Shown here piece by piece: positions 1 to 64,000 of a DNA stretch of 64,000 nt (its first letter is position 1; each line of letters opens with the position of its first letter). The notes under the pieces were generated by a model. That model made no database searches and was not told the origin of the DNA. It saw only the letters and a program-made list of their open reading frames with translations. A program made the translations under genes and the position numbers. This DNA comes from Cardiobacteriaceae bacterium. GTDB lineage: Bacteria > Pseudomonadota > Gammaproteobacteria > Cardiobacteriales > Cardiobacteriaceae. The stretch spans positions 124,001 through 188,000 of the forward strand of contig JAUNEA010000003.1 of the NCBI GenBank assembly GCA_030525785.1. Reading direction: 5' to 3'.

Positions 1-66
1 TTCTTTACACAAAGCGCTTTGTTACACTGAAACACCAATCTCTCTCTTAACCTTTAGGAGTTTTTT

Positions 67-624
67 ATGGGTATTTTTGTTTTGATTGCTTGTATTCTGA
101 TGCTGGTTATTTTCATTGCTTTGTATAACCGATTGGTTCGTGAACGAAACTTTGTCAAAAATACCTTTTCACAAATCGATGTGCAGCTCACACGCCGCTA
201 TGATTTGATTCCTAATTTGGTCGAGGTTGCCAAAAACTACCTCGAACATGAGCGCGAAACGCTGATCAAAGTCACCGAAGCTCGCAACTCCGCTCTAAGC
301 GCTTTGAAAACCAAGCAACTTGACCAGCTTGCTTCAGCCGATCGACACTTAAACGCTGCACTCACAGGGCTTTTTGGCACCATTGAAAATTACCCTGATT
401 TGAAAGCCAATCAGCAAATGCAAAGTTTGCATGAAGAACTCATCAGCACAGAAGAACGCGTTGCCTTTGCTCGTCAGGCTTATAACGATTCTGTCACTGA
501 TTACAACAATACCCGTGAACAATTCCCCGCCAACTTGGTCGCCAGCTTATTTGGCTTTCAAGAAAGCGCTTTGTTGGAAATTGAGGATTTGAACAAACGC
601 CAAACCGTGCGCGTACAGTTTTAA
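67..624 (+). CDS. lemA: LemA family membrane protein
   Basis: This 185-residue protein has one N-terminal membrane helix (about residues 2-20). It is followed by the family's helical cytoplasmic or periplasmic region with the signature around QLTRRYDLIPNLVEVAK (about residues 40-56). The length is normal for LemA. A good ribosome site (TTAGGAG) lies just before the ATG. LemA proteins are widespread but biochemically poorly understood. They are commonly encoded beside an M48 metalloprotease or TPM-domain protein, as here, where the protease gene starts 21 bases downstream. Family assignment is firm; the cellular role is not known. Confidence 0.9.
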   Translation: MGIFVLIACILMLVIFIALYNRLVRERNFVKNTFSQIDVQLTRRYDLIPNLVEVAKNYLEHERETLIKVTEARNSALSALKTKQLDQLASADRHLNAALTGLFGTIENYPDLKANQQMQSLHEELISTEERVAFARQAYNDSVTDYNNTREQFPANLVASLFGFQESALLEIEDLNKRQTVRVQF

Positions 625-645
625 TCTTTTTAAAACTGCTCCATC

Positions 646-1743
646 ATGCCCAGCGATTTTCGCAAAATCCACGCAAAAGCCGAACGAACCAGTTTATGGC
701 TAACGTTTCTGTTCGGCTTAGGGCTTGTCCTCAGCACAGCGATTTATACGCTCGCTTGCTATCTTTTGTTGCAATTCTTTTTTCACGGCATCTTGGATAG
801 CTTCGCCCCTCGCCATACCCTAAATATCAGCCTAACCTTCGGCGCTCTACTCGCTTTTATCACACTCATCAATTACTTAGATGCCAAGCATGCTTACCGC
901 GAACAGCCTGTTGAAACACTGGCAAAGCGCTTAGGAGCGCAGCCTTTGCGCGTCACCATGTTTAAAGAAGACCAAAAACTACACAATATCGTCACCGAAA
1001 TGGCGATTGCGGCGCGTATTCCAGCCCCTAAAATTTTGGTGGCGCGAGCGGAGGAAAGTATCAATGCGTTTGTGTTGGCAGGGCGAGATGATGAAGTGGC
1101 GCTGGTGGTCAGCTTGGGGGCGCTGAAGTATTTGACTCGCGCTGAGCTACAAGCCCTCATCGCCCACGAATTTGGACATATCATCAATGAAGATGTTTTT
1201 ATCAACAGGCACTTAAGCGCTATTTTGCATGGCTACTACACCGTCAGCAGCTGGCGACATGGTGGGCGTTTAGCTCTTTCCGCTGCCCGTGAAAAAGTCA
1301 TCCACTTCAGCTTGATACAAAACGAAAATGGAGACCCCAATCTCTTAGGCATTGTGCTGGGCTATACAGGCTTTTTGCTTTATCTCTACGGGCGAATTGT
1401 TCAAGCGGCTTATTCACGCTCACGAGAACGCATGGCAGATGCCAGAGCAGTGCAATACACTCGCAATGCAAGCGCTTTGATTGGAACACTCAAAAAATCA
1501 TTGGCTTTACAACATCTTGCCATCAGCCGTTACCACATTGCTCCTGAATATGCTCATGTTTTGTTCCTAAACGATGCCCTCCAAAAAATTCTCGCTACTC
1601 ACCCCTCTACCGAAGAACGCATCCGTGCCTTTGGCGGCGTTATCCTGCCTCATGAATTGCAAACACTCGCCAACAAACTTCAAAGAAATCCTTTCGAACT
1701 CAACACACAACCCGATTTCCCCACAACCTATTGGTACGACTGA
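646..1743 (+). CDS. M48 family membrane zinc metalloprotease (HtpX-like)
   Basis: This 365-residue protein has two N-terminal membrane segments (about 15-45 and 60-80) and the zinc-binding motif HEFGH at residues 174-178. A downstream region (SRSRERMADARAVQYT) supplies the third metal-ligand region typical of M48 proteases, where E/D in ExxxD is expected. It probably degrades or processes membrane proteins, as HtpX does. It follows lemA closely and its stop codon overlaps the start of the next gene (TGATG), so it belongs to one operon with lemA and two PH-domain proteins. M48 membership is clear; the substrate is unknown. Confidence 0.88.
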   Translation: MPSDFRKIHAKAERTSLWLTFLFGLGLVLSTAIYTLACYLLLQFFFHGILDSFAPRHTLNISLTFGALLAFITLINYLDAKHAYREQPVETLAKRLGAQPLRVTMFKEDQKLHNIVTEMAIAARIPAPKILVARAEESINAFVLAGRDDEVALVVSLGALKYLTRAELQALIAHEFGHIINEDVFINRHLSAILHGYYTVSSWRHGGRLALSAAREKVIHFSLIQNENGDPNLLGIVLGYTGFLLYLYGRIVQAAYSRSRERMADARAVQYTRNASALIGTLKKSLALQHLAISRYHIAPEYAHVLFLNDALQKILATHPSTEERIRAFGGVILPHELQTLANKLQRNPFELNTQPDFPTTYWYD

Positions 1744-2243
1744 TGCTCTTCACCCTCCCCTCAGAAACCCGAAACTATTGGCGCATCATCTTTCTACTAA
1801 GCCTCACTCTCCAAAGCGCTTTGTTTCTTGCTATCTACTGGTTTTTGTTTATCTTCCTAGAAAGACTCGACTCCTTAAAACCCTTTTTTTGGACGCTGAT
1901 AAGTGTGGTAATTATCGGAAAAATTTTCAGTTTGATTTACATAGAACTCCGATTCAAACGCACCAACCTCACACTAGGCGATGCCTTTTTGACCTTACGG
2001 CAAGGCGTTTTTTGGCGTAGCGAAACGCTGATTATCCGTAGCCGTTTGCAATACGCTGATATCAAACAATCGCCACTGGAGCGAAAATTCGGCTTAGCTT
2101 CTTTAATCCTTTTCACCGCAGGAACACGTCTCCCCACCTTAATCTTTCCGCCCATGCGAGAAAGTGATGTACGTTCTATTCGTGACCAACTCAGCGGTCA
2201 AATCATGGAAAACAAGCTTGCTGAGCGAGAAGCCCTATCATGA
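1743..2243 (+). CDS. PH domain-containing membrane protein (YdbS-like)
   Basis: About 166 residues. A hydrophobic N-terminal half with two membrane helices is followed by a bacterial PH (bPH2/DUF304) domain, recognisable by the stretch RLQYADIKQSPLERKFGLAS and a following TAGTR turn. A TTG 12 bases upstream is in frame, but the ATG at 1743 overlaps the preceding stop as TGATG, which argues for coupled translation from that ATG. It overlaps the next gene by ATGA. YdbS/YdbT-type pairs are membrane proteins of unclear function, some linked to envelope stress or bacteriocin resistance. The pairing with the next gene is typical. Confidence 0.85.
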   Translation: MLFTLPSETRNYWRIIFLLSLTLQSALFLAIYWFLFIFLERLDSLKPFFWTLISVVIIGKIFSLIYIELRFKRTNLTLGDAFLTLRQGVFWRSETLIIRSRLQYADIKQSPLERKFGLASLILFTAGTRLPTLIFPPMRESDVRSIRDQLSGQIMENKLAEREALS

Positions 2244-3727
2244 ATAATCCACACGCCTCCCAAAGCGCTTTGGTGCCTAAAACCCAAAAACTTCACCCCA
2301 GCTCGCCCTTTTTTGTGTTGGTAAACTTAATCATCAACAATTTATTTCCCTTTGCGATGAGTATCATGATTCAATTTCGCGGGATTCAGGTCAATTCATG
2401 GTTTTTTTGGCTCAGCTTGTTGATTTTGGTAGGCTCAGTCATCGGTTCATTTCTTTATGTGCAATTTTATCGATACCACACAGAAGCTCATCAAATCGTT
2501 ATTCAAAATGGCATTTTTTTCAAACAACAACGCTCGATTCCCCTAAAAAATCTCCACAATATCAATATTAAACAAAATCCTATCCATCGCCTGCTCAAAG
2601 TTGCAGAAATACAGCTCGAATCCGCAGGCTCAGTCACCACATCAGAAGCTTGTTTGCGCGTGGTTTCCTTAAGTGAAGCCGAACAGTTGCAAACTTTATG
2701 GCAACAGCAAAGCGCTTTGACCCAGCCTCATGTTGCCCCACAAAACGCTTTGGCAGAAGAAGAGAATTTATTACCACTCTCTCACAAAGATTTGATTTTG
2801 CTTGGCTTGATAAGAAACGATGGCTTTATGTGGTGGCTGATGATTCTGATATTCTTGCCTGATGAATGGGTTCTTGCTTGGCTGATGAAGCTTGCTTTTG
2901 GGCATTGGCAAGTGGCGACTTTGTGGCTCATCCTACTGGCGTTGGTGGTGGGGAAAGCCTCAACCATTCTGCTCTCTTTCATCACCCACAGCCATTTTTC
3001 CCTAACCCAATCTCGCCATCATCTCACCATCAAACGTGGCTTATTCACCAAAGTCGAATACCACATTCCGCGTGAGAAAATTCAAGCATGGCGTATCAAG
3101 AAAAATCCTTTCCATCAATGGCTTGGACACTCTACCTTACACATCGATAGTGCCATGCAAGGAGGAACAGATCAAGGCAGAATGATGGTTCGCGAAATTA
3201 TACCGTTGTGTCGCGATAAGCAACTCAATCCTCTGCTTGCCAAGCTCACGCCCCCTTCATCGCCCATTCAACTTACCCACAAACCCAGCCTCACTTATAA
3301 GCCTCACCCCAAAATGCCCCAACGGCTTATCCTGCGGGATACCGTCTTGCTTCTCTTACTCTACAGTATGATAGGGCTATGGGGTTGGTTCATGAAAGAT
3401 GCATGGGCTATCAAAGCGCTTTGGTTGTTGCCTGTTGGTGCAGTTAGCTTATGTTATTTAAGGTTCAAGCAATATCAAGCGATGGCATGGCAGTGGGAGC
3501 AAGGCGTATTGCATCATCGACAAGGATTTCTCTGGCGTTCCTATACCTTATTTCCACTTGCCCATCGGCATGCCGTTGTCTATCAACAAAGCGCTTTGGA
3601 CAAACACCATCGCATGGCTCATCTTCTATTGGACAGTATGGGCGCCTCTTCTACCATTGCTCTTACCTACTTGCCCGAACAGCACGCCCAACAAATCTTC
3701 TCCCATCTCAATCCTACGAGGCATTAA
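2240..3727 (+). CDS. PH domain-containing membrane protein (YdbT-like)
   Basis: This 495-residue protein carries repeated bPH2 domains separated by pairs of membrane helices. Signature stretches are QRSIPLKNLHNINIKQNPIHR (first domain, about residues 95-115) and EYHIPREKIQAWRIKKNPFHQ (second, about 273-293). A third degenerate copy lies near the C-terminus. Length and architecture match YdbT. It starts at an ATGA overlap with the YdbS-like gene and forms the end of the lemA operon. Four palindromes lie inside, three read as QSAL and one as KAL. The last 14 bases overlap the converging TetR gene. Function beyond membrane association is unknown. Confidence 0.85.
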   Translation: MNNPHASQSALVPKTQKLHPSSPFFVLVNLIINNLFPFAMSIMIQFRGIQVNSWFFWLSLLILVGSVIGSFLYVQFYRYHTEAHQIVIQNGIFFKQQRSIPLKNLHNINIKQNPIHRLLKVAEIQLESAGSVTTSEACLRVVSLSEAEQLQTLWQQQSALTQPHVAPQNALAEEENLLPLSHKDLILLGLIRNDGFMWWLMILIFLPDEWVLAWLMKLAFGHWQVATLWLILLALVVGKASTILLSFITHSHFSLTQSRHHLTIKRGLFTKVEYHIPREKIQAWRIKKNPFHQWLGHSTLHIDSAMQGGTDQGRMMVREIIPLCRDKQLNPLLAKLTPPSSPIQLTHKPSLTYKPHPKMPQRLILRDTVLLLLLYSMIGLWGWFMKDAWAIKALWLLPVGAVSLCYLRFKQYQAMAWQWEQGVLHHRQGFLWRSYTLFPLAHRHAVVYQQSALDKHHRMAHLLLDSMGASSTIALTYLPEQHAQQIFSHLNPTRH

Positions 3728-4313
3728 ATGATGCCATCGTACGGCGAATAACCAACAACGCCTGTTCTTTGGAAAACTCATGGCAACGTGTGAGATAACA
3801 ACTTACCAATCCATTCATCATCGAACCAATGTGCAAATGAACATAACCAGCATCTAACTGCTGATGAATGGCGCCTTCTAGCTTGCCTTTTTCAACCATC
3901 AAAGCGCTTTGTTGCTGAAAAAGCTCATCATACTCCCTCATAATCTGGCGCACGTCTTCGCTAGAGCCACATTGTTCATGCATAATGCGAAAAAAAGCTT
4001 GTCGGTTGGGATTATCCAAAATATCGGTGAACATGGTGACAAGTGTCTGTTCTAAATTTTTCCACACCTGCTGCTCCGCCAACAAAGCGCTTTGAGCAGC
4101 TTCAAAAATAGGCGCTAAATACAAACATGCTAACGCCTTCAATATCTCTGCTTTATTCATGAAGTGATAATACAAAGCTCCACGCGTAACTTTCGCACGG
4201 CTAGCAATCTGGCTGATAGAGGTTTGAATATAGCCCTGATGCACAAACAACTCCAAAGCGCTTTGGAGTAAATCTTGGCGAGTTTGTTCAGCTTGTTCTT
4301 TGGTTCGGCGCAT
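3714..4313 (-). CDS. TetR/AcrR family repressor of the RND pump
   Basis: About 199 residues. The N-terminal helix-turn-helix (about residues 25-60) contains SISQIASRAKVTRGALYYHF, the classic TetR/AcrR recognition helix, followed by a variable ligand-binding domain. The ATG at 4313 (protein MRRTKEQAEQ) matches AcrR-type N-termini, so an upstream in-frame start is less likely. It is divergent from the RND efflux operon. The 105-bp gap between them holds an inverted repeat very like the E. coli AcrR operator, so it probably represses the pump and itself until an inducer binds. Two palindromes encode QSAL here. Confidence 0.9.
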   Translation of the reverse strand: MRRTKEQAEQTRQDLLQSALELFVHQGYIQTSISQIASRAKVTRGALYYHFMNKAEILKALACLYLAPIFEAAQSALLAEQQVWKNLEQTLVTMFTDILDNPNRQAFFRIMHEQCGSSEDVRQIMREYDELFQQQSALMVEKGKLEGAIHQQLDAGYVHLHIGSMMNGLVSCYLTRCHEFSKEQALLVIRRTMASFNAS

Positions 4314-4366
4314 GGAAAATCTCACAATGAAGTAGAAGATGAGCAAGTTTAACGGTTATTAATCGA

Positions 4367-4388
4367 TACATACATGACTGAATGTATA
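4367..4388. promoter_or_regulatory. AcrR-like operator overlapping a -10 element
   Basis: The sequence TACATACATgactgaATGTATA is an inverted repeat very similar to the known E. coli acrAB operator (TACATACATTTGTGAATGTATGTA). It lies between the divergent TetR and adaptor genes. Its right half runs into TATAAT (4385-4390), a good -10 hexamer for the pump operon, so bound repressor would block RNA polymerase. The similarity is from memory of the E. coli site; binding is inferred. Confidence 0.7.
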
Positions 4389-4427
4389 ATATTGCCCTTC
4401 TATTTTGACTAATCCCATGTGAATACG

Positions 4428-5498
4428 ATGAAACAAAAACTTATGCCCTTAAGCGCTTTGTTGGCTTTTGGCCTCAGCCATGCACAACAAATGCCACAGC
4501 CTACCGTCAGCGTGATGATTGCACAGCCAGAAACTGTCCACATCACACGCAATATGCCAGCTCGCCTTGCTCCCTCACGCGAAGCAGCCATTTATCCGCA
4601 AGTTGGTGGTATTGTGAAAGCTCGTCATTTTAAAGAAGGTAGCAAAGTAGAGGCAGGGCAAGCGTTGTATCAAATTGATGATGCTTTGTATCAAGCTAAT
4701 GTTCAAAGCGCTTTGGCACAACTCGCCCAAGCGCAAGCCAACAAAACCCTTGCTCAATCGAATTTAAATCGCCACAGTCAATTGGTAAAAGAACAAGCTG
4801 TTTCCAAGCAAGTTTATGACCAATCGCAGGCGCAACTGAAAGTGGCTGATGCCAATATTGAAGCAGCAAAAGCTGGCGTAAAATTGGCGGAAATTAATGT
4901 GGCATATGCAAAAGTTAAAGCGCCCATTTCTGGTGTGATTGGTCGGAGTTTGGTGAGCGAAGGAGCATTGGTCAATTCAGGCGTGCAAATGGCAAACATT
5001 CAGCAACTTGACCCTATGACAGTTAATATCTACCAAACCGCCTCTGAAGCAATGGCAATGAACCGCCGTTTACGTGAACAAAGCGCTTTGGAAGTGCCTA
5101 TCACTTTAAGCTTTGAAGATGGGCAAGTTTATCCACATGAAGGCAAATTACTCTTTACGGAACAAACCGTTGAGGCCAGCACAGGCGAAGTTTTGCTCCG
5201 CGCAGAAATTCCAAACCCTGATGGATTGTTGTTGCCCAATCTTTATGTACGCGTTGAAGTTCCACAAGCAACCTACACCAATGCTTTCTTAATTCCACAA
5301 AAAGCTGTAACACGTGGAGCTGTCAATACCGTCAATATTGTTTCTGATGATGGCACAGTAACCCCTCGCGAAGTCAGCATTGCGCAGGCTTACCAAAATC
5401 ATTGGGTTGTAACTGATGGTTTACAAGCTGGGGAACGCGTAGCGCTGGATAGCGTTTCGATGTTGCAAATGGGCATGAAAGTGTTGATTAAGGAATAA
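4428..5498 (+). CDS. RND efflux periplasmic adaptor (AcrA/MexA type)
   Basis: About 356 residues. An N-terminal signal sequence ends near SHAQQ; there is no lipobox cysteine, unlike AcrA, so it is probably a soluble or loosely attached periplasmic protein. The lipoyl halves (GGIVKARHFKEGSKVEAGQ and VKAPISGVIG) flank an Ala/Gln-rich helical hairpin, as in membrane fusion proteins. I chose the ATG at 4428; a GTG nine bases earlier is also possible. It is first in a three-gene operon with permease and outer-membrane factor. It should connect the two and assist export of drugs, bile salts or host peptides. Confidence 0.92.
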   Translation: MKQKLMPLSALLAFGLSHAQQMPQPTVSVMIAQPETVHITRNMPARLAPSREAAIYPQVGGIVKARHFKEGSKVEAGQALYQIDDALYQANVQSALAQLAQAQANKTLAQSNLNRHSQLVKEQAVSKQVYDQSQAQLKVADANIEAAKAGVKLAEINVAYAKVKAPISGVIGRSLVSEGALVNSGVQMANIQQLDPMTVNIYQTASEAMAMNRRLREQSALEVPITLSFEDGQVYPHEGKLLFTEQTVEASTGEVLLRAEIPNPDGLLLPNLYVRVEVPQATYTNAFLIPQKAVTRGAVNTVNIVSDDGTVTPREVSIAQAYQNHWVVTDGLQAGERVALDSVSMLQMGMKVLIKE

Positions 5499-5500
5499 TA

Positions 5501-8500
5501 ATGTCCAAGTTTTTTATTAATCGCCCTGTATTTGCGTGGGTTGTTGCGCTTTTCATCATCTTTTTAGGATTGCTGTCGCTTAACACTTTACCTGTTGAAC
5601 AATATCCCAGTATTGGTGCGCCAACCATCAAAGTAACCACCATCTATCCTGGCGCAAGTGCAAAATTGCATGAAGAGTCTGTTTTATCTGTCATTGAGCG
5701 CGAAATGAACGGCATTGAAGGCTTGGATTATATGAGCGCTTCTGCTGGTGCTAATGGCATGGGTTCATTAACCTTAACGTTTCGCAGTGGTACAGATAAA
5801 GACGTAGCACAAATTAACGTACAAAACCGCTTGCAACAAGCTGAATCTCGCTTGCCTGAGAGCGTAAAACAAAACGGTATCAGCGTTACCCAAACCACTT
5901 CCAACATGCTGATGGTGGTTTCGATTACAGCTAAAGATGGTTCTAATTTTGACTCCATCGCTATGAATGACTATGCCGTTCGTAACCTTGTTCCTGAATT
6001 GCAACGGATTAAAGGCGTAGGCTCTGTACAACAATTTGGCGCTGAAAGCTCCATGCGCATTTGGCTCAACCCTGAGAAATTACGTGGCTATGGCTTGAAT
6101 GCTAGCGATGTTGCCAATGCTATTCGTACACAAAACATGCAAATTGCCTCTGGTGGTATCGGCTCGTTACCAGCACTTGAAGGACAGATGTTTTCAGCAA
6201 CGGTTAATGTCACAGGTCAGCTAAGTACCATTGAAGAATTTGAAAACATTGTTATTTCCAGCTCTATCAATGGCACAACTTTGCGCCTAAAAGACGTTGC
6301 TCGCGTGGAAGTTGGTCAACAAGGCTACGATGCCCAAGCTCGTACCAACGGCAAAGAAAGTATGGCAATGGGTATTCAGCTTTCTACCACAGGTAATGCT
6401 GTTGAAACTGCAAGCTTAGTAAAAAAACGCATGCAAGAACTGGAGGCTTATTTCCCTGAAGGTTTAGAATGGGGCATTCCTTATGACACCTCAACCTTCA
6501 TCAACATCTCGATTAAAAAAGTTATTGCAACCTTGATTGAGGCGATTGTGTTGGTGTTTGTGGTGATGTTCTTGTTCCTACAAAACTTACGCTACACCTT
6601 AATCCCCACCATCGTTGTGCCGATTTCCTTGCTGGGCGCCATCGCGGTCATGACTCCGTTGGGTATGTCTATCAACGTATTAACCATGTTTGCGATGGTG
6701 TTGGTGATCGGGATTGTGGTTGATGATGCAATTGTGGTTGTGGAAAACGTTGAACGCTTGATGATGGAAGACAAACTCACGCCTTATCAAGCCACCATCA
6801 AATCCATGGGGCAAATCTCCTCTGCCATTGTTGGTATTACAGTGGTCAACGTGGTGGTTTTCTTACCTATGGCATTCTTTGATGGGGCAACAGGTGCGAT
6901 TTATCGCCAGTTTGCACTGGTTATGGCTGGCTCTATCACCTTCTCGGGCTTCCTCGCCTTAACTTTAACACCTGCTCTTTGCGCAACTCTGTTAAAACCT
7001 GTGGCTCATCATCACGAACCAAACGGCTTTTTCGGCTGGTTTAACCGCAAGCTTAAATCCATGACCGATAAATACGAACGCACCATTGGCAAAGCGCTTC
7101 ATATTCCTTACACCATGATGGTGATTTATCTGGGCATCTGCTTAGGCGCAGGCTATATTTTCACCAAACTCCCCTCTTCCTTCTTACCTGATGAAGATCA
7201 AGGTTTTGTGATGTCTGTAGTGCAATTACCCGCAGGTGCTTCAGCAGAGCGTACACTTGAAACATTAGATGAAATTACAGAGATTGTTCGCGCCATGCCA
7301 GAAGTACAAAATATGATTGCTATTCAAGGCTTCAGCTTCTTCGGCGCTGGTCAAAACATGGGTATGGCATTCATTAGTTTGAAAGATTGGAGTGAACGCG
7401 AAGGCTTTGGCTCAAGCGCACAAGTGCTATCGCGTAAATTGATGGGCGAATTTTTGGCAAAACTTCGTGGCGCAACAGTCTTTGCTTTAAGCCCTCCTTC
7501 TATTCCTGCTTTGGGTACTTCATCAGGCTTTAAACTGATTCTGCAAGACCGCGCAGGCGCTGGACATGAAGCTCTAACTGCTGCTCGTAATCAGCTCATG
7601 GGCATGATGTTTGCAAAGCCTGAATTGTTCACCGATATCCGCCCTGATGGCTTGGCTGATGCTGCTCAATTGCGCCTCCACATCAACCGTGATGCGGCCT
7701 ATGCTCAAGGCGTCAATATGGCAAGTATTGCGCAGGTTTTAGCAACCAATTTAGGCTCCGCCTATATTAACGATTATCCCAATAAAGGTCGTTTGCAACG
7801 TGTCACCATGCAAGCTGATGCCAATGCTCGTATGCAAGAAGATGATATTCTGGCGCTTAACGTCACCAACCACATGGGGCAAGCTGTTCCTCTCTCAACC
7901 ATTGCCTCTACCAGCTGGGAAATGGGGCCATTACAATCTGAGCGTTACAATGGTTATCCATCATTGGGCTTATCAGGCGCAGCTGCTGCAGGCAAATCCA
8001 CAGGCGAGGCAATGGCAGAAATTGAACAACTCGCCAAAGCGCTTCCTGCAGGCTTTGCTATTGAATGGACAGGCTTATCATTGGAAGAAAAACGCGCAGG
8101 CGACCAGCAGATGTATGTTTACATTGCAACCGTTATTGTTATCTTCCTATGCTTAGCGGCGCTTTATGAGAGTTGGTCTATTCCGTTGGCTGTACTGTTG
8201 GTGGTGCCATTAGGGATTTTGGGTGTAGCGGCTGGTGTTCTCGGACGCAGCACATTCAACTACCAATTGTTGCTCCACTTTGCTGGCGAACAAGTCGCAC
8301 AAATGGCAGAGCGCTTCAGCAACGATATTTACTTCCAAGTCGGCATGATTACCGTGATGGGCTTGAATGCGAAAAACGCCATTCTCATCATTGAATTTGC
8401 TAAAGAACTTCAGGAAAGTGGTATGGAGCGTGTGCAAGCTGCCATACAAGCTGCTAAGCTTCGCTTCCGCCCTATTTTGATGACTTCATTAGCGTTTATT

Positions 8501-8716
8501 TTGGGTGTGGTTCCACTTTACATTGCCACAGGCGCAAGTTCAGCTTCGCAACGTGCTATCGGTACTAGCGTATTCTGGGGCATGACCGTTGGTACCATTT
8601 TAGGCTTAATCTTTATCCCCATTTTCTTCGCAGTTGTACGCCGTATCTTCAAGGGGCAACGTGTATTGGATAAATATGCCCAACCTCTGCCTACTCACCC
8701 TGAAGTCACTCACTAA
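5501..8716 (+). CDS. RND multidrug efflux permease (AcrB/MexB type)
   Basis: This 1071-residue inner-membrane pump has the HAE1-family architecture: MSKFFINRPVFAWV at the N-terminus, a first periplasmic loop, a helix bundle including VLVIGIVVDDAIVVVENVER (TM4 with the proton-relay Asp pair), a second large loop and a second helix bundle. Length is slightly over the usual 1030-1050. It uses proton import to drive drug export through the adaptor and outer-membrane factor encoded on each side. The gene contains no perfect palindrome, only two near copies (about 7090 and 8036), unusual for a host gene this long. Substrate specificity cannot be read from sequence. Confidence 0.95.
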   Translation: MSKFFINRPVFAWVVALFIIFLGLLSLNTLPVEQYPSIGAPTIKVTTIYPGASAKLHEESVLSVIEREMNGIEGLDYMSASAGANGMGSLTLTFRSGTDKDVAQINVQNRLQQAESRLPESVKQNGISVTQTTSNMLMVVSITAKDGSNFDSIAMNDYAVRNLVPELQRIKGVGSVQQFGAESSMRIWLNPEKLRGYGLNASDVANAIRTQNMQIASGGIGSLPALEGQMFSATVNVTGQLSTIEEFENIVISSSINGTTLRLKDVARVEVGQQGYDAQARTNGKESMAMGIQLSTTGNAVETASLVKKRMQELEAYFPEGLEWGIPYDTSTFINISIKKVIATLIEAIVLVFVVMFLFLQNLRYTLIPTIVVPISLLGAIAVMTPLGMSINVLTMFAMVLVIGIVVDDAIVVVENVERLMMEDKLTPYQATIKSMGQISSAIVGITVVNVVVFLPMAFFDGATGAIYRQFALVMAGSITFSGFLALTLTPALCATLLKPVAHHHEPNGFFGWFNRKLKSMTDKYERTIGKALHIPYTMMVIYLGICLGAGYIFTKLPSSFLPDEDQGFVMSVVQLPAGASAERTLETLDEITEIVRAMPEVQNMIAIQGFSFFGAGQNMGMAFISLKDWSEREGFGSSAQVLSRKLMGEFLAKLRGATVFALSPPSIPALGTSSGFKLILQDRAGAGHEALTAARNQLMGMMFAKPELFTDIRPDGLADAAQLRLHINRDAAYAQGVNMASIAQVLATNLGSAYINDYPNKGRLQRVTMQADANARMQEDDILALNVTNHMGQAVPLSTIASTSWEMGPLQSERYNGYPSLGLSGAAAAGKSTGEAMAEIEQLAKALPAGFAIEWTGLSLEEKRAGDQQMYVYIATVIVIFLCLAALYESWSIPLAVLLVVPLGILGVAAGVLGRSTFNYQLLLHFAGEQVAQMAERFSNDIYFQVGMITVMGLNAKNAILIIEFAKELQESGMERVQAAIQAAKLRFRPILMTSLAFILGVVPLYIATGASSASQRAIGTSVFWGMTVGTILGLIFIPIFFAVVRRIFKGQRVLDKYAQPLPTHPEVTH

Positions 8717-8726
8717 TCCTCAACCC

Positions 8727-8768
8727 CAAAGCGCTTTGTGTGCCTATAATCCTCACCAAAGCGCTTTG
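8727..8768. repeat. Paired CAAAGCGCTTTG palindromes upstream of the OMF gene
   Basis: Two exact copies of the palindrome (8727-8738 and 8757-8768) lie 30 bases apart centre to centre, in the 75-bp gap between the permease stop and the outer-membrane factor start. The second is about 24 bases before the start codon, close to the ribosome site AAGGAAC. They could fold as hairpins in the mRNA. Confidence 0.9.
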
Positions 8769-8791
8769 GCGCATTTTTTAAGGAACGATTT

Positions 8792-10189
8792 ATGAAGCTC
8801 TTAAAAACTCTCCCTTTGGCGATTCTGCTGGCTGCTTGCGCCAATCCTCACATCACCCAAACCCCAAACGTTGATTTACCCTCATGGGAAACACTCTCCC
8901 TCCAACAAAATGAAGGCAAAGCTACCGCCGCATTAGGCTGGCGTGAGTTTTTCCGCGACGCACAATTACAACGCCTGATTGAAGTAGCCCTTCAACACAA
9001 TCACGATTTACGCAAAGCTGCGATTAATGTAGAAATCGTACAACAACAATGGTCTATCCAAGATAGTGCTTCTTTACCGACTGTTGTCTCAACCGCCAGC
9101 ACCAGCAAAAGCCATGCACGTAAAACAACAGGCGAAAGCTACAGCGTTGGCGTAGGCATGAGCAATTTTGAGCTGGATTTCTTTGGCAAAACCAAAGCGC
9201 TTTCGGAAAAAGCTTTGAATCAATACCTTGCCACTCGTGAAGCTCGCGATAGCGCCCAGCTCTCTATCGTCTCTGCCGTTGCCAAAACCTACTACCAATT
9301 GCGCACTTATCAAGCCCAAAAAGCCTTAGCCACTGATGTTTTAAAAACACGCGAAGAATCTTACCGTCTCTCCAAATTACAGCATCAAGCAGGCTTGCTC
9401 ACGGATAAAGACTTGCTCGGTGTACAAAGCTTGATTGAAAACGCCAAAGCCAGCCTGATTGAAGCCAGCCGAAATGAACAACAAGCTCAAAACAATCTGG
9501 CTCAGCTGATTGGTCAGCCACTAGAAAAACTCAATCTCCCTGAGCAAAGCGCTTTAAGTGGCAAAATCCAAAGCGCTTTTGCGCCCCTGAGTATTCCAAC
9601 AGGTATGCAATCCTCCATTTTGCTGAATCGCCCCGATATTCGCCAAGCGGAATACCAGCTCAAAGCTGCTGGTGCTGATATTACTGCCGCGCGTGCCGCT
9701 TTGTATCCCAGCATCAGCTTAAGCAGCCAATTGGGCTTTAGCAGCACGGATTTATCCAATCTCTTGAATGCCAATGCTTTCAGCGCTGCGATTACACCTA
9801 GCCTGATGTTGCCGATTTTTGACCGTGACCGTCTGCACCGTGCTGTTCATATCGCTGAGAGTGCAGAGAAAATTGCGGTGGAAAATTACCAAGCAGCGGT
9901 TCAAAGCGCTTTTTATGAAGTCGCTAATACTTTAATTGCGAAAGAAAGCCTAAGCGAGCAGTATCAAGCCGTGAAAAATGCTAACGATGCCAGCCAAAAA
10001 CGTCTCAAAATCGAACAAGCAAGGCTCCAAGCTGGCGTTAGCAGCGTTCTCGATATTTTAGATGCACAACGCGAAAGCTACTCCAGCGCTATGGGCTTAC
10101 TTGGTATCGAACTCCAAATGCGCCTCAACGAAATCGATTTGTACAAAGCAACAGGCGGTGGATTATCTGAAATGGGCGTAAAACCTTAA
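8792..10189 (+). CDS. RND outer-membrane factor lipoprotein (OprM/CmeC type)
   Basis: 465 residues. A lipoprotein signal has its lipobox at LLAAC (Cys16), followed by the two repeated OEP domains of TolC-family channels: long helices rich in Ala/Gln/Leu, and the turn VGVGMSNFELDFFGKTKALSE typical of NodT/OprM lipoproteins. It forms the trimeric exit duct for the adaptor and permease encoded immediately upstream. The ribosome site is AAGGAAC. Palindrome copies appear inside as TKAL, QSAL and QSAF. Family assignment is firm. Confidence 0.93.
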   Translation: MKLLKTLPLAILLAACANPHITQTPNVDLPSWETLSLQQNEGKATAALGWREFFRDAQLQRLIEVALQHNHDLRKAAINVEIVQQQWSIQDSASLPTVVSTASTSKSHARKTTGESYSVGVGMSNFELDFFGKTKALSEKALNQYLATREARDSAQLSIVSAVAKTYYQLRTYQAQKALATDVLKTREESYRLSKLQHQAGLLTDKDLLGVQSLIENAKASLIEASRNEQQAQNNLAQLIGQPLEKLNLPEQSALSGKIQSAFAPLSIPTGMQSSILLNRPDIRQAEYQLKAAGADITAARAALYPSISLSSQLGFSSTDLSNLLNANAFSAAITPSLMLPIFDRDRLHRAVHIAESAEKIAVENYQAAVQSAFYEVANTLIAKESLSEQYQAVKNANDASQKRLKIEQARLQAGVSSVLDILDAQRESYSSAMGLLGIELQMRLNEIDLYKATGGGLSEMGVKP

Positions 10190-10195
10190 ACTTTT

Positions 10196-11125
10196 ATGCT
10201 CATTCTCTACACACTTTTGGGCATCAGCGCAGGCTTAGCCATCGCAATCCAAAGCGCTATCAACAGCGGTTTACGCCAACATTTGCACTCCCCTTTTTTA
10301 ACCTCCGCCGTTTCTTTTGGCGTGGGGACATTGGCATTGTTGTTGGTTTGTCTCTTCACGAAGCAAAGCTTGCCTGATGGTTCTACGGTGTTACAAAGCG
10401 CTTGGTGGCTATGGATAGGCGGTGCGCTGGGGGTTATTGGCTTAACCACCAACATCTTGATTTTTCCTCATTTAGGCGCGATACAAACCGCCATCATGCC
10501 GATTCTAGGGCAAATTCTGATGGGGCTTTTGATTGATACGTTTGGCTGGTTTCATTTAAGCCAACAGGATTTCACCACCAAGCGCTTTATCGGGCTAATG
10601 CTTTCACTGTTGGGGATATTTCTAGCAGTAGTATGGGCAAATCGGCAGCGTTTTGAAGCCTCTATAGCAAACAAAGCGCTTTGGTTCTGGCGCATTTTAG
10701 GCATCATCGCAGGCATGATAACCACCACCCAAGCAGCGGTAAATGGTCAGCTAGGCGTGATGTTGCATTCACCACTATTGGCTTCACTGTGGTCATTCAT
10801 GCTGGGAAGCATACTTTTATGGAGCTATGCGATTTTCATCGAAGGCAGCGCAAAGCGCTTGTTTGAGATTCTCTCACTCAATATTGGCAAAATTTGGTGG
10901 ACAGGCGGTCTATTAGGCGCGTGGTTTGTCTTAGGCAATGCCACCTTAGTGCCGAGCATCGGCGCTGGGCAAACGGTGATGTTGGTTTTACTCGGCATGA
11001 TTTTAGGTAGCCTATGCCTTGAACAAGGCGGATTCTTAGGCGCAAAACAAAAAGCCATCTCTACCCCACAGATTATAGGTTTGATGGCATTGCTGATAGG
11101 CGTTGCTTTGATTCGTTTGCTTTAA
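10196..11125 (+). CDS. DMT family transporter, duplicated DUF606 (YdcZ) type
   Basis: 309 residues, almost entirely hydrophobic, with about ten membrane helices. It contains two homologous halves, each starting with a similar pattern (GLAIAIQSAINSGLR... and GMITTTQAAVNGQLG...). Single-copy DUF606 proteins are about 145 residues, so this is a tandem fusion. It starts six bases after the pump operon and may be co-transcribed with it. Members of this drug/metabolite transporter branch are poorly characterised, and the substrate cannot be inferred. It converges on the fucose operon with a 4-base overlap at the stops. Confidence 0.82.
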   Translation: MLILYTLLGISAGLAIAIQSAINSGLRQHLHSPFLTSAVSFGVGTLALLLVCLFTKQSLPDGSTVLQSAWWLWIGGALGVIGLTTNILIFPHLGAIQTAIMPILGQILMGLLIDTFGWFHLSQQDFTTKRFIGLMLSLLGIFLAVVWANRQRFEASIANKALWFWRILGIIAGMITTTQAAVNGQLGVMLHSPLLASLWSFMLGSILLWSYAIFIEGSAKRLFEILSLNIGKIWWTGGLLGAWFVLGNATLVPSIGAGQTVMLVLLGMILGSLCLEQGGFLGAKQKAISTPQIIGLMALLIGVALIRLL

Positions 11126-11457
11126 TGGTTACGCTCTAAATCAAAGATTTCACTTGCCAGTTGCCATTTACCTTCCACGCCCTCAAAGCGCTTTTGGTAA
11201 GTATCCATCAAAGCTTCCCATTCCTGAATTTTGGGATTCTGCTCAGCCATGTAATTGAGTTTTTCCCAAGTAAAATCAGCATCAGCTTTGACAAACATCA
11301 CCAAACGATTTTGAAAACGATGAATCTTCATCTCAACAATGCCTGCCGCTCGTAAATGTTCATACACTTCTGCCCAAATCTTTTGATGCCAACGCTCATA
11401 CTCCGCTATCAATGCCTCATCATCTTTTAAATCAAGCAATAAAACAAATTGCTGCAT
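11122..11457 (-). CDS. L-fucose/L-rhamnose mutarotase family protein (DUF718)
   Basis: 111 residues. The compact ferredoxin-like fold of the RhaM family is suggested by MQQFVLLLDLKDDEALIAEYERWH, a central His/Glu-rich segment (EMKIHRFQNRLVMFV) and WEALMDTYQKRFEG near the end. Such enzymes interconvert alpha and beta anomers of a 6-deoxy sugar, supplying the anomer used by the dehydrogenase. The ATG at 11457 has a good ribosome site (GGAGTT on the minus strand); a longer upstream frame exists but runs into the hairpin repeat. It is the last gene of the fucose operon. Confidence 0.85.
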   Translation of the reverse strand: MQQFVLLLDLKDDEALIAEYERWHQKIWAEVYEHLRAAGIVEMKIHRFQNRLVMFVKADADFTWEKLNYMAEQNPKIQEWEALMDTYQKRFEGVEGKWQLASEIFDLERNH

Positions 11458-11562
11458 AATAACTCCTGTGTGAAACAAAATATCAAAGCGCTTTGGGGAG
11501 ATTGTTGTGATTCGAGGGTTTGTCCGCTTCGCGTTCCCCTTCGGGTCACCCTCGAGCTCCCA

Positions 11563-11693
11563 CAAGGGGACGTGTCCCCTTGACCCCGGTCTAAGAAAGT
11601 ACAACACCCCACGCGTGGGGTGTTGTACTTTCAAAGGTTGCGGGGTGCAGGGTAATCATTCCCCTGCTGGGGGTTTGGGGGCAAAGCCCCCAA
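11563..11693. repeat. Multi-hairpin intergenic repeat, copy A
   Basis: Four hairpins follow each other: 11563-11582 (CAAGGGGA/TCCCCTTG), a perfect 38-bp palindrome at 11595-11632 with 17-bp arms around CGCG, 11646-11666 (GCAGGG/CCCTGC type), and 11675-11693 (TTGGGGGC/GCCCCCAA). A weaker GGGT/ACCC fold lies further left near 11540-11555. The conserved linkers (cttgaccccg, ttgcggggtgcaggg) match copies B and C, while the central stem sequence is unrelated. This copy interrupts the fucose operon between permease and mutarotase genes. Confidence 0.88.
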
Positions 11694-11720
11694 GTCAAAA
11701 CACCCTCCCCATAAAGCGCT

Positions 11721-12728
11721 TTAGTCTTGCGGCTTGCCAGAGGCGATACGCGAGATAATGAGGGCGAAGAGGATAAAGGTTCCTGTGATAAATTCAATCA
11801 CGGTACCTGACACTTGTAACGAACGCAGCAATTGGTCAATAAATTTCAACAACAGGATACCAGTGAGTGCGCCGAAGATAGAGCCGCGTCCGCCATTGAG
11901 TGAAATACCACCGATGACGCATGCTGCAAATACCGTGAAAATATAGCCTGAGCCTTGCGATTGTCCAACAGAAGCATACTGTGAGGTATAAAGCACACCT
12001 GCAAGTGCTGCCATAATGCTCGCAAACACCAACACCCCCATAATAACTTTCTCACTTTGAATGCCTGCTGCTTTTGCAGCTTGTGCATTACCACCAACGG
12101 CATAAAGCGAACGACCATGCCGTGTAAATTGCATGAATCCAATCAGCACCACCGCCAAGCTCACAAATACCCAAAACGACAACGACATACCCAAAAAGCT
12201 AAAATTCGCCAAGCCTGCAATCGATTTAGGCAATTGATACAAACTCGCACCACCTGTTAAGAAAGTTTGCAAACCACGCAGAGCTGTCAGCATACCAAGC
12301 GTGACGATAAAGCCGTTCAAGCGGAATTTCACAATCATCACCGCATTGAGCAAACCAACCAAACCACCAACCAACAACACCAGTGGCAAGGCTAAAAAGT
12401 CAGGTAAAAAGGCTCCACTCACATTCGGCGCAAAGCCAATACCTACCACTGCCCACACAGCAATAGCAGGCGCAAGACCAAAAGTAGACTCCAGCGACAA
12501 ATCCATACGCCCAATGATTAACACCATCGCCTGAGCCAGTACCAAAATCCCGATTTGAGTCGCCTGTTCAATAGGGATTTTCAAAATGCCCCATGTTAAG
12601 AAATTATCGGTGGTCAAATGCCCAATCAGCAAAATCAATAAAATCGGTGGTACGAGAACAAAATCTCGCAAGCTACTCCAGCGAAAACCTGTATTCAAAG
12701 CACTTTGTTGGGTTGTTGTACTACTCAT
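11721..12728 (-). CDS. Sugar ABC transporter permease (RbsC family), probably L-fucose
   Basis: 335 residues with about ten membrane helices, and the family signatures GRMDLSLESTFGLAPAIAVW near the N-terminus and AACVIGGISLNGGRGSIFGAL near the C-terminus. These are typical of carbohydrate-uptake CUT2 permeases such as RbsC. The ribosome site on the minus strand is AAGGAAGG. It sits 11 bases downstream of the ATPase gene. Together with the ATPase and binding protein it should import a sugar; the flanking oxidative fucose genes argue for L-fucose or a related 6-deoxy sugar. Confidence 0.9.
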   Translation of the reverse strand: MSSTTTQQSALNTGFRWSSLRDFVLVPPILLILLIGHLTTDNFLTWGILKIPIEQATQIGILVLAQAMVLIIGRMDLSLESTFGLAPAIAVWAVVGIGFAPNVSGAFLPDFLALPLVLLVGGLVGLLNAVMIVKFRLNGFIVTLGMLTALRGLQTFLTGGASLYQLPKSIAGLANFSFLGMSLSFWVFVSLAVVLIGFMQFTRHGRSLYAVGGNAQAAKAAGIQSEKVIMGVLVFASIMAALAGVLYTSQYASVGQSQGSGYIFTVFAACVIGGISLNGGRGSIFGALTGILLLKFIDQLLRSLQVSGTVIEFITGTFILFALIISRIASGKPQD

Positions 12729-12739
12729 AAATCCTTCCT

Positions 12740-14293
12740 TTAAACATTTTCTACTTGTGGGCTAAAGTGATACGGTGCTTCCTCTTTCTCGAGCATGCCT
12801 TCCATCGCGGCAATGAGTTCATTATCCTTCCAACCTTGCTTGAACTCATGCACCATCTCGCCATGTTGCATCACCACGACACGATCGCAACCGCGCACAT
12901 CGTCCAAATCATCAGAGACAATCAACACCGCCATTTCTCGCCGCTCTGCCTCTTTTGCAACATAGTCCAAAAGCGTGTGTTTGCTTTTAATGTCCACGCC
13001 AGCGGTTGGGTTAATCATCACCAGCATTTGTGGCTCATTTGCCATCGCTCGTGCTTGTACCACTTTTTGCTGATTACCACCCGATAAGCCCGAAACTTCC
13101 TGCTCCGCACCATAGGTTTTAACATCTAATGCCTGTATCCAATCATTTGCCAAAGCAAAGCGCTTTTTGCGGTCAATGATGCCGAGTTTGGAGCTGGATA
13201 ATTGCGGCAAAATGGTCATGGTAGCATTTTCTTCAATGCTCATCTCTGGCACAAAACCACCATGATGTCTATCTTGTGGCACAAAGCCAATACCAGCATC
13301 TAACGCAGCTCGTACACTATCACGCGCATAAGTTTTGCCATTGACATAAATCTCGCCGCCCAAAGCGCTTTGCAAACCAACAATGGTTTCAGCAAAACCC
13401 ACTTTGCCACAGCCGCCCACGCCAACCAGCCCAACCATCTCGCGTTTTTTAATTGCAAAATTCAAGTGCTTGAAACGGTGCTGATGGCTTAAATCGCGCA
13501 CTTCGAACACACGTTCATCAGGCAATTCACGCGGCGTGTAAACTTTGTCTTCATAACGCTCACCTGTCATCGCCTCAATCATTTGTTTTTGATTAAAATC
13601 TTTCACAGGCGCGGTGACGATATGCTTGGCATCGCGATAAACAGTCACATCGTGGCAAATATCATAAACCTCTGTTAAATGGTGAGAGATAAAGAGGAAA
13701 GTCACCCCTTGCTCTTGCAATTTGCGCATACGGTCAAACAAACGCGTGATGGCTTTGCCCTCAAGCATCGCAGTAGGCTCGTCCAAGATAATGAACCGTG
13801 CGCCGTAAGATAAAGACCGCGCAATTTCCACCAACTGCCGATTCTCCACATCTAACAAACCTGCTTCCAAACGCACATCAACAGGAATATCCCAAGCATC
13901 AAGGATTTTCTGCGCCTCTTGATGCACCTGTTTCCACGAAACAAAGCGCTTTCCAAAATCTTGACGGTTAATCAACAAATTCTCCGCCACGGTCAGATTA
14001 GGGAAAATTGTTGGCTTTTGATACACGCAAGCAACCTTCTCACGCCAAGCTTGCACATCACCCACTTCAGGCGCAGGAGAACCACCAAACAACACGCGCC
14101 CCTCATCAGGCGTATTTAACCCCGTTAGAATGGAGACCAACGTTGATTTGCCCGCGCCATTTCGCCCGACCAAAGCATGCGTTCTGCCTGCGTGAACTGT
14201 TAATTCCACGCCATTTAGCGCGGTTGTTTTGCCAAAGCGCTTAACCACGCCCTGCACTTCCACCAAAGGTGGCGTTGGTAATGTCGTTTCCAT
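12740..14293 (-). CDS. Sugar ABC transporter ATPase (RbsA family), degenerate second domain
   Basis: 517 residues from the ATG at 14293 (strong GAAAGGAAT ribosome site). Two nucleotide-binding domains are present. The first is intact: Walker A GRNGAGKST, Walker B FIILDEPTAM. The second has Walker A GVGGCGKVG, lacking the normal Ser/Thr after Lys, and its Walker B reads MLVMINPTAGVD, so the usual Asp-Glu is Ile-Asn; the signature LSGGNQQK remains. CUT2 ATPases often have an atypical second Walker A, but loss of the Walker B acidic pair is more marked. Hydrolysis is probably carried by the first site. It lies between the binding protein and permease genes. Confidence 0.9.
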   Translation of the reverse strand: METTLPTPPLVEVQGVVKRFGKTTALNGVELTVHAGRTHALVGRNGAGKSTLVSILTGLNTPDEGRVLFGGSPAPEVGDVQAWREKVACVYQKPTIFPNLTVAENLLINRQDFGKRFVSWKQVHQEAQKILDAWDIPVDVRLEAGLLDVENRQLVEIARSLSYGARFIILDEPTAMLEGKAITRLFDRMRKLQEQGVTFLFISHHLTEVYDICHDVTVYRDAKHIVTAPVKDFNQKQMIEAMTGERYEDKVYTPRELPDERVFEVRDLSHQHRFKHLNFAIKKREMVGLVGVGGCGKVGFAETIVGLQSALGGEIYVNGKTYARDSVRAALDAGIGFVPQDRHHGGFVPEMSIEENATMTILPQLSSSKLGIIDRKKRFALANDWIQALDVKTYGAEQEVSGLSGGNQQKVVQARAMANEPQMLVMINPTAGVDIKSKHTLLDYVAKEAERREMAVLIVSDDLDDVRGCDRVVVMQHGEMVHEFKQGWKDNELIAAMEGMLEKEEAPYHFSPQVENV

Positions 14294-14345
14294 GAATATT
14301 CCTTTCAAAATTGGGCGCAAAGCGCTTTGTTGATGAGGATAGATT

Positions 14346-14361
14346 GGGGGGAAATCCCCCC
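14346..14361 (-). promoter_or_regulatory. G/C hairpin after the binding-protein gene
   Basis: GGGGGG-AAAT-CCCCCC forms a perfect 6-bp stem between the binding-protein stop and the ATPase start. A smaller AGCCT/AGGCT fold lies beside it (about 14362-14376). Hairpins here commonly protect the binding-protein mRNA and lower downstream expression; that role is inferred. The sequence resembles the terminal hairpin of the multi-hairpin repeats and may be a remnant. Confidence 0.5.
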
Positions 14362-14382
14362 AGCCTCCTTCAGGCTACCGTT

Positions 14383-15387
14383 TTAGTTATTGCCCCAAAG
14401 CGCTTTGTCATCAAATTTGACTGTTTGCAACTCGCCTAATTGAGCGCCATCTTTGGTAACTACTGGTGCAGCGATTTGGTCTTCTAACAAGCCTTCACGC
14501 GGCTGAACAATATTCGATCCGTGATCGGTTGCACCCACTTCAAAGGTTTTGCCTTCAGCCGCTGCTTTGGCATAGAAAATCGCCCAGTGCGCATAACCAT
14601 CAGCAGGCTGTGAGATGGTGGCATCAATATCGCCACGCGCAATGGCTTCCAATTCAGACTTAATACCATCATTAGAAACAATCACGATATGACCTGCTTC
14701 ACCTGCTGGCACCAGTTTGTTTTGCTGACGTAAAAACGCCAAAGTTGGCTGCAAATACACACCACCTGCTTGCATATAAATGCCATTGACTTCACCACCA
14801 GCCAATGCTGTTTGTAAACCCGCAATAGCAGGCTCGGCTTTCCAATCGGTTGGCACTTCAATCACTTTCATCTCGGGATACTTTTCTTTCATGCATGCTG
14901 CGAAAGCTTCAGAACGGTCACGTCCGTTGATGGAATTTAACGCGCCTTGAAACTCAACTACCGTTCCTTTACCGCCCAATTTCTCGCCCAATACGATACA
15001 AGCGTTGGTGCCATAAGCTTTGTTATCCGCACGAACCACCATGAAAACTTTACCTGCATCAGGGCGAGTATCCACCGTCACCACAGGCACGCCTTTTTGC
15101 TCGGCGCTGTTCAAAGCGCTTATGGTTGCTGCGGTATCTTGCGGAGCCAACACAATAGCATTCACGCCTGATTGCAACATTTGCTGAGTGTTGGCAATCA
15201 TTTTTTGCGCGTCATTGTTGGAAGAGGTGTTGAACAATTTAACGCCCAATTCTTCACCTTTTTGTGGCACATAATGGGCAAAGGCTGTCCAGAAATCGGT
15301 ATCGTTGCGGGGTTGGTCTAAGCCGATGGTTTGAGCATTGGCAAAAGCGCTTGTGGCTAAGGCAATTGTTAATAAACTTTTTTTCAT
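14383..15387 (-). CDS. Sugar ABC transporter substrate-binding protein (RbsB family)
   Basis: 334 residues with a Sec signal peptide (MKKSLLTIALATSAFANAQ, cleavage near ANA-Q). A periplasmic-binding-protein type I fold of the ribose/galactose class follows, recognised by the repeated IANTQQMLQSGVNAIVLAPQD segment and VPVVTVDTR. It is followed on the minus strand by the ATPase and permease genes and preceded by the fucose dehydrogenase gene. It is the likely periplasmic receptor for L-fucose. A near copy of the palindrome lies in the signal-peptide coding region. Confidence 0.9.
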   Translation of the reverse strand: MKKSLLTIALATSAFANAQTIGLDQPRNDTDFWTAFAHYVPQKGEELGVKLFNTSSNNDAQKMIANTQQMLQSGVNAIVLAPQDTAATISALNSAEQKGVPVVTVDTRPDAGKVFMVVRADNKAYGTNACIVLGEKLGGKGTVVEFQGALNSINGRDRSEAFAACMKEKYPEMKVIEVPTDWKAEPAIAGLQTALAGGEVNGIYMQAGGVYLQPTLAFLRQQNKLVPAGEAGHIVIVSNDGIKSELEAIARGDIDATISQPADGYAHWAIFYAKAAAEGKTFEVGATDHGSNIVQPREGLLEDQIAAPVVTKDGAQLGELQTVKFDDKALWGNN

Positions 15388-15406
15388 GATGTTGCTCCTA
15401 ATAGGT

Positions 15407-16174
15407 TTAAGTTAAAGAACGGTCGAGGTGGGTGTAACCACCATCAACGAAAATCTGTTGTCCTGTGGTGTGTGCGGAACGAGGGGAAAGCAAAAAGACA
15501 CTCATCGCCGCAATTTCTTCAGGTGTCGTCATGCGTTTTTCCAAAGGAATTTTTGACACGATACTTTGCAATTTCTCCTCACTGTTCTCAAAGCTATCAA
15601 TCCAACGGCGATAGAGAGGTGTCATCACCTCAGCTGGCACCACCATATTCACACGAATACCATCTGAAAGCAGAGCTGCTGCCCATTCACGCGTCAGCGC
15701 TGCACGTCCGCCATTGGCTGCACAATAGCCACTGGTCTGCCCTTGCCCTGTCCACGCTGTCTTTGAGCCAATATTGACCACCGCCCCTTTGCTTTCACGC
15801 AAATAAGGAAGTGCGTAATGCATCATGGCGAAATAATGGGTGAGGTTTTTCTCAAGCGACTGGCGGAAATCAGAAACGCTGTGTTCAAGGCTAACGTTAT
15901 CATTCACACCAGCATTGTTCACCAAGCCATCAAGCCGACCAAAGCGCTTTATGGTTTCAGAAACCGCGTGTTCACAAGCTTTTTCATCAGATAATTCTGT
16001 TTGAATCCAATAATGTCGCTCACCAAAGCGCTTTGCGGTTTCTTCAGATAAGGGCGAGCGTGCCACAATTGCCACTTTCGCCCCTTCATCGAGCAGCGTT
16101 TGGCTAATCGCGCCACCAATACCCGCGCCACCACCTGTGACGATAAAAACTTTATCCTTCAAAAACAAATCCAT
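15407..16174 (-). CDS. SDR family oxidoreductase, probable L-fucose 1-dehydrogenase
   Basis: 255 residues. The Rossmann fold begins VFIVTGGGAGIGGAIS (TGxxxGIG), with NNAG in VNNAGVNDN and the active-site Ser in NIGSKTAW. The catalytic YxxxK reads GYCAANGG, giving Tyr-x-x-x-Asn, so the usual Lys is Asn (codon AAT). The start at 16174 uses GGAG on the minus strand and lies one base after the lactonase stop; upstream in-frame ATGs overlap that gene. Position in the operon suggests the first oxidation, L-fucose to L-fuconolactone. If Asn is real, either the family tolerates it or catalysis is impaired. Confidence 0.82.
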   Translation of the reverse strand: MDLFLKDKVFIVTGGGAGIGGAISQTLLDEGAKVAIVARSPLSEETAKRFGERHYWIQTELSDEKACEHAVSETIKRFGRLDGLVNNAGVNDNVSLEHSVSDFRQSLEKNLTHYFAMMHYALPYLRESKGAVVNIGSKTAWTGQGQTSGYCAANGGRAALTREWAAALLSDGIRVNMVVPAEVMTPLYRRWIDSFENSEEKLQSIVSKIPLEKRMTTPEEIAAMSVFLLSPRSAHTTGQQIFVDGGYTHLDRSLT

Positions 16175-16175
16175 C

Positions 16176-16994
16176 TCATACTCCATAAATCCGTTTTGCC
16201 GTTTCACCACCCAAAGCGCTTTGTTCTGAATGGCTTAATTCCGCCAAAGCGCTTTGCCAAAAGCCAACCACCTCATCGCGGTTGTGGGTCAGCAAACAAA
16301 CAGGGTCATCGCTACCTAACATACAACGCTCCACGCCAAACAGTTCCAAAGCGCTTTGCACATACGGCTTAACCGTCTCAAACGTAGCATTTTTTCCAGC
16401 CTCCAAAAGCAAACCTGAGATTTTCACGTTCACGTGAGGCATCTTAGCCAGCTCCTGCATCGATTTATACCAGCCGTGAAAATCGTGGAAATTAGGCTTG
16501 CCCAGATGGTCAAGCACCAAAAGCGCTTTGTCTTGCTTGGCTGAAAAAGCAACCGCTGCGGATAAATCGGCTTGTTTGACCAAAATGTCATAGACAAACC
16601 CATGCGCCTGCAATGCTGAAACACCGCAATTAAAATCCTCACGCCCCCAGAATTCTGAAGGATTGGGTTCATCTTGCACCAAATGGCGAAAGCCTCGCAT
16701 TAAAGCGCTTTGTCGATAAAAATCCAGTCGTTCAGCAACATTATCCGCACACAAATCCACCCAGCCGACAATACCTTTGATGTTGCTACTTTGTGCCAAA
16801 TCCATCAAAAACGCGTTCTCTACCTCGCTTTGCCGTGCCTGAACGGCAATCACGCCCTCAATCGAAAGCGCTTTGTCTAACGCTGCGCTGTCTTTGGGCA
16901 AGAAATCGCGTTTGAAGATAGCTAGTGCATCGCTAATCCAAGGATAATCTTCAGGTAGATAACGCCAGTAATGGCGGTGGGCATCAAGTCTCAT
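16176..16994 (-). CDS. Amidohydrolase family L-fuconolactonase
   Basis: 272 residues. Opens with MRLDAHRHYWRY, the HxH metal motif of the amidohydrolase-2 family, with LDHLGKP and SDDPVC towards the C-terminus carrying further active-site residues. Homologues hydrolyse L-fucono-1,5-lactone to L-fuconate. It is nested between dehydratase and dehydrogenase genes with gaps of three and one bases. Six palindrome copies fall in its 819 bases (16212, 16245, 16347, 16519, 16701, 16864), one of the highest densities here, giving QSAL four times, KALLVL and DKALS. Confidence 0.88.
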   Translation of the reverse strand: MRLDAHRHYWRYLPEDYPWISDALAIFKRDFLPKDSAALDKALSIEGVIAVQARQSEVENAFLMDLAQSSNIKGIVGWVDLCADNVAERLDFYRQSALMRGFRHLVQDEPNPSEFWGREDFNCGVSALQAHGFVYDILVKQADLSAAVAFSAKQDKALLVLDHLGKPNFHDFHGWYKSMQELAKMPHVNVKISGLLLEAGKNATFETVKPYVQSALELFGVERCMLGSDDPVCLLTHNRDEVVGFWQSALAELSHSEQSALGGETAKRIYGV

Positions 16995-16997
16995 GGC

Positions 16998-18281
16998 TTA
17001 GTTTCCAAAGCGCTTTGAGTATTGACCGTGCAAGCTCTCTTGCTTCATTTCAATTGAAAAACCTGCACGCTTGGGTGGCATATAAGCAGCATTTTCAATC
17101 ACACAAGGCTCGATGAAATGCTCATGCAAATGATCAACGTATTCGGTCACGCGCCCTGATTTATCGCCTGAGAAGCAGAGATAATCAATCATGGAGAGAT
17201 GTTGCACATATTCACAAAGCCCTACGCCACCTGCATGTGGGCAAACCTTCAAACCATATTTTGCCGCCATCAAAAGGACTGACAATACCTCATTCAAGCC
17301 ACCAATACGGCAGGCATCAATCTGCACAATATCAATCGCCTCACGCATGATAAATTGTTTGAACAAAATACGGTTTTGGCACATTTCCCCTGTCGCCACT
17401 TGAATCGGCGCAATGGCTTGACGAATCGCTCGGTGCGCCTCAACATCATCGGGGCTGGTCGGTTCTTCAATGAACCAAGGCTTGGCAAATGCCAATGCTT
17501 TCACCCAATCAATGGCTTGCTGACGCTCCCAAATTTGGTTGGCATCAATCATCAAATGGCGATTCTCACCCAAAACCTCACGCGCAATACGTACACGGCG
17601 TTTATCATCTTCCAAATCGCGTCCAACCTTGAGTTTCACATAATCAAAGCCTGCATCAATGGCTTCTTGGCACAGACGGCGGAGTTTGTCATCAGGGTAG
17701 CCAAGCCAGCCTGCAGAAGTGGTGTAGCATGGATAGCCTTCACGCTCCAAAATTGCTCTGCGTTCGGCTTTGCCAGCTTCACGCGATTTCAACAAAGAAA
17801 GCGCTTCATCAGGCGTGATACAATCAGTTAAATACCTGAAATCAATACAATTAACCAACTCTTCTGCGCTCATTTCAGAAACCAATTGCCACACAGGTTT
17901 GCCTTCTACTTTTGCATACCAATCCCAAAGCGCATTGACCACAGCCCCTGTTGCCAAATGCATGGCACCTTTGTCTGGACCAATCCAACGCAATTGACTA
18001 TCAGAGGTTAATTTACGCCACACTGCTGCTGGGCTTTTTTTCATCTCTTCAATACTCAACCCCACCACCAAATGACGCATTGCCAAAATCGCTGCACAGC
18101 AAATATCATTGCCACGACCAATGGTGAAGGTTAAGCCATACCCATGATGCTCGCTATCTGTTTTTAAGATGACATAAGCGGCGGAGTAATCAGGGTCTGG
18201 ATTCATGGCATCAGAGCCATCTAAATGTTGGGAGGTTGGGAAGCGAATATCAAAAACTTCTAAATCAATAATTTTACTCAT
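16998..18281 (-). CDS. L-fuconate dehydratase (enolase superfamily)
   Basis: 427 residues. Enolase-superfamily barrel motifs are visible: DYVKLKVGRDLEDD (catalytic Lys-x-Lys), LMIDANQIWER (metal Asp/Asn), WFIEEPTSPDD (metal Glu) and CPHAGGVGLCEYVQH (catalytic His region). The N-terminal sequence FDIRFPTSQHLDGSDAMNPDPDYSAAYV matches L-fuconate dehydratases rather than other sugar-acid dehydratases. It converts L-fuconate to 2-keto-3-deoxy-L-fuconate. It belongs to the fucose operon, 36 bases after the hydrolase gene. Confidence 0.93.
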   Translation of the reverse strand: MSKIIDLEVFDIRFPTSQHLDGSDAMNPDPDYSAAYVILKTDSEHHGYGLTFTIGRGNDICCAAILAMRHLVVGLSIEEMKKSPAAVWRKLTSDSQLRWIGPDKGAMHLATGAVVNALWDWYAKVEGKPVWQLVSEMSAEELVNCIDFRYLTDCITPDEALSLLKSREAGKAERRAILEREGYPCYTTSAGWLGYPDDKLRRLCQEAIDAGFDYVKLKVGRDLEDDKRRVRIAREVLGENRHLMIDANQIWERQQAIDWVKALAFAKPWFIEEPTSPDDVEAHRAIRQAIAPIQVATGEMCQNRILFKQFIMREAIDIVQIDACRIGGLNEVLSVLLMAAKYGLKVCPHAGGVGLCEYVQHLSMIDYLCFSGDKSGRVTEYVDHLHEHFIEPCVIENAAYMPPKRAGFSIEMKQESLHGQYSKRFGN

Positions 18282-18317
18282 AAATATCCTAGAAACAATG
18301 CCTACAAAGCGCTTTAA

Positions 18318-19163
18318 TTATGCTGATGGATCGTGAATGACCTTTTGAACTTGTTCACCCAAGCCTTCAATGCCCAGCTTGATGGTTTGCCCTGCTCGTA
18401 AATACACAGGTGGCTTTTGCCCTAAGCCAACGCCAGGTGGCGTACCTGTAGAAATCACATCACCAGCCTTTAAAGTCATGAATTGGCTTAGATAGTGAAT
18501 CAAGAATGGCACTTTGAAAATCATGGTACTGGTGTTGCCATTTTGGTAACGCACCCCATCAACTTCTAGCCACATGGCTAGATTATTGAAGTCTTTAACT
18601 TCATCGGGTGTGACCAAATAAGGGCCGATGGGGCCAAAATGGTCGCAACCTTTGCCTTTATCCCATGTTCCCTCGCGTTCCAATTGATATTCGCGCTCTG
18701 AAACATCATTCACTACACAAAAGCCTGCCACATAATCCAAAGCGCTTTCCTCACTGATGTATTTGCCTGTTTTGCCAATCACAACACCAAGCTCCACCTC
18801 CCAGTCGGTTTTTTCGGAACCACGTGGAATCCAAATATCATCGTTGGGGCCACAAATAGCGCTCGTCCATTTGTTGAATACCACAGGCTCCGATGGCACT
18901 TTTGCGCCTGTTTCTGCAGCATGATCAGAATAATTCAAGCCAATACAAATGAATTTACCCACATTGCCGACGCATGCGCCCAAACGTGGATTGCCAGAAA
19001 CCACAGGCAATGTGTTGGGGTCTAATTGCTTTAACTCTTCCAAGCGTGAAAGCGCTTTGGCATCAATATCTGCAACCACGCTCGATAAATCTCGTAATTG
19101 CCCATTTTCATCAATCAGCCCTGCTTTTTCTTGCCCTTCTTGTCCATAACGCACGAGTTTCAT
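18318..19163 (-). CDS. FAH family hydrolase (2,4-diketo-3-deoxy-L-fuconate hydrolase)
   Basis: 281 residues starting at ATG 19163, with a clean TAAGGAG ribosome site. Fumarylacetoacetate hydrolase fold: FICIGLNYSDHAAETG, VVFNKWTSAICGPNDD, WEVELGVVIGKTGKYI (metal Glu residues), YVAGFCVVNDVSEREYQ and VISTGTPPGVGLG. In non-phosphorylating fucose catabolism this enzyme splits 2,4-diketo-3-deoxy-L-fuconate into pyruvate and L-lactate. Related enzymes are often annotated ureidoglycolate lyase; the operon context favours the fucose role. Confidence 0.9.
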   Translation of the reverse strand: MKLVRYGQEGQEKAGLIDENGQLRDLSSVVADIDAKALSRLEELKQLDPNTLPVVSGNPRLGACVGNVGKFICIGLNYSDHAAETGAKVPSEPVVFNKWTSAICGPNDDIWIPRGSEKTDWEVELGVVIGKTGKYISEESALDYVAGFCVVNDVSEREYQLEREGTWDKGKGCDHFGPIGPYLVTPDEVKDFNNLAMWLEVDGVRYQNGNTSTMIFKVPFLIHYLSQFMTLKAGDVISTGTPPGVGLGQKPPVYLRAGQTIKLGIEGLGEQVQKVIHDPSA

Positions 19164-19174
19164 TGTTTTTCTCC

Positions 19175-19927
19175 TTAATTTGACCAACCGCCATCGATAA
19201 TATGCTGAGCGCCTGTGGTAAAGGCGGACTCATCAGAGGCAAGATAAACCGCCAAAGTCGCAATCTCAGAGGTCTTACCAATTCTGCCCATCGGCTGACG
19301 CGCCACAAAATCCTTCATCACGGATTCTGCATCACGCCCCTGCGCAGCGGCTTGGGTGGCAATGCGCTCATGAAGTGATGGCGATTCCACTGTGCCAGGG
19401 CAAATAACATTGGCACGAATGCCCTGTGTCACATAGTCTGCAGCAAGCGCTTTGGTTAGACCAATTACCGCCGCCTTACTTGTGCTGTATGCCAAACGAT
19501 TAGGAACCCCTTTAACGCTTGAGGCAGCAGAAGCCATATTGATGATTGAAGCACCACCATTTTTCAGCATATGAGGCAAAAAGCCTTGAATTAAATGAAA
19601 TTGTGACATCACATTGATTTGCCACGAACGATTCATATCCTCTGCTGTTGCTTGCTCAATATTGCCTGCTGCCACCCAGCCTGCACAGTTAAACAACACA
19701 TTGGTTTGTGGATATTTTTCACAAAAAGCAGCGATGGCTTTGCTATCGGTAACATCTAAAACTTCGGTTTGAATGTTTTCATGCTCCGCCTGCAAACTTG
19801 CCAAAGCGCTTTGGTTGATGTCTGTGGCAATGACTTTTGCCCCTTCTTTGGCAAAGGCTAATGCTGTTTCGCGACCAATACCTTGTCCTGCCGCAGTAAT
19901 CACGGCAAACTTACCCAAAAGTCTCAT
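19175..19927 (-). CDS. SDR family 2-keto-3-deoxy-L-fuconate dehydrogenase
   Basis: 250 residues from ATG 19927, preceded by CTCGGAGG. TGxxxGIG-type nucleotide motif in VITAAGQGIGRET, NCAG in FNCAGWV, Ser in NMASAASS, and an intact YxxxK in YSTSKAAV. The C-terminal IDGGWSN is typical. As the first gene of the fucose operon beside the hydrolase gene, it most likely oxidises 2-keto-3-deoxy-L-fuconate to the 2,4-diketo acid with NAD. Unlike the other SDR of the operon its catalytic Lys is present. Confidence 0.88.
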   Translation of the reverse strand: MRLLGKFAVITAAGQGIGRETALAFAKEGAKVIATDINQSALASLQAEHENIQTEVLDVTDSKAIAAFCEKYPQTNVLFNCAGWVAAGNIEQATAEDMNRSWQINVMSQFHLIQGFLPHMLKNGGASIINMASAASSVKGVPNRLAYSTSKAAVIGLTKALAADYVTQGIRANVICPGTVESPSLHERIATQAAAQGRDAESVMKDFVARQPMGRIGKTSEIATLAVYLASDESAFTTGAQHIIDGGWSN

Positions 19928-19975
19928 GCTTATCCTCCGAGATATTAACGATAGCTTAAGCATAAGCGATAATTT

Positions 19976-19987
19976 TGGTCTGTACAA
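19976..19987. promoter_or_regulatory. Candidate GntR/FadR-type operator
   Basis: TGGTCTGTACAA, read as TTGTACAGACCA on the minus strand, resembles the TnGT-n3-ACnA half-site pattern of FadR-subfamily regulators but has a 4-base spacer. It lies in the 126-bp gap between the divergent fucose operon and its GntR regulator, where a shared operator is expected. The match is partial and uncertain. Confidence 0.35.
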
Positions 19988-20053
19988 TATTTTCTTTTCA
20001 TACCAATTTAACTTGACCAATAAACCGCCTGACGGCATGCCTAAGGAATCATC

Positions 20054-20812
20054 ATGCGCCTTTACAAACAAATTGTTGAACAACTCAAAACCCAAATCCT
20101 GCGTGGCGATTACTCGCTCTCCAACGCCGAACAAAGCGCTTTGCCACCTGAACGCGAGCTTGCCAAATTACTCAATGTCAGCCGAACTTCTGTGCGCGAG
20201 GCGATTATTGCTTTGGAGGTTGAGGGCTGGGTGGAAGTGAAATTGGGGAGCGGGGTTTATGTGAAAACACCTTTACCTCAACAAGCCTCGCCCTCGCCTG
20301 CTCCACCCATAGACCCAATGATTGCTCCTTATTTGCCTGATGAAGAGGAAATGTCGCCTTTTTCTCTGTTAAACGCTCGGCTCCATATTGAGCCCGAATC
20401 CGCAGCGCTGGCGGCTAAAAACTGGGACGATTTCTCACTAGAAGGCATTCAGCAGGCTTATCTCTTGAATGTACAAGATAATTTCGCTGGCTCACACTAC
20501 CATTTAGGCGATCGTCTGTTTCACATTCGCATCGCCGAAGCCTCAGGCAATGATGCTTATGCCGCGATTTTGCGACTGTTTTTAGGGCATCGTTATGGGG
20601 CGATGTTTTCTCGTCTACAACATCTTTTCACACCCAAAGATATGCCTTTTCGCTCTCAGTCTGAGCATCTCAATATCTTGATTCAAATCCAAAAACGAGA
20701 CGAAGAAGGAGCAAGAGTGGCGATGCGTTCCCATCTGGAAAATGTGATTAATACTTTTCTGGAAAACCAACGACAACATGAGCCTGACAAGCTCCCCCAA
20801 GCTAACCCTTGA
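20054..20812 (+). CDS. GntR family (FadR subfamily) regulator of the fucose operon
   Basis: 252 residues. N-terminal winged helix-turn-helix with the diagnostic ALPPERELAKLLNVSRTSVREAIIALEVEGW (about residues 30-60), then a Pro-rich linker (PLPQQASPSPAPPIDP) and an all-helical FCD domain with metal-type residues around DRLFHIRIAEASGND and SEHLNILIQI. It is divergent from the fucose catabolic genes, the usual arrangement for a local repressor responding to a pathway intermediate; the effector is unknown. A palindrome within the HTH region encodes EQSALPPER. Confidence 0.9.
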   Translation: MRLYKQIVEQLKTQILRGDYSLSNAEQSALPPERELAKLLNVSRTSVREAIIALEVEGWVEVKLGSGVYVKTPLPQQASPSPAPPIDPMIAPYLPDEEEMSPFSLLNARLHIEPESAALAAKNWDDFSLEGIQQAYLLNVQDNFAGSHYHLGDRLFHIRIAEASGNDAYAAILRLFLGHRYGAMFSRLQHLFTPKDMPFRSQSEHLNILIQIQKRDEEGARVAMRSHLENVINTFLENQRQHEPDKLPQANP

Positions 20813-20874
20813 AACACAAAGCGCTTTGCCCCATATCTGGGTCATTCTCCTATTTCTATTTTCAAGGAATTTCC

Positions 20875-21729
20875 ATGTCTGACTTACGCCATCGTTTTCT
20901 TTTCGACACGCTCCCTGTACGCGGCTTACACGTCCAACTCGAACAAAGCTGGCAAACCATCTTGAGCCATGCCAACTACCCCACCCCCATTCAAAGCGCT
21001 TTGGGCGAATTGTTGGCAGCAGGAGCCTTGTTGTCTAGCAATCTCAAAATAGATGGCGTTTTAACCTTACAGATTCAGCCTCGTGGCGAAAAGCGTGGCG
21101 TGGTGAGCTTGATGGTGGTTGAGAGTAACTCAGAGCAAAATATCCGCGCCACCGCTCGTTTTGATGACACCCAAACCATTAACCCCAACGCCAGTTTGCA
21201 GGATTTGGTGGGCGATGAGGCTGTTTTTGTGCTGACTTTCCAGCCAAAAGATGGCGAGGCATGGCAAGGGATTGTGCCACTGGAAGGGAAAAATGTGGCA
21301 GAGATTTTGATGAATTACATGGCGCGTTCGGAACAACTCGAAACCCATCTGACCCTTGCTGCCGATGAAAAGCATTGCTCAGGCTTGTTGTTACAACGCC
21401 TGCCCGAAGCCGAACCCAGCCCTGATGCGTGGGAATATGTCACCGCACTGGCAGAGACCATCACCACAGAAGAATTGCTAGAACTTTCGGCAGAAAAACT
21501 TTTGTATCGTTTGTATCACGAAACGCCCCCACGCTTATTCGCCCCCGATACGCTCCGCTTCGCTTGTACCTGTAATGAAGACAAAATCCGCCGTACCTTA
21601 CTCTTTTTAGGCTGGGAAGAAGTGCAAAGCATTTTAGAAGAACAAGGCAACATCAGCATTGGTTGCGATTTCTGCCATCGTCAGTTTCACTACAACGAAA
21701 CCCAAGCCAAAGCGCTTTTCACAGCCTAA
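20875..21729 (+). CDS. hslO: Hsp33 redox-regulated chaperone
   Basis: 284 residues from ATG 20875, after CAAGGAA. N-terminal substrate-binding domain with GALLSSNLK, and a C-terminal redox switch CTCNEDK...GCDFCHRQFHY, giving the CxC and CxxC zinc-binding cysteines. Under oxidative and heat stress these form disulfides and activate the holdase. Length matches Hsp33. It lies alone between the GntR gene and a convergent yigZ, with stops four bases overlapping. Palindromes appear as QSAL and KALF. Confidence 0.96.
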   Translation: MSDLRHRFLFDTLPVRGLHVQLEQSWQTILSHANYPTPIQSALGELLAAGALLSSNLKIDGVLTLQIQPRGEKRGVVSLMVVESNSEQNIRATARFDDTQTINPNASLQDLVGDEAVFVLTFQPKDGEAWQGIVPLEGKNVAEILMNYMARSEQLETHLTLAADEKHCSGLLLQRLPEAEPSPDAWEYVTALAETITTEELLELSAEKLLYRLYHETPPRLFAPDTLRFACTCNEDKIRRTLLFLGWEEVQSILEEQGNISIGCDFCHRQFHYNETQAKALFTA

Positions 21730-22313
21730 TCAAGGGCTATCACCTCATAAAATCGCTCACGCAAAGCGCTTTGCAAGCCCAAAGCGCTTTCTTTGGGCAG
21801 AGAAATCTCAAAGCTTGCTTCCAAATCAATGGATTGGTGAGTCACCTCAGCCTCATAACGTTTCAACAAACCCAACAAAGCGCTAATCTCCGCATAAGCA
21901 CAACGCACCACAAAGCGCTTTTGCTCCACCATCGTCTCCAAGCTCGCCAACAGCAAAGCCTCTCGCGCACTCTGTTTGTATGCCTTAATCAAGCCTGAAA
22001 CCCCAAGCAGCGTTCCGCCAAAATAACGAACCACCACCACCGCTGTATTACTCAATTCAAAAGACTGTATCTGTTGCAAGATGGGCAAACCTGCCGTGCC
22101 TGATGGCTCACCATCATCATTGGCACGATAATCCGCTCCATCAATCCCTAAACGATAGGCATAGCACCAATGCCTTGCCTTTGGGTGTTCTTGTTTGTGA
22201 ACGCTAACCCAATCCAAAGCGCTTTGGGCATCGCGCACAGGATAGGCAAAACTCAAAAAACGGCTACCCTTAACCGTTATCTCCGCTTGACTAGAGGATT
22301 GTAATGTTTTCAT
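21726..22313 (-). CDS. yigZ: YigZ family protein (IMPACT N-terminal domain)
   Basis: 195 residues. Family signatures are KGSRFLSFAYPVRD near the start, HWCYAYRLG, and ANDDGEPSGTAGLPILQQIQ followed by VVVVRYFGGTLLGVSGLIKAY. The C-terminal ferredoxin-like (EF-G IV-like/DUF1949) domain follows. Proteins of this family are related to eukaryotic IMPACT; their bacterial role is unclear. Palindromes are frequent: two close copies near the 3' end (21762 and 21780), two elsewhere. Confidence 0.92.
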   Translation of the reverse strand: MKTLQSSSQAEITVKGSRFLSFAYPVRDAQSALDWVSVHKQEHPKARHWCYAYRLGIDGADYRANDDGEPSGTAGLPILQQIQSFELSNTAVVVVRYFGGTLLGVSGLIKAYKQSAREALLLASLETMVEQKRFVVRCAYAEISALLGLLKRYEAEVTHQSIDLEASFEISLPKESALGLQSALRERFYEVIALD

Positions 22314-22411
22314 TTTTACCCCAAAATCGGCTTTTTGACCAAAAAACGTTATGATACGAGCTTTATCTCATTTCGAAAACCAAAGCGCTTTGGCGCAACA
22401 GGAGCTGTTTT

Positions 22412-24445
22412 ATGTCTGCATCTTTTGAACACAATCCCTTGTATCAACCGCCTGCTTTCCCTGATTTTGCCAACCTCAAGCCTGAACATGCCAATGCCGT
22501 TTTGCGCATTTTAGAAGAAAACCGCGCTGAAATTTCCAAACTTGAAACCCTTGAAAACCCTAATTTTGAGAATTTTGTGATGCCTTTGGAGCGCATGGAA
22601 AATCGTCTCAACAAAGCTTTTTCTCCCATTGCCCATTTGCATCATGTGATGAGTACCGATGCATGGCGTGAAGCCTATCAATCCCTCTTGCCTGCTCTTT
22701 CAGAATACGGCACGGATTATTCTCAAAATCAAAAGATATATCAACAATTTATCCGAGTTCGTGACGATAAAGATTTTGAAAAACTTCCTAAAAGCCGCCA
22801 AAAATTGGTGCATGACAGCATTGATGCCTTTGAAAGAAACGGCGTTGGCTTAGATGCTCAAAGCAAAGAAGCCTTTAAACAAAGCGCTTTGCGCCTCTCC
22901 GAACTCTCCAACCAATTCGGTAACCAATTGCTTGATGCCACCAACGCGTGGTCACTGCTTATTACCGATGAAGAGGAGCTTATCGGCGTACCTGAAACCA
23001 GCAAAGCGCTTTTCCGCTCATTGGCTGAACAAGCCCAACAAGAAGGCTACCGTTTAACCCTCGATGCTCCTGTCGTTACCCCCATTTTGACTTACGCCAA
23101 AAACCGCGATTTGCGTGAAAAAGTCTTCCGTGCTTACCAAGCTCGTGCTAGCGAACTCGCCGATAATGGCAAATTCGACAACACCCCTGTGTTGCAAGAG
23201 ATGATGAAAATCCGCCTTGAACAATCCAAGATGCTCGGCGCTCCTGATTATGCCTCTCGCTCGGTCGCGCCTAAAATGGCGAAAACACCTGCTGCTGTTT
23301 TGGCGTTGTTGTGGGATTTGGTGGCGAAAAGCAAAGCCAGCGCTGAAGCGGATATGAAAAACCTCCGCGCCTTTGCTCAAAGCGCTTTGGGCATTGATAA
23401 GCTGGAAGCTTGGGATATGGCTTTTGTGTCAGAAGCTTATAAGCAACAGAAATTCTCATTCTCTCAAGAGGATTTACGCCCTTATTTCCCTGTTTCGGCG
23501 GTGTTAGAGGGTATGTTTGGCATTGTGCATGATGTGTTTGGGGTGAGCGTTAAACCTTCCAAAGCGCTTTCTGTTTGGCATCAAGATGTGCTGGCTTACG
23601 ATGTTTTTGAAAACGATAAGCTGATTGCCCATTTTTACCTCGATTTGTACGCTCGCGCCCAAAAACGTGGCGGTGCGTGGATGGACGGCGCGGTTTCGCG
23701 TATGCAAGATGGCGATGCCCTGCAATTGCCTGTCACCTATTTGGTCTGCAATTTCACTCCCCCTGTGGGCAAGGAAGAAAGTTGCTTAACACATTATGAA
23801 GTGCAAACCCTATTCCACGAATTTGGGCATGGCTTGCATCATATGCTGACCAAAGTTGTGGATTATAGCCAAGCAGGGATTAATGGGGTTGAATGGGACG
23901 CTGTCGAGCAACCCAGCCAATTCATGGAAAACTTCTGTGACAAACGAGAAGGCTTAAACCGCATCACGCGCCACATCAAAACAGGCGAAACCCTGCCTGA
24001 GGATTTGTTCCAAAAACTCCAAGCTTCCAAACATGAATTAAGCGCTTTGGCATTGTTGCGCCAAATGGAGCTTTCCTTGTTCGATTTCATCTTCCACATG
24101 GGCAACAATGCGCTTCGCCCTGCTTTGGAGGTTTTGGCGGAAGTGAAGGCGCAGGTTTCTGTTGTGCCGAATTCTGATAGTCGCTTGCCGATGCAATTCA
24201 GCCATTTGTTTGCTGGCGGTTATGCTGCTGGCTACTACAGCTACATTTGGGCGGAAGTGTTATCCGCAGATAGCTTTGGCGCGTTTGAAGAAACAGGCGT
24301 TTTCAATCCTGAAACAGGCAAACGCTTTAAAGAAGAGATTTTGTCGGTTGGCAGCACACGCCCCAGCATGGATAGCTTTGTGGCGTTTCGTGGTCGTCGC
24401 CCCAATGTTGATGCGCTCTTGCGTCACAAAGGCATCGCCGCCTAA
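22412..24445 (+). CDS. prlC: Oligopeptidase A (M3 metallopeptidase)
   Basis: 677 residues, the usual length. Zinc motif HEFGH at residues 469-473 within QTLFHEFGHGLHHMLT, with the third ligand Glu in the following helix (EWDAVEQPSQFMENF). The C-terminal HLFAGGYAAGYYSYIWAEVLSAD is diagnostic of oligopeptidase A/Dcp enzymes. It degrades short peptides, including cleaved signal peptides, in the cytoplasm. A palindrome lies 20 bases before the ribosome site (22380). Internal copies encode QSAL, KALF and KAL. Confidence 0.96.
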   Translation: MSASFEHNPLYQPPAFPDFANLKPEHANAVLRILEENRAEISKLETLENPNFENFVMPLERMENRLNKAFSPIAHLHHVMSTDAWREAYQSLLPALSEYGTDYSQNQKIYQQFIRVRDDKDFEKLPKSRQKLVHDSIDAFERNGVGLDAQSKEAFKQSALRLSELSNQFGNQLLDATNAWSLLITDEEELIGVPETSKALFRSLAEQAQQEGYRLTLDAPVVTPILTYAKNRDLREKVFRAYQARASELADNGKFDNTPVLQEMMKIRLEQSKMLGAPDYASRSVAPKMAKTPAAVLALLWDLVAKSKASAEADMKNLRAFAQSALGIDKLEAWDMAFVSEAYKQQKFSFSQEDLRPYFPVSAVLEGMFGIVHDVFGVSVKPSKALSVWHQDVLAYDVFENDKLIAHFYLDLYARAQKRGGAWMDGAVSRMQDGDALQLPVTYLVCNFTPPVGKEESCLTHYEVQTLFHEFGHGLHHMLTKVVDYSQAGINGVEWDAVEQPSQFMENFCDKREGLNRITRHIKTGETLPEDLFQKLQASKHELSALALLRQMELSLFDFIFHMGNNALRPALEVLAEVKAQVSVVPNSDSRLPMQFSHLFAGGYAAGYYSYIWAEVLSADSFGAFEETGVFNPETGKRFKEEILSVGSTRPSMDSFVAFRGRRPNVDALLRHKGIAA

Positions 24446-24465
24446 TCTCGCCCTACTTCTCTTGG

Positions 24466-24491
24466 CAAAGCGCTTTGAACAAAAGCGCTTT
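24466..24491. repeat. Tandem palindromes downstream of prlC
   Basis: One exact CAAAGCGCTTTG (24466-24477) is followed after four bases by AAAGCGCTTT (24482-24491). The closest spacing of two copies in the window. Both are in the 108-bp gap before the amino-acid transporter operon. Confidence 0.85.
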
Positions 24492-24504
24492 ATCTCTCAT
24501 TTTG

Positions 24505-24532
24505 GGCTGATTTTGAAGACTCAAAATCAGCC
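24505..24532 (+). promoter_or_regulatory. Perfect 12-bp stem hairpin in the leader of the aap operon
   Basis: GGCTGATTTTGA and TCAAAATCAGCC are perfectly complementary around the loop AGAC. The hairpin ends 21 bases before the aapQ start. No run of T follows it, so it is not an ordinary terminator for prlC in the + direction. It could modulate translation of aapQ or end transcription of prlC inefficiently. Confidence 0.6.
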
Positions 24533-24553
24533 TTCAGAACGCGAGAATCATCT

Positions 24554-25696
24554 ATGAAAAAAATCCTCATACAAAGCGCTTTGGTGGCGATACTGGGCAT
24601 TATTGGCTGGTTCATCGTCCACAATACCAGCATCAACATGGCATCGCGTGGTTTAAGCTTAAGCTTTGATTTTATGAATCACCCCGCAGGCTTTGCTGTT
24701 AGCCAAAGCTTGATTGATTTCAACGAAAGCCACAGTTATGGTCGTGTTTTTGTGGTGGGCTTGCTCAATACGCTCTTGGTTTCCATACTCTCCATTGGCT
24801 TGGCAACGGTTGTGGGCGTAAGTGTTGGCGTTGCTCGGGTTTCGCCTAACTGGCTGATACGACAACTGGCGCGGAGCTTTGTGGAGATTTTTCGCAATAT
24901 TCCTTTGTTGTTGCAATTGTTTTTTTGGTATTTTGCGGTGCTTGCTGTTTTGCCACCGCCTAAGCAAAGCGCTTTGATGTGGGGCTGCTCGGATTTAGGC
25001 TGTTTGGTGATGCTCAACAATCGTGGGCTTTCGCTTGCCACGCTACAAGGCTCTGTTTCCGAAGCGCTTTGGATTTTGATTTTGATGGGCATACCGCTCT
25101 CCATTGCCTGCCATTATGCGCAAAAATTTGTGCAACGGGTTTCAGGTAAACAATGGAAATTGGTCTGGTTTATGGTAGGGCTATGGCTTTTGTTGCCCAT
25201 CGTGGTGTTTTTTGCGTTTGTCTCACCAGAATCGATGAATATGCCAAAACTTCAAGGCTTTAACATCAAAGGCGGCATCACACTTTTGCCTGAATTATTG
25301 GCACTTTGGCTGGCATTGTCTTTGTACAGCGCTGCCTACATTGCCGAATATGTGCGCTCAGGGCTGAATGCGGTTCCCAAAGGTCAATACGAAGCAGCGC
25401 AGGCTTTAGGGCTTTCTCGCGCTCAAGGCTTAAAGCTGATTGTGTTGCCACAGGCGTTGCGCGTCATCATTCCGCCTTTGACAAACCAATATTTGAATGT
25501 AGTGAAAAATTCCTCACTCGCCACCGCTATTGCTTACCCTGACTTGGTTTCCGTCTTCACAGGCACAGCGCTCAACCAAACAGGCAGAGCGCTTGAAATC
25601 ATCAGCCTGACCATGCTGGTTTACCTAAGCACCAGCCTTTTCATCTCGCTGACCATGAACCTCTACAACCGCAAAATAAGGCTGCAAGAACGATGA
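24554..25696 (+). CDS. aapQ: General amino-acid ABC transporter permease AapQ type
   Basis: 380 residues. An N-terminal helix is followed by an insertion and the HisM/GlnP permease fold; the EAA loop is in AALYSAAYIAEYVRSGLNAVPKGQYEAAQALGLS. Size and the large central extension (about 130-240) match AapQ/BztB rather than the short HisQM type. It overlaps aapM by 4 bases. With AapM and AapP it forms the membrane complex for uptake of glutamate, aspartate and other L-amino acids. Confidence 0.9.
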   Translation: MKKILIQSALVAILGIIGWFIVHNTSINMASRGLSLSFDFMNHPAGFAVSQSLIDFNESHSYGRVFVVGLLNTLLVSILSIGLATVVGVSVGVARVSPNWLIRQLARSFVEIFRNIPLLLQLFFWYFAVLAVLPPPKQSALMWGCSDLGCLVMLNNRGLSLATLQGSVSEALWILILMGIPLSIACHYAQKFVQRVSGKQWKLVWFMVGLWLLLPIVVFFAFVSPESMNMPKLQGFNIKGGITLLPELLALWLALSLYSAAYIAEYVRSGLNAVPKGQYEAAQALGLSRAQGLKLIVLPQALRVIIPPLTNQYLNVVKNSSLATAIAYPDLVSVFTGTALNQTGRALEIISLTMLVYLSTSLFISLTMNLYNRKIRLQER

Positions 25697-26790
25697 GTTT
25701 TCAGTATTTACCCAATCGCCGTCCGCCACGCACCGAACTCGGCGCTATCGGCTGGCTCAAGCAAAATCTCTTCAGTAGCATCAGCAACACCCTTTTAACC
25801 CTAAGCGCTTTGGCTTTTCTAAGCTGGGCATTGCCACCTTTGTTTTCGTGGGCGATTTGGAACGCTGACTTTCGTGGACAAAGCGCTTTGGATTGTCAAT
25901 CAGGGGGCGCGTGCTGGGTGTTTGTGAAAGTGCAATTTCACGCTTTCATGTTTGGCTTTTACCCTGAAAGCGAACGCTGGCGCGTGTATTTGGTCTTTTT
26001 GGGCTATTTACCTTTCTTTGGGTTTTGGATTTGGCGCTGTTGCCCCATCAAGCGTTTGAAGCATATTGGCATCACCTTGATTTTATTACCCATCATGACA
26101 TGGTGGACGCTCTACGGTGGCATTTTGGGCTTGCCTGTGGTGCGAACCGAATTATGGGGCGGTATGCTGATGACGCTCGTGGTCGCATCGGTGGGCTTGC
26201 TGTTTTCCTTACCTTTAGGGATTTTGCTCGCCTTGATGCGCCGTTCTAGCTTGCCGTTGGTGCGTGGTTTTGCCGTTGTCTTTATTGAGCTTTGGCGTGG
26301 CGTGCCATTGGTTACGGTCTTATTCATGGCAAATGTGTTGTTGCCTTTGTTTTTGCCAAGCCATTTCCATGTGGACAATCTCTTACGCGCCTTGATTGGC
26401 GTGGCGCTGTTTGCATCTGCTTACATGGCAGAAGTGATACGCGGCGGTTTACAAGCCATACCACGCGGGCAATATGAAGCTGCCGATAGTTTGGGCTTAA
26501 GTTATTACCACAAAATGCGCTTGGTGATTTTGCCACAAGCCGTGCGTACCGTTATTCCCGGCATCACCAATACCTTTGTCGGGCTTTTGAAGGATACCAC
26601 GCTGGTTTCCATCATCGGCTTGTACGATTTCTTAGGCATTGTGCATTCCGCCAGCCAAGATGCACGATGGCTAGGCTACAGTTTGGAAGGATACGCCTTT
26701 TGTGCGCTGGTGTATTTTGTGTTGTGCTACGGCATGAGCGCAACCAGTATCCGCATTGAACAACATTATTCAGGAGCAACCCAACGATGA
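25693..26790 (+). CDS. aapM: General amino-acid ABC transporter permease AapM type
   Basis: 365 residues with the AapM/BztC architecture: long N-terminal region with cysteine-containing periplasmic loop (ALDCQSGGACWVFVKVQFHAF), then the EAA loop AYMAEVIRGGLQAIPRGQYEAADSLGLS. Overlaps both neighbours by ATGA. It pairs with AapQ to form the translocation channel. One exact palindrome encodes QSALDC. Confidence 0.9.
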   Translation: MSFQYLPNRRPPRTELGAIGWLKQNLFSSISNTLLTLSALAFLSWALPPLFSWAIWNADFRGQSALDCQSGGACWVFVKVQFHAFMFGFYPESERWRVYLVFLGYLPFFGFWIWRCCPIKRLKHIGITLILLPIMTWWTLYGGILGLPVVRTELWGGMLMTLVVASVGLLFSLPLGILLALMRRSSLPLVRGFAVVFIELWRGVPLVTVLFMANVLLPLFLPSHFHVDNLLRALIGVALFASAYMAEVIRGGLQAIPRGQYEAADSLGLSYYHKMRLVILPQAVRTVIPGITNTFVGLLKDTTLVSIIGLYDFLGIVHSASQDARWLGYSLEGYAFCALVYFVLCYGMSATSIRIEQHYSGATQR

Positions 26791-27524
26791 TTCAAATCGA
26801 GCGTCTCAACAAATGGTACGGCAAATTTCATGCCCTCAAAGACATCAACCTCACCATCAACAAAGGCGAGCGCGTGGTCATCTGCGGCCCTTCAGGCTCA
26901 GGGAAATCCACCTTAATCCGTTGCATCAACCATTTAGAGCATTTTCAGGAAGGAAGAATTTGTGTTGATGGCGTACGCGTGGGCAAAACAGAGAAAGCTG
27001 ACCGCGAACTTCGGCGCAAAGTAGGCATGGTGTTTCAGCAGTTTAACCTGTTTCCCCATTTATCTATTTTGGATAACCTCACCCTTGCCCCCATTTGGGT
27101 CAATAAAATGCCACTTGATGAAGCAAAGCGCTTAGCGCGAGGCTATTTAGAGCGCGTGGGGATTTTGGAACAGGAAAATAAATTTCCCCTGCAACTCTCG
27201 GGCGGACAACAGCAACGGGTGGCTATCGCCAGAGCGCTTTGTATGCAGTGCGAGGTTTTACTCTTTGACGAACCAACCTCTGCGCTTGATCCTGAAATGA
27301 TTAAGGAAGTTCTTGATGTGATGGTGGAATTGGCAACCGATGCGCAAATTACCATGATTTGTGTCACCCATGAAATGGGCTTTGCCAAACAAGTGGCGGA
27401 TAGAATGGTGTTCATGGATAAAGGCGAGATTTTAGAAATCGCCTCGCCCGATGAGTTTTTCCAAGCGCCTAAACACCCACGCAGCCAAGAATTTCTTGGG
27501 CAAATTTTGCATAAGATTGGCTAA
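26787..27524 (+). CDS. aapP: Amino-acid ABC transporter ATPase AapP type
   Basis: 245 residues, standard length. Walker A GPSGSGKST, Q-loop MVFQQFNLFPHL, signature LSGGQQQRVAIARAL, Walker B LLFDEPTSALDPE, H-loop VTHEMGFA. These identify a GlnQ/AapP ATPase. It ends the aapQMP operon. No periplasmic binding protein (AapJ) gene is adjacent on either side, so that component must be encoded elsewhere. Confidence 0.93.
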   Translation: MIQIERLNKWYGKFHALKDINLTINKGERVVICGPSGSGKSTLIRCINHLEHFQEGRICVDGVRVGKTEKADRELRRKVGMVFQQFNLFPHLSILDNLTLAPIWVNKMPLDEAKRLARGYLERVGILEQENKFPLQLSGGQQQRVAIARALCMQCEVLLFDEPTSALDPEMIKEVLDVMVELATDAQITMICVTHEMGFAKQVADRMVFMDKGEILEIASPDEFFQAPKHPRSQEFLGQILHKIG

Positions 27525-27604
27525 AATAGCCCACTGACCTCGCCAAGCCAAAGCGCTTTGGCGCGTTATTCTTAATGTCACTCTTAACGAGAAGGAAGAG
27601 AAAG

Positions 27605-30322
<2,718 letters not shown>

Positions 30323-30324
30323 CC

Positions 30325-31359
30325 ATGAGCATCAGCGAACGCAAGCGCGATCATCTCCGCGCCTTTGACCTCGACCCCGAGATTGAACGAGGCGGTAGTG
30401 GCTTTGCCTCGATTCGCCTCACCCATCGCGCCTTGCCCGAAATCAATTTTGACGAGATTGACACACGAACAGAATTTCTCGGCAAAGCGCTTTCCTTTCC
30501 GCTGATTATCGGCTCCATGACAGGTGGCGCTGATGAGGAAATGATGCGGATTAATCGACATTTAGCCGAAGCAGCGGAGGCTTGCCAAGTTGGGCTGGCT
30601 GTGGGTTCGCAACGCATCATGTTTCGCCACCCCAAAGCGCTTAGAAGCTTTGCCCTGCGTGATTTAGCTCCAACCATTCCTCTACTTGGCAATTTGGGCG
30701 CGGTGCAGCTGAATAAAGGTTTCACGCTTGAACATGCCGAAGCTGCGGTAAGCGCTTTGCAAGCTGATGGTTTGTATCTTCATCTCAACCCATTACAAGA
30801 AGCCATTCAGCCCGAAGGAGACCTCCAATTTGCTGGCTTGAGTGAGAAAATTATGGATTTGAGCCAACGTTTATCGGTGCCTGTGTGTGTCAAAGAAGTG
30901 GGTGCTGGGTTATCGAGCGTGGATATTGGGCTATTGGCGCATGGGAATATCGCTTATTTTGATGTGGCTGGGCGCGGAGGAACCTCATGGAGTCGCATTG
31001 AATACCACAGAAGCAACAATGATTTAGGTCTACTCTTCCAAGATTGGGGGCTGACAACGGTTGAAGCGCTTTGCATGGCAAAAGCCAATCACCCCAACCA
31101 ACGCTTCATTGCCAGTGGTGGCATACGCTCTGGTATTGATATCGCCAAAGCGCTTATTCTTGGCGCTGAAGTGTGTACTATCGCTGCCCCCTTCCTCAAA
31201 CCTGCGCAAGAATCCACAGAAGCCGTGATTCGAGTCATCAAAACCTTACACCAACAATACCAAACGGCGCTGTTTTTATTGGGTTGTATCAATAACAAAG
31301 CGCTTATAAATCAACATCATCTCATCATCGGAGGACTTCCTCATGCGTATCGGCATTAA
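30325..31359 (+). CDS. fni: Type 2 isopentenyl-diphosphate delta-isomerase
   Basis: 344 residues. FMN-dependent IDI-2 signatures: MSISERKRDHLRAF, IIGSMTGGADEEMMRIN, AVGSQRIMF, LHLNPLQEAIQPEGD, VCVKEVGAGLS, VAGRGGTSWSRIE and SGGIRSGIDIAKALILGAE. It interconverts IPP and DMAPP and needs FMN and NADPH. Its final 17 bases overlap mvaS in another frame. The extreme C-terminus (FLLGCINNKALINQHH) looks extended and carries a near palindrome. Confidence 0.94.
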   Translation: MSISERKRDHLRAFDLDPEIERGGSGFASIRLTHRALPEINFDEIDTRTEFLGKALSFPLIIGSMTGGADEEMMRINRHLAEAAEACQVGLAVGSQRIMFRHPKALRSFALRDLAPTIPLLGNLGAVQLNKGFTLEHAEAAVSALQADGLYLHLNPLQEAIQPEGDLQFAGLSEKIMDLSQRLSVPVCVKEVGAGLSSVDIGLLAHGNIAYFDVAGRGGTSWSRIEYHRSNNDLGLLFQDWGLTTVEALCMAKANHPNQRFIASGGIRSGIDIAKALILGAEVCTIAAPFLKPAQESTEAVIRVIKTLHQQYQTALFLLGCINNKALINQHHLIIGGLPHAYRH

Positions 31360-32482
31360 TCGCATTGGTTTTGCAACGGCGCGTTATTACTTGGATATGG
31401 ACGAACTCTCAGCCCATAACCAAACTGACCCCAACAAATATCGCACAGGCTTAGGGCAAGATAAAATCGCCATTTGCCCTCCTGATGAAGACATTGTTAC
31501 CCTCGCTTGCAAAGCGCTTTCCCCTATTGCAGCGAGCCGTGATTTATCCAACGTTGATACCTTACTCTTTGCCACCGAAAGTGGCATCGATCAATCCAAA
31601 GCCGCTGGGATTTATGTGCAAAAGCTGATGAACTTGCCCAAGCAAATGCGCATTGTGGAGCTGAAACAAGCGTGCTACAGCGCCACCGCCGCTCTACAGT
31701 TGGCGCGTAGTTATGTGGCAGAAAAGCCATCGCGCGAGGTTTTGGTTATTGCCAGCGATATCGCACGATACGATCGCGACAGTGCCGCCGAAGCCACACA
31801 AGGCGCAGGCGCTGTTGCCATGTTGATTACCCAAAATCCTGAAATCCTTGAGATTGAGCCAATCAGTGGGCTTTACAGTGAAGATATTATGGATTTCTTC
31901 CGCCCCAATCATCGCAAAACGCCTCTGGTAGATGGGCGATTTTCCACAACCGCCTACCTCAAAGCCTTAGAAGGCGCGTGGGAACATTACCAGCAACAAG
32001 GCGGTTTGGCTGACTTCAAAGCGCTTTGCTACCATCTCCCCTTTGGCAAAATGGGGGTTAAGGCGCATGAAAAATGGAGCAAACTCAATCATCAAACCCC
32101 TGATTTCTCCTTGCTTGATGCAGGCTTAATCTACAACCGACAAATCGGCAACAGCTACAGCGCCTCGCTCTACATCAGCCTCTGCTCTTTGCTGGAAAAT
32201 CGAGAGGATTTAGCAGGTCAGCGCATTGGTATGTTCAGCTATGGTTCAGGTTGTGTTTCGGAATTTTTCAGCGCACGCGTGTGCGAAGGTTACCAAAGCG
32301 CTTTGTTCCATCAACATCATCAAGCCATGCTTGAATCGCGTTCGCCCTTGCGTTACGAACAATACGCGCGTTGGCATACCCCTGATGATGGCGAATTTGG
32401 CGATGCTGTTTTTCATGATAGCGAAAGTGGCACCCCGCGCCTTGCTGCCATCACCCAACACCAGCGCCGCTATCAACCGTGA
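31343..32482 (+). CDS. mvaS: Hydroxymethylglutaryl-CoA synthase
   Basis: 379 residues. Thiolase-superfamily condensing enzyme: MRIGINRIGFATARYYLDM at the N-terminus, the acylated cysteine Cys111 in VELKQACYSATAAL, FRPNHRKTPLVDGRFS and GNSYSASLYISLCSLL, with GSGCVSEF near the C-terminus. Makes HMG-CoA from acetyl-CoA and acetoacetyl-CoA. Overlaps fni at its start and mvk at its stop (TGATG), consistent with translational coupling. Confidence 0.94.
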   Translation: MRIGINRIGFATARYYLDMDELSAHNQTDPNKYRTGLGQDKIAICPPDEDIVTLACKALSPIAASRDLSNVDTLLFATESGIDQSKAAGIYVQKLMNLPKQMRIVELKQACYSATAALQLARSYVAEKPSREVLVIASDIARYDRDSAAEATQGAGAVAMLITQNPEILEIEPISGLYSEDIMDFFRPNHRKTPLVDGRFSTTAYLKALEGAWEHYQQQGGLADFKALCYHLPFGKMGVKAHEKWSKLNHQTPDFSLLDAGLIYNRQIGNSYSASLYISLCSLLENREDLAGQRIGMFSYGSGCVSEFFSARVCEGYQSALFHQHHQAMLESRSPLRYEQYARWHTPDDGEFGDAVFHDSESGTPRLAAITQHQRRYQP

Positions 32483-33498
32483 TGCTAAGCGCCCAAGCGC
32501 CTGGAAAAATCATCATCACAGGCGAGCATGCGGTGGTTTATGGTGCGCCTGCGTTGGTTTGCGCCGTCCCTCGTTACACCACCGTATCCTATCAACCCCA
32601 CCCACAAAACCATCTCGATACCCTGCTCACAGGTATCTCTCGCGCTCGCTATCCCCTAAGCGCTTTGAAAAGCTTAAAACACAAGCTTGATAAGCGCTTT
32701 GAGGCATTTTTACGTGGCGATTTGCCTGTCCAACACATCTTGCATCGCCCTGATGATTTGCTTGCCTACACCCTCGCCAGCCTCGCGCGAAAAGTCGCCA
32801 ATCATCTCCCCCTACCCTACTCAGGCAAGCTCCATACCCAAAGCGCTTTGCCACTCGGCGCAGGCATGGGTTCTTCTGCTGCCGCCATCGCCGCCACCCT
32901 CGTTTTAACCGAACATCTGCTCCAATCGCCTTTAAGCCTAGAGGAACGCTTTGAGCATGTGCGATTTTGTGAACGTCTACAACATGGCAAAGGCAGCGCC
33001 ATTGATGCGGCAGCGGTGGTGTTCGGCGGTTTACAAAAGCTGGAAAATGGCGAACGCCAAAGCGCTTCCTTCTCCCTCAATGAACATTGGTATTACTGGC
33101 TAGATGGCATTCCCCAAGCCAGCACAGGAGAATGTGTCGCGCAAGTTCGCGCCCAATTTGGGCAAGACAAAGCGCTTTGGCAAAGCTTTGAGACCATCAT
33201 CAACGAACTGCTGCAAACACTCACTCAGGGCAACAACCCCCAAAGCGCTTTGCGTGAAAACCAAAAACTCCTACAGCATATTGGTGTCGTGCCTGAGGCA
33301 ACCGCCAAATGCATCGCCAACATCGAAGCCAGCGGTGGCGCTGCTAAAATCAGTGGCGCTGGGAGCGTGCGTGGGAATTTCGGAGGTATACTGCTGATTT
33401 ACCATGAAAACCCTGAAGCACTCGCCAAACTTATCCCCCCCAAAGCGCTTTGGGGCAAACTCACCCCTACCGAATACGGCGCACAACTCATCACATGA
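32482..33498 (+). CDS. mvk: Mevalonate kinase
   Basis: 338 residues from ATG 32482, coupled to the mvaS stop; a GTG three bases upstream is also in frame. GHMP kinase motifs: APGKIIITGEHAVVYGAPALV, ATP loop PLGAGMGSSAAAIAATLV, and the third motif KISGAGSVRGNFGGILLIY. It phosphorylates mevalonate. Phosphomevalonate kinase and diphosphomevalonate decarboxylase are not in the window and must lie elsewhere for a complete pathway. Exact palindromes encode QSAL twice and KALW twice. Confidence 0.92.
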   Translation: MLSAQAPGKIIITGEHAVVYGAPALVCAVPRYTTVSYQPHPQNHLDTLLTGISRARYPLSALKSLKHKLDKRFEAFLRGDLPVQHILHRPDDLLAYTLASLARKVANHLPLPYSGKLHTQSALPLGAGMGSSAAAIAATLVLTEHLLQSPLSLEERFEHVRFCERLQHGKGSAIDAAAVVFGGLQKLENGERQSASFSLNEHWYYWLDGIPQASTGECVAQVRAQFGQDKALWQSFETIINELLQTLTQGNNPQSALRENQKLLQHIGVVPEATAKCIANIEASGGAAKISGAGSVRGNFGGILLIYHENPEALAKLIPPKALWGKLTPTEYGAQLIT

Positions 33499-33806
33499 AT
33501 AAACTACCCTCCTAGCCTACTCATATTTTGCTCCAAAGTACTTGGTGAGAACTGCTTTCTTTGGGGGTTTCACCCCCAAGCCCCCACAAGGGGTGTTACA
33601 CCCCTTGACCCCAGAGCATTAAAAAGTAAACCCCCCACTCAAAACAAAGTTTTGCGTGGGGGGTTTACTTTTTAAAATACTTTGCGGGGTGCAGGGGCAT
33701 CATGCCCCTGCTGGGGTGTGGGGCAAAGCCCCACAAACAAAGAAGCTTTCACAAAGCGCTTTGAAGCAAAGTATCGGTAAGCTAGGAAGATAGCTTATTG
33801 GCGTGT
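33499..33806. other. Intergenic region between mvk and the TonB receptor
   Basis: This 308-base gap between converging genes holds no credible gene. Most of it is the multi-hairpin repeat copy B; a CAAAGCGCTTTG palindrome lies at about 33752-33763. The hairpins could act as a two-way terminator for the mevalonate operon and the receptor gene. Confidence 0.8.
33561..33734. repeat. Multi-hairpin intergenic repeat, copy B
   Basis: The clearest copy, with five consecutive hairpins: 33561-33579 (TTGGGGGT/ACCCCCAA), 33587-33607 (CAAGGGGTG/CACCCCTTG), a long central stem with 18-bp arms at 33621-33638 and 33656-33673 whose loop itself folds (CAAAAC/GTTTTG), 33691-33711 (GCAGGGGCA/TGCCCCTGC), and 33718-33734 (GTGGGGC/GCCCCAC). 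The left and right flanks are imperfect inverted copies of each other. The linkers CCCCTTGACCCC and TTGCGGGGTGCAGGGG are shared with copies A and C. Confidence 0.9.
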
Positions 33807-36113
33807 TTAGAAATCGTATTTGATAGAGGCTCCGAACCAACGCCCTGCTTCAGAGAAGAAGGCGCGGTCATCAGCTGAAGAGGTACTTCTTGCAATGCTC
33901 CAAGTGGTGTATTTTTTATCAAACACATTGAACACACCTGCGCGAACGGTTAAGCCTTTGGCAGGTTTGTAATAAGCATTCACATCAACGACACCATAGC
34001 CGCCCACAGGTTCAATTTTGCTGGCTCTCGGATTATCGGATTGAGCGATGGTGCTGGCTTTTTTCGCACCTGCAAAATGCCAATCCAAACCAGCGCCCCA
34101 GTTATCCTGAGCGTAACGAATGCCTACTTTGCCATGCAACGGATTGACGGTATTAATCGGGGTGTTGTCTGTGCGGTTTTTGCCTTTACCGTAAGCCAGT
34201 GTCCAGTTAGCGCTTAATCCCTCCAAACGTGGCGACAAAGCGCTTAATGCCACTGCCCCACTCCATTCCACGCCATAGATTTCGGCAGAAGGTAAGTTGA
34301 TGTTTTTAAAGCGCATAATCTTGCCGTCCATACGCGTTGCGCCTTGACTCAAGATAAAGTTGGTATAGCGTGTGTAATACAAGCTGATATCAGACTGCAG
34401 GCTACCATTATCAACACGCCAGCCTAAATCAAAGCCATTGCTGGTTTCAGGCTTCAAATCAGGGTTGGGATCCATGCCGTAGCCACGTTGTGTATTGGTA
34501 AACGCCACGTTACTCTCCACAAAACTTGGCATACGGAAGCCTTGCGCAAAGTTAGCATAGAGTGTGTTGTTCTCATTGACATCATACAAAGCGCCTAAGC
34601 GTAAAGAAGCTTTGCCCTTGTTGTAATTGAGGAAAGAAAACTCTTTCGAATTGCCGTTGGATCGGTAGAACAACTCATCAGGTTTGGATTTGAGTTTGTG
34701 GTGGTCGTAACGAATGGCTGGAATGAGGGTAAAGCCTGAGGTGCCAAAAGTGATACGATCTTGGGCGAACAAACCAAAGCTGGTGATATCGGTTATGGGC
34801 GCATTGCGAGCGCTGGCATCACTCATTCTGCCTGAGGCAAAATATTTATCGTAACCTATATGCTTCAAATCATGACGGTTATGATTAAAATCCAAGCCAT
34901 AAATCAAATCATGGCTCACCGCTCCCTCAAAGCGCTTATCAAACTGCGCACTCAAGCCGATTTGACGAGATTTGTAGCCATTATCACGATACGTTTGCCC
35001 CAAGCCTCGACCACCTGCAAAATCACGCGAAATATCCGTGACTTGCTTAGAGCTATTGTGTTGGGCGAACAAGCGCCAATAGCCTGTATCCATAGCCGCT
35101 GTATTGAACGCAAAATCATGGCGCAAACTGATGGCAAAGCGCTTTTGGGTATCGTCTACGAGGTAGCTGTAATATTTATTACCTGAGGCGGTGGTGTGTC
35201 CTGAGGCATTATTGCTGCTGTTGGAGCCTGTTGTGGGGCGAGTGCCTGTTGTTGGGCGAGTGCCACCTGTTGTGCTGGGCGCTGTCGTGGTTTTCTCAAC
35301 CGTTGAACGCAACAAACTTCCCTCGCTATCAAAATGATAGTGGCTGAGGTTTAGTGTGAACTGATGAGCTGGATTAAGCTGATGACTCAATTCTAAGCCA
35401 AAATTGTGGCTTTGCTCATGATGTGGATTGGGCAGCGTTCGGGTTGAGGATAGACCACCAACTGTGCCTTTATTTTTCGTTTCATCTGCTTTTTGGAAAC
35501 TGTAAGACAAAAGCGCTTTGGTTTGTGGGCTAATGGCTCGCGCTACATTAAAGCCCATGTTCAAGCCATCATCTTTGCCTGAAAACTGAGTAAACACATT
35601 GCCCGCTGTGGTTTTACCCTCAACCAAAAAATCCTCCGCGCGATGGTTCACAAAACTCACCACACCACCAACCGCGCTAGAGCCATACAAGGAAGAAGCA
35701 GGGCCTTTAATCACCTCAACCTGCTTGATGTTGCCCAAATCGGTATATTGACGACCTGAGCTGTGGAAAGGTCCAAACCCAACGGCATCGCCCAAATCTA
35801 AGCCATCAACCAAAATCTTAACGCGGTTAGAGCCTTCAATACCGCGAATGTTCACATCTTGCAAACCAAATCGACCTGCGCCTTGAAACTCAACACCTGC
35901 CACATGGCTCAAGGCATCTTTCAAACTTTTGGCTTGTTGCTCGGCAAGTTTTTCTTTGCCTTGAACGGTTACATTATTCGCCGATTTGCTGAGTGGAGAG
36001 TCTTCACGAGATGAAGTAACGGTAATGGTATTTAAGGTAACCGCTTCTTGTTGAGCCAAAGCGCTTTGAGAAAAAGCCAGCAATGCCAATGCTAAAGGAG
36101 ACAAACGAAACAT
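33807..36113 (-). CDS. TonB-dependent haem/haemoglobin-type outer-membrane receptor
   Basis: 768 residues. Signal peptide ends SQSALAQ; plug domain begins NTITVTSSREDSPLSKSANNVTV, with VEFQGAGRFGLQDVNIRGIEGSNRVKILVDGL and VEVIKGPASSLYGSSAVGG, then a 22-strand barrel ending SIKYDF. The region GFRMPSFVESNVAF...NPDLKPETSNGFDLGWR corresponds to the FRAP/NPNL region of haem receptors. It should import haem or haemoprotein iron with TonB. A Thr/Gly/Ser-rich insert (about residues 280-315) contains tandem repeats of 18 bases. Ligand assignment is moderate. Confidence 0.85.
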   Translation of the reverse strand: MFRLSPLALALLAFSQSALAQQEAVTLNTITVTSSREDSPLSKSANNVTVQGKEKLAEQQAKSLKDALSHVAGVEFQGAGRFGLQDVNIRGIEGSNRVKILVDGLDLGDAVGFGPFHSSGRQYTDLGNIKQVEVIKGPASSLYGSSAVGGVVSFVNHRAEDFLVEGKTTAGNVFTQFSGKDDGLNMGFNVARAISPQTKALLSYSFQKADETKNKGTVGGLSSTRTLPNPHHEQSHNFGLELSHQLNPAHQFTLNLSHYHFDSEGSLLRSTVEKTTTAPSTTGGTRPTTGTRPTTGSNSSNNASGHTTASGNKYYSYLVDDTQKRFAISLRHDFAFNTAAMDTGYWRLFAQHNSSKQVTDISRDFAGGRGLGQTYRDNGYKSRQIGLSAQFDKRFEGAVSHDLIYGLDFNHNRHDLKHIGYDKYFASGRMSDASARNAPITDITSFGLFAQDRITFGTSGFTLIPAIRYDHHKLKSKPDELFYRSNGNSKEFSFLNYNKGKASLRLGALYDVNENNTLYANFAQGFRMPSFVESNVAFTNTQRGYGMDPNPDLKPETSNGFDLGWRVDNGSLQSDISLYYTRYTNFILSQGATRMDGKIMRFKNINLPSAEIYGVEWSGAVALSALSPRLEGLSANWTLAYGKGKNRTDNTPINTVNPLHGKVGIRYAQDNWGAGLDWHFAGAKKASTIAQSDNPRASKIEPVGGYGVVDVNAYYKPAKGLTVRAGVFNVFDKKYTTWSIARSTSSADDRAFFSEAGRWFGASIKYDF
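35213..35275 (-). repeat. 18-base tandem repeat in the receptor gene
   Basis: On the minus strand the unit ACAACAGGCACTCGCCCA occurs about two and a half times with small changes, encoding TTGTRP repeats in a low-complexity Thr/Gly/Ser segment predicted to be an extracellular loop. The unit is a multiple of three, so copy-number change would alter loop length without a frameshift. Confidence 0.7.
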
Positions 36114-36327
36114 AACAACCCTTTAATCAGAACTAAGAAAGTGCTAATTTTAAAGCTAAGGCATATAGGATTCAATCTCAATTACAACATTATTCCTAAG
36201 CTCAACTCTCCTAAAGTGCTTAACTGGAATCACGCCATTTTCCAACCCATAAGCCGCTTCAGGCTTGCGTTTTTCTTCCAGAGTTTTAACATGAATCTTT
36301 TTATTCAAAATACCCTAGAGAAATCTT
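36114..36327. promoter_or_regulatory. Divergent intergenic region between receptor and scrB
   Basis: The 214-base gap must hold promoters for the TonB receptor (left) and the sucrose genes (right). It is AT-rich. I see no convincing Fur box, sucrose operator or -35/-10 pair, and no palindrome. A short AAGCC/GGCTT fold with a following T-rich stretch lies at about 36251-36280. Confidence 0.4.
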
Positions 36328-39701
<3,374 letters not shown>

Positions 39702-39721
39702 TCTTATTTCATGAGATAAAC

Positions 39722-39757
39722 ACAAAGCGCTTTGGGCAATCAATCCAAAGCGCTTTG
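39722..39757. repeat. Paired palindromes after the sucrose operon
   Basis: Exact copies at 39722-39733 and 39746-39757, 24 bases apart, in the gap after the PTS gene. These are the last copies before a 6.7-kb stretch with none, so they mark the left side of the foreign segment. Confidence 0.9.
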
Positions 39758-39824
39758 CTACCCATCACACAATAAAATTAACCCTTAAGTTCACAGCCAT
39801 TCCACCTACCCAATAGCCTATTCC

Positions 39825-40064
39825 ATGAATAAAAAAATTATTGAGCCAAATGTTTTTCATCAACCCACCATTGGAAAAATCATTCAATGGAATGATGAAA
39901 GAGGGTTTGGTTTTATTCAAACGCCTGTTATGCGCGATAAAATCTTCTTTCATATTCACAGCCTTAAACTGAATCAAGGTCGATTTCGTCCTAAAGAAGG
40001 AGAAGAGATTTATTTTACTGCCGAATTTGATGGGCAACGTTTTTTTACTGCAGTTTTTCCGTGA
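39825..40064 (+). CDS. Small cold-shock-domain protein
   Basis: 79 residues. The core GKIIQWNDERGFGFIQTP...KIFFHIHSL carries both RNP-like motifs of the cold-shock fold, which binds single-stranded nucleic acid. The form resembles the N-terminal domain of two-part proteins in which a cold-shock domain precedes a membrane DUF1294 domain; here a stop ends the protein and no DUF1294 follows. Its 3' end is 16 bases from the first uptake sequence of the foreign segment, so it may be a truncated gene at the junction or a naturally short protein. Confidence 0.7.
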   Translation: MNKKIIEPNVFHQPTIGKIIQWNDERGFGFIQTPVMRDKIFFHIHSLKLNQGRFRPKEGEEIYFTAEFDGQRFFTAVFP

Positions 40065-40079
40065 ACATTTGTGAATTTC

Positions 40080-40091
40080 AGGCTACCTGAA
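40080..40091 (+). other. DNA uptake sequence, Eikenella type (AGGCTACCTGAA)
   Basis: Exact 12-base match to the AG-eikDUS dialect. It marks the left edge of the segment in which such elements replace the host palindrome. Confidence 0.8.
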
Positions 40092-40125
40092 GCTTATATT
40101 TCAGCAAAAACATTAAGAGAGCAAT

Positions 40126-40436
40126 ATGCAATACAACCCCGATTTATTGAACCCACGCCCCATTTTCACCGCGCAAGAACACGCCCATTTGGCTACGTTA
40201 AGTCAAAATTTACCGCTATCTATTTTGTTGTCATCGCCGCGCAATATGGAAGAAATCGGCATTGATTTTGTGCACAGCTCCGCGCAATTGGAAGACAATA
40301 CAAAGCCTATTCAGACGGCATTTTGGCGTATTATGAAACAGGCGAATTTGCTTTATCGCGTGAATATTTTATTCATGCTTATGAACAAACTGTGCAAAAA
40401 TACGCGCCCAAGCCTGACCCTGAATTTACGCGGTAA
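40126..40436 (+). pseudogene. Decayed Fic-family-like gene with core deleted
   Basis: The reading frame opens MQYNPDLLNPRPIFTAQEH and continues to NMEEIGIDFVHSSAQLEDN, resembling the N-terminal inhibitory-helix region of class II Fic proteins (SxxxE followed by D instead of G/N). After about 40303 the protein-like sequence continues in another frame as AYSDGILAYYETGEFALSREYF and IHAYEQTVQKYAPKPDPEFTR, ending at TAA 40434-40436; this resembles the C-terminal helix of Fic proteins. The catalytic HPFxxGNGR core is absent. The simplest view is an internal deletion joining the two ends out of frame. The family call rests on memory of Fic sequences. Confidence 0.5.
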
Positions 40437-40441
40437 TTTTC

Positions 40442-40453
40442 AGGCAGCCTGAA
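40442..40453 (+). other. DNA uptake sequence, Kingella type (AGGCAGCCTGAA)
   Basis: Exact AG-kingDUS. The extended TTCAGGC-A-GCCTGAA is a perfect inverted repeat and can form a hairpin between the Fic remnant and the next gene. Confidence 0.85.
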
Positions 40454-40463
40454 AGGAATAAAT

Positions 40464-41954
40464 ATGAAACATTTACTGATATTTTTATCATTGGCAATGT
40501 GGCTGGTGTCTTTGGTTTTACCTGCTTTTTTAACTGAACGGGAAACATGGTTTGGGGTGGACATTCTCTTAATTGGGATACCACTTGGCTGGTTGGGGGC
40601 TGGTTTGGCAGGCTTTGCAGTATATGCCAATATTTTTTATATCTATGCTTGGTTTAAATTATTACTAGGTAAAAATAAACCGCGTGTTTCAATTATTATG
40701 ATGTTGTTATTGGCAAGTCTGACTGTCTTTTTGAATGAGATTATGTATGACGAAAGACCTGCTTACATTGAACTTGCCTCATGGGGCTGGGGGGCAATCA
40801 TTTGGGGAATGTCTGTATTACTGCTAGCGTATGCGGTATGGCTGCCTGAAAAGTACCATAAACCACGATATGCCTTATTGCCACCGATTGCTTTTTTCTC
40901 AACGATAGCCATTGCCTTGAATTTGTTCAAATATCATCAATATCAACAAGCCAATGAAGATGAACGCAAACGCTATTTACCAATATGGGTTGCATTTTCC
41001 GTACATGAATTTTCGGGCATTATTTACAAAGAGCCACCAAAAAATTTGAACATTACTGAAAATACCGTATTTGAATTAGAAGGTAATTTGGCTGAGGGTG
41101 ATGAAGATGTGCATTTACAAATTAACAGCCATGCTGATAAACCCAGTTATGTGTACCAATTACCCCAAAGTTTTCAATATCAAGAATATTTTTGGCGATA
41201 TATTGGACATCCAACAGCCAGTAGATTTACTTTATATTTATTAGAACCCAAACAAAAACCCGATTATCGCTATCGTGTTAAATTAATTAACGAAACTCAG
41301 TTTGAGCATATTTTAACTGACGCTCGTGCTGAACAAATATTGTGGTCTGCTCCCGTTAATTTTAACGGCACATATCATCAATATCCTGACTACAATTTAC
41401 ACAAGTTTTTTGAACCAAAAGACAAAAATAAACGATATATTAATAAATCAACTTGGAAAGAAGAAACATTCAATCAAGCCTGTCCCTATCAACCTTATAC
41501 AGCTGACCCAAAAATCAGCAACGCAGTTGAATGGCAGGGAAAAATTTTAAAAATGGTCAGCAATGGTAAGTATGCAGTCAGTTTTGATGATTATCCTCAC
41601 GCTTATTGTTCTGAAAGTTATGCCTTACTTATTAAGAAATGGTGGCATAAAGATGAACGATTGATATTCAAAGCCATTATGTTTGACAAACAAACTTTAC
41701 AGATGCTGGAAGATGATTTTAATTTTGTAGGTGAAAACGATAAGCCTCCCTATCTTAATCCTATTGTAGAAAAACATGCCTTAATTTATAGACAACTAAC
41801 CGAGAATGGTAACACTCTGCCTGAAATTGATTTTCGCCATATCCGACTGGCACATCATGTACCGCGACCTTGTTTGAGGCACGAGCAAAAGCAAGATTGC
41901 AGCCGAACCGCATTGATTGTGCCAACCAATCGTGGCAGTTTTGAAGCACAATAA
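40464..41954 (+). CDS. Hypothetical membrane protein, function unknown
   Basis: 496 residues, not recognised. About five membrane helices occupy the first 155 residues (roughly 3-22, 33-67, 75-95, 108-127, 138-156), followed by a soluble region of 340 residues rich in aromatic residues and Lys, without an obvious enzymatic motif. Base composition is AT-richer than the host genes and no CAAAGCGCTTTG copy is present, in keeping with the flanking Kingella-type uptake sequences. A PHxYC-type segment (YPHAYCSESYALL) is the only eye-catching local motif. It could be a Neisseriaceae envelope protein. Confidence 0.75.
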   Translation: MKHLLIFLSLAMWLVSLVLPAFLTERETWFGVDILLIGIPLGWLGAGLAGFAVYANIFYIYAWFKLLLGKNKPRVSIIMMLLLASLTVFLNEIMYDERPAYIELASWGWGAIIWGMSVLLLAYAVWLPEKYHKPRYALLPPIAFFSTIAIALNLFKYHQYQQANEDERKRYLPIWVAFSVHEFSGIIYKEPPKNLNITENTVFELEGNLAEGDEDVHLQINSHADKPSYVYQLPQSFQYQEYFWRYIGHPTASRFTLYLLEPKQKPDYRYRVKLINETQFEHILTDARAEQILWSAPVNFNGTYHQYPDYNLHKFFEPKDKNKRYINKSTWKEETFNQACPYQPYTADPKISNAVEWQGKILKMVSNGKYAVSFDDYPHAYCSESYALLIKKWWHKDERLIFKAIMFDKQTLQMLEDDFNFVGENDKPPYLNPIVEKHALIYRQLTENGNTLPEIDFRHIRLAHHVPRPCLRHEQKQDCSRTALIVPTNRGSFEAQ

Positions 41955-41967
41955 ATCCATCTTTTTC

Positions 41968-41979
41968 AGGCAGCCTGAA
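41968..41979 (+). terminator. Kingella-type uptake sequence in a TTTTTCAGGC/GCCTGAAAAA hairpin
   Basis: Exact AG-kingDUS extended to a 21-base inverted repeat with A/T flanks, between the hypothetical gene and tex. In Neisseriaceae, paired or extended uptake sequences often double as terminators, which is plausible here. Confidence 0.75.
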
Positions 41980-42011
41980 AAACCATTTTCCCATTTTTAA
42001 AGAGAATAAAC

Positions 42012-44303
42012 ATGAACATCAACCAAATCATCGCCACCGAACTTAACGCACAAGAAACCCAAATCCAAGCCGCGATTACCCTGCTGGACGAAGGCGCGAC
42101 CGTCCCCTTTATCGCGCGTTACCGCAAAGAAATGACGGGCGGTTTGGACGACACCCAGCTCCGCACCCTTGCCGACCGCTTGCAATATCTGCGTGAACTT
42201 GTGGAACGTAAAGCCACCGTGCTCAAAAGCATTGAAGAACAAGGCAAACTTACGCCCGAACTCGCCCAGCAAATTGAAGATTGCGACAACAAAACCGCGC
42301 TGGAAGACCTGTATCTGCCCTACAAGCCCAAACGCCGCACCAAAGCCCAAATCGCACGCGAAAACGGTTTGCAGGATTTGGCGGACACACTTTTCAGGCA
42401 GCCTGAAACCGACCCCGACACTTTCGCCCAATCATTTTTAAACGAGCAAGTGCCTGATATTAAAAGCGCATTGGACGGCGCGCGCGCCATTCTCATGGAA
42501 CAATTTGCCGAAGACGCGGAACTGATTGGGCGTTTGCGCGAAAAATTGTGGCACGAAGCCGAAATCCACGCCCAAGTGATTGACGGACAACAAGAAACAG
42601 GCGAAAAATTCAAAGATTATTTTGACCACCGCGAAGCCATCGCGCGTATGCCCAGCCATCGTGCGTTGGCGATTTTGCGCGGTCGCAACGAGGGCGTTTT
42701 GCAGGCAGCCTTAAAATATCAGCCAGACGAAACGCCCATTACCGAACAATCCGAATACGAAAAAATCATCGCACAACACTTTGGTTTGCAAGACAAAAAT
42801 CGCTCAGCCGACAAATGGTTGCGCGACACCGTGCGCCTGACTTGGCGCGCCAAAATTTTCCTGTCGCTGGAATTGGAAGCCTTTTCCAAACTCAAAGAAT
42901 TGGCAGACACGGACGCGATTACCGTTTTCGCCAAAAATCTCAAAGACTTATTGCTGGCAGCACCTGCTGGGCGTTTGCCGACTTTGGGTTTGGACCCTGG
43001 TTATCGCAATGGCGTGAAATGCGCGGTGGTCAGCGACACAGGCAAATTGCTGGATACCGTGATTGTGTATTTACATCAAGAAAACAATATGTTGCAAACC
43101 TTGTCTGCCCTGATTAAAAAACACAGCGTGAAACTCATCGCCATCGGCAACGGCACCGCCAGCCGCGAAACCGATAAAGTGGCAGGCGAATTGTTAAAAC
43201 TGTTGCCGAACATGGGCTTGCACAAAATTGTGGTGTCGGAGGCGGGCGCGTCCATTTATTCCGCGTCCGAGCTGGCGGCGGCGGAGTTCCCCGATTTGGA
43301 CGTGAGTTTGCGTGGCGCGGTGTCCATTGCGCGGCGTTTGCAAGACCCGCTTGCCGAGCTGGTCAAAATTGACCCCAAATCCATAGGCGTGGGGCAATAT
43401 CAGCACGATGTGAACCAAAGCGCATTGGCAAAATCACTGGACGCGGTGGTGGAGGATTGCGTGAACGCGGTGGGTGTGGACGTGAACACGGCGTCCGCGC
43501 CTTTGTTGGCAAGAATTTCAGGTTTAAATCAAACGCTTGCGAAAAATATTGTCGCCTATCGTGATGAACATGGCGCGTTTCCCAATCGCAAAACTTTGTT
43601 GAAAGTGCCGCGTTTGGGCGAAAAAACCTTTGAACAAGCGGCAGGTTTCTTGCGCGTTTTGGGCGGCACCGAGCCTTTGGACGCGAGCGCGGTTCACCCC
43701 GAAGCCTATCCTGTTGTTGCCAAAATGTTGGCAAAACAAGGCATTACCGCCCAAGAACTGATTGGCAAACGTGAGCTGATTTCGCAAATTAAAGCCGTTG
43801 ATTTTATTGATGAACGATTTGGCTTGCCGACCATTATGGACATTTTGGCGGAATTGGAAAAACCCAATCGCGACCCACGCGGCGAGTTCAAAATCGCCAG
43901 CTTTGCCGAAGGTGTGAATGAAATCAGTGATTTAGAAGTGGGCATGATTTTGGAAGGCGTGGTGTCCAATGTGGCGAATTTCGGCGCGTTTGTGGACATT
44001 GGCGTGCATCAAGACGGTTTGGTGCACATTTCGGCTTTGTCCAATCGGTTTGTGTCCGACCCACGCGAAGTGGTCAAGGCGGGCGATGTGGTGAAAGTGA
44101 AGGTGCTGGAAGTGGACGCGGCACGCAAGCGCATTGCGTTGAGTATGCGTTTGGACGATGACAAACCTGTTGAAAAATCAGGGGAAAAACGCGATTTCAG
44201 GCAGCCTGAAAAATCGTCTCGCCCAAATAAACCGCAAAATCAACGCGAAAAAGCCCCTACCAATTCGGCAATGGCAGATGCATTTGCGAAGTTGAAGAAA
44301 TAA
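42012..44303 (+). CDS. tex: Tex, RNA-binding transcription accessory protein
   Basis: 763 residues. N-terminal Tex helical region ([37 protein letters not shown]), YqgF-like RNase fold ([17 protein letters not shown]), helix-hairpin-helix segments ([44 protein letters not shown]) and a C-terminal S1 domain ([31 protein letters not shown]). Two exact uptake sequences are inside the coding region, encoding FRQPE at 42396 and 44199. It is GC-richer than its neighbours and lacks host palindromes. Tex is normally a core gene, so here it is either an extra copy or a replaced one. Confidence 0.95.
42396..42407 (+). other. Kingella-type uptake sequence inside tex
   Basis: Exact AGGCAGCCTGAA encoding FRQPET within the N-terminal half of Tex. 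A one-mismatch copy (AGGCAGCCTTAA) lies at 42703-42714. Confidence 0.85.
44199..44210 (+). other. Kingella-type uptake sequence near the 3' end of tex
   Basis: Exact AGGCAGCCTGAA encoding FRQPEK in the low-complexity tail after the S1 domain. Confidence 0.85.
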
Positions 44304-44331
44304 AATCTCTGATTATCATGAGTGAATCATT

Positions 44332-45144
44332 ATGCATAAACCTTTCCTAAAATGGGCAGGTGGCAAATCAAAATTGGTACCATTTATTGAAAGCCACCTT
44401 CCCAAACAAGCTCGTCAGCGTTTAATTGAACCTTTTACAGGATCGGCGGCTTTATCGCTGGCATTGGATTTCGATGCTTATTTGTTGAATGACAGCAATA
44501 CCGATTTAATTACCTTATATCAGACTTTAAAGCAAGAAAAACAAGCATTCATTGATCATATAAAATCATTTTTTATACCTGAAAATAATCAGGAAAACCG
44601 TTTTTATGAATTGCGTGAGCAATTTAATTACAGCCAAGAAAATGTAGAGCGTTCTGCTCTATTTGTTTATCTCAACCGCCATGCTTTCAATGGATTATGC
44701 CGATACAACAGTAAGGGTGCATTTAATGTACCTTTTGGACGTTACAGTTCACCCTATTTTCCAGAAATAGAGATGCAAGAATTTATTGCCAAATCTGCAC
44801 GTATTGATTTGATGTGCGGTGATTTTCAAGTAACCATGCAACAAGCTGGCAATGATGATGTTGTATATTGCGATCCGCCTTATGTGCCATTAAGCGAAAC
44901 AGCATCATTTACAGCTTATGCAAAAGGTGGATTTAATTTAGACGATCAGCAACGTTTAGCAGAAATAGCTAAACAAATTTCTAAGCAATCACAGGCTGTA
45001 TTGATTTCTAATCATGACACCCTCTTTACTCGAAATTTATATAAAGAGGCACGATTAGAAACGGTAACGGTACAAAGAAATATTGCAGCCAAAGGCAGCA
45101 GTAGGCAAAAAGTTGGAGAGTTATTGGCAATCTATGGTAAATAA
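44332..45144 (+). CDS. dpnM: DpnM-type Dam DNA adenine methyltransferase (GATC)
   Basis: 270 residues. Alpha-class N6-adenine methylase order: SAM motif FLKWAGGKSKLVPFI at the N-terminus, FTGSAALSLALDF, and the catalytic DPPY at residues 181-184 in VVYCDPPYVPLS. This matches Dam and M.DpnII. It is followed by a second methylase and a DpnII-like nuclease, so it protects GATC in double-stranded DNA in a type II restriction-modification system. AT-rich relative to the host, supporting transfer. Confidence 0.93.
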   Translation: MHKPFLKWAGGKSKLVPFIESHLPKQARQRLIEPFTGSAALSLALDFDAYLLNDSNTDLITLYQTLKQEKQAFIDHIKSFFIPENNQENRFYELREQFNYSQENVERSALFVYLNRHAFNGLCRYNSKGAFNVPFGRYSSPYFPEIEMQEFIAKSARIDLMCGDFQVTMQQAGNDDVVYCDPPYVPLSETASFTAYAKGGFNLDDQQRLAEIAKQISKQSQAVLISNHDTLFTRNLYKEARLETVTVQRNIAAKGSSRQKVGELLAIYGK

Positions 45145-45961
45145 TTTCAATACATTAAAAGAAGAAGCAACAGTTCATCATACTAACCTGAAAAAACAAG
45201 TTTCAGATGGTATGGTTATTTATCATGAAAATGCCCTAATCCTGATGCGCCGTATTTTAGATAAATATCCACATGGCTGTTTTGATATGATTTTTGCTGA
45301 TCCGCCCTATTTTCTTTCTAATGACGGCTTTACTTGTCAGAATGGAAAAATGGTTTCGGTTAATAAAGGTGACTGGGATAAATCAAAAGGCTTGGTGGGC
45401 AATTTGGAATTTTATGAAGAGTGGTTACGCCTATGTTATGCATTATTGAAGCCGAACGGCACAATTTGGGTTTGTGGTACGCATCATAATATCTATCTTA
45501 TCGGTTACTTAATGCAAAGCATCGGTTATCACATCTTGAATAATATTACATGGGAAAAACCCAATCCACCACCCAATTTATCCTGTCGCTTTTTCACCCA
45601 TTCTACCGAAACTTTACTGTGGGCAAAAAAAGATAAAAGCGCTAAACATACTTTCCATTATGATTTGATGAAAATACAAAACGGCAACAACCAAATGAAA
45701 TGTGTATGGAAAATAGCTCCACCAAGTAAAGCAGAAAAACAATTCGGCAAACACCCAACACAAAAACCACTGGCATTGGTCGAACGCTGTATTCAAGCCG
45801 CATCTCATGTGGGTGATTTAATTTTTGATCCCTTTATGGGAAGTGGCACAACAGGAGTAGCAGCCTTACGAAATGGGCGAAAATTTTGTGGTTGCGAAAT
45901 GGAAGAAATATTTTTTGAATTGGCAGAAAAAAGGCTAGGAATAAAAAATGTCTCAATTTGA
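45134..45961 (+). CDS. dpnA: DpnA-type second adenine methyltransferase
   Basis: 275 residues from ATG 45134, overlapping the dpnM stop. Beta-type order: catalytic DPPY in FADPPYFLSNDGFT (from residue 56), then target-recognition region and SAM motif FDPFMGSGTTGVAALRNGRKF at the C-terminus. It closely fits the DpnA methylase, which in the DpnII system can methylate single-stranded GATC and is thought to protect incoming transforming DNA. The longer upstream frame inside dpnM is unlikely to be used. Its 3' end overlaps the nuclease gene by 14 bases. Confidence 0.9.
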   Translation: MVNNFNTLKEEATVHHTNLKKQVSDGMVIYHENALILMRRILDKYPHGCFDMIFADPPYFLSNDGFTCQNGKMVSVNKGDWDKSKGLVGNLEFYEEWLRLCYALLKPNGTIWVCGTHHNIYLIGYLMQSIGYHILNNITWEKPNPPPNLSCRFFTHSTETLLWAKKDKSAKHTFHYDLMKIQNGNNQMKCVWKIAPPSKAEKQFGKHPTQKPLALVERCIQAASHVGDLIFDPFMGSGTTGVAALRNGRKFCGCEMEEIFFELAEKRLGIKNVSI

Positions 45962-46799
45962 AGATTTTTTAAAACAACTTGCAGAAACAAATGCAACATT
46001 AGATTCTTTTACAGATTTCAAGAAAATCCGTAACAATATCAAACCAATTATGATAAAACTCAATCAATTGAATTATCTGATTGGTAAAGAAAATATCCAA
46101 GAAGCTGTTTATGATATTTACTATGAAAACCCTAAGGCATTTGAAGCATTAGATATTTTAATTGCCGTTCGTAAAAATAAAAAGACAAAGGTGTTAAATC
46201 AAGATTTGCAAATTATGGATATAAATAGTTACTTTACCTCTCCAGACAAAATCATTGAATATATTGACCAAACAGGTTTGGGAGAGATTTTCCGCAATAA
46301 GGATATTAGTAATTTAGTTGATTATGTATTTGGGATAGAAGTTGGCTTGGACACCAACGCAAGAAAAAATCGTGGCGGTAATAATATGAGCCTGTCAGTC
46401 GCCAATCAATTCAGAACTGCTAGAATTTTATTTGATTGCGAAGTTTTAAGTACTGTTTTCCCCGAAATTAAAAGTTTAGGAATGGACATAAAGCGCTTTG
46501 ATTTTGTCATCAAAACACCAATAAAAACTTATCTTATCGAAACCAATTTTTACAATGTAGGTGGTTCAAAGCTAAATGAAGTAGCGAGGGCTTATTCTGA
46601 TATTGCACCAAAGATCAATCAATATCAGAATTATGAATTTATTTGGATTACTGATGGACAAGGTTGGCTTTCTGCCAAAAATAAATTAGAAGAAGCTTTT
46701 CACATTATTCCCAGTATTTATAATTTAACAACCCTGCCTATTTTTATAAATAAAATTAAAGAAGAGCAAAGCGCTTTGGCTTCAGGTAGCCTCAAATAA
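45948..46799 (+). CDS. DpnII-type restriction endonuclease (GATC)
   Basis: 283 residues. Similar to DpnII/MboI-class endonucleases: ALDILIAVRKNK, FGIEVGLDTNARKNRGGNNMS and the nuclease-fold stretch IKRFDFVIKTPIKTYLIETNFYNVGGSKLNE (D...E-x-N region). It should cut unmethylated GATC. It overlaps dpnA, completing the two-methylase cassette. Two host-type palindromes are present (46489-46500 as KRF and 46767-46778 as QSAL). The C-terminal tail EEQSALASGSLK is encoded by palindrome plus uptake sequence and looks like an added extension. Confidence 0.88.
   Translation: MSQFEDFLKQLAETNATLDSFTDFKKIRNNIKPIMIKLNQLNYLIGKENIQEAVYDIYYENPKAFEALDILIAVRKNKKTKVLNQDLQIMDINSYFTSPDKIIEYIDQTGLGEIFRNKDISNLVDYVFGIEVGLDTNARKNRGGNNMSLSVANQFRTARILFDCEVLSTVFPEIKSLGMDIKRFDFVIKTPIKTYLIETNFYNVGGSKLNEVARAYSDIAPKINQYQNYEFIWITDGQGWLSAKNKLEEAFHIIPSIYNLTTLPIFINKIKEEQSALASGSLK
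46781..46792 (-). other. Eikenella-type uptake sequence at the 3' end of the DpnII gene
   Basis: TTCAGGTAGCCT, the exact reverse complement of AGGCTACCTGAA, lies two bases after a CAAAGCGCTTTG palindrome within the last codons of the nuclease gene. Confidence 0.8.
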
Positions 46800-46816
46800 G
46801 CAATAGGACAAACAGT

Positions 46817-47746
46817 ATGAACAAATTAAGCCAACCGCAAAAAATCGTTGAATTTCTAAAACAAAATCCACAACAAAAATTCACTGCCCGCCAAATTGCC
46901 GAAGCAATTACGGCACAATATCCGCAAGATTATCAAAATAAAAAAGCCACTTTCCCCAATGAAAAAGCATTTATTCAACAAGTTGTGGCGGAAATTGGTG
47001 CGCACAAAACCAGTATATTAAAAGTTTGCGCCGATATTCAAATGCAGGATAAACCGCGTCCGCGTTTGTATTGGTATGAAAAAATCAATGATGCGCACGA
47101 AACGGCTAATCACGTTGAATACCAAAGCGCTTTGTCCGCTAATCATGCCAGCCATAAAGAAAATATATCAGAGCACGATTTGTATCCCCAACTCATGCAA
47201 TTTTTATCAGATGAATTGAAATTATATTGTTTGCGGATTGATGAAAAACGTTCTAAAAACAATCGTGGCAGCAAAGGCAATCATTGGTTGCACCCCGATA
47301 TTGTCGCCATGCAAGCCCTTGATAAGCAATGGCATCATGATATTCGCCAATGCGTGAAATTGGGTTCGGGGCAAAATGTGGCGTTGTGGTCGTTTGAAGT
47401 GAAACGCGAATTAAACGGCAATAATGTGCGCGAAAGTTTTTTCCAAGCGGTCAGCAATTCCAGTTGGGCAAACGAAGGCTATTTGGTTACCACCGCCATT
47501 GTTGGCGAACATACCGAAGAAGAATTGCGGATTTTATCGGCATTACACGGCATTGGCGTGATGATTTTGAATTTGGACGATTTAAGCGAAAGCGAAATTT
47601 TATTGCCCGCTAAGCGTAAAACGGAAATAGATTGGCAATCGGCGAACCGAATTGTGGAACAAAATGCCGATTTTCAAGATTTTATTGAATATGTCGCCAT
47701 TTATTATCAAACAGGCAAAATTGTTGAACAGAATTGGAATCAATAG
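46817..47746 (+). CDS. Restriction-linked protein with HTH and nuclease-like domain (COG2958-like)
   Basis: 309 residues. The N-terminal part (about 1-95) looks like a winged HARE-type helix-turn-helix (QKIVEFLKQNPQQKFTARQIAEAITAQYP). The C-terminal part has HPDIVAMQ...NVALWSFEVKRELN, a D...ExK arrangement suggestive of a PD-(D/E)xK nuclease fold. Family members are often seen next to restriction systems. It follows the DpnII gene by 17 bases. One exact host palindrome (47123-47134, YQSALSANH) separates the two domains. Function in defence is an inference. Confidence 0.72.
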   Translation: MNKLSQPQKIVEFLKQNPQQKFTARQIAEAITAQYPQDYQNKKATFPNEKAFIQQVVAEIGAHKTSILKVCADIQMQDKPRPRLYWYEKINDAHETANHVEYQSALSANHASHKENISEHDLYPQLMQFLSDELKLYCLRIDEKRSKNNRGSKGNHWLHPDIVAMQALDKQWHHDIRQCVKLGSGQNVALWSFEVKRELNGNNVRESFFQAVSNSSWANEGYLVTTAIVGEHTEEELRILSALHGIGVMILNLDDLSESEILLPAKRKTEIDWQSANRIVEQNADFQDFIEYVAIYYQTGKIVEQNWNQ

Positions 47747-47749
47747 TTC

Positions 47750-48328
47750 ATGATAATAGAAACCCACCCACTCCCCCCATTTTTGCCCGAAAACGCCAAA
47801 ATCTTGATGTTGGGCAGTTTTCCGCCACCCAAACACCGTTGGAAAATGGATTTTTACTACCCCAATTTCAACAACGATATGTGGCGCGTTTTCGGTTTGG
47901 TGTTTTTTGACGATAAGGATTATTTTGTTGATTTGGCAAACAAAACTTTTCACGAAAACAAAATCCGCGATTTTTTAAACGAAAAAGGCATTGCCATTTA
48001 CGACACGGCTTATCAGGTGCAGCGTTTGCAGGACAATGCGGCAGATAAGTTTGTGCAAATTGTTGAAGCGGTTGATTTAACGAAATTATTGGCGCAAATC
48101 CCATATTGTCAAACCATCATCACGACAGGTGAATTGGCAACGCAAACCTTGCTTGCCCATTTCAGGCTGCCTGAAACGCTGAAAATCGGCACGCCACTGG
48201 CGTTTTCACACAATGGGCGAGATTTAACGCTTTACCGTATGCCGTCCACCTCACGCGCTTATCCTTTGGCGTTGGCGAAAAAGGCGGAAAGTTATCAGGC
48301 TGTCTTCAATCCTCCGCTTCCAAAATAA
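47750..48328 (+). CDS. Mug/UDG-superfamily DNA glycosylase-like protein
   Basis: 192 residues. The uracil-DNA glycosylase fold is suggested by ILMLGSFPPPKHRWKMDFYYPNFNNDMWRVFG at the N-terminus (a GSxP-type active-site loop) and LYRMPSTSRAYPLALAKKAESY near the end (the second active-site loop with PSxSxA). Members act on mismatched uracil or related lesions. It starts three bases after the HTH gene, so it is probably co-transcribed with the restriction genes. An uptake sequence encodes FRLPE internally. Confidence 0.75.
   Translation: MIIETHPLPPFLPENAKILMLGSFPPPKHRWKMDFYYPNFNNDMWRVFGLVFFDDKDYFVDLANKTFHENKIRDFLNEKGIAIYDTAYQVQRLQDNAADKFVQIVEAVDLTKLLAQIPYCQTIITTGELATQTLLAHFRLPETLKIGTPLAFSHNGRDLTLYRMPSTSRAYPLALAKKAESYQAVFNPPLPK
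48161..48175 (-). other. Kingella-type uptake sequence in the glycosylase gene
   Basis: TTCAGGCTGCCTGAA reads as AGGCAGCCTGAA on the minus strand (exact AG-kingDUS) and as AGGCTGCCTGAA on the plus strand (AG-simDUS). It is the rightmost uptake sequence of the segment. Confidence 0.8.
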
Positions 48329-48350
48329 AAAACGCCACCAGAGTGGCGTT
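48327..48350 (-). terminator. Rho-independent terminator of the cupin gene
   Basis: AACGCCAC and GTGGCGTT pair perfectly around a 4-base loop (48331-48350), followed on the minus strand by TTTTATTTT. It ends the cupin transcript and may also stop transcription from the glycosylase gene. Confidence 0.8.
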
Positions 48351-48365
48351 TCAAAGCGCTTTGGT

Positions 48366-48764
48366 TTATTGGCTGGGTTTTGTATTGTGGTCATGGGTAT
48401 GATGATGAGCGTCATGCTCATGATGACCACTTTCGTGAATTAAAGTGACCACAAAAACGCTATCCTCCAAGCCCTTGCCAGCAATAAAATCTTTGCTACC
48501 AGAGGTAAGAACTTTACCAGCTTCTGCCACAATCACTTCACTATCGTTAAAGGTAAACTCCACTTTACCCGACACCACTGTAATCACAATATTATGATGA
48601 GGGTGGTCATGCTTTGCCATCAATTCATCTTTTTTCAAAATCTTGCGAACCACTTTGAATTGGTCACCTTCCAAAATTTTGCCGCCTTTATCTTCAGCTA
48701 CAGTCGTTTGAGCCTGCGCCAATCCTGCCAAAGCGCTTAGGGTTAAGAGTGCAAATTTTTTCAT
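48366..48764 (-). CDS. Secreted cupin-domain protein with His-rich tail
   Basis: 132 residues. Signal peptide MKKFALLTLSALAGLAQAQ, then a single cupin barrel with DELMAKHDHPHHNIVITVVSGKVEFTF (metal-binding His cluster) and a C-terminal run of His and Asp (HHEHDAHHHTHDH). Probably periplasmic and metal-binding, for zinc, nickel or copper; no partner gene is adjacent. The ribosome site on the minus strand is AGGGAG. A near palindrome lies in the signal-peptide coding region (48729-48740). Confidence 0.8.
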   Translation of the reverse strand: MKKFALLTLSALAGLAQAQTTVAEDKGGKILEGDQFKVVRKILKKDELMAKHDHPHHNIVITVVSGKVEFTFNDSEVIVAEAGKVLTSGSKDFIAGKGLEDSVFVVTLIHESGHHEHDAHHHTHDHNTKPSQ

Positions 48765-48872
48765 GATAATCTCCCTAGAGTGACACGGAACATTCCGTCA
48801 AACCATTATAAAACCTTGCGCCCTATTTAGCACTACTTTAGTCCACATCAATGTAAAAAATAACTTTATTCC

Positions 48873-49592
48873 TCAAAGTTTTTGATTGGCTTCACCTTCA
48901 AGCCAGCGTTCGAGGAAATCCTCAAGCCAAACTCGTGTTGGCTCCAACAGCTCTTCACGATAACGCACTTGTGCCTCGACTGTCTGCGCCCCCGCATTTT
49001 GCAACTGCTCTGCACTTCGCTCAAACCAAGTATTCATCTGTGCCTCATGAGCTTCTGGGTGAAACTGAAAAGCAAAAGCGCTTTCTCCCATGCGGAAGGC
49101 TTGATTGGGATACAAATCACTGGAAGCCAATTTAATGGCATTATCAGGCAAGGTAAAACCTTCGTTGTGCCATTGGTAAAAGCGCTCTGGAGCAGTTTGG
49201 AAGATGGTATTGTAGCCATCAATGGTTGGATAAACAGGGAAATAGCCAATCTCGACATAATGCTCTGGGTGGCGTGTCACAATTCCTCCAAAGGCTCGTG
49301 CCAGAAGCTGTGCCCCCAAGCAAATCCCCAAATAAGGCTTACCAGCTTCCACAACTGCTCGTATCCATTCCAACTCCAATTGCAAGGCGGGCAAATTATC
49401 ATTCACACTCATATTGCCACCAAAAACTACCGCCGCATCGAAGGTCTCTAAATCAGGCAAGACACAACCTGCCAAAGGGCAATATTTTTTCATTTGATGA
49501 TGTCCATTTTTGGCGAAATACTCGCCAATCATACCTGTGTGCCCTTGTGGGTTATGCAAAATAATGGCAATGCGCTTGGAATTAGGGTTCAT
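48873..49592 (-). CDS. Class I glutamine amidotransferase-like protein
   Basis: 239 residues. Nucleophile Cys in LGICLGAQLLARAFGG and the His-Glu pair in FQFHPEAHEAQM complete the class I GATase triad. Members related to the GuaA glutaminase domain include stand-alone proteins such as YfeJ-like ones, which may hydrolyse gamma-glutamyl compounds. No synthase partner is adjacent. Two palindrome-like sequences (KALW is not used; here SAFAF and ERF) lie in it. Confidence 0.82.
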   Translation of the reverse strand: MNPNSKRIAIILHNPQGHTGMIGEYFAKNGHHQMKKYCPLAGCVLPDLETFDAAVVFGGNMSVNDNLPALQLELEWIRAVVEAGKPYLGICLGAQLLARAFGGIVTRHPEHYVEIGYFPVYPTIDGYNTIFQTAPERFYQWHNEGFTLPDNAIKLASSDLYPNQAFRMGESAFAFQFHPEAHEAQMNTWFERSAEQLQNAGAQTVEAQVRYREELLEPTRVWLEDFLERWLEGEANQKL

Positions 49593-49736
49593 AATGTTTT
49601 ATCGTTGGTTAGCAAAAGAGCGATAAGCTACCTTAAGCTGAAAATCTCCGCAATAATCTTTAGCTATCCTCTGATGCTATTGGCATCTCATGGACTTTTT
49701 CTTTACCATGCTTGATTTTTTTCGAAGGTATTTTTC

Positions 49737-50768
49737 ATGGATTCACTCACCCAAGCTGTGTTAGGCGCTGCCACCTATTCGGCCGTCATGGGTAAGCATC
49801 AGGGGCGCAAAGCGCTTTTGATTGGTGCTGCTCTGGGAACATTGCCTGATTTAGATGTTCTCATTCGCTATGCAGACCCCATTTCTCAGATGACCTATCA
49901 TCGTGGTGCCTCGCATTCTCTTTGGATTTTGACTGCCTTCGCGTGGGGGCTGGCATTTTTATGGCACAAGTGGAAAAAACCCTCCTATTCTACAAAGCGC
50001 TTTGGGCTTGCCATTTGGCTCGCACTCATCACCCACCCCTTGATTGATGCGATGACCATGTACGGCACCCAATTGTGGTATCCCTTCACACCACCGCCAA
50101 CCTCATGGGCAACCATCTTCATCATTGACCCACTCTACACCCTCCCCATGCTCTTGGCTTGTGGCTACTATCTCTTCCAGCCAAGCCAAAGCTCCAACAA
50201 AGCGCTTTGGCTGAGTATTCTTTGGGGCTGTGCGTATTTTCTTTGGGGATTTGTAGGCAAGAGTGTGCATGAAAATCGTGTTCGTGAATCTTTGGAAGAA
50301 AATGGCATTCGCGTAGAACGTATCATCTCCAACCCTACGCCGTTTAATACCATTTTATGGCGCGTGGTGGCAGAAGATGGTCAAGATAATCTGTATGAAG
50401 CTTACAGCAGCTGGTTTGACCAACAAGCGCCGAAATTTCGCAAAATCCCCAAAAACACCCATCTACGCCGCGATATTTGGGACAAAGCGCTTTTGCTCCA
50501 ACGCCTGCATTGGTTCACCGATGGCTGGCTGGCTTATGAAATGCACGGCGAGGAATTGGTGGTCAAAGATGTTCGCATGAGCTATTTAGGCATCAGCGTG
50601 GGGTTTGAGTTTGTGGTGGGGCTTGATCATCGTGACCACTGGCACATCATCACGCCAAAGCGCTTTGGAACACGCCAGCCTTTGCCAGAAGCTTGGTTCA
50701 GCCGATTGTGGCAACGCATGATGGGCAATCAGCAAGTTTTTGCTGAGGAATTAGGGCTATCCTCATGA
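49737..50768 (+). CDS. Membrane metal-dependent hydrolase, YdjM/DUF457 family
   Basis: 343 residues. MDSLTQAVLGAATYSAVMG at the start and AALGTLPDLDVLIRYADPISQMTYHRGASHSLW carry the Asp and His residues of the YdjM-type family; further His-Pro-x-x-Asp lies in LITHPLIDAMTMYGTQLW. About five membrane helices, then a 150-residue C-terminal region. Reaction unknown; E. coli YdjM is SOS-induced. The stop overlaps mutY (ATGA), so the two are co-translated, linking it to a DNA repair gene. Confidence 0.85.
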   Translation: MDSLTQAVLGAATYSAVMGKHQGRKALLIGAALGTLPDLDVLIRYADPISQMTYHRGASHSLWILTAFAWGLAFLWHKWKKPSYSTKRFGLAIWLALITHPLIDAMTMYGTQLWYPFTPPPTSWATIFIIDPLYTLPMLLACGYYLFQPSQSSNKALWLSILWGCAYFLWGFVGKSVHENRVRESLEENGIRVERIISNPTPFNTILWRVVAEDGQDNLYEAYSSWFDQQAPKFRKIPKNTHLRRDIWDKALLLQRLHWFTDGWLAYEMHGEELVVKDVRMSYLGISVGFEFVVGLDHRDHWHIITPKRFGTRQPLPEAWFSRLWQRMMGNQQVFAEELGLSS

Positions 50769-51757
50769 GCTTTGCAAAGCGCTTGGTTGCATGGCAAAAA
50801 AAGTATGGTCGGCACCATTTACCGTGGCAAGTTCACGATGCTTACCGAGTTTGGCTTTCGGAGATTATGTTGCAGCAAACGCAAGTTTCTACTGTTTTGC
50901 CCTATTTTGAGCGATTTACCACCCGTTTTCCAAACGTAAGCGCTTTGGCACAGGCGGAGATTGATGAAGTACTGGCGTATTGGTCAGGCTTAGGCTATTA
51001 CCGCCGTGCGCATCATTTGCATCAAGCGGCCAAACAAGTGATGACCGATTTTGGCGGCACTTTTCCAACAAAGCGCTTTGAGCTTGAGCAATTGCAAGGT
51101 GTAGGGCGTTCAACGGCTGCCGCTATTGCTGTGTTTGCCTTCAATGAACGCGAGGCAATCTTAGATGGCAATGTGAAACGCGTTCTTGCACGTCATGCAG
51201 GTCTTTATGGCGCACCCAATGCCTCACAAACCCTCAAAGCGCTTTGGGCTAAAGCAGAAGAGCGTTTGCCCCAAGAGGATTTACGAGCTTACACACAAGG
51301 GTTGATGGATTTGGGTAGTGCGATTTGTACACGAAGCAAGCCCCAATGTTGGCAATGCCCTGTATCGGAGGATTGCTATGCCCACCAAAATAATAAAACC
51401 CATCTTTTGCCTGAAAAAGCAAGCCAAGCGAAAGTTCGTGAGCATCAAGTCGTGTGGCTATTGATGCGTTGTGAAAAGCGCTTTGCTTTGTGGCAACGGG
51501 GCAAACGTGGGATTTGGGGTGGCTTGTGGAGTTTGCCAGAATACCAGCATCTGGCAGAGGCAAAAGTGGAGCAAAGCGCTTTACTTGCCTTGCCAGCCGT
51601 CACCCATCGGCTCACGCATCGCTTGATACGAGCAGAAGTATGGGCGGTATCACTTGAAGAAGCCTCTGCTGATTATGCTTGGTTCACTCGAGAAGAAGCA
51701 TTAGCACTGGGGCTACCAACGCCTATGCGAGAGATTTTAGAACGCTGGGCGGTGTAA
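50765..51757 (+). CDS. mutY: Adenine DNA glycosylase MutY
   Basis: 330 residues. Catalytic Glu in VWLSEIMLQQTQVSTV, helix-hairpin-helix with LQGVGRSTAAAIAVFAF, catalytic Asp in ILDGNVKRVLAR, and the iron-sulfur ligands CTRSKPQCWQCPVSEDC (C-x6-C-x2-C-x5-C). A C-terminal NUDIX-like domain recognises 8-oxoG. It removes adenine mispaired with 8-oxoguanine. Coupled to the YdjM-like gene by an ATGA overlap and convergent with the siderophore operon. Confidence 0.95.
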   Translation: MSFAKRLVAWQKKYGRHHLPWQVHDAYRVWLSEIMLQQTQVSTVLPYFERFTTRFPNVSALAQAEIDEVLAYWSGLGYYRRAHHLHQAAKQVMTDFGGTFPTKRFELEQLQGVGRSTAAAIAVFAFNEREAILDGNVKRVLARHAGLYGAPNASQTLKALWAKAEERLPQEDLRAYTQGLMDLGSAICTRSKPQCWQCPVSEDCYAHQNNKTHLLPEKASQAKVREHQVVWLLMRCEKRFALWQRGKRGIWGGLWSLPEYQHLAEAKVEQSALLALPAVTHRLTHRLIRAEVWAVSLEEASADYAWFTREEALALGLPTPMREILERWAV

Positions 51758-51761
51758 AGCC

Positions 51762-52517
51762 TTAAAAATACACACACAGCTTTTTATCACGATACGGCAA
51801 TAGCTCTATATCCAAATGATACAAAGCGCTTAGAATCTCTTGGTTGATGATGTCTTCTGTGATGCCATAATGCAGTACCTCACCTTGTTGCATAGCGACA
51901 ATGTGGTCAGCATAGTGAGCAGCATAGTTGATGTCATGCAACACCACCACAATGGTTTTCCCCCATTCCAACACCGCATTCTTCAAATTCAGCATAAGCG
52001 CTTTGGCGTGATGAATATCGAGGTTATTCAAGGGTTCATCGAGCAAGATGTAATCGGTATCTTGGGTGAAGGTCATGGCAACCAAAGCGCGTTGGCGTTG
52101 CCCGCCCGAAAGCTCATCAAGATAACGATGACGAAAATCCTGCAAATCAAAATAGCTCAGCATTTCAGATACCTTTGCTCTATCTTCTGAACGCACACGC
52201 CCACGATGATAAGGGTAGCGTGCAAAGGTGAGCAAATCCTCCACCGTCAAACGGCTCATAAAATGCACTTGCTGCTGCAACAGTGCCACTTTTTGCGCCA
52301 ATTGATGGCTTTCTGTGTGTGCAATATCACAACTATCAAAACACACTCGCCCTGTTTGCAGAGGCAAAATTCTCGCTATCACATTTAAAAGTGTGCTTTT
52401 TCCTGCGCCATTAGGGCCAATCAATGCCGTCATGCCACCACGTGGTAGCTGTAGCGTTGTAGGCTTCAGAATGGTTTTGCCCGCAATCTGATAACTTACG
52501 TCTTCGATTAAAATCAT
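51762..52517 (-). CDS. Siderophore ABC transporter ATPase (FatE/CeuD type)
   Basis: 251 residues. Walker A GPNGAGKST, signature LSGGQRQRALVAMTF, Walker B YILLDEPLNNLD and switch His in VVLHDINYAAHYADH. The N-terminal motif and length match FecE/FhuC-class ferric siderophore ATPases, closest in form to the FatE/CeuD/VctC subgroup. Last of four overlapping genes on the minus strand. Energises import of a ferric-catecholate-like siderophore or a xenosiderophore. Confidence 0.92.
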   Translation of the reverse strand: MILIEDVSYQIAGKTILKPTTLQLPRGGMTALIGPNGAGKSTLLNVIARILPLQTGRVCFDSCDIAHTESHQLAQKVALLQQQVHFMSRLTVEDLLTFARYPYHRGRVRSEDRAKVSEMLSYFDLQDFRHRYLDELSGGQRQRALVAMTFTQDTDYILLDEPLNNLDIHHAKALMLNLKNAVLEWGKTIVVVLHDINYAAHYADHIVAMQQGEVLHYGITEDIINQEILSALYHLDIELLPYRDKKLCVYF

Positions 52518-53503
52518 GCCCGTTTCCTTAAAAATGGCGTTAATGACAACAAAAACAACAGCCCACCCAAGCCCTCAATCACCATACTCAGGCTGCCTGC
52601 AAGCCCCCAAAAACGCTCAAAAATCGTCTGCCCTAAAACCAGCATCAATCCAGCCATCATGGCAGATACAGGCAACAAAATGCTATGACGCGGCGTGGGG
52701 AACAATTGATACGTCAAAGCGCTTACCAGTAAACCAAAAAACAAAATAGGGCCTACCAATGCCGTTGAAATAGCTACAAGGCTTGCAGTCAACAACATCA
52801 AAACAAATACCTCTTTTGCATAATTCACACCCAAGCCAATCGCTTGCACACGCCCCAACGACAAAACATCTAACACAAAGCGCTTTTTCCACACATAAAC
52901 CAAATTCGCCAGTATCAAGAAGGTTGAAGGCAACAACAAAGCGCTTTGAGCGCGGTTGAATTGTGCATAAGCAATGCCTTGATAAAAGGCATATTCTGTT
53001 GGGTCAAGCAATCGCCCCATCAGCTGATTTAAATTGCGACACAACACGCCAAAAATCACGCCTATCAGCAACAAGCGATACAAATCATGTTGCAACAATG
53101 GGCGAGCCAAACCAAACAAAATCACTGCCATAGCCATCATCAAAGCGGTATTGCCTAAAAAACGAGTCAGTGGCGAGAGTTCGCTGTAGGCTGTTGTGGA
53201 GAAAAAGAAAATAAAGCCCATTTGAATTAGCAAATAAAGCGCATCTAAACCAATGAGCGATGGCGTTAAAATGCGATTGTGGCTGATGGTTTGAAACATC
53301 ACGGTAGACATGCCCACCGCCGCTCCAACCAATAACAAATTCCAAAGCTTCTCGCCACGATGAGTCAGCAAAAATGACCAACTCCCTGAAGCCTTAATCA
53401 ACATATAGCCCAAAGCGCTTAAGCACAGTGCCAACAAAAGCCACATCATGCGGCGTGTTAATGGCTGCTCCCAAAGCGCTTTGCAGCTCCAAGCCTTATT
53501 CAT
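52514..53503 (-). CDS. Siderophore ABC transporter permease (FatC/CeuC type)
   Basis: 329 residues from ATG 53503; an upstream in-frame start lies inside the partner gene. Nine or ten membrane helices of the FecCD fold, with SLIGLDALYLL, LIGVIFGVLCRNLNQLMGRLLDP and GPILFFGLLVSALTYQLFPTPRHSILLPVSA. Overlaps the other permease by 8 bases and the ATPase by 4. Forms the heterodimeric channel with the following entry. Confidence 0.9.
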   Translation of the reverse strand: MNKAWSCKALWEQPLTRRMMWLLLALCLSALGYMLIKASGSWSFLLTHRGEKLWNLLLVGAAVGMSTVMFQTISHNRILTPSLIGLDALYLLIQMGFIFFFSTTAYSELSPLTRFLGNTALMMAMAVILFGLARPLLQHDLYRLLLIGVIFGVLCRNLNQLMGRLLDPTEYAFYQGIAYAQFNRAQSALLLPSTFLILANLVYVWKKRFVLDVLSLGRVQAIGLGVNYAKEVFVLMLLTASLVAISTALVGPILFFGLLVSALTYQLFPTPRHSILLPVSAMMAGLMLVLGQTIFERFWGLAGSLSMVIEGLGGLLFLLSLTPFLRKRA

Positions 53504-54500
53504 GACGCACCTTTTGCAGCAACAACACCAAAAACAACCCTGCCCCCAAAACCCCAAATACGGTACTCACAGGAATCTCGTACGGAAAACGCAAACTACG
53601 CGACAACACATCGCAAAACAATAAACACGATACCGAAAGCCACGCACTCCAAGGCAAGCTTCTACGCAAATGATCGCCACAAAAACGGCGCACAATATTG
53701 GGCATCACCAAACCTAAAAACGCAATCATGCCTACGGTAATCACGGTCAAAGCCGTCATCATCGCTACGCTCATCATCGACAACAAAACCAATTGCCGAT
53801 AAGGTAAGCCTAGAGAGGTTGCCATCTGTTGCCCCATGCCAATGATGGTTAAACGATCTGCCAAGTAATAGGCAAAAGCTGCCGCAAAACCGCCTACCCA
53901 CAGCAATTCATAACGCCCACGCAAAACAGCCGAGAAATCGCCCGAAAGCCAAGTATTCAACAGCTGCAAAATCTCATACTCATAAGCCCAAAACTCCGCA
54001 ACCGCGCCAATGATGCCACCGTAAATCATGCCCACCAAAGGCACCAGCAAGCTATCGCGCACAGGTAAGCGCTTTGCCAACGCCAAAAAGAGCAACATCG
54101 AACCAAAGGCACAAACTGCCGCCACCCCCATTTTCGCCATCACACTCCAATGTGGGGCAAGTAATGTAACCGCAACCAAGCCCAATGCCGCACCTTCTGC
54201 TGTGCCTGCTGTTGAAGGCTCTACAAAACGATTATGCACCACCATTTGCATCAATAACCCAGCCACCGACATGGAAATGCCCGTCAGCCAAATCGCTGCC
54301 GTTCGTGGCACGCGGCTTTCTACAAATATCATTCGCGCCTTTTCATCGTGCCATACATTTTTCCAATCAACTTCCACCACGCCCACGTATAAACTAAGCA
54401 ACGACAGCCCTAAAAGAACTGTCGTTGCCAGAAAACAAGCATGTTGGTTAATCAAACTCCCCCAAAAGCGCTTTGGGGATTGGGTTTGCTTATTTGCCAC
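53496..54500 (-). CDS. Siderophore ABC transporter permease (FatD/CeuB type)
   Basis: 334 residues. FecCD fold, with VESRVPRTAAIWLTGISMSVAGLLMQMVVHNRFVEPSTAGTAEGAALG near the N-terminus and VGMIAFLGLVMPNIVRRFCGDHLRRSLPWSA towards the end, both diagnostic of the first permease of such operons. No ATG start exists in the right place. GTG at 54500 (AGAGG six bases before) is preferred over TTG at 54503. The start overlaps the binding-protein stop, indicating translational coupling. Confidence 0.9.
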   Translation of the reverse strand: MANKQTQSPKRFWGSLINQHACFLATTVLLGLSLLSLYVGVVEVDWKNVWHDEKARMIFVESRVPRTAAIWLTGISMSVAGLLMQMVVHNRFVEPSTAGTAEGAALGLVAVTLLAPHWSVMAKMGVAAVCAFGSMLLFLALAKRLPVRDSLLVPLVGMIYGGIIGAVAEFWAYEYEILQLLNTWLSGDFSAVLRGRYELLWVGGFAAAFAYYLADRLTIIGMGQQMATSLGLPYRQLVLLSMMSVAMMTALTVITVGMIAFLGLVMPNIVRRFCGDHLRRSLPWSAWLSVSCLLFCDVLSRSLRFPYEIPVSTVFGVLGAGLFLVLLLQKVRHE

Positions 54501-55380
54501 CAAATGCCTCTTTCAATTCAACCATAACCTCTTTCAACGCTTTAGGGCCGCCTACGTTGATGTAGATGTTGTGGGTATTGGGGTAGATAACTTGGTTGTT
54601 TTTCCAAGCCGTTGTGCCGTGTACCAAAGGATTATCCAGCGTTTGCTTCGCACTCGCCCCATCTTGACCAATAGCTGATAAGCGGTCTAAGGCATAAATC
54701 CAATCAGGATTGACTTCCGCCACATATTCAAAAGTGACAGGCTCGCCATGACGACCAACTTTCTTGTCATCATGCACCAAATTTAAGCCCAATTCTGAAG
54801 CCAACCAGTTCGCGCGAGATTGAGGGCCATAAAGAGCAATTTTTTGACCATTCACCAATAAGCCCAAAACTTTACCTTTACCTTCCGCCAACTTTTTCAC
54901 TTCATCGCGTAAGCCATTCAACTCCTCAGTAAGTGCTTTGGCTTCATCAGCTTTACCAAATACCTCACCCACAGAATTCAAACGCGCTACGCCTTCTTGG
55001 AATGAATTTTTGCCCTCAAGGGTTAAATCCACTGTTTTTGCAACTTTGCTGACATCATCGTATTTAGCTTGTGTACGCACCGCAACCACAATCAAATCAG
55101 GCTTCAATTCGTTCAACTTCTCCAAATCAGGCTCAAAGAAAGTGCCAACTTGCGCCACATCTCCCAAACCGTATTCCTCAGCCAAACGCCCACCAGGAAT
55201 ACCCACGATTTTGTCACTTAAGCCTAAAGCAATGAACGTATCAATCATGCCTGGATCCAAAACCACTACACGTTCTGGAGCTTTATCAAATTCCACATCA
55301 CCTTTCGCTGTTTTCAACGTTGCCGCTTGAGCAATAGCACATGCTAAAGCACAAGAAGCCAGTAACCATTTTTTCAACAT
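54490..55380 (-). CDS. Siderophore-binding periplasmic protein (FatB/CeuE/VctP type)
   Basis: 296 residues. Signal peptide MLKKWLLASCALACAIAQAA; the Cys residues do not form a clear lipobox followed by a normal mature start, so it may be soluble. Class III binding-protein fold: RVVVLDPGMIDTFIALGLSDKIVGIPGG, KPDLIVVAVRTQAKYDD (with the Arg/Tyr region that in CeuE contacts catecholate siderophores) and NPDWIYALDRLSAIG. First gene of the operon. I see no clear Fur box in the 210-base upstream gap. Confidence 0.9.
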   Translation of the reverse strand: MLKKWLLASCALACAIAQAATLKTAKGDVEFDKAPERVVVLDPGMIDTFIALGLSDKIVGIPGGRLAEEYGLGDVAQVGTFFEPDLEKLNELKPDLIVVAVRTQAKYDDVSKVAKTVDLTLEGKNSFQEGVARLNSVGEVFGKADEAKALTEELNGLRDEVKKLAEGKGKVLGLLVNGQKIALYGPQSRANWLASELGLNLVHDDKKVGRHGEPVTFEYVAEVNPDWIYALDRLSAIGQDGASAKQTLDNPLVHGTTAWKNNQVIYPNTHNIYINVGGPKALKEVMVELKEAFGGK

Positions 55381-55605
55381 AAATTCACCTTAAGTTATCA
55401 GTTTAAAAAAGAACTCAAATAGTACTTTTTCTTATTTAAATTTTCAAGAAATCTTACTAGGTATCCATGACAAATCATCTGTTTCTCTATCATGTCCCAC
55501 AAACCAATGAAGGATTTCTCATCACTCCGTAAAAGTTGGCATCTAAAATCATGCTAGAATCCAGACTTTGTACACAACAAGTCACATACAATGGAGGTAA
55601 AACAT
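55381..55605. promoter_or_regulatory. Divergent intergenic region between siderophore operon and Slam gene
   Basis: About 225 AT-rich bases that must contain promoters for both directions. I find no confident Fur box or promoter and no palindrome. The only strong element is the GGAGG ribosome site at 55593-55597 for the Slam-like gene. Confidence 0.5.
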
Positions 55606-57120
55606 ATGTCTCGGAAATATTCCACTCGCGCTTTGCTCGCGCTCACCATCAGCACTATTCTTAGCCAAAGCGCTTTTGCTCAAGAACGCTCTAACCCCAA
55701 AGCCCAATATGAAGCCAAAACCAAAAGCGCTTTGGAATCCACACAAGAAGAACCCAGCAAAATCCAACAACGCGAACTAAACGCTCACATCTTGGCACAA
55801 AATAAACTCAGCACAGAATCCCCTCTCCATGCTTATACGGACGAAGATTTAAGTCAAAATCAAGAATTATTAGAGAAAGTCTTTCTGATGGCTCTCATTC
55901 AAATGGATCGCCCTGCTTTAGAAGAATTGATTAAACTCTATCAACCTATGCCCAATCGTGATGATTCTTTAATTGATTGGGCAAATGCTATTATTATTTC
56001 CCCAACCAATCGTGAACAATCTATTAGCGAAATGCGTAAACTCATTTCTCATTTCCCTGATAATGATTACATACGCTTCCAATTAGCAACTTTCTTATTC
56101 TTCAATGAAGAATTTATCGCTGCCAAAGACCAATTTGAAAAAACCAAAAGCTCAAATAGATTAAAAGAAGCAGACCGTAAGCTGATTGATGAATTTATCA
56201 CAGTCATTGATAACAAAGATCGCTGGAATTTTAATGCCAGTGCTACATTCTTAAATGATAAGAACTTAAGCAACTCTGCTCCTGTTGGCACCAAAATGCT
56301 TTTGCCTAATGGTGGCTCATTCACCCAATCTACACCTCTAGAAGAAGGTCGTGGCTTTGCGCTCAATCTTGGCGCAGATAAGCGCTTTAGCTTAGGAGGC
56401 GGTCGATACATTTCATTGGAATTAGGCAGCTACATCAAGCATTACTGGAACAACAAAAAATACAACGAAATTATCTTCAATGCTGGCGTTGGCTATGGTT
56501 TGAATTATAAAGGTTGGAATATAGAAGTTTCACCCAATATTTCACGTCGTTTGTATGGCGGTGGCTCAAGTGGTGATGGTAAGCAATTACATGCCTATTA
56601 TACCTCTTATGGCATTAATACTTATGCCAGTACTTGGGTAAATCCAAAAATTCGTTATAGCTTAAACTATAGCTTTGACTATGATAAATATGACCGCGAT
56701 GCGCTTGCCAACCGTCAAAATGGTGCAACTCATTCTATCAGCAATTCTATTACCTATATCGCAAGCCCCAAACAATATTGGTCAGCCAGCCTTAACCTTG
56801 CCCACCGCAATTCTAAAGACGATTCCAATAGCTATAATCGTATTGGGGGCAATATTGCTTGGGGGCAAGAATGGCCTATGGGATTCTCTAGCCGTTTATC
56901 TTTAGGATTGGCACAACGCAATTACTCAGAAATGGATTTCTTCCAAATCAAACAGAAAAATAAAGAATACAGCGCTGGTCTCTCCATTTGGAACAAAGCG
57001 CTTCATTATCAAGGATTAACACCTCGCCTCACTTGGAGCTATAACAAAACCGATAGCAGTATCCCTTTCTACAGCTATGACAAGCACCAAATCTTCCTCG
57101 AAGTCAGCAAAACGTTTTAA
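55606..57120 (+). CDS. Surface lipoprotein assembly modifier (Slam)-like outer-membrane protein
   Basis: 504 residues from ATG 55606, chosen for the GGAGG 8 bases upstream. Signal peptide ends SQSAFAQ. An N-terminal helical/TPR-like region (about 30-200) is followed by a beta-barrel domain starting RWNFNASATFLNDKNL (about residue 206) and ending KHQIFLEVSKTF, which matches the DUF560 barrel of Slam proteins. Slam exports lipoproteins to the cell surface. No candidate surface lipoprotein lies beside it; neighbours are the siderophore importer and gor. The substrate must be elsewhere or it is a divergent member. Confidence 0.78.
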   Translation: MSRKYSTRALLALTISTILSQSAFAQERSNPKAQYEAKTKSALESTQEEPSKIQQRELNAHILAQNKLSTESPLHAYTDEDLSQNQELLEKVFLMALIQMDRPALEELIKLYQPMPNRDDSLIDWANAIIISPTNREQSISEMRKLISHFPDNDYIRFQLATFLFFNEEFIAAKDQFEKTKSSNRLKEADRKLIDEFITVIDNKDRWNFNASATFLNDKNLSNSAPVGTKMLLPNGGSFTQSTPLEEGRGFALNLGADKRFSLGGGRYISLELGSYIKHYWNNKKYNEIIFNAGVGYGLNYKGWNIEVSPNISRRLYGGGSSGDGKQLHAYYTSYGINTYASTWVNPKIRYSLNYSFDYDKYDRDALANRQNGATHSISNSITYIASPKQYWSASLNLAHRNSKDDSNSYNRIGGNIAWGQEWPMGFSSRLSLGLAQRNYSEMDFFQIKQKNKEYSAGLSIWNKALHYQGLTPRLTWSYNKTDSSIPFYSYDKHQIFLEVSKTF

Positions 57121-57159
57121 AGCGCTTTGGGGGCGTTGAAGTTTATTTAAGGTTTTTCT

Positions 57160-57321
57160 GGGGCTTCGCCCTACGCCCCACAAGGGGTGGAACACCCCTT
57201 GACCCCAGAATATTAAAACCAGAAAACCCCCATTTCGGGGGTTTTCTGGTTTTTAAATACTTTGTGGGGGTTCAGGGGGAATCATTCCCCCTGATGGGGG
57301 TTTGGGGGTGAAACCCCCAAA
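57160..57321. repeat. Multi-hairpin intergenic repeat, copy C
   Basis: Hairpins at 57161-57171 (GGGC/GCCC), 57181-57201 (CAAGGGGTG/CACCCCTTG), a central stem with 17-bp arms at 57215-57231 and 57237-57253, 57273-57293 (CAGGGGGAA/TTCCCCCTG), and 57301-57321 (TTTGGGGGT/ACCCCCAAA). It lies between the converging Slam and gor genes. The central stem shares no sequence with copies A and B. It is flanked by palindrome copies at 57118 and 57349. Confidence 0.9.
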
Positions 57322-57357
57322 GAAACGTCAAATAGTCTCCAGCACCCCAAAGCGCTT

Positions 57358-58710
57358 TTAACGCATGGTGACCCATTCTTCGGCGCTGGTGGGGTGAATG
57401 GCAACGGTTGCATCAAAATCTTTTTTACTCGCGCCCATAACTACCGCCACAGCAAAGCCTTGAATCATCTCATCAGCGCCATCGCCAATCATCTGCATGC
57501 CAACAATCTTTTCATCTGCCCCTACGCAAATCAGCTTCATCAACGTTTTTGGCTTATGCACCGCAAATGTACGAACCATTGGCGTAAACTGGCTACGATA
57601 AACTTTAACCTGCTCAAAGCGCTTTTTCGCCTCATCTTCTGTTAAACCAACCGCGCCGATAGGTGGGTGAGTAAACATCACCGTTGGGATATTGTCGAAA
57701 TTTTGGCGCAAAGCGCTTTGCCCTGCGAACAATCGCATCGCCAACTTACGACCAGCCGCGATAGCAACAGGCGTGAGTTCTAAAGCCTCTGTGACATCGC
57801 CAATAGCATAAATCCCTGAAACATTAGTATTTTGGAAAGCATCAACAGGAATTTTGCCCGAAGGTTTCACTTGCACCCCAGCTGCCTCCAAATTCAGCTC
57901 ATCAACATTAGGCATACGCCCTAAAGCCCAGAGGCAGAAAGCGCTTTGCACGGTTTCGCCGTTATCTAATGTAGCAGAAATACTTTCGCCATCTTTCGCA
58001 AGCTTCTGAACATTCGCATTTTTAATCACACGAATCCCCTGCTCAATCATCGATTGTTCCAACATTTCGGCAATGTCTTTATCTACTTGGCGCAACAACC
58101 TCTCGCCACGCACCACCAAAGTCACTTGCGTTCCCAATGCCTGTAAAACGCCAGCCATTTCGCATGCAATATAGCCACCGCCAACAATCAAAGCGCTTTG
58201 CGGCTGTTTTTCGAGCGCAAAGAAATCATCAGAAGTAGCGCCCAATTCCGCCCCTTCAATCTCAGGAATGACAGGTTTACCGCCTGTGGCAATGATAATG
58301 TGCGGAGCATGATAATGTTCACCATTGACCATAATGGTTTGAGCATCAACAAATTGCGCCTCACCACGAACCAAACTAACACCTGATTTTTCAAGATTTT
58401 GCCCATAAATACCATTCAATCGAGCAATTTGGGCATCGCGTTTTTCCTTAAAACTTGCCCAATCAAAACGCAAAGGAGCCAAAGCGCTTTGGGGTAAATC
58501 AAAGCCAAAAAGAGGAGCGTTATGCACGGCTTCTGCTGTTTGTGCCGCATACCAAAACCATTTCTTCGGCACACAACCAACATTCACACACGTTCCACCC
58601 AATTTTGCCTTTTCAACCACCAACACTCTCGCGCCATGCTCCGCCGCGCGTCTCGCGCTGGCAATGCCACCAGAGCCACCACCCAGACAAATCAAATCGA
58701 ATGTTTCCAT
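57358..58710 (-). CDS. gor: Glutathione-disulfide reductase
   Basis: 450 residues from ATG 58710, with TAAGGAG. FAD motif [21 protein letters not shown], redox disulfide Cys41/Cys46 in [16 protein letters not shown](P) motif [21 protein letters not shown] motif 2 [23 protein letters not shown], and dimer-interface base [15 protein letters not shown]. Glutathione reductase is favoured over other family members by VGCVPKK and the C-terminus. It keeps glutathione reduced with NADPH. Confidence 0.93.
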
Positions 58711-58797
58711 ACTTAACTCCTTATCAGAAAATAACGGCAATTATGATACACACAAGCCTTTTAGTCAGCGTGTTACAATGCCGTTTTTACTTAAATT

Positions 58798-59595
58798 ATG
58801 CTTAGTTATCTTCACGCCTTCCACGCTGGCAATCATGCCGATATTTTGAAGCATCTCACTTTGTTTACCGTTCTCCGCTATTTCAATGAGAAAGGCAAAC
58901 CCTATTCTTATTTTGATACCCACGCTGGCTCAGGCTTGTATCCACTCAACTCCTCCTATGCCCAAAAGAATCAAGAATTTAAAACAGGTATTGAGCCACT
59001 GTTACAAGCTCCCCATCGCCCTAAACTCCTAGAAGATTTCTGCCAAGCCCTACAAAGCGCTTTGCCCAAAGAACATTATTGGGGTTCGCCGTATTTGGCG
59101 TTGAAAGTCGCGCAGGCAGATACCAAGTTACGATTGTTTGAACAACACCCAACTGTCCTCCAAGAACTCCAACGCCATATCCGAGCCACGCCACCCCGCC
59201 GTCTAAAAATCATGGCGCAAGATGGGCATCAGGGATTGGTTGCCAGCCTTCCACCCGAACCACGCCGTGCGGTTATTCTGATAGACCCTTCTTACGAGCA
59301 AAAACAAGAGTATCAACAAGTCCTCAACACCCTAAAAGAAGCCACAAAGCGCTTTGAAACAGGCTGTTATTTGCTGTGGTATCCTCTCTTACAACGCCCC
59401 GAACCCTTACAAATGCTTGACCGATTAAAACGAACCTTCCTCAATCATACCCATTTAGAGCTTAAAGTTCGCGAGCCTCACGAGGATTTTGGCATGCATG
59501 GCAGTGGCATGTTTATCATCAACCCACCGTATACTTTGGTTTCAGAGATGGCAGAGAGTATGGTGTTTTTATCCGAGCTTTTGAGGGAGCATTAA
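58798..59595 (+). CDS. rlmJ: 23S rRNA adenine(2030)-N6-methyltransferase
   Basis: 265 residues. Diagnostic start [25 protein letters not shown]-binding region [13 protein letters not shown], and catalytic [14 protein letters not shown] (DPSY). The C-terminal half has [16 protein letters not shown]. RlmJ methylates A2030 of 23S rRNA and is typical of Gammaproteobacteria. It starts 88 bases from the divergent gor gene, and the next gene follows with one base between them. Confidence 0.94.
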
Positions 59596-59596
59596 C

Positions 59597-60850
59597 ATGA
59601 GCTGGCTAACTTGCCCTCATTGTCAAAAGCGCTTTCAACTGTCGCAAGCTCATGAACATGAGGCTTTCGAGGCGATGCGTCAGCGTATTTTGGAAGAAGA
59701 GTTACCACGCCGTTTACGCGAAATCGAGCAACAACAAGTTCTCCAAGCCGAGCTAAAACTGCAAAGCGCTTTGCATGATAAAGACCAAGAAACTCACCAG
59801 CTCAAAGCGCAAATCCTTGAATTACAGTATCAGCTCCAAAGCGCTTTGGCAAACTACGAACAACAAGCCCACGCCGCTGCCCAAGCTGCTGTTATCGAGA
59901 AAAATGAACGCATTCATCAGCTGGAGCAACAAATACTTCGCGAACATAATCAACACCAAAGCGCTTTGCTCCTACACGCGGAAAAAGAAAAACTCCTCGA
60001 GGCGCAACATCAAAGCGCTTTGCGTCAAAAAGATGAGGAAATCGCATTTTACAAAGATTTCAAAGCCAAACAATCGGTCAAACTCTTGGGCGAGAGCTTG
60101 GAGCAACATTGTGAGACAGAATTTAACCGCGTGCGCACCCTCGCCTTTCCTCGCGCCCAATTCGGCAAAGATAACGATGCCACATCAGGTAGCAAAGGCG
60201 ATTACATTTTCCGCGAATTTGACGAAAATGGGTTGGAAATACTCTCCATTATGTTTGAAATGAAAAACGAAGCCGATGAGTCACATTACAAACGAAAAAA
60301 CGAGCATTTTTTCAAAGAATTGGATAAAGACCGCCGTGAAAAACAATGCGAGTATGCCGTGCTGGTCAGCATGTTAGAAACCGATAGCGAGCTTTACAAC
60401 GTGGGAATTGTTGATGTTTCTTACCATTATCCGAAGATGTTTGTGATTCGTCCGCCATTTTTCTTACCTTTGATTGCTTTACTACGACAAGGCGCACAAA
60501 AAGCGCTTTCCTATCAACGCGATTTGCATGAATTGCGCCATCGTGAGCTAGATGTCAGCCGTTTTGAAAGCGCTTTGCACGATTTCCAAAGTGCTTTTGC
60601 CAAAAATTACGAATTAGCCAGCCGCAAATTCAAAAGTGCAATTGAAGAGATTGATAAAACCATTCTCCACCTCCATAAAACCAAAGAGGCACTCCTTTCC
60701 TCCGAAAACAACCTCCGACTTGCCAACGATAAAGCCGAAGGGTTGAGTGTGAAAAAACTCACACGCAATAACCCCACCATGAAAGCCTATTTTGCTGCCA
60801 CTCATCAGCCCAAAACCACGATGGAGGACGCGGCGGAAGATGAGGCTTAA
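59597..60850 (+). CDS. DUF2130 protein with zinc-ribbon and coiled coil
   Basis: 417 residues. N-terminal CPHCQKRF half ribbon, a long coiled coil (about 20-160) rich in Gln/Glu, and a C-terminal DUF2130 domain with [29 protein letters not shown], a pattern fitting the PD-(D/E)xK nuclease superfamily. Function unknown; possibly DNA metabolism. It carries seven palindrome copies in 1254 bases (about 59627, 59762, 59837, 59958, 60010, 60500 and 60566), the densest set in the window. Four give QSAL within the coiled coil. Confidence 0.8.
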
Positions 60851-60879
60851 TCTCATCAGAGGTAAGATTGGGTGTTGGG

Positions 60880-60909
60880 TTCGCGTCATGGGCTGTGCTT
60901 TGCTATAAT
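60880..60909 (+). promoter_or_regulatory. Extended -10 promoter for the receiver gene
   Basis: TGCTATAAT (60901-60909) is an excellent extended -10 element; the -35 region is weak, as usual for this class. It lies 80 bases before the response-regulator ATG. Confidence 0.55.
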
Positions 60910-60991
60910 GCGCCAAGTTAATTTCCATACCAAACAAAGCGCTTTGACTTTGCTTTGGCTTTTCTGATTTGTTCATAATAGGTTTAAATTC

Positions 60992-62023
60992 ATGATTAAA
61001 CGTGCTTTGATTGTTGATGACTCTCGCCTTGCTCGTCTCACACTGAAACGCTTGCTGGAAAAAAATGGCGTAGAAGTGAATGAGGCTGAGGGTGTAATTG
61101 ATGCCGAAGAATTACTCGGACATATCCAAAAACCCGATGTGGTTTTTATGGATATCATGATGCCTGATTTAGATGGTTATGCTGGCTTAGCACGTCTACG
61201 CGACAATCCAGATACACGTAGCCTCCCTGTTATCATGTATTCAGGTGATAGCTCTGATGAAGCGCGTGACCGTGCTAAAGATGCTGGCGCAACAGGTTAC
61301 TTGCAAAAACCTGCCGATGGCGATCGTTTGAATGTTATTTTGAACGCCATCAACAGCCATATCCAAAAAACAGGAACTGCACCCAGCGCTCCACGCCCTG
61401 AAGTTAAGCCACAAGCTGCTCCGAAGAAAATCGAACGCTTTGAAGGCTTATCTCTCAATGCTTCTAAGCCCACTACCGAAACCTCATCAAGCAGCACTAC
61501 CAGCGCAACCACTATCGCCTCTGCAGCCCCTGCCTCTACCACGCAAAACGCTCCTTTAACCTCTCCCAACACCAATCTCGCCACCAATGCGCTTGCCAAT
61601 GCGCAATCTGACATGATTAAGCGCCTGCAAACTCGAGCTGATGACAGCGAATCGCGTTTGAGCGAAGTCAATCAAAATTTCCAAGTCAAAACAAACGAAT
61701 TAACCTTACAAGTGAAGCAGCTAGGGCATGATGTTTCCCAACAACTTGCCCAACAAAATGAAAACATCGATAAACGCCTCTCTCATAGTGTCAATGAACT
61801 TGAAAAGCGTTTACAAAATAGCTTCAACGACCATAACCACCGCATCACTCAATTGGAACGTCGCCCTGCCCAAACAGGCGATACAGAACGCTTACAGCGA
61901 GATATTGTCTACCTTCAACGCCAACTGGTTTCTATGGAAAAATTCTCCAAAATTGCGATTGCAGTAGGTAGTGTAGGCATTGTGCTGGGACTTTTGTCGG
62001 TAATGTGGCATATTTTGAAGTAA
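60992..62023 (+). CDS. Response-regulator receiver with coiled coil and C-terminal membrane anchor
   Basis: 343 residues. Receiver domain (1-122): acidic pair D9/D10, phosphoacceptor Asp54 in VVFMDIMMPD, Ser84 in IMYSGDSSD, Lys106 in YLQKPADG. A Pro/Ala/Thr/Ser linker (about 128-205) precedes a coiled coil (about 205-315) and one hydrophobic helix at the end (IAIAVGSVGIVLGLLSVMW). No DNA-binding or enzymatic output is present. It appears to be a membrane-tethered signalling protein, presumably acting by protein contact. No histidine kinase gene is nearby. Gene contains no perfect palindrome. Confidence 0.85.
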   Translation: MIKRALIVDDSRLARLTLKRLLEKNGVEVNEAEGVIDAEELLGHIQKPDVVFMDIMMPDLDGYAGLARLRDNPDTRSLPVIMYSGDSSDEARDRAKDAGATGYLQKPADGDRLNVILNAINSHIQKTGTAPSAPRPEVKPQAAPKKIERFEGLSLNASKPTTETSSSSTTSATTIASAAPASTTQNAPLTSPNTNLATNALANAQSDMIKRLQTRADDSESRLSEVNQNFQVKTNELTLQVKQLGHDVSQQLAQQNENIDKRLSHSVNELEKRLQNSFNDHNHRITQLERRPAQTGDTERLQRDIVYLQRQLVSMEKFSKIAIAVGSVGIVLGLLSVMWHILK

Positions 62024-62083
62024 GCCACCAAAGCGCTTTGGTTGGTAAAATCTTCTTCCATTGTTGCTTTGCTTCGTTTTTAT

Positions 62084-62124
62084 GCCACGTTTGACGGTTA
62101 ATACCGTTTAAACGTGGCTTTTTT
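62084..62124 (+). terminator. Rho-independent terminator after the receiver gene
   Basis: GCCACGTTT and AAACGTGGC pair, with an inner ACGGT/ACCGT stem, followed by TTTTTT. A strong terminator for the + strand, 61 bases after the receiver stop codon. Confidence 0.88.
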
Positions 62125-62214
62125 GGTTTCGCAGGCTAGGCTTGCTGATGGCGCAAATGTCAAAGCGCTTTGCTCCTTTCTTACCTCCTTCATAACAATA
62201 AAAGGAAATCCTCT

Positions 62215-63393
62215 ATGTCTACTTACATCTTAATCCTTAACTGTGGTTCTTCCAGCGTCAAATTTTCCGTCATGAACCCTGAAAATGGCGATGAGCCTTT
62301 CAAAGGCATTGCTGAGCGTTTGGCAGGAGGCAATGATGGCTCCATCACGTTCAAAACCGAACATGGCAAACGCGAAATCCTCATTCCAGCCTCGCATCAA
62401 GCAGCTTTAGAAGCGATTGTTTCTGGTTTAAAAGAAGAAGGTCTGTTTGAGCAAATTAAGGCGATTGGGCATCGTGTCGTGCATGGTGGGGAATATTTCT
62501 CACAGTCAGTTGTGATTGATGAAAAAGTGGTTGAAAAAATCCAAGAATGCATCGCTCTGGCTCCTCTCCATAACCCTGCCCATATTCTCGGCATTAAAGC
62601 TGCCCAAAGCGCTTTCCCCCATTTGAAGCAAGTGGCAGTTTTTGACACAGCTTTCCATCAACAAATCCCTGAAGAGGCTTATTTGTATCCTCTGCCGTAT
62701 CATTTATACGAGCAACACAAAATCCGCCGTTATGGTTTTCACGGCACCTCTTATCGCTACATTGCTGGACAATTACCCAATCTTTTAGGGCAAGAAAAAG
62801 TGAAGAGTATCGTTTGCCATCTAGGCAACGGAGGCTCTATCGCAGCCCTTGACCACGACCACTCACGCGACACCACAATGGGATTAACGCCACTCGAGGG
62901 CTTGGTACACGGCACACGCTCAGGCGATATTGACCCTGCTCTATTCCAAATTATTGCCAATCAAACAGGCAAAGCGCTTTCAGAGATTGATGCTATGTTG
63001 TGGAAAGAATCAGGCTTGTTGGGCTTATCAAGCGGATTATCCAATGATTGTCGCGTGTTAGAAGAGGCGATGCAAAATGGCAATACTGCCGCCACACGCG
63101 CTATCACCGTTTACGCCTACCGCCTCGCTAAACACATTGCCGCACAAATGGTGGCAATTGGTGGCGCTGATTGCTTGGTGTTCACAGGTGGTATTGGCGA
63201 AAACTCGCCGATTATTCGTGGGCTAACCCTCGAAAAACTCGCCTTCTTAGGCTTTACGCTCGACAAAGCGCTTAATGATGCAACCTTCCGTGGCAAGCAA
63301 GGAGCCATTCATGCTGCAGGCAGTAAGCCTATTTGGGTTATCCCTACCAACGAAGAATTGATGATTGCCAAAGATACCGCCGCCTTAAGCTAA
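62215..63393 (+). CDS. ackA: Acetate kinase
   Basis: 392 residues from ATG 62215 (AAAGGAAAT). ILILNCGSSSVKFSV at the N-terminus, GHRVVHGGEYF, FDTAFHQQIPEEAYLYPLPYHLYEQHKIRRYGFHGTSYRYI, CHLGNGGSIAAL, GLVHGTRSGDIDP and FTGGIGENSPIIR are the classic signatures. Converts acetyl phosphate and ADP to acetate and ATP. Followed 10 bases later by pta, the usual order. Confidence 0.96.
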   Translation: MSTYILILNCGSSSVKFSVMNPENGDEPFKGIAERLAGGNDGSITFKTEHGKREILIPASHQAALEAIVSGLKEEGLFEQIKAIGHRVVHGGEYFSQSVVIDEKVVEKIQECIALAPLHNPAHILGIKAAQSAFPHLKQVAVFDTAFHQQIPEEAYLYPLPYHLYEQHKIRRYGFHGTSYRYIAGQLPNLLGQEKVKSIVCHLGNGGSIAALDHDHSRDTTMGLTPLEGLVHGTRSGDIDPALFQIIANQTGKALSEIDAMLWKESGLLGLSSGLSNDCRVLEEAMQNGNTAATRAITVYAYRLAKHIAAQMVAIGGADCLVFTGGIGENSPIIRGLTLEKLAFLGFTLDKALNDATFRGKQGAIHAAGSKPIWVIPTNEELMIAKDTAALS

Positions 63394-63403
63394 GGAGAAA
63401 CTG

Positions 63404-64000
63404 ATGAGCAAAGCTATTTTAGTCGCTACCACACATGAACGCGTAGGGCTTTCTTCCACCATTTTAGGTTTGTATCATGCCCTTGATCGTCAGGGCTTGA
63501 AAACCATTTTCCACAAGCCTGTGTTACAAATGAGCCGCCAATCAGATGATGATCTCAGCGCCCAGTTGCTTCGTTCATATTGTCGTGGTAGCGACAAAGC
63601 GCTTTCTATCAGCGCCGAACAAGTGCAACGCGCCTTAGATAATGGCACCGTCGATGAATTGATGGAAACAGCTATTCAATACTTCAATGCTGCCAAAGGC
63701 GATGCAGAAATTGTGTTGATGGAAGGCTTGGTAGAAAACCCCCAAACTCCTCACGCCCATGCCATCAACCGCAAAATTGCTCGCGCGCTAAATGCTGATG
63801 TGGTGCTGGTCGGTGATGCCCGAGTCAGCAAACTCACGCATTTGGAAAGCCAAATTGATTATGCGGCAAACAATTTTGGTGGCTACGAAAAGCAACGTCT
63901 TTTGGGAGCCATCATCAATTACGTTGATGATGACAAAGCGCTTTTGGCGAGAGATGTCGCAAAATCACGTCTGTTTAATGATAAATTCCGCCTCTTAGGC
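63404..64000 (+). CDS. pta: Phosphate acetyltransferase, N-terminal part (cut by window end)
   Basis: ATG at 63404 after AAGGAGA; open to the window end (199 codons). The N-terminal P-loop-like/DRTGG region of long Pta enzymes is recognisable: AILVATTHERVGLSSTILGLYHAL, VLMEGLVENPQTPHAHAINRKIARALNADVVLVGDA. The catalytic transferase domain lies beyond the window. With AckA it interconverts acetyl-CoA and acetate. Confidence 0.9.
   Translation, partial: MSKAILVATTHERVGLSSTILGLYHALDRQGLKTIFHKPVLQMSRQSDDDLSAQLLRSYCRGSDKALSISAEQVQRALDNGTVDELMETAIQYFNAAKGDAEIVLMEGLVENPQTPHAHAINRKIARALNADVVLVGDARVSKLTHLESQIDYAANNFGGYEKQRLLGAIINYVDDDKALLARDVAKSRLFNDKFRLLG

Follow-up and report, generated by a model that had tools for sequence, protein, structure and literature searches.

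The stretch of Cardiobacteriaceae DNA analysed here (64,000 nucleotides of contig JAUNEA010000003.1, positions 124,001 to 188,000; hereafter the window) contains three intergenic arrays of hairpins, whose stems are paired in each copy. The question raised by these arrays is whether they represent a mobile element, a structured RNA or a two-way terminator, the three possibilities named in the original prediction, and what keeps the stems paired.

Architecture and predicted fold of the element

The three arrays, termed copies A, B and C, were found at the places and with the order of hairpins originally predicted. The core of each copy reads hp1-CCCC-hp2-ACCCC-central stem-GGGGT-hp3-GGGG-hp4, where hp1 to hp4 are side hairpins. 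All three copies keep this order, but in copy A the place of hp1 is taken by another hairpin of larger size. In copy B, sequence and fold together placed hp1 (TTGGGGGTTTCACCCCCAA) at 33561-33579, hp2, of the CAAG/CTTG arm type, at 33587-33607, hp3, of the GCAG/CTGC arm type, at 33691-33711, and hp4 at 33717-33735. Between them lie the strands of a trunk: in the fold, CCCCC (33581-33585) pairs with GGGG (33713-33716), and ACCCC (33608-33612) pairs with GGGGT (33686-33690). The central stem of copy B (33619-33675), recognized by both an inverted-repeat scan and the fold, is 27 bp long with 26 paired positions, and its succession of A-tract and C-run, then G-run and T-tract, is terminator-like.

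Outside the core of copy B, the left flank (33510-33558) pairs with the right flank (33739-33787, with AAAGCGCTTT at 33753-33762), which was its best partner among 25 right flanks and is also paired with it in the fold; the whole element including this outer stem occupies about 33510-33787. Copy A extends from palindrome to palindrome at 11485-11722 (sequence and fold) and has a central stem of 19 bp with no loop at 11595-11632 (inverted-repeat scan). Copy C, delimited by flank pairing and fold, occupies 57113-57362 including its outer stem, with the palindromes at 57119 and 57349 and, in the fold, a central stem at about 57213-57256. The spans originally given were too short, each copy being enclosed by an outer, locus-specific stem. 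Likewise, the flanks had been described as imperfect inverted copies of each other, and each copy's own flanks do pair, but the outer stem itself had been missed.

Either strand could be folded, as RNA or as single-stranded DNA, into a predicted trunk with two successive four-way junctions. In the folds of B, A and a further copy, L181, the trunk consists of the outer stem, hp1 and hp4 opposed to each other, CCCC:GGGG, hp2 and hp3 opposed to each other, ACCCC:GGGGT, and the central stem, in this order; the predicted fold of copy C deviates somewhat at hp1/hp4. A full core is about 170 nt long, and the whole structure, with four side hairpins and the outer stem, measures 250-300 nt. The folding energy of copy B was -165 kcal/mol versus -94 in dinucleotide shuffles (z -14.7); against dinucleotide shuffles z was -12.1 for copy C and -9.5 for copy A, and it was -15.5 for L181 folded as DNA. 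RNAalifold recovered the same trunk unprompted from 21 aligned copies, with hp1, which is poorly aligned there, outside the consensus. In these 21 copies, 96% of pairing cells were paired versus 88% in shuffles, 16 of the 48 pairs had changed on both sides, and the covariation score was 0.210 versus 0.080 in shuffles and at most 0.041 with the partners slid. The core carries two distinct arm types, CAAG/CTTG and GCAG/CTGC, and its side hairpins are combined differently from copy to copy. The element is nearly symmetric, and the covariance model described below matches both of its strands.

Dispersal and location in the host genome

A pattern for hp2 matched 35 times in the 1.62 Mb genome, versus no match for the control pattern. 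The covariance model and genome search proposed with the original prediction were carried out; the model, built from 21 copies, picked out about 35 places, with 63 matches when both strands are counted. A lack of further copies, or central stems left unpaired, had been named as evidence against the prediction; neither was observed, since these places exist and the central stems of the full copies are paired. At an E-value of 0.01, the model had no match in any of 39 genomes from the family, order and class of the host. The nearest relatives found belong to other genera of the family. Four contig ends lie inside the element, as expected since repeats break assembly. Copies L003, L004 and L006 have identical cores of about 168 nt between flanks that are 22-29% identical, which is the chance level, and two copies of another class are also identical to each other. 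These identical cores between unrelated flanks show that the core was copied to many sites within the genome, supporting the dispersal part of the suggestion that this is a mobile element. A decayed copy in inverted orientation was also seen between convergent genes at L194:6957-7160 (G000:C11:66973-67149).

Among 29 copies, 22 lie between convergent, six between tandem and one between divergent genes. The convergent fraction (22/29) was compared with a background of 41/324, obtained by the same crude gene calling as for the copies (Fisher p 7e-13). Copies are nearly always located just behind stop codons, and 12 of the 53 convergent pairs called in 464 kb hold the element. Several element-free convergent pairs carry simple two-way terminators such as AAAAAACCTCCCA..TGGGAGGTTTTTT, and perfect ones with an A-tract and a T-tract are found in element-free pairs at L183:3053-3088, L186:5170-5197 and L195:6437-6466. 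The central stems share with these ordinary terminators of the genome the grammar of A-tract and C-run followed by G-run and T-tract. Bidirectional intrinsic terminators thus resemble the element in this grammar and in their position between convergent stop codons, whereas the stem of the element sits within a much larger structure of side hairpins and outer stem. A scan for simple terminators did not call the central stems of the three window copies, partly because it asks for a T-tract free of pairing and for a loop no larger than 8. No promoter-like site was found in the three window copies. Location and stem grammar point to a putative terminator or insulator role in the host genome; the two-way terminator of the original prediction is compatible with the location. 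Upstream of copy B, a run of genes at 29270-33498 was judged by eye to belong to the mevalonate pathway, with candidate genes for HMG-CoA reductase, type 2 isopentenyl-diphosphate isomerase, HMG-CoA synthase and mevalonate kinase.

Occurrence in other phyla, viruses and plasmids

The pattern CAAGGGGN7CCCCTTGACCCC was found in at least 118 stretches of a species-representative collection, and the hosts among the matches listed were Synergistaceae, Defluviitaleaceae and other Clostridia, relatives of Desulfovibrio, Rhodospirillales, Magnetobacterium and other Nitrospirota, Myxococcota, and Dictyobacter. When 16 such genomes were searched with a looser pattern, every one had between 2 and 116 copies, and the reversed control had none in all 16. 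The covariance model matched 12 of 12 such genomes, at full length in the best cases (4e-24 in Oleispirillum, 1e-23 to 3e-23 in two Synergistaceae) and weakly in two Nitrospirota and Dictyobacter; these E-values are rough by construction, and the genomes, chosen for holding hp2, are not a survey. Multiple copies of the architecture, with both arm types, are present in Synergistaceae, Rhodospirillales-type bacteria, Desulfovibrio and clostridial MAGs, and copies from Synergistaceae and Oleispirillum have the same trunk, arms and linkers in their predicted folds. Synergistaceae copies mostly combine one GCAG/CTGC arm with one CAAG/CTTG arm, as in the host genome, with unlike central stems. As these stems do not have the A-tract/T-tract polarity of a terminator, termination cannot be the common role. 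The retention of two arm identities across phyla suggests a constraint that template switching (see below) does not explain. Outside the host genome, the outer stems are less clearly specific to their locus or give a mixed picture, copies do not as a rule lie between convergent genes, and the comparison of own with cross flanks in other phyla gave no clear signal, partly since copies there have the sequence adjoining the core in common.

In an evenly drawn sample of other Pseudomonadota, 35 of 248 species, none from the host's own class, matched at 1e-6, a figure that is not a count of full elements; the matches inspected at 1e-9 to 1e-12 were mostly half elements or hairpin arrays. These weaker matches would be expected if G-run hairpins with ACCCC/GGGGT linkers arose repeatedly in members unrelated by descent, making the likeness between phyla one of convergence. 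The little sequence identity beyond arms and linkers, the unlike central stems and the selection of the other-phylum genomes for hp2 agree with such an origin, whereas the absence of the reversed control pattern from all 16 genomes and the full-length model matches, to 1e-24 and with both arm types in place, do not. We consider convergence possible, though on balance doubtful.

Arrays of GGGGTCC hairpins, mostly without a matching left half, were observed in distant Pseudomonadota (L337-L346; G104, G089), some of them behind other conserved inverted repeats. In a viral collection only five stretches matched, and an IMG/VR contig (L330:2957) carries a seemingly complete element. A search of plasmids with copy B gave one weak partial match, and one with an Oleispirillum copy gave none.

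Origin of the stems and alternative explanations

Even copies whose cores are identical have entirely different outer stems, and the flanks pair within a copy, not with the flanks of other copies. When the 75-nt flanks of each copy were tried against those of every other, the partner from the same copy ranked first among 25 in 24 of 25 copies, with a mean pairing energy of -62 versus -32 kcal/mol for cross pairs. Most outer stems contain AAAGCGCTTT; the stems lie at nearly equal distances from the core on both sides, and both stop codons are often included. This sequence occurs 129 times in the window versus 0.4 expected (one of them at 33442-33451), and CAAAGCGCTTTG occurs 1756 times in the genome versus 0-8 times in each of 20 relatives; among the genomes searched, this highly iterated palindrome is private to the host genus. 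The flanks are inverted repeats, and AAAGCGCTTT at both ends, being a palindrome, reads as a direct as well as an inverted repeat. HIP1 of cyanobacteria (PMC4390886) is similarly a short palindrome iterated about once per kb, but the palindrome of the host differs from it (CAAAGCGCTTTG) and merely marks the outer stems, not being the element itself.

Two copies bear on how the outer stem was formed. In copy L027 (L184:13143-13407), a perfect outer repeat of 34/34 bp reaches into the left gene, where it covers the 11 coding bases that precede the palindrome, with its second arm lying between genes. At copy L022, the outer stem is contained in the coding ends of two genes, dusA and pepD; compared with relatives, the C-termini of both appear native. 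The stem at L022 is therefore not an old terminator hairpin; as both C-termini look native, no donor side could be distinguished there. Copying of one flank onto the other would be the simplest account of the outer stem.

In the copies scanned, central stems are 19-27 bp long with at most one mismatch. The original prediction held that the central stem is wholly different in each copy yet paired; the pairing was confirmed and is perfect in nearly all of them, but a handful of sequence classes recur (TTAAAAAGTAAAACCCCCAC.., TTTAAAACAGAAAACCCCC.., AAAACAAAACCCCCTAGTTC.. and AAAACAGTAGACCCAGTTTC.., plus single ones such as that of copy A). Within a class, the apex may be inverted: L020 carries the apex of eight copies as its exact reverse complement, and L010, L023 and L183 carry that of L009 and L024 in the same way. 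Template switching in replication can build or repair a perfect hairpin stem in a single step, and it can leave compensatory changes that require no selection (PMC8794818); it also homogenizes the arms of inverted repeats and inverts the spacer or apex (PMC8604942). Of its features, apex block inversion and homogenized arms were found here, and the element shares with the hairpins of these two studies perfect stems, block compensatory change, apex inversion and inverted copies. Template switching differs in being a process of mutation and no element in itself; in this genome it would operate on a conserved core found at many sites. The covariation had been taken to show that structure, not sequence, is kept. 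Since template switching mimics compensatory change and apex inversions are present, covariation alone is no proof of selection on structure; it establishes that pairing of the stems is maintained but not for what reason, and in a dispersed palindrome it is not enough by itself to prove a functional RNA.

Purifying selection on the fold of a functional RNA (a 3' UTR stabilizer, sponge or protein-binding RNA) with compensatory substitutions would nevertheless account for the strong fold, for both-side changes above shuffles and slid controls, and for the recurrence of both arm types and the ACCCC/GGGGT linkers in other phyla. Such an RNA is difficult to reconcile with the near symmetry of the element and model matches on both strands, with the lack of promoter-like sites in the three copies and of any Rfam match at the gathering score in the window, with outer stems that differ wholly among identical-core copies, and with the apex inversions, and we regard it as unlikely.

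The original prediction found no fit among the families known to it, and no family tested here fits. No published description of the motif or element was found in the literature searched, which was only part of the literature, and a name may exist elsewhere. REP and REPIN sequences (GTAG- and CGTC-tagged; PMC3733652, PMC3116915) are also short multicopy intergenic palindromes with GC-rich hairpins, dispersal within genomes and patchy distribution. Unlike them, the element has a four-hairpin core, a trunk closed by ACCCC/GGGGT, and variable inner and outer stems, and its 21-copy consensus has CCCC/ACCCC/GGGGT linkers instead of GTAG or CGTC at the hairpin foot. A search for the Y1 transposase (RAYT, PF01797), which matched in 5 of 14 control genomes, gave no match in the host genome (93.7% complete) or in six of seven other hosts. 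The element has neither of the two REP/REPIN defining features tested, and the lack of a Y1 transposase in the host genome rules against a RAYT/REP origin. MITEs are likewise non-coding and multicopy with inverted symmetry, but each site of the element has its own inverted flanks, and no cognate autonomous element was found: the left ends inspected (35 left ends in the assembled genome) were those of complete copies, of half copies or of copies truncated at the end of a contig, and none marked an autonomous relative sharing these ends.

If the element were a classical non-autonomous transposon of the MITE or REPIN-like kind, a transposase acting in trans would have to recognize its folded ends and insert it into hairpin loops. 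Neither an autonomous copy around the left ends nor a transposase of the Y1 class searched was seen in the host genome, the flanks, apart from the palindrome they share, are inverted and not direct repeats, and empty hairpins of the outer-stem kind were absent from the 464 kb scanned. Multiple copies with identical cores at unrelated sites, and a distribution that skips all 39 relatives yet includes many copies in distant phyla, are what such a transposon would produce; it nonetheless seems improbable.

All inverted repeats of outer-stem strength in 464 kb are outer or central stems of elements, with one exception, the plain two-way terminator at L183:3053-3088; no long inverted repeat comparable to the outer stem was found there without the element, and the core is therefore unlikely to have entered ready-made hairpins. 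Entry of the core into the loop of a long terminator hairpin that was there before it and became the outer stem, as the location behind stop codons and a few short double-palindrome hairpins with small loops (e.g. L183:8933-8973) might suggest, is highly improbable given this lack of element-free hairpins of comparable stem length and the L022 stem inside both coding ends.

The explanation we prefer, which we believe has about an even chance of being correct, is that the arrays are dispersed palindromes that serve as two-way terminators, or are tolerated as such, and whose stems template switching makes and keeps perfect. The non-coding palindromic core, which has been copied to many sites, mostly between convergent genes, may act there, or at least be tolerated, as a bidirectional transcription terminator. 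Judging from the footprints described above, template switching of the replication fork at the palindrome would make and keep the stems perfect, homogenizing the arms of the central stem and flipping its apex. It may also copy one flank onto the other, inverted, ending near the AAAGCGCTTT shared by both gene ends, and this would yield the locus-specific outer stem. Terminator function, mechanism of spread and origin of the outer stem are what we infer, and the account by termination and template switching overlaps in part with those by functional RNA and by transposition. A further-reaching proposal, which we hold to be rather unlikely, is a transposase-less, structure-encoded mobile DNA present across phyla, which would multiply and rebuild its stems by replication strand switching, take its outer stem from the flank of each site, and double as an insulator of convergent genes. 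If the preferred explanation is right, the arrays belong to a class of intergenic elements that is widespread in bacteria but has no name, and for which a fold of two stacked four-way junctions is predicted. They would offer one system in which to ask whether covariation in repeats stems from selection or template switching, and by what route palindromic elements can spread when no transposase is evident.

Two further arrangements involving the iterated palindrome were observed. At L197:8990-9170 (G000:C7), a hairpin formed by the iterated palindrome lies upstream of a transporter gene and is flanked by half elements, one of each type, in an inside-out arrangement. At L184:18337-18368 and L184:8375-8403, palindromes centred on the iterated palindrome lie between convergent genes and may represent a second type of terminator.
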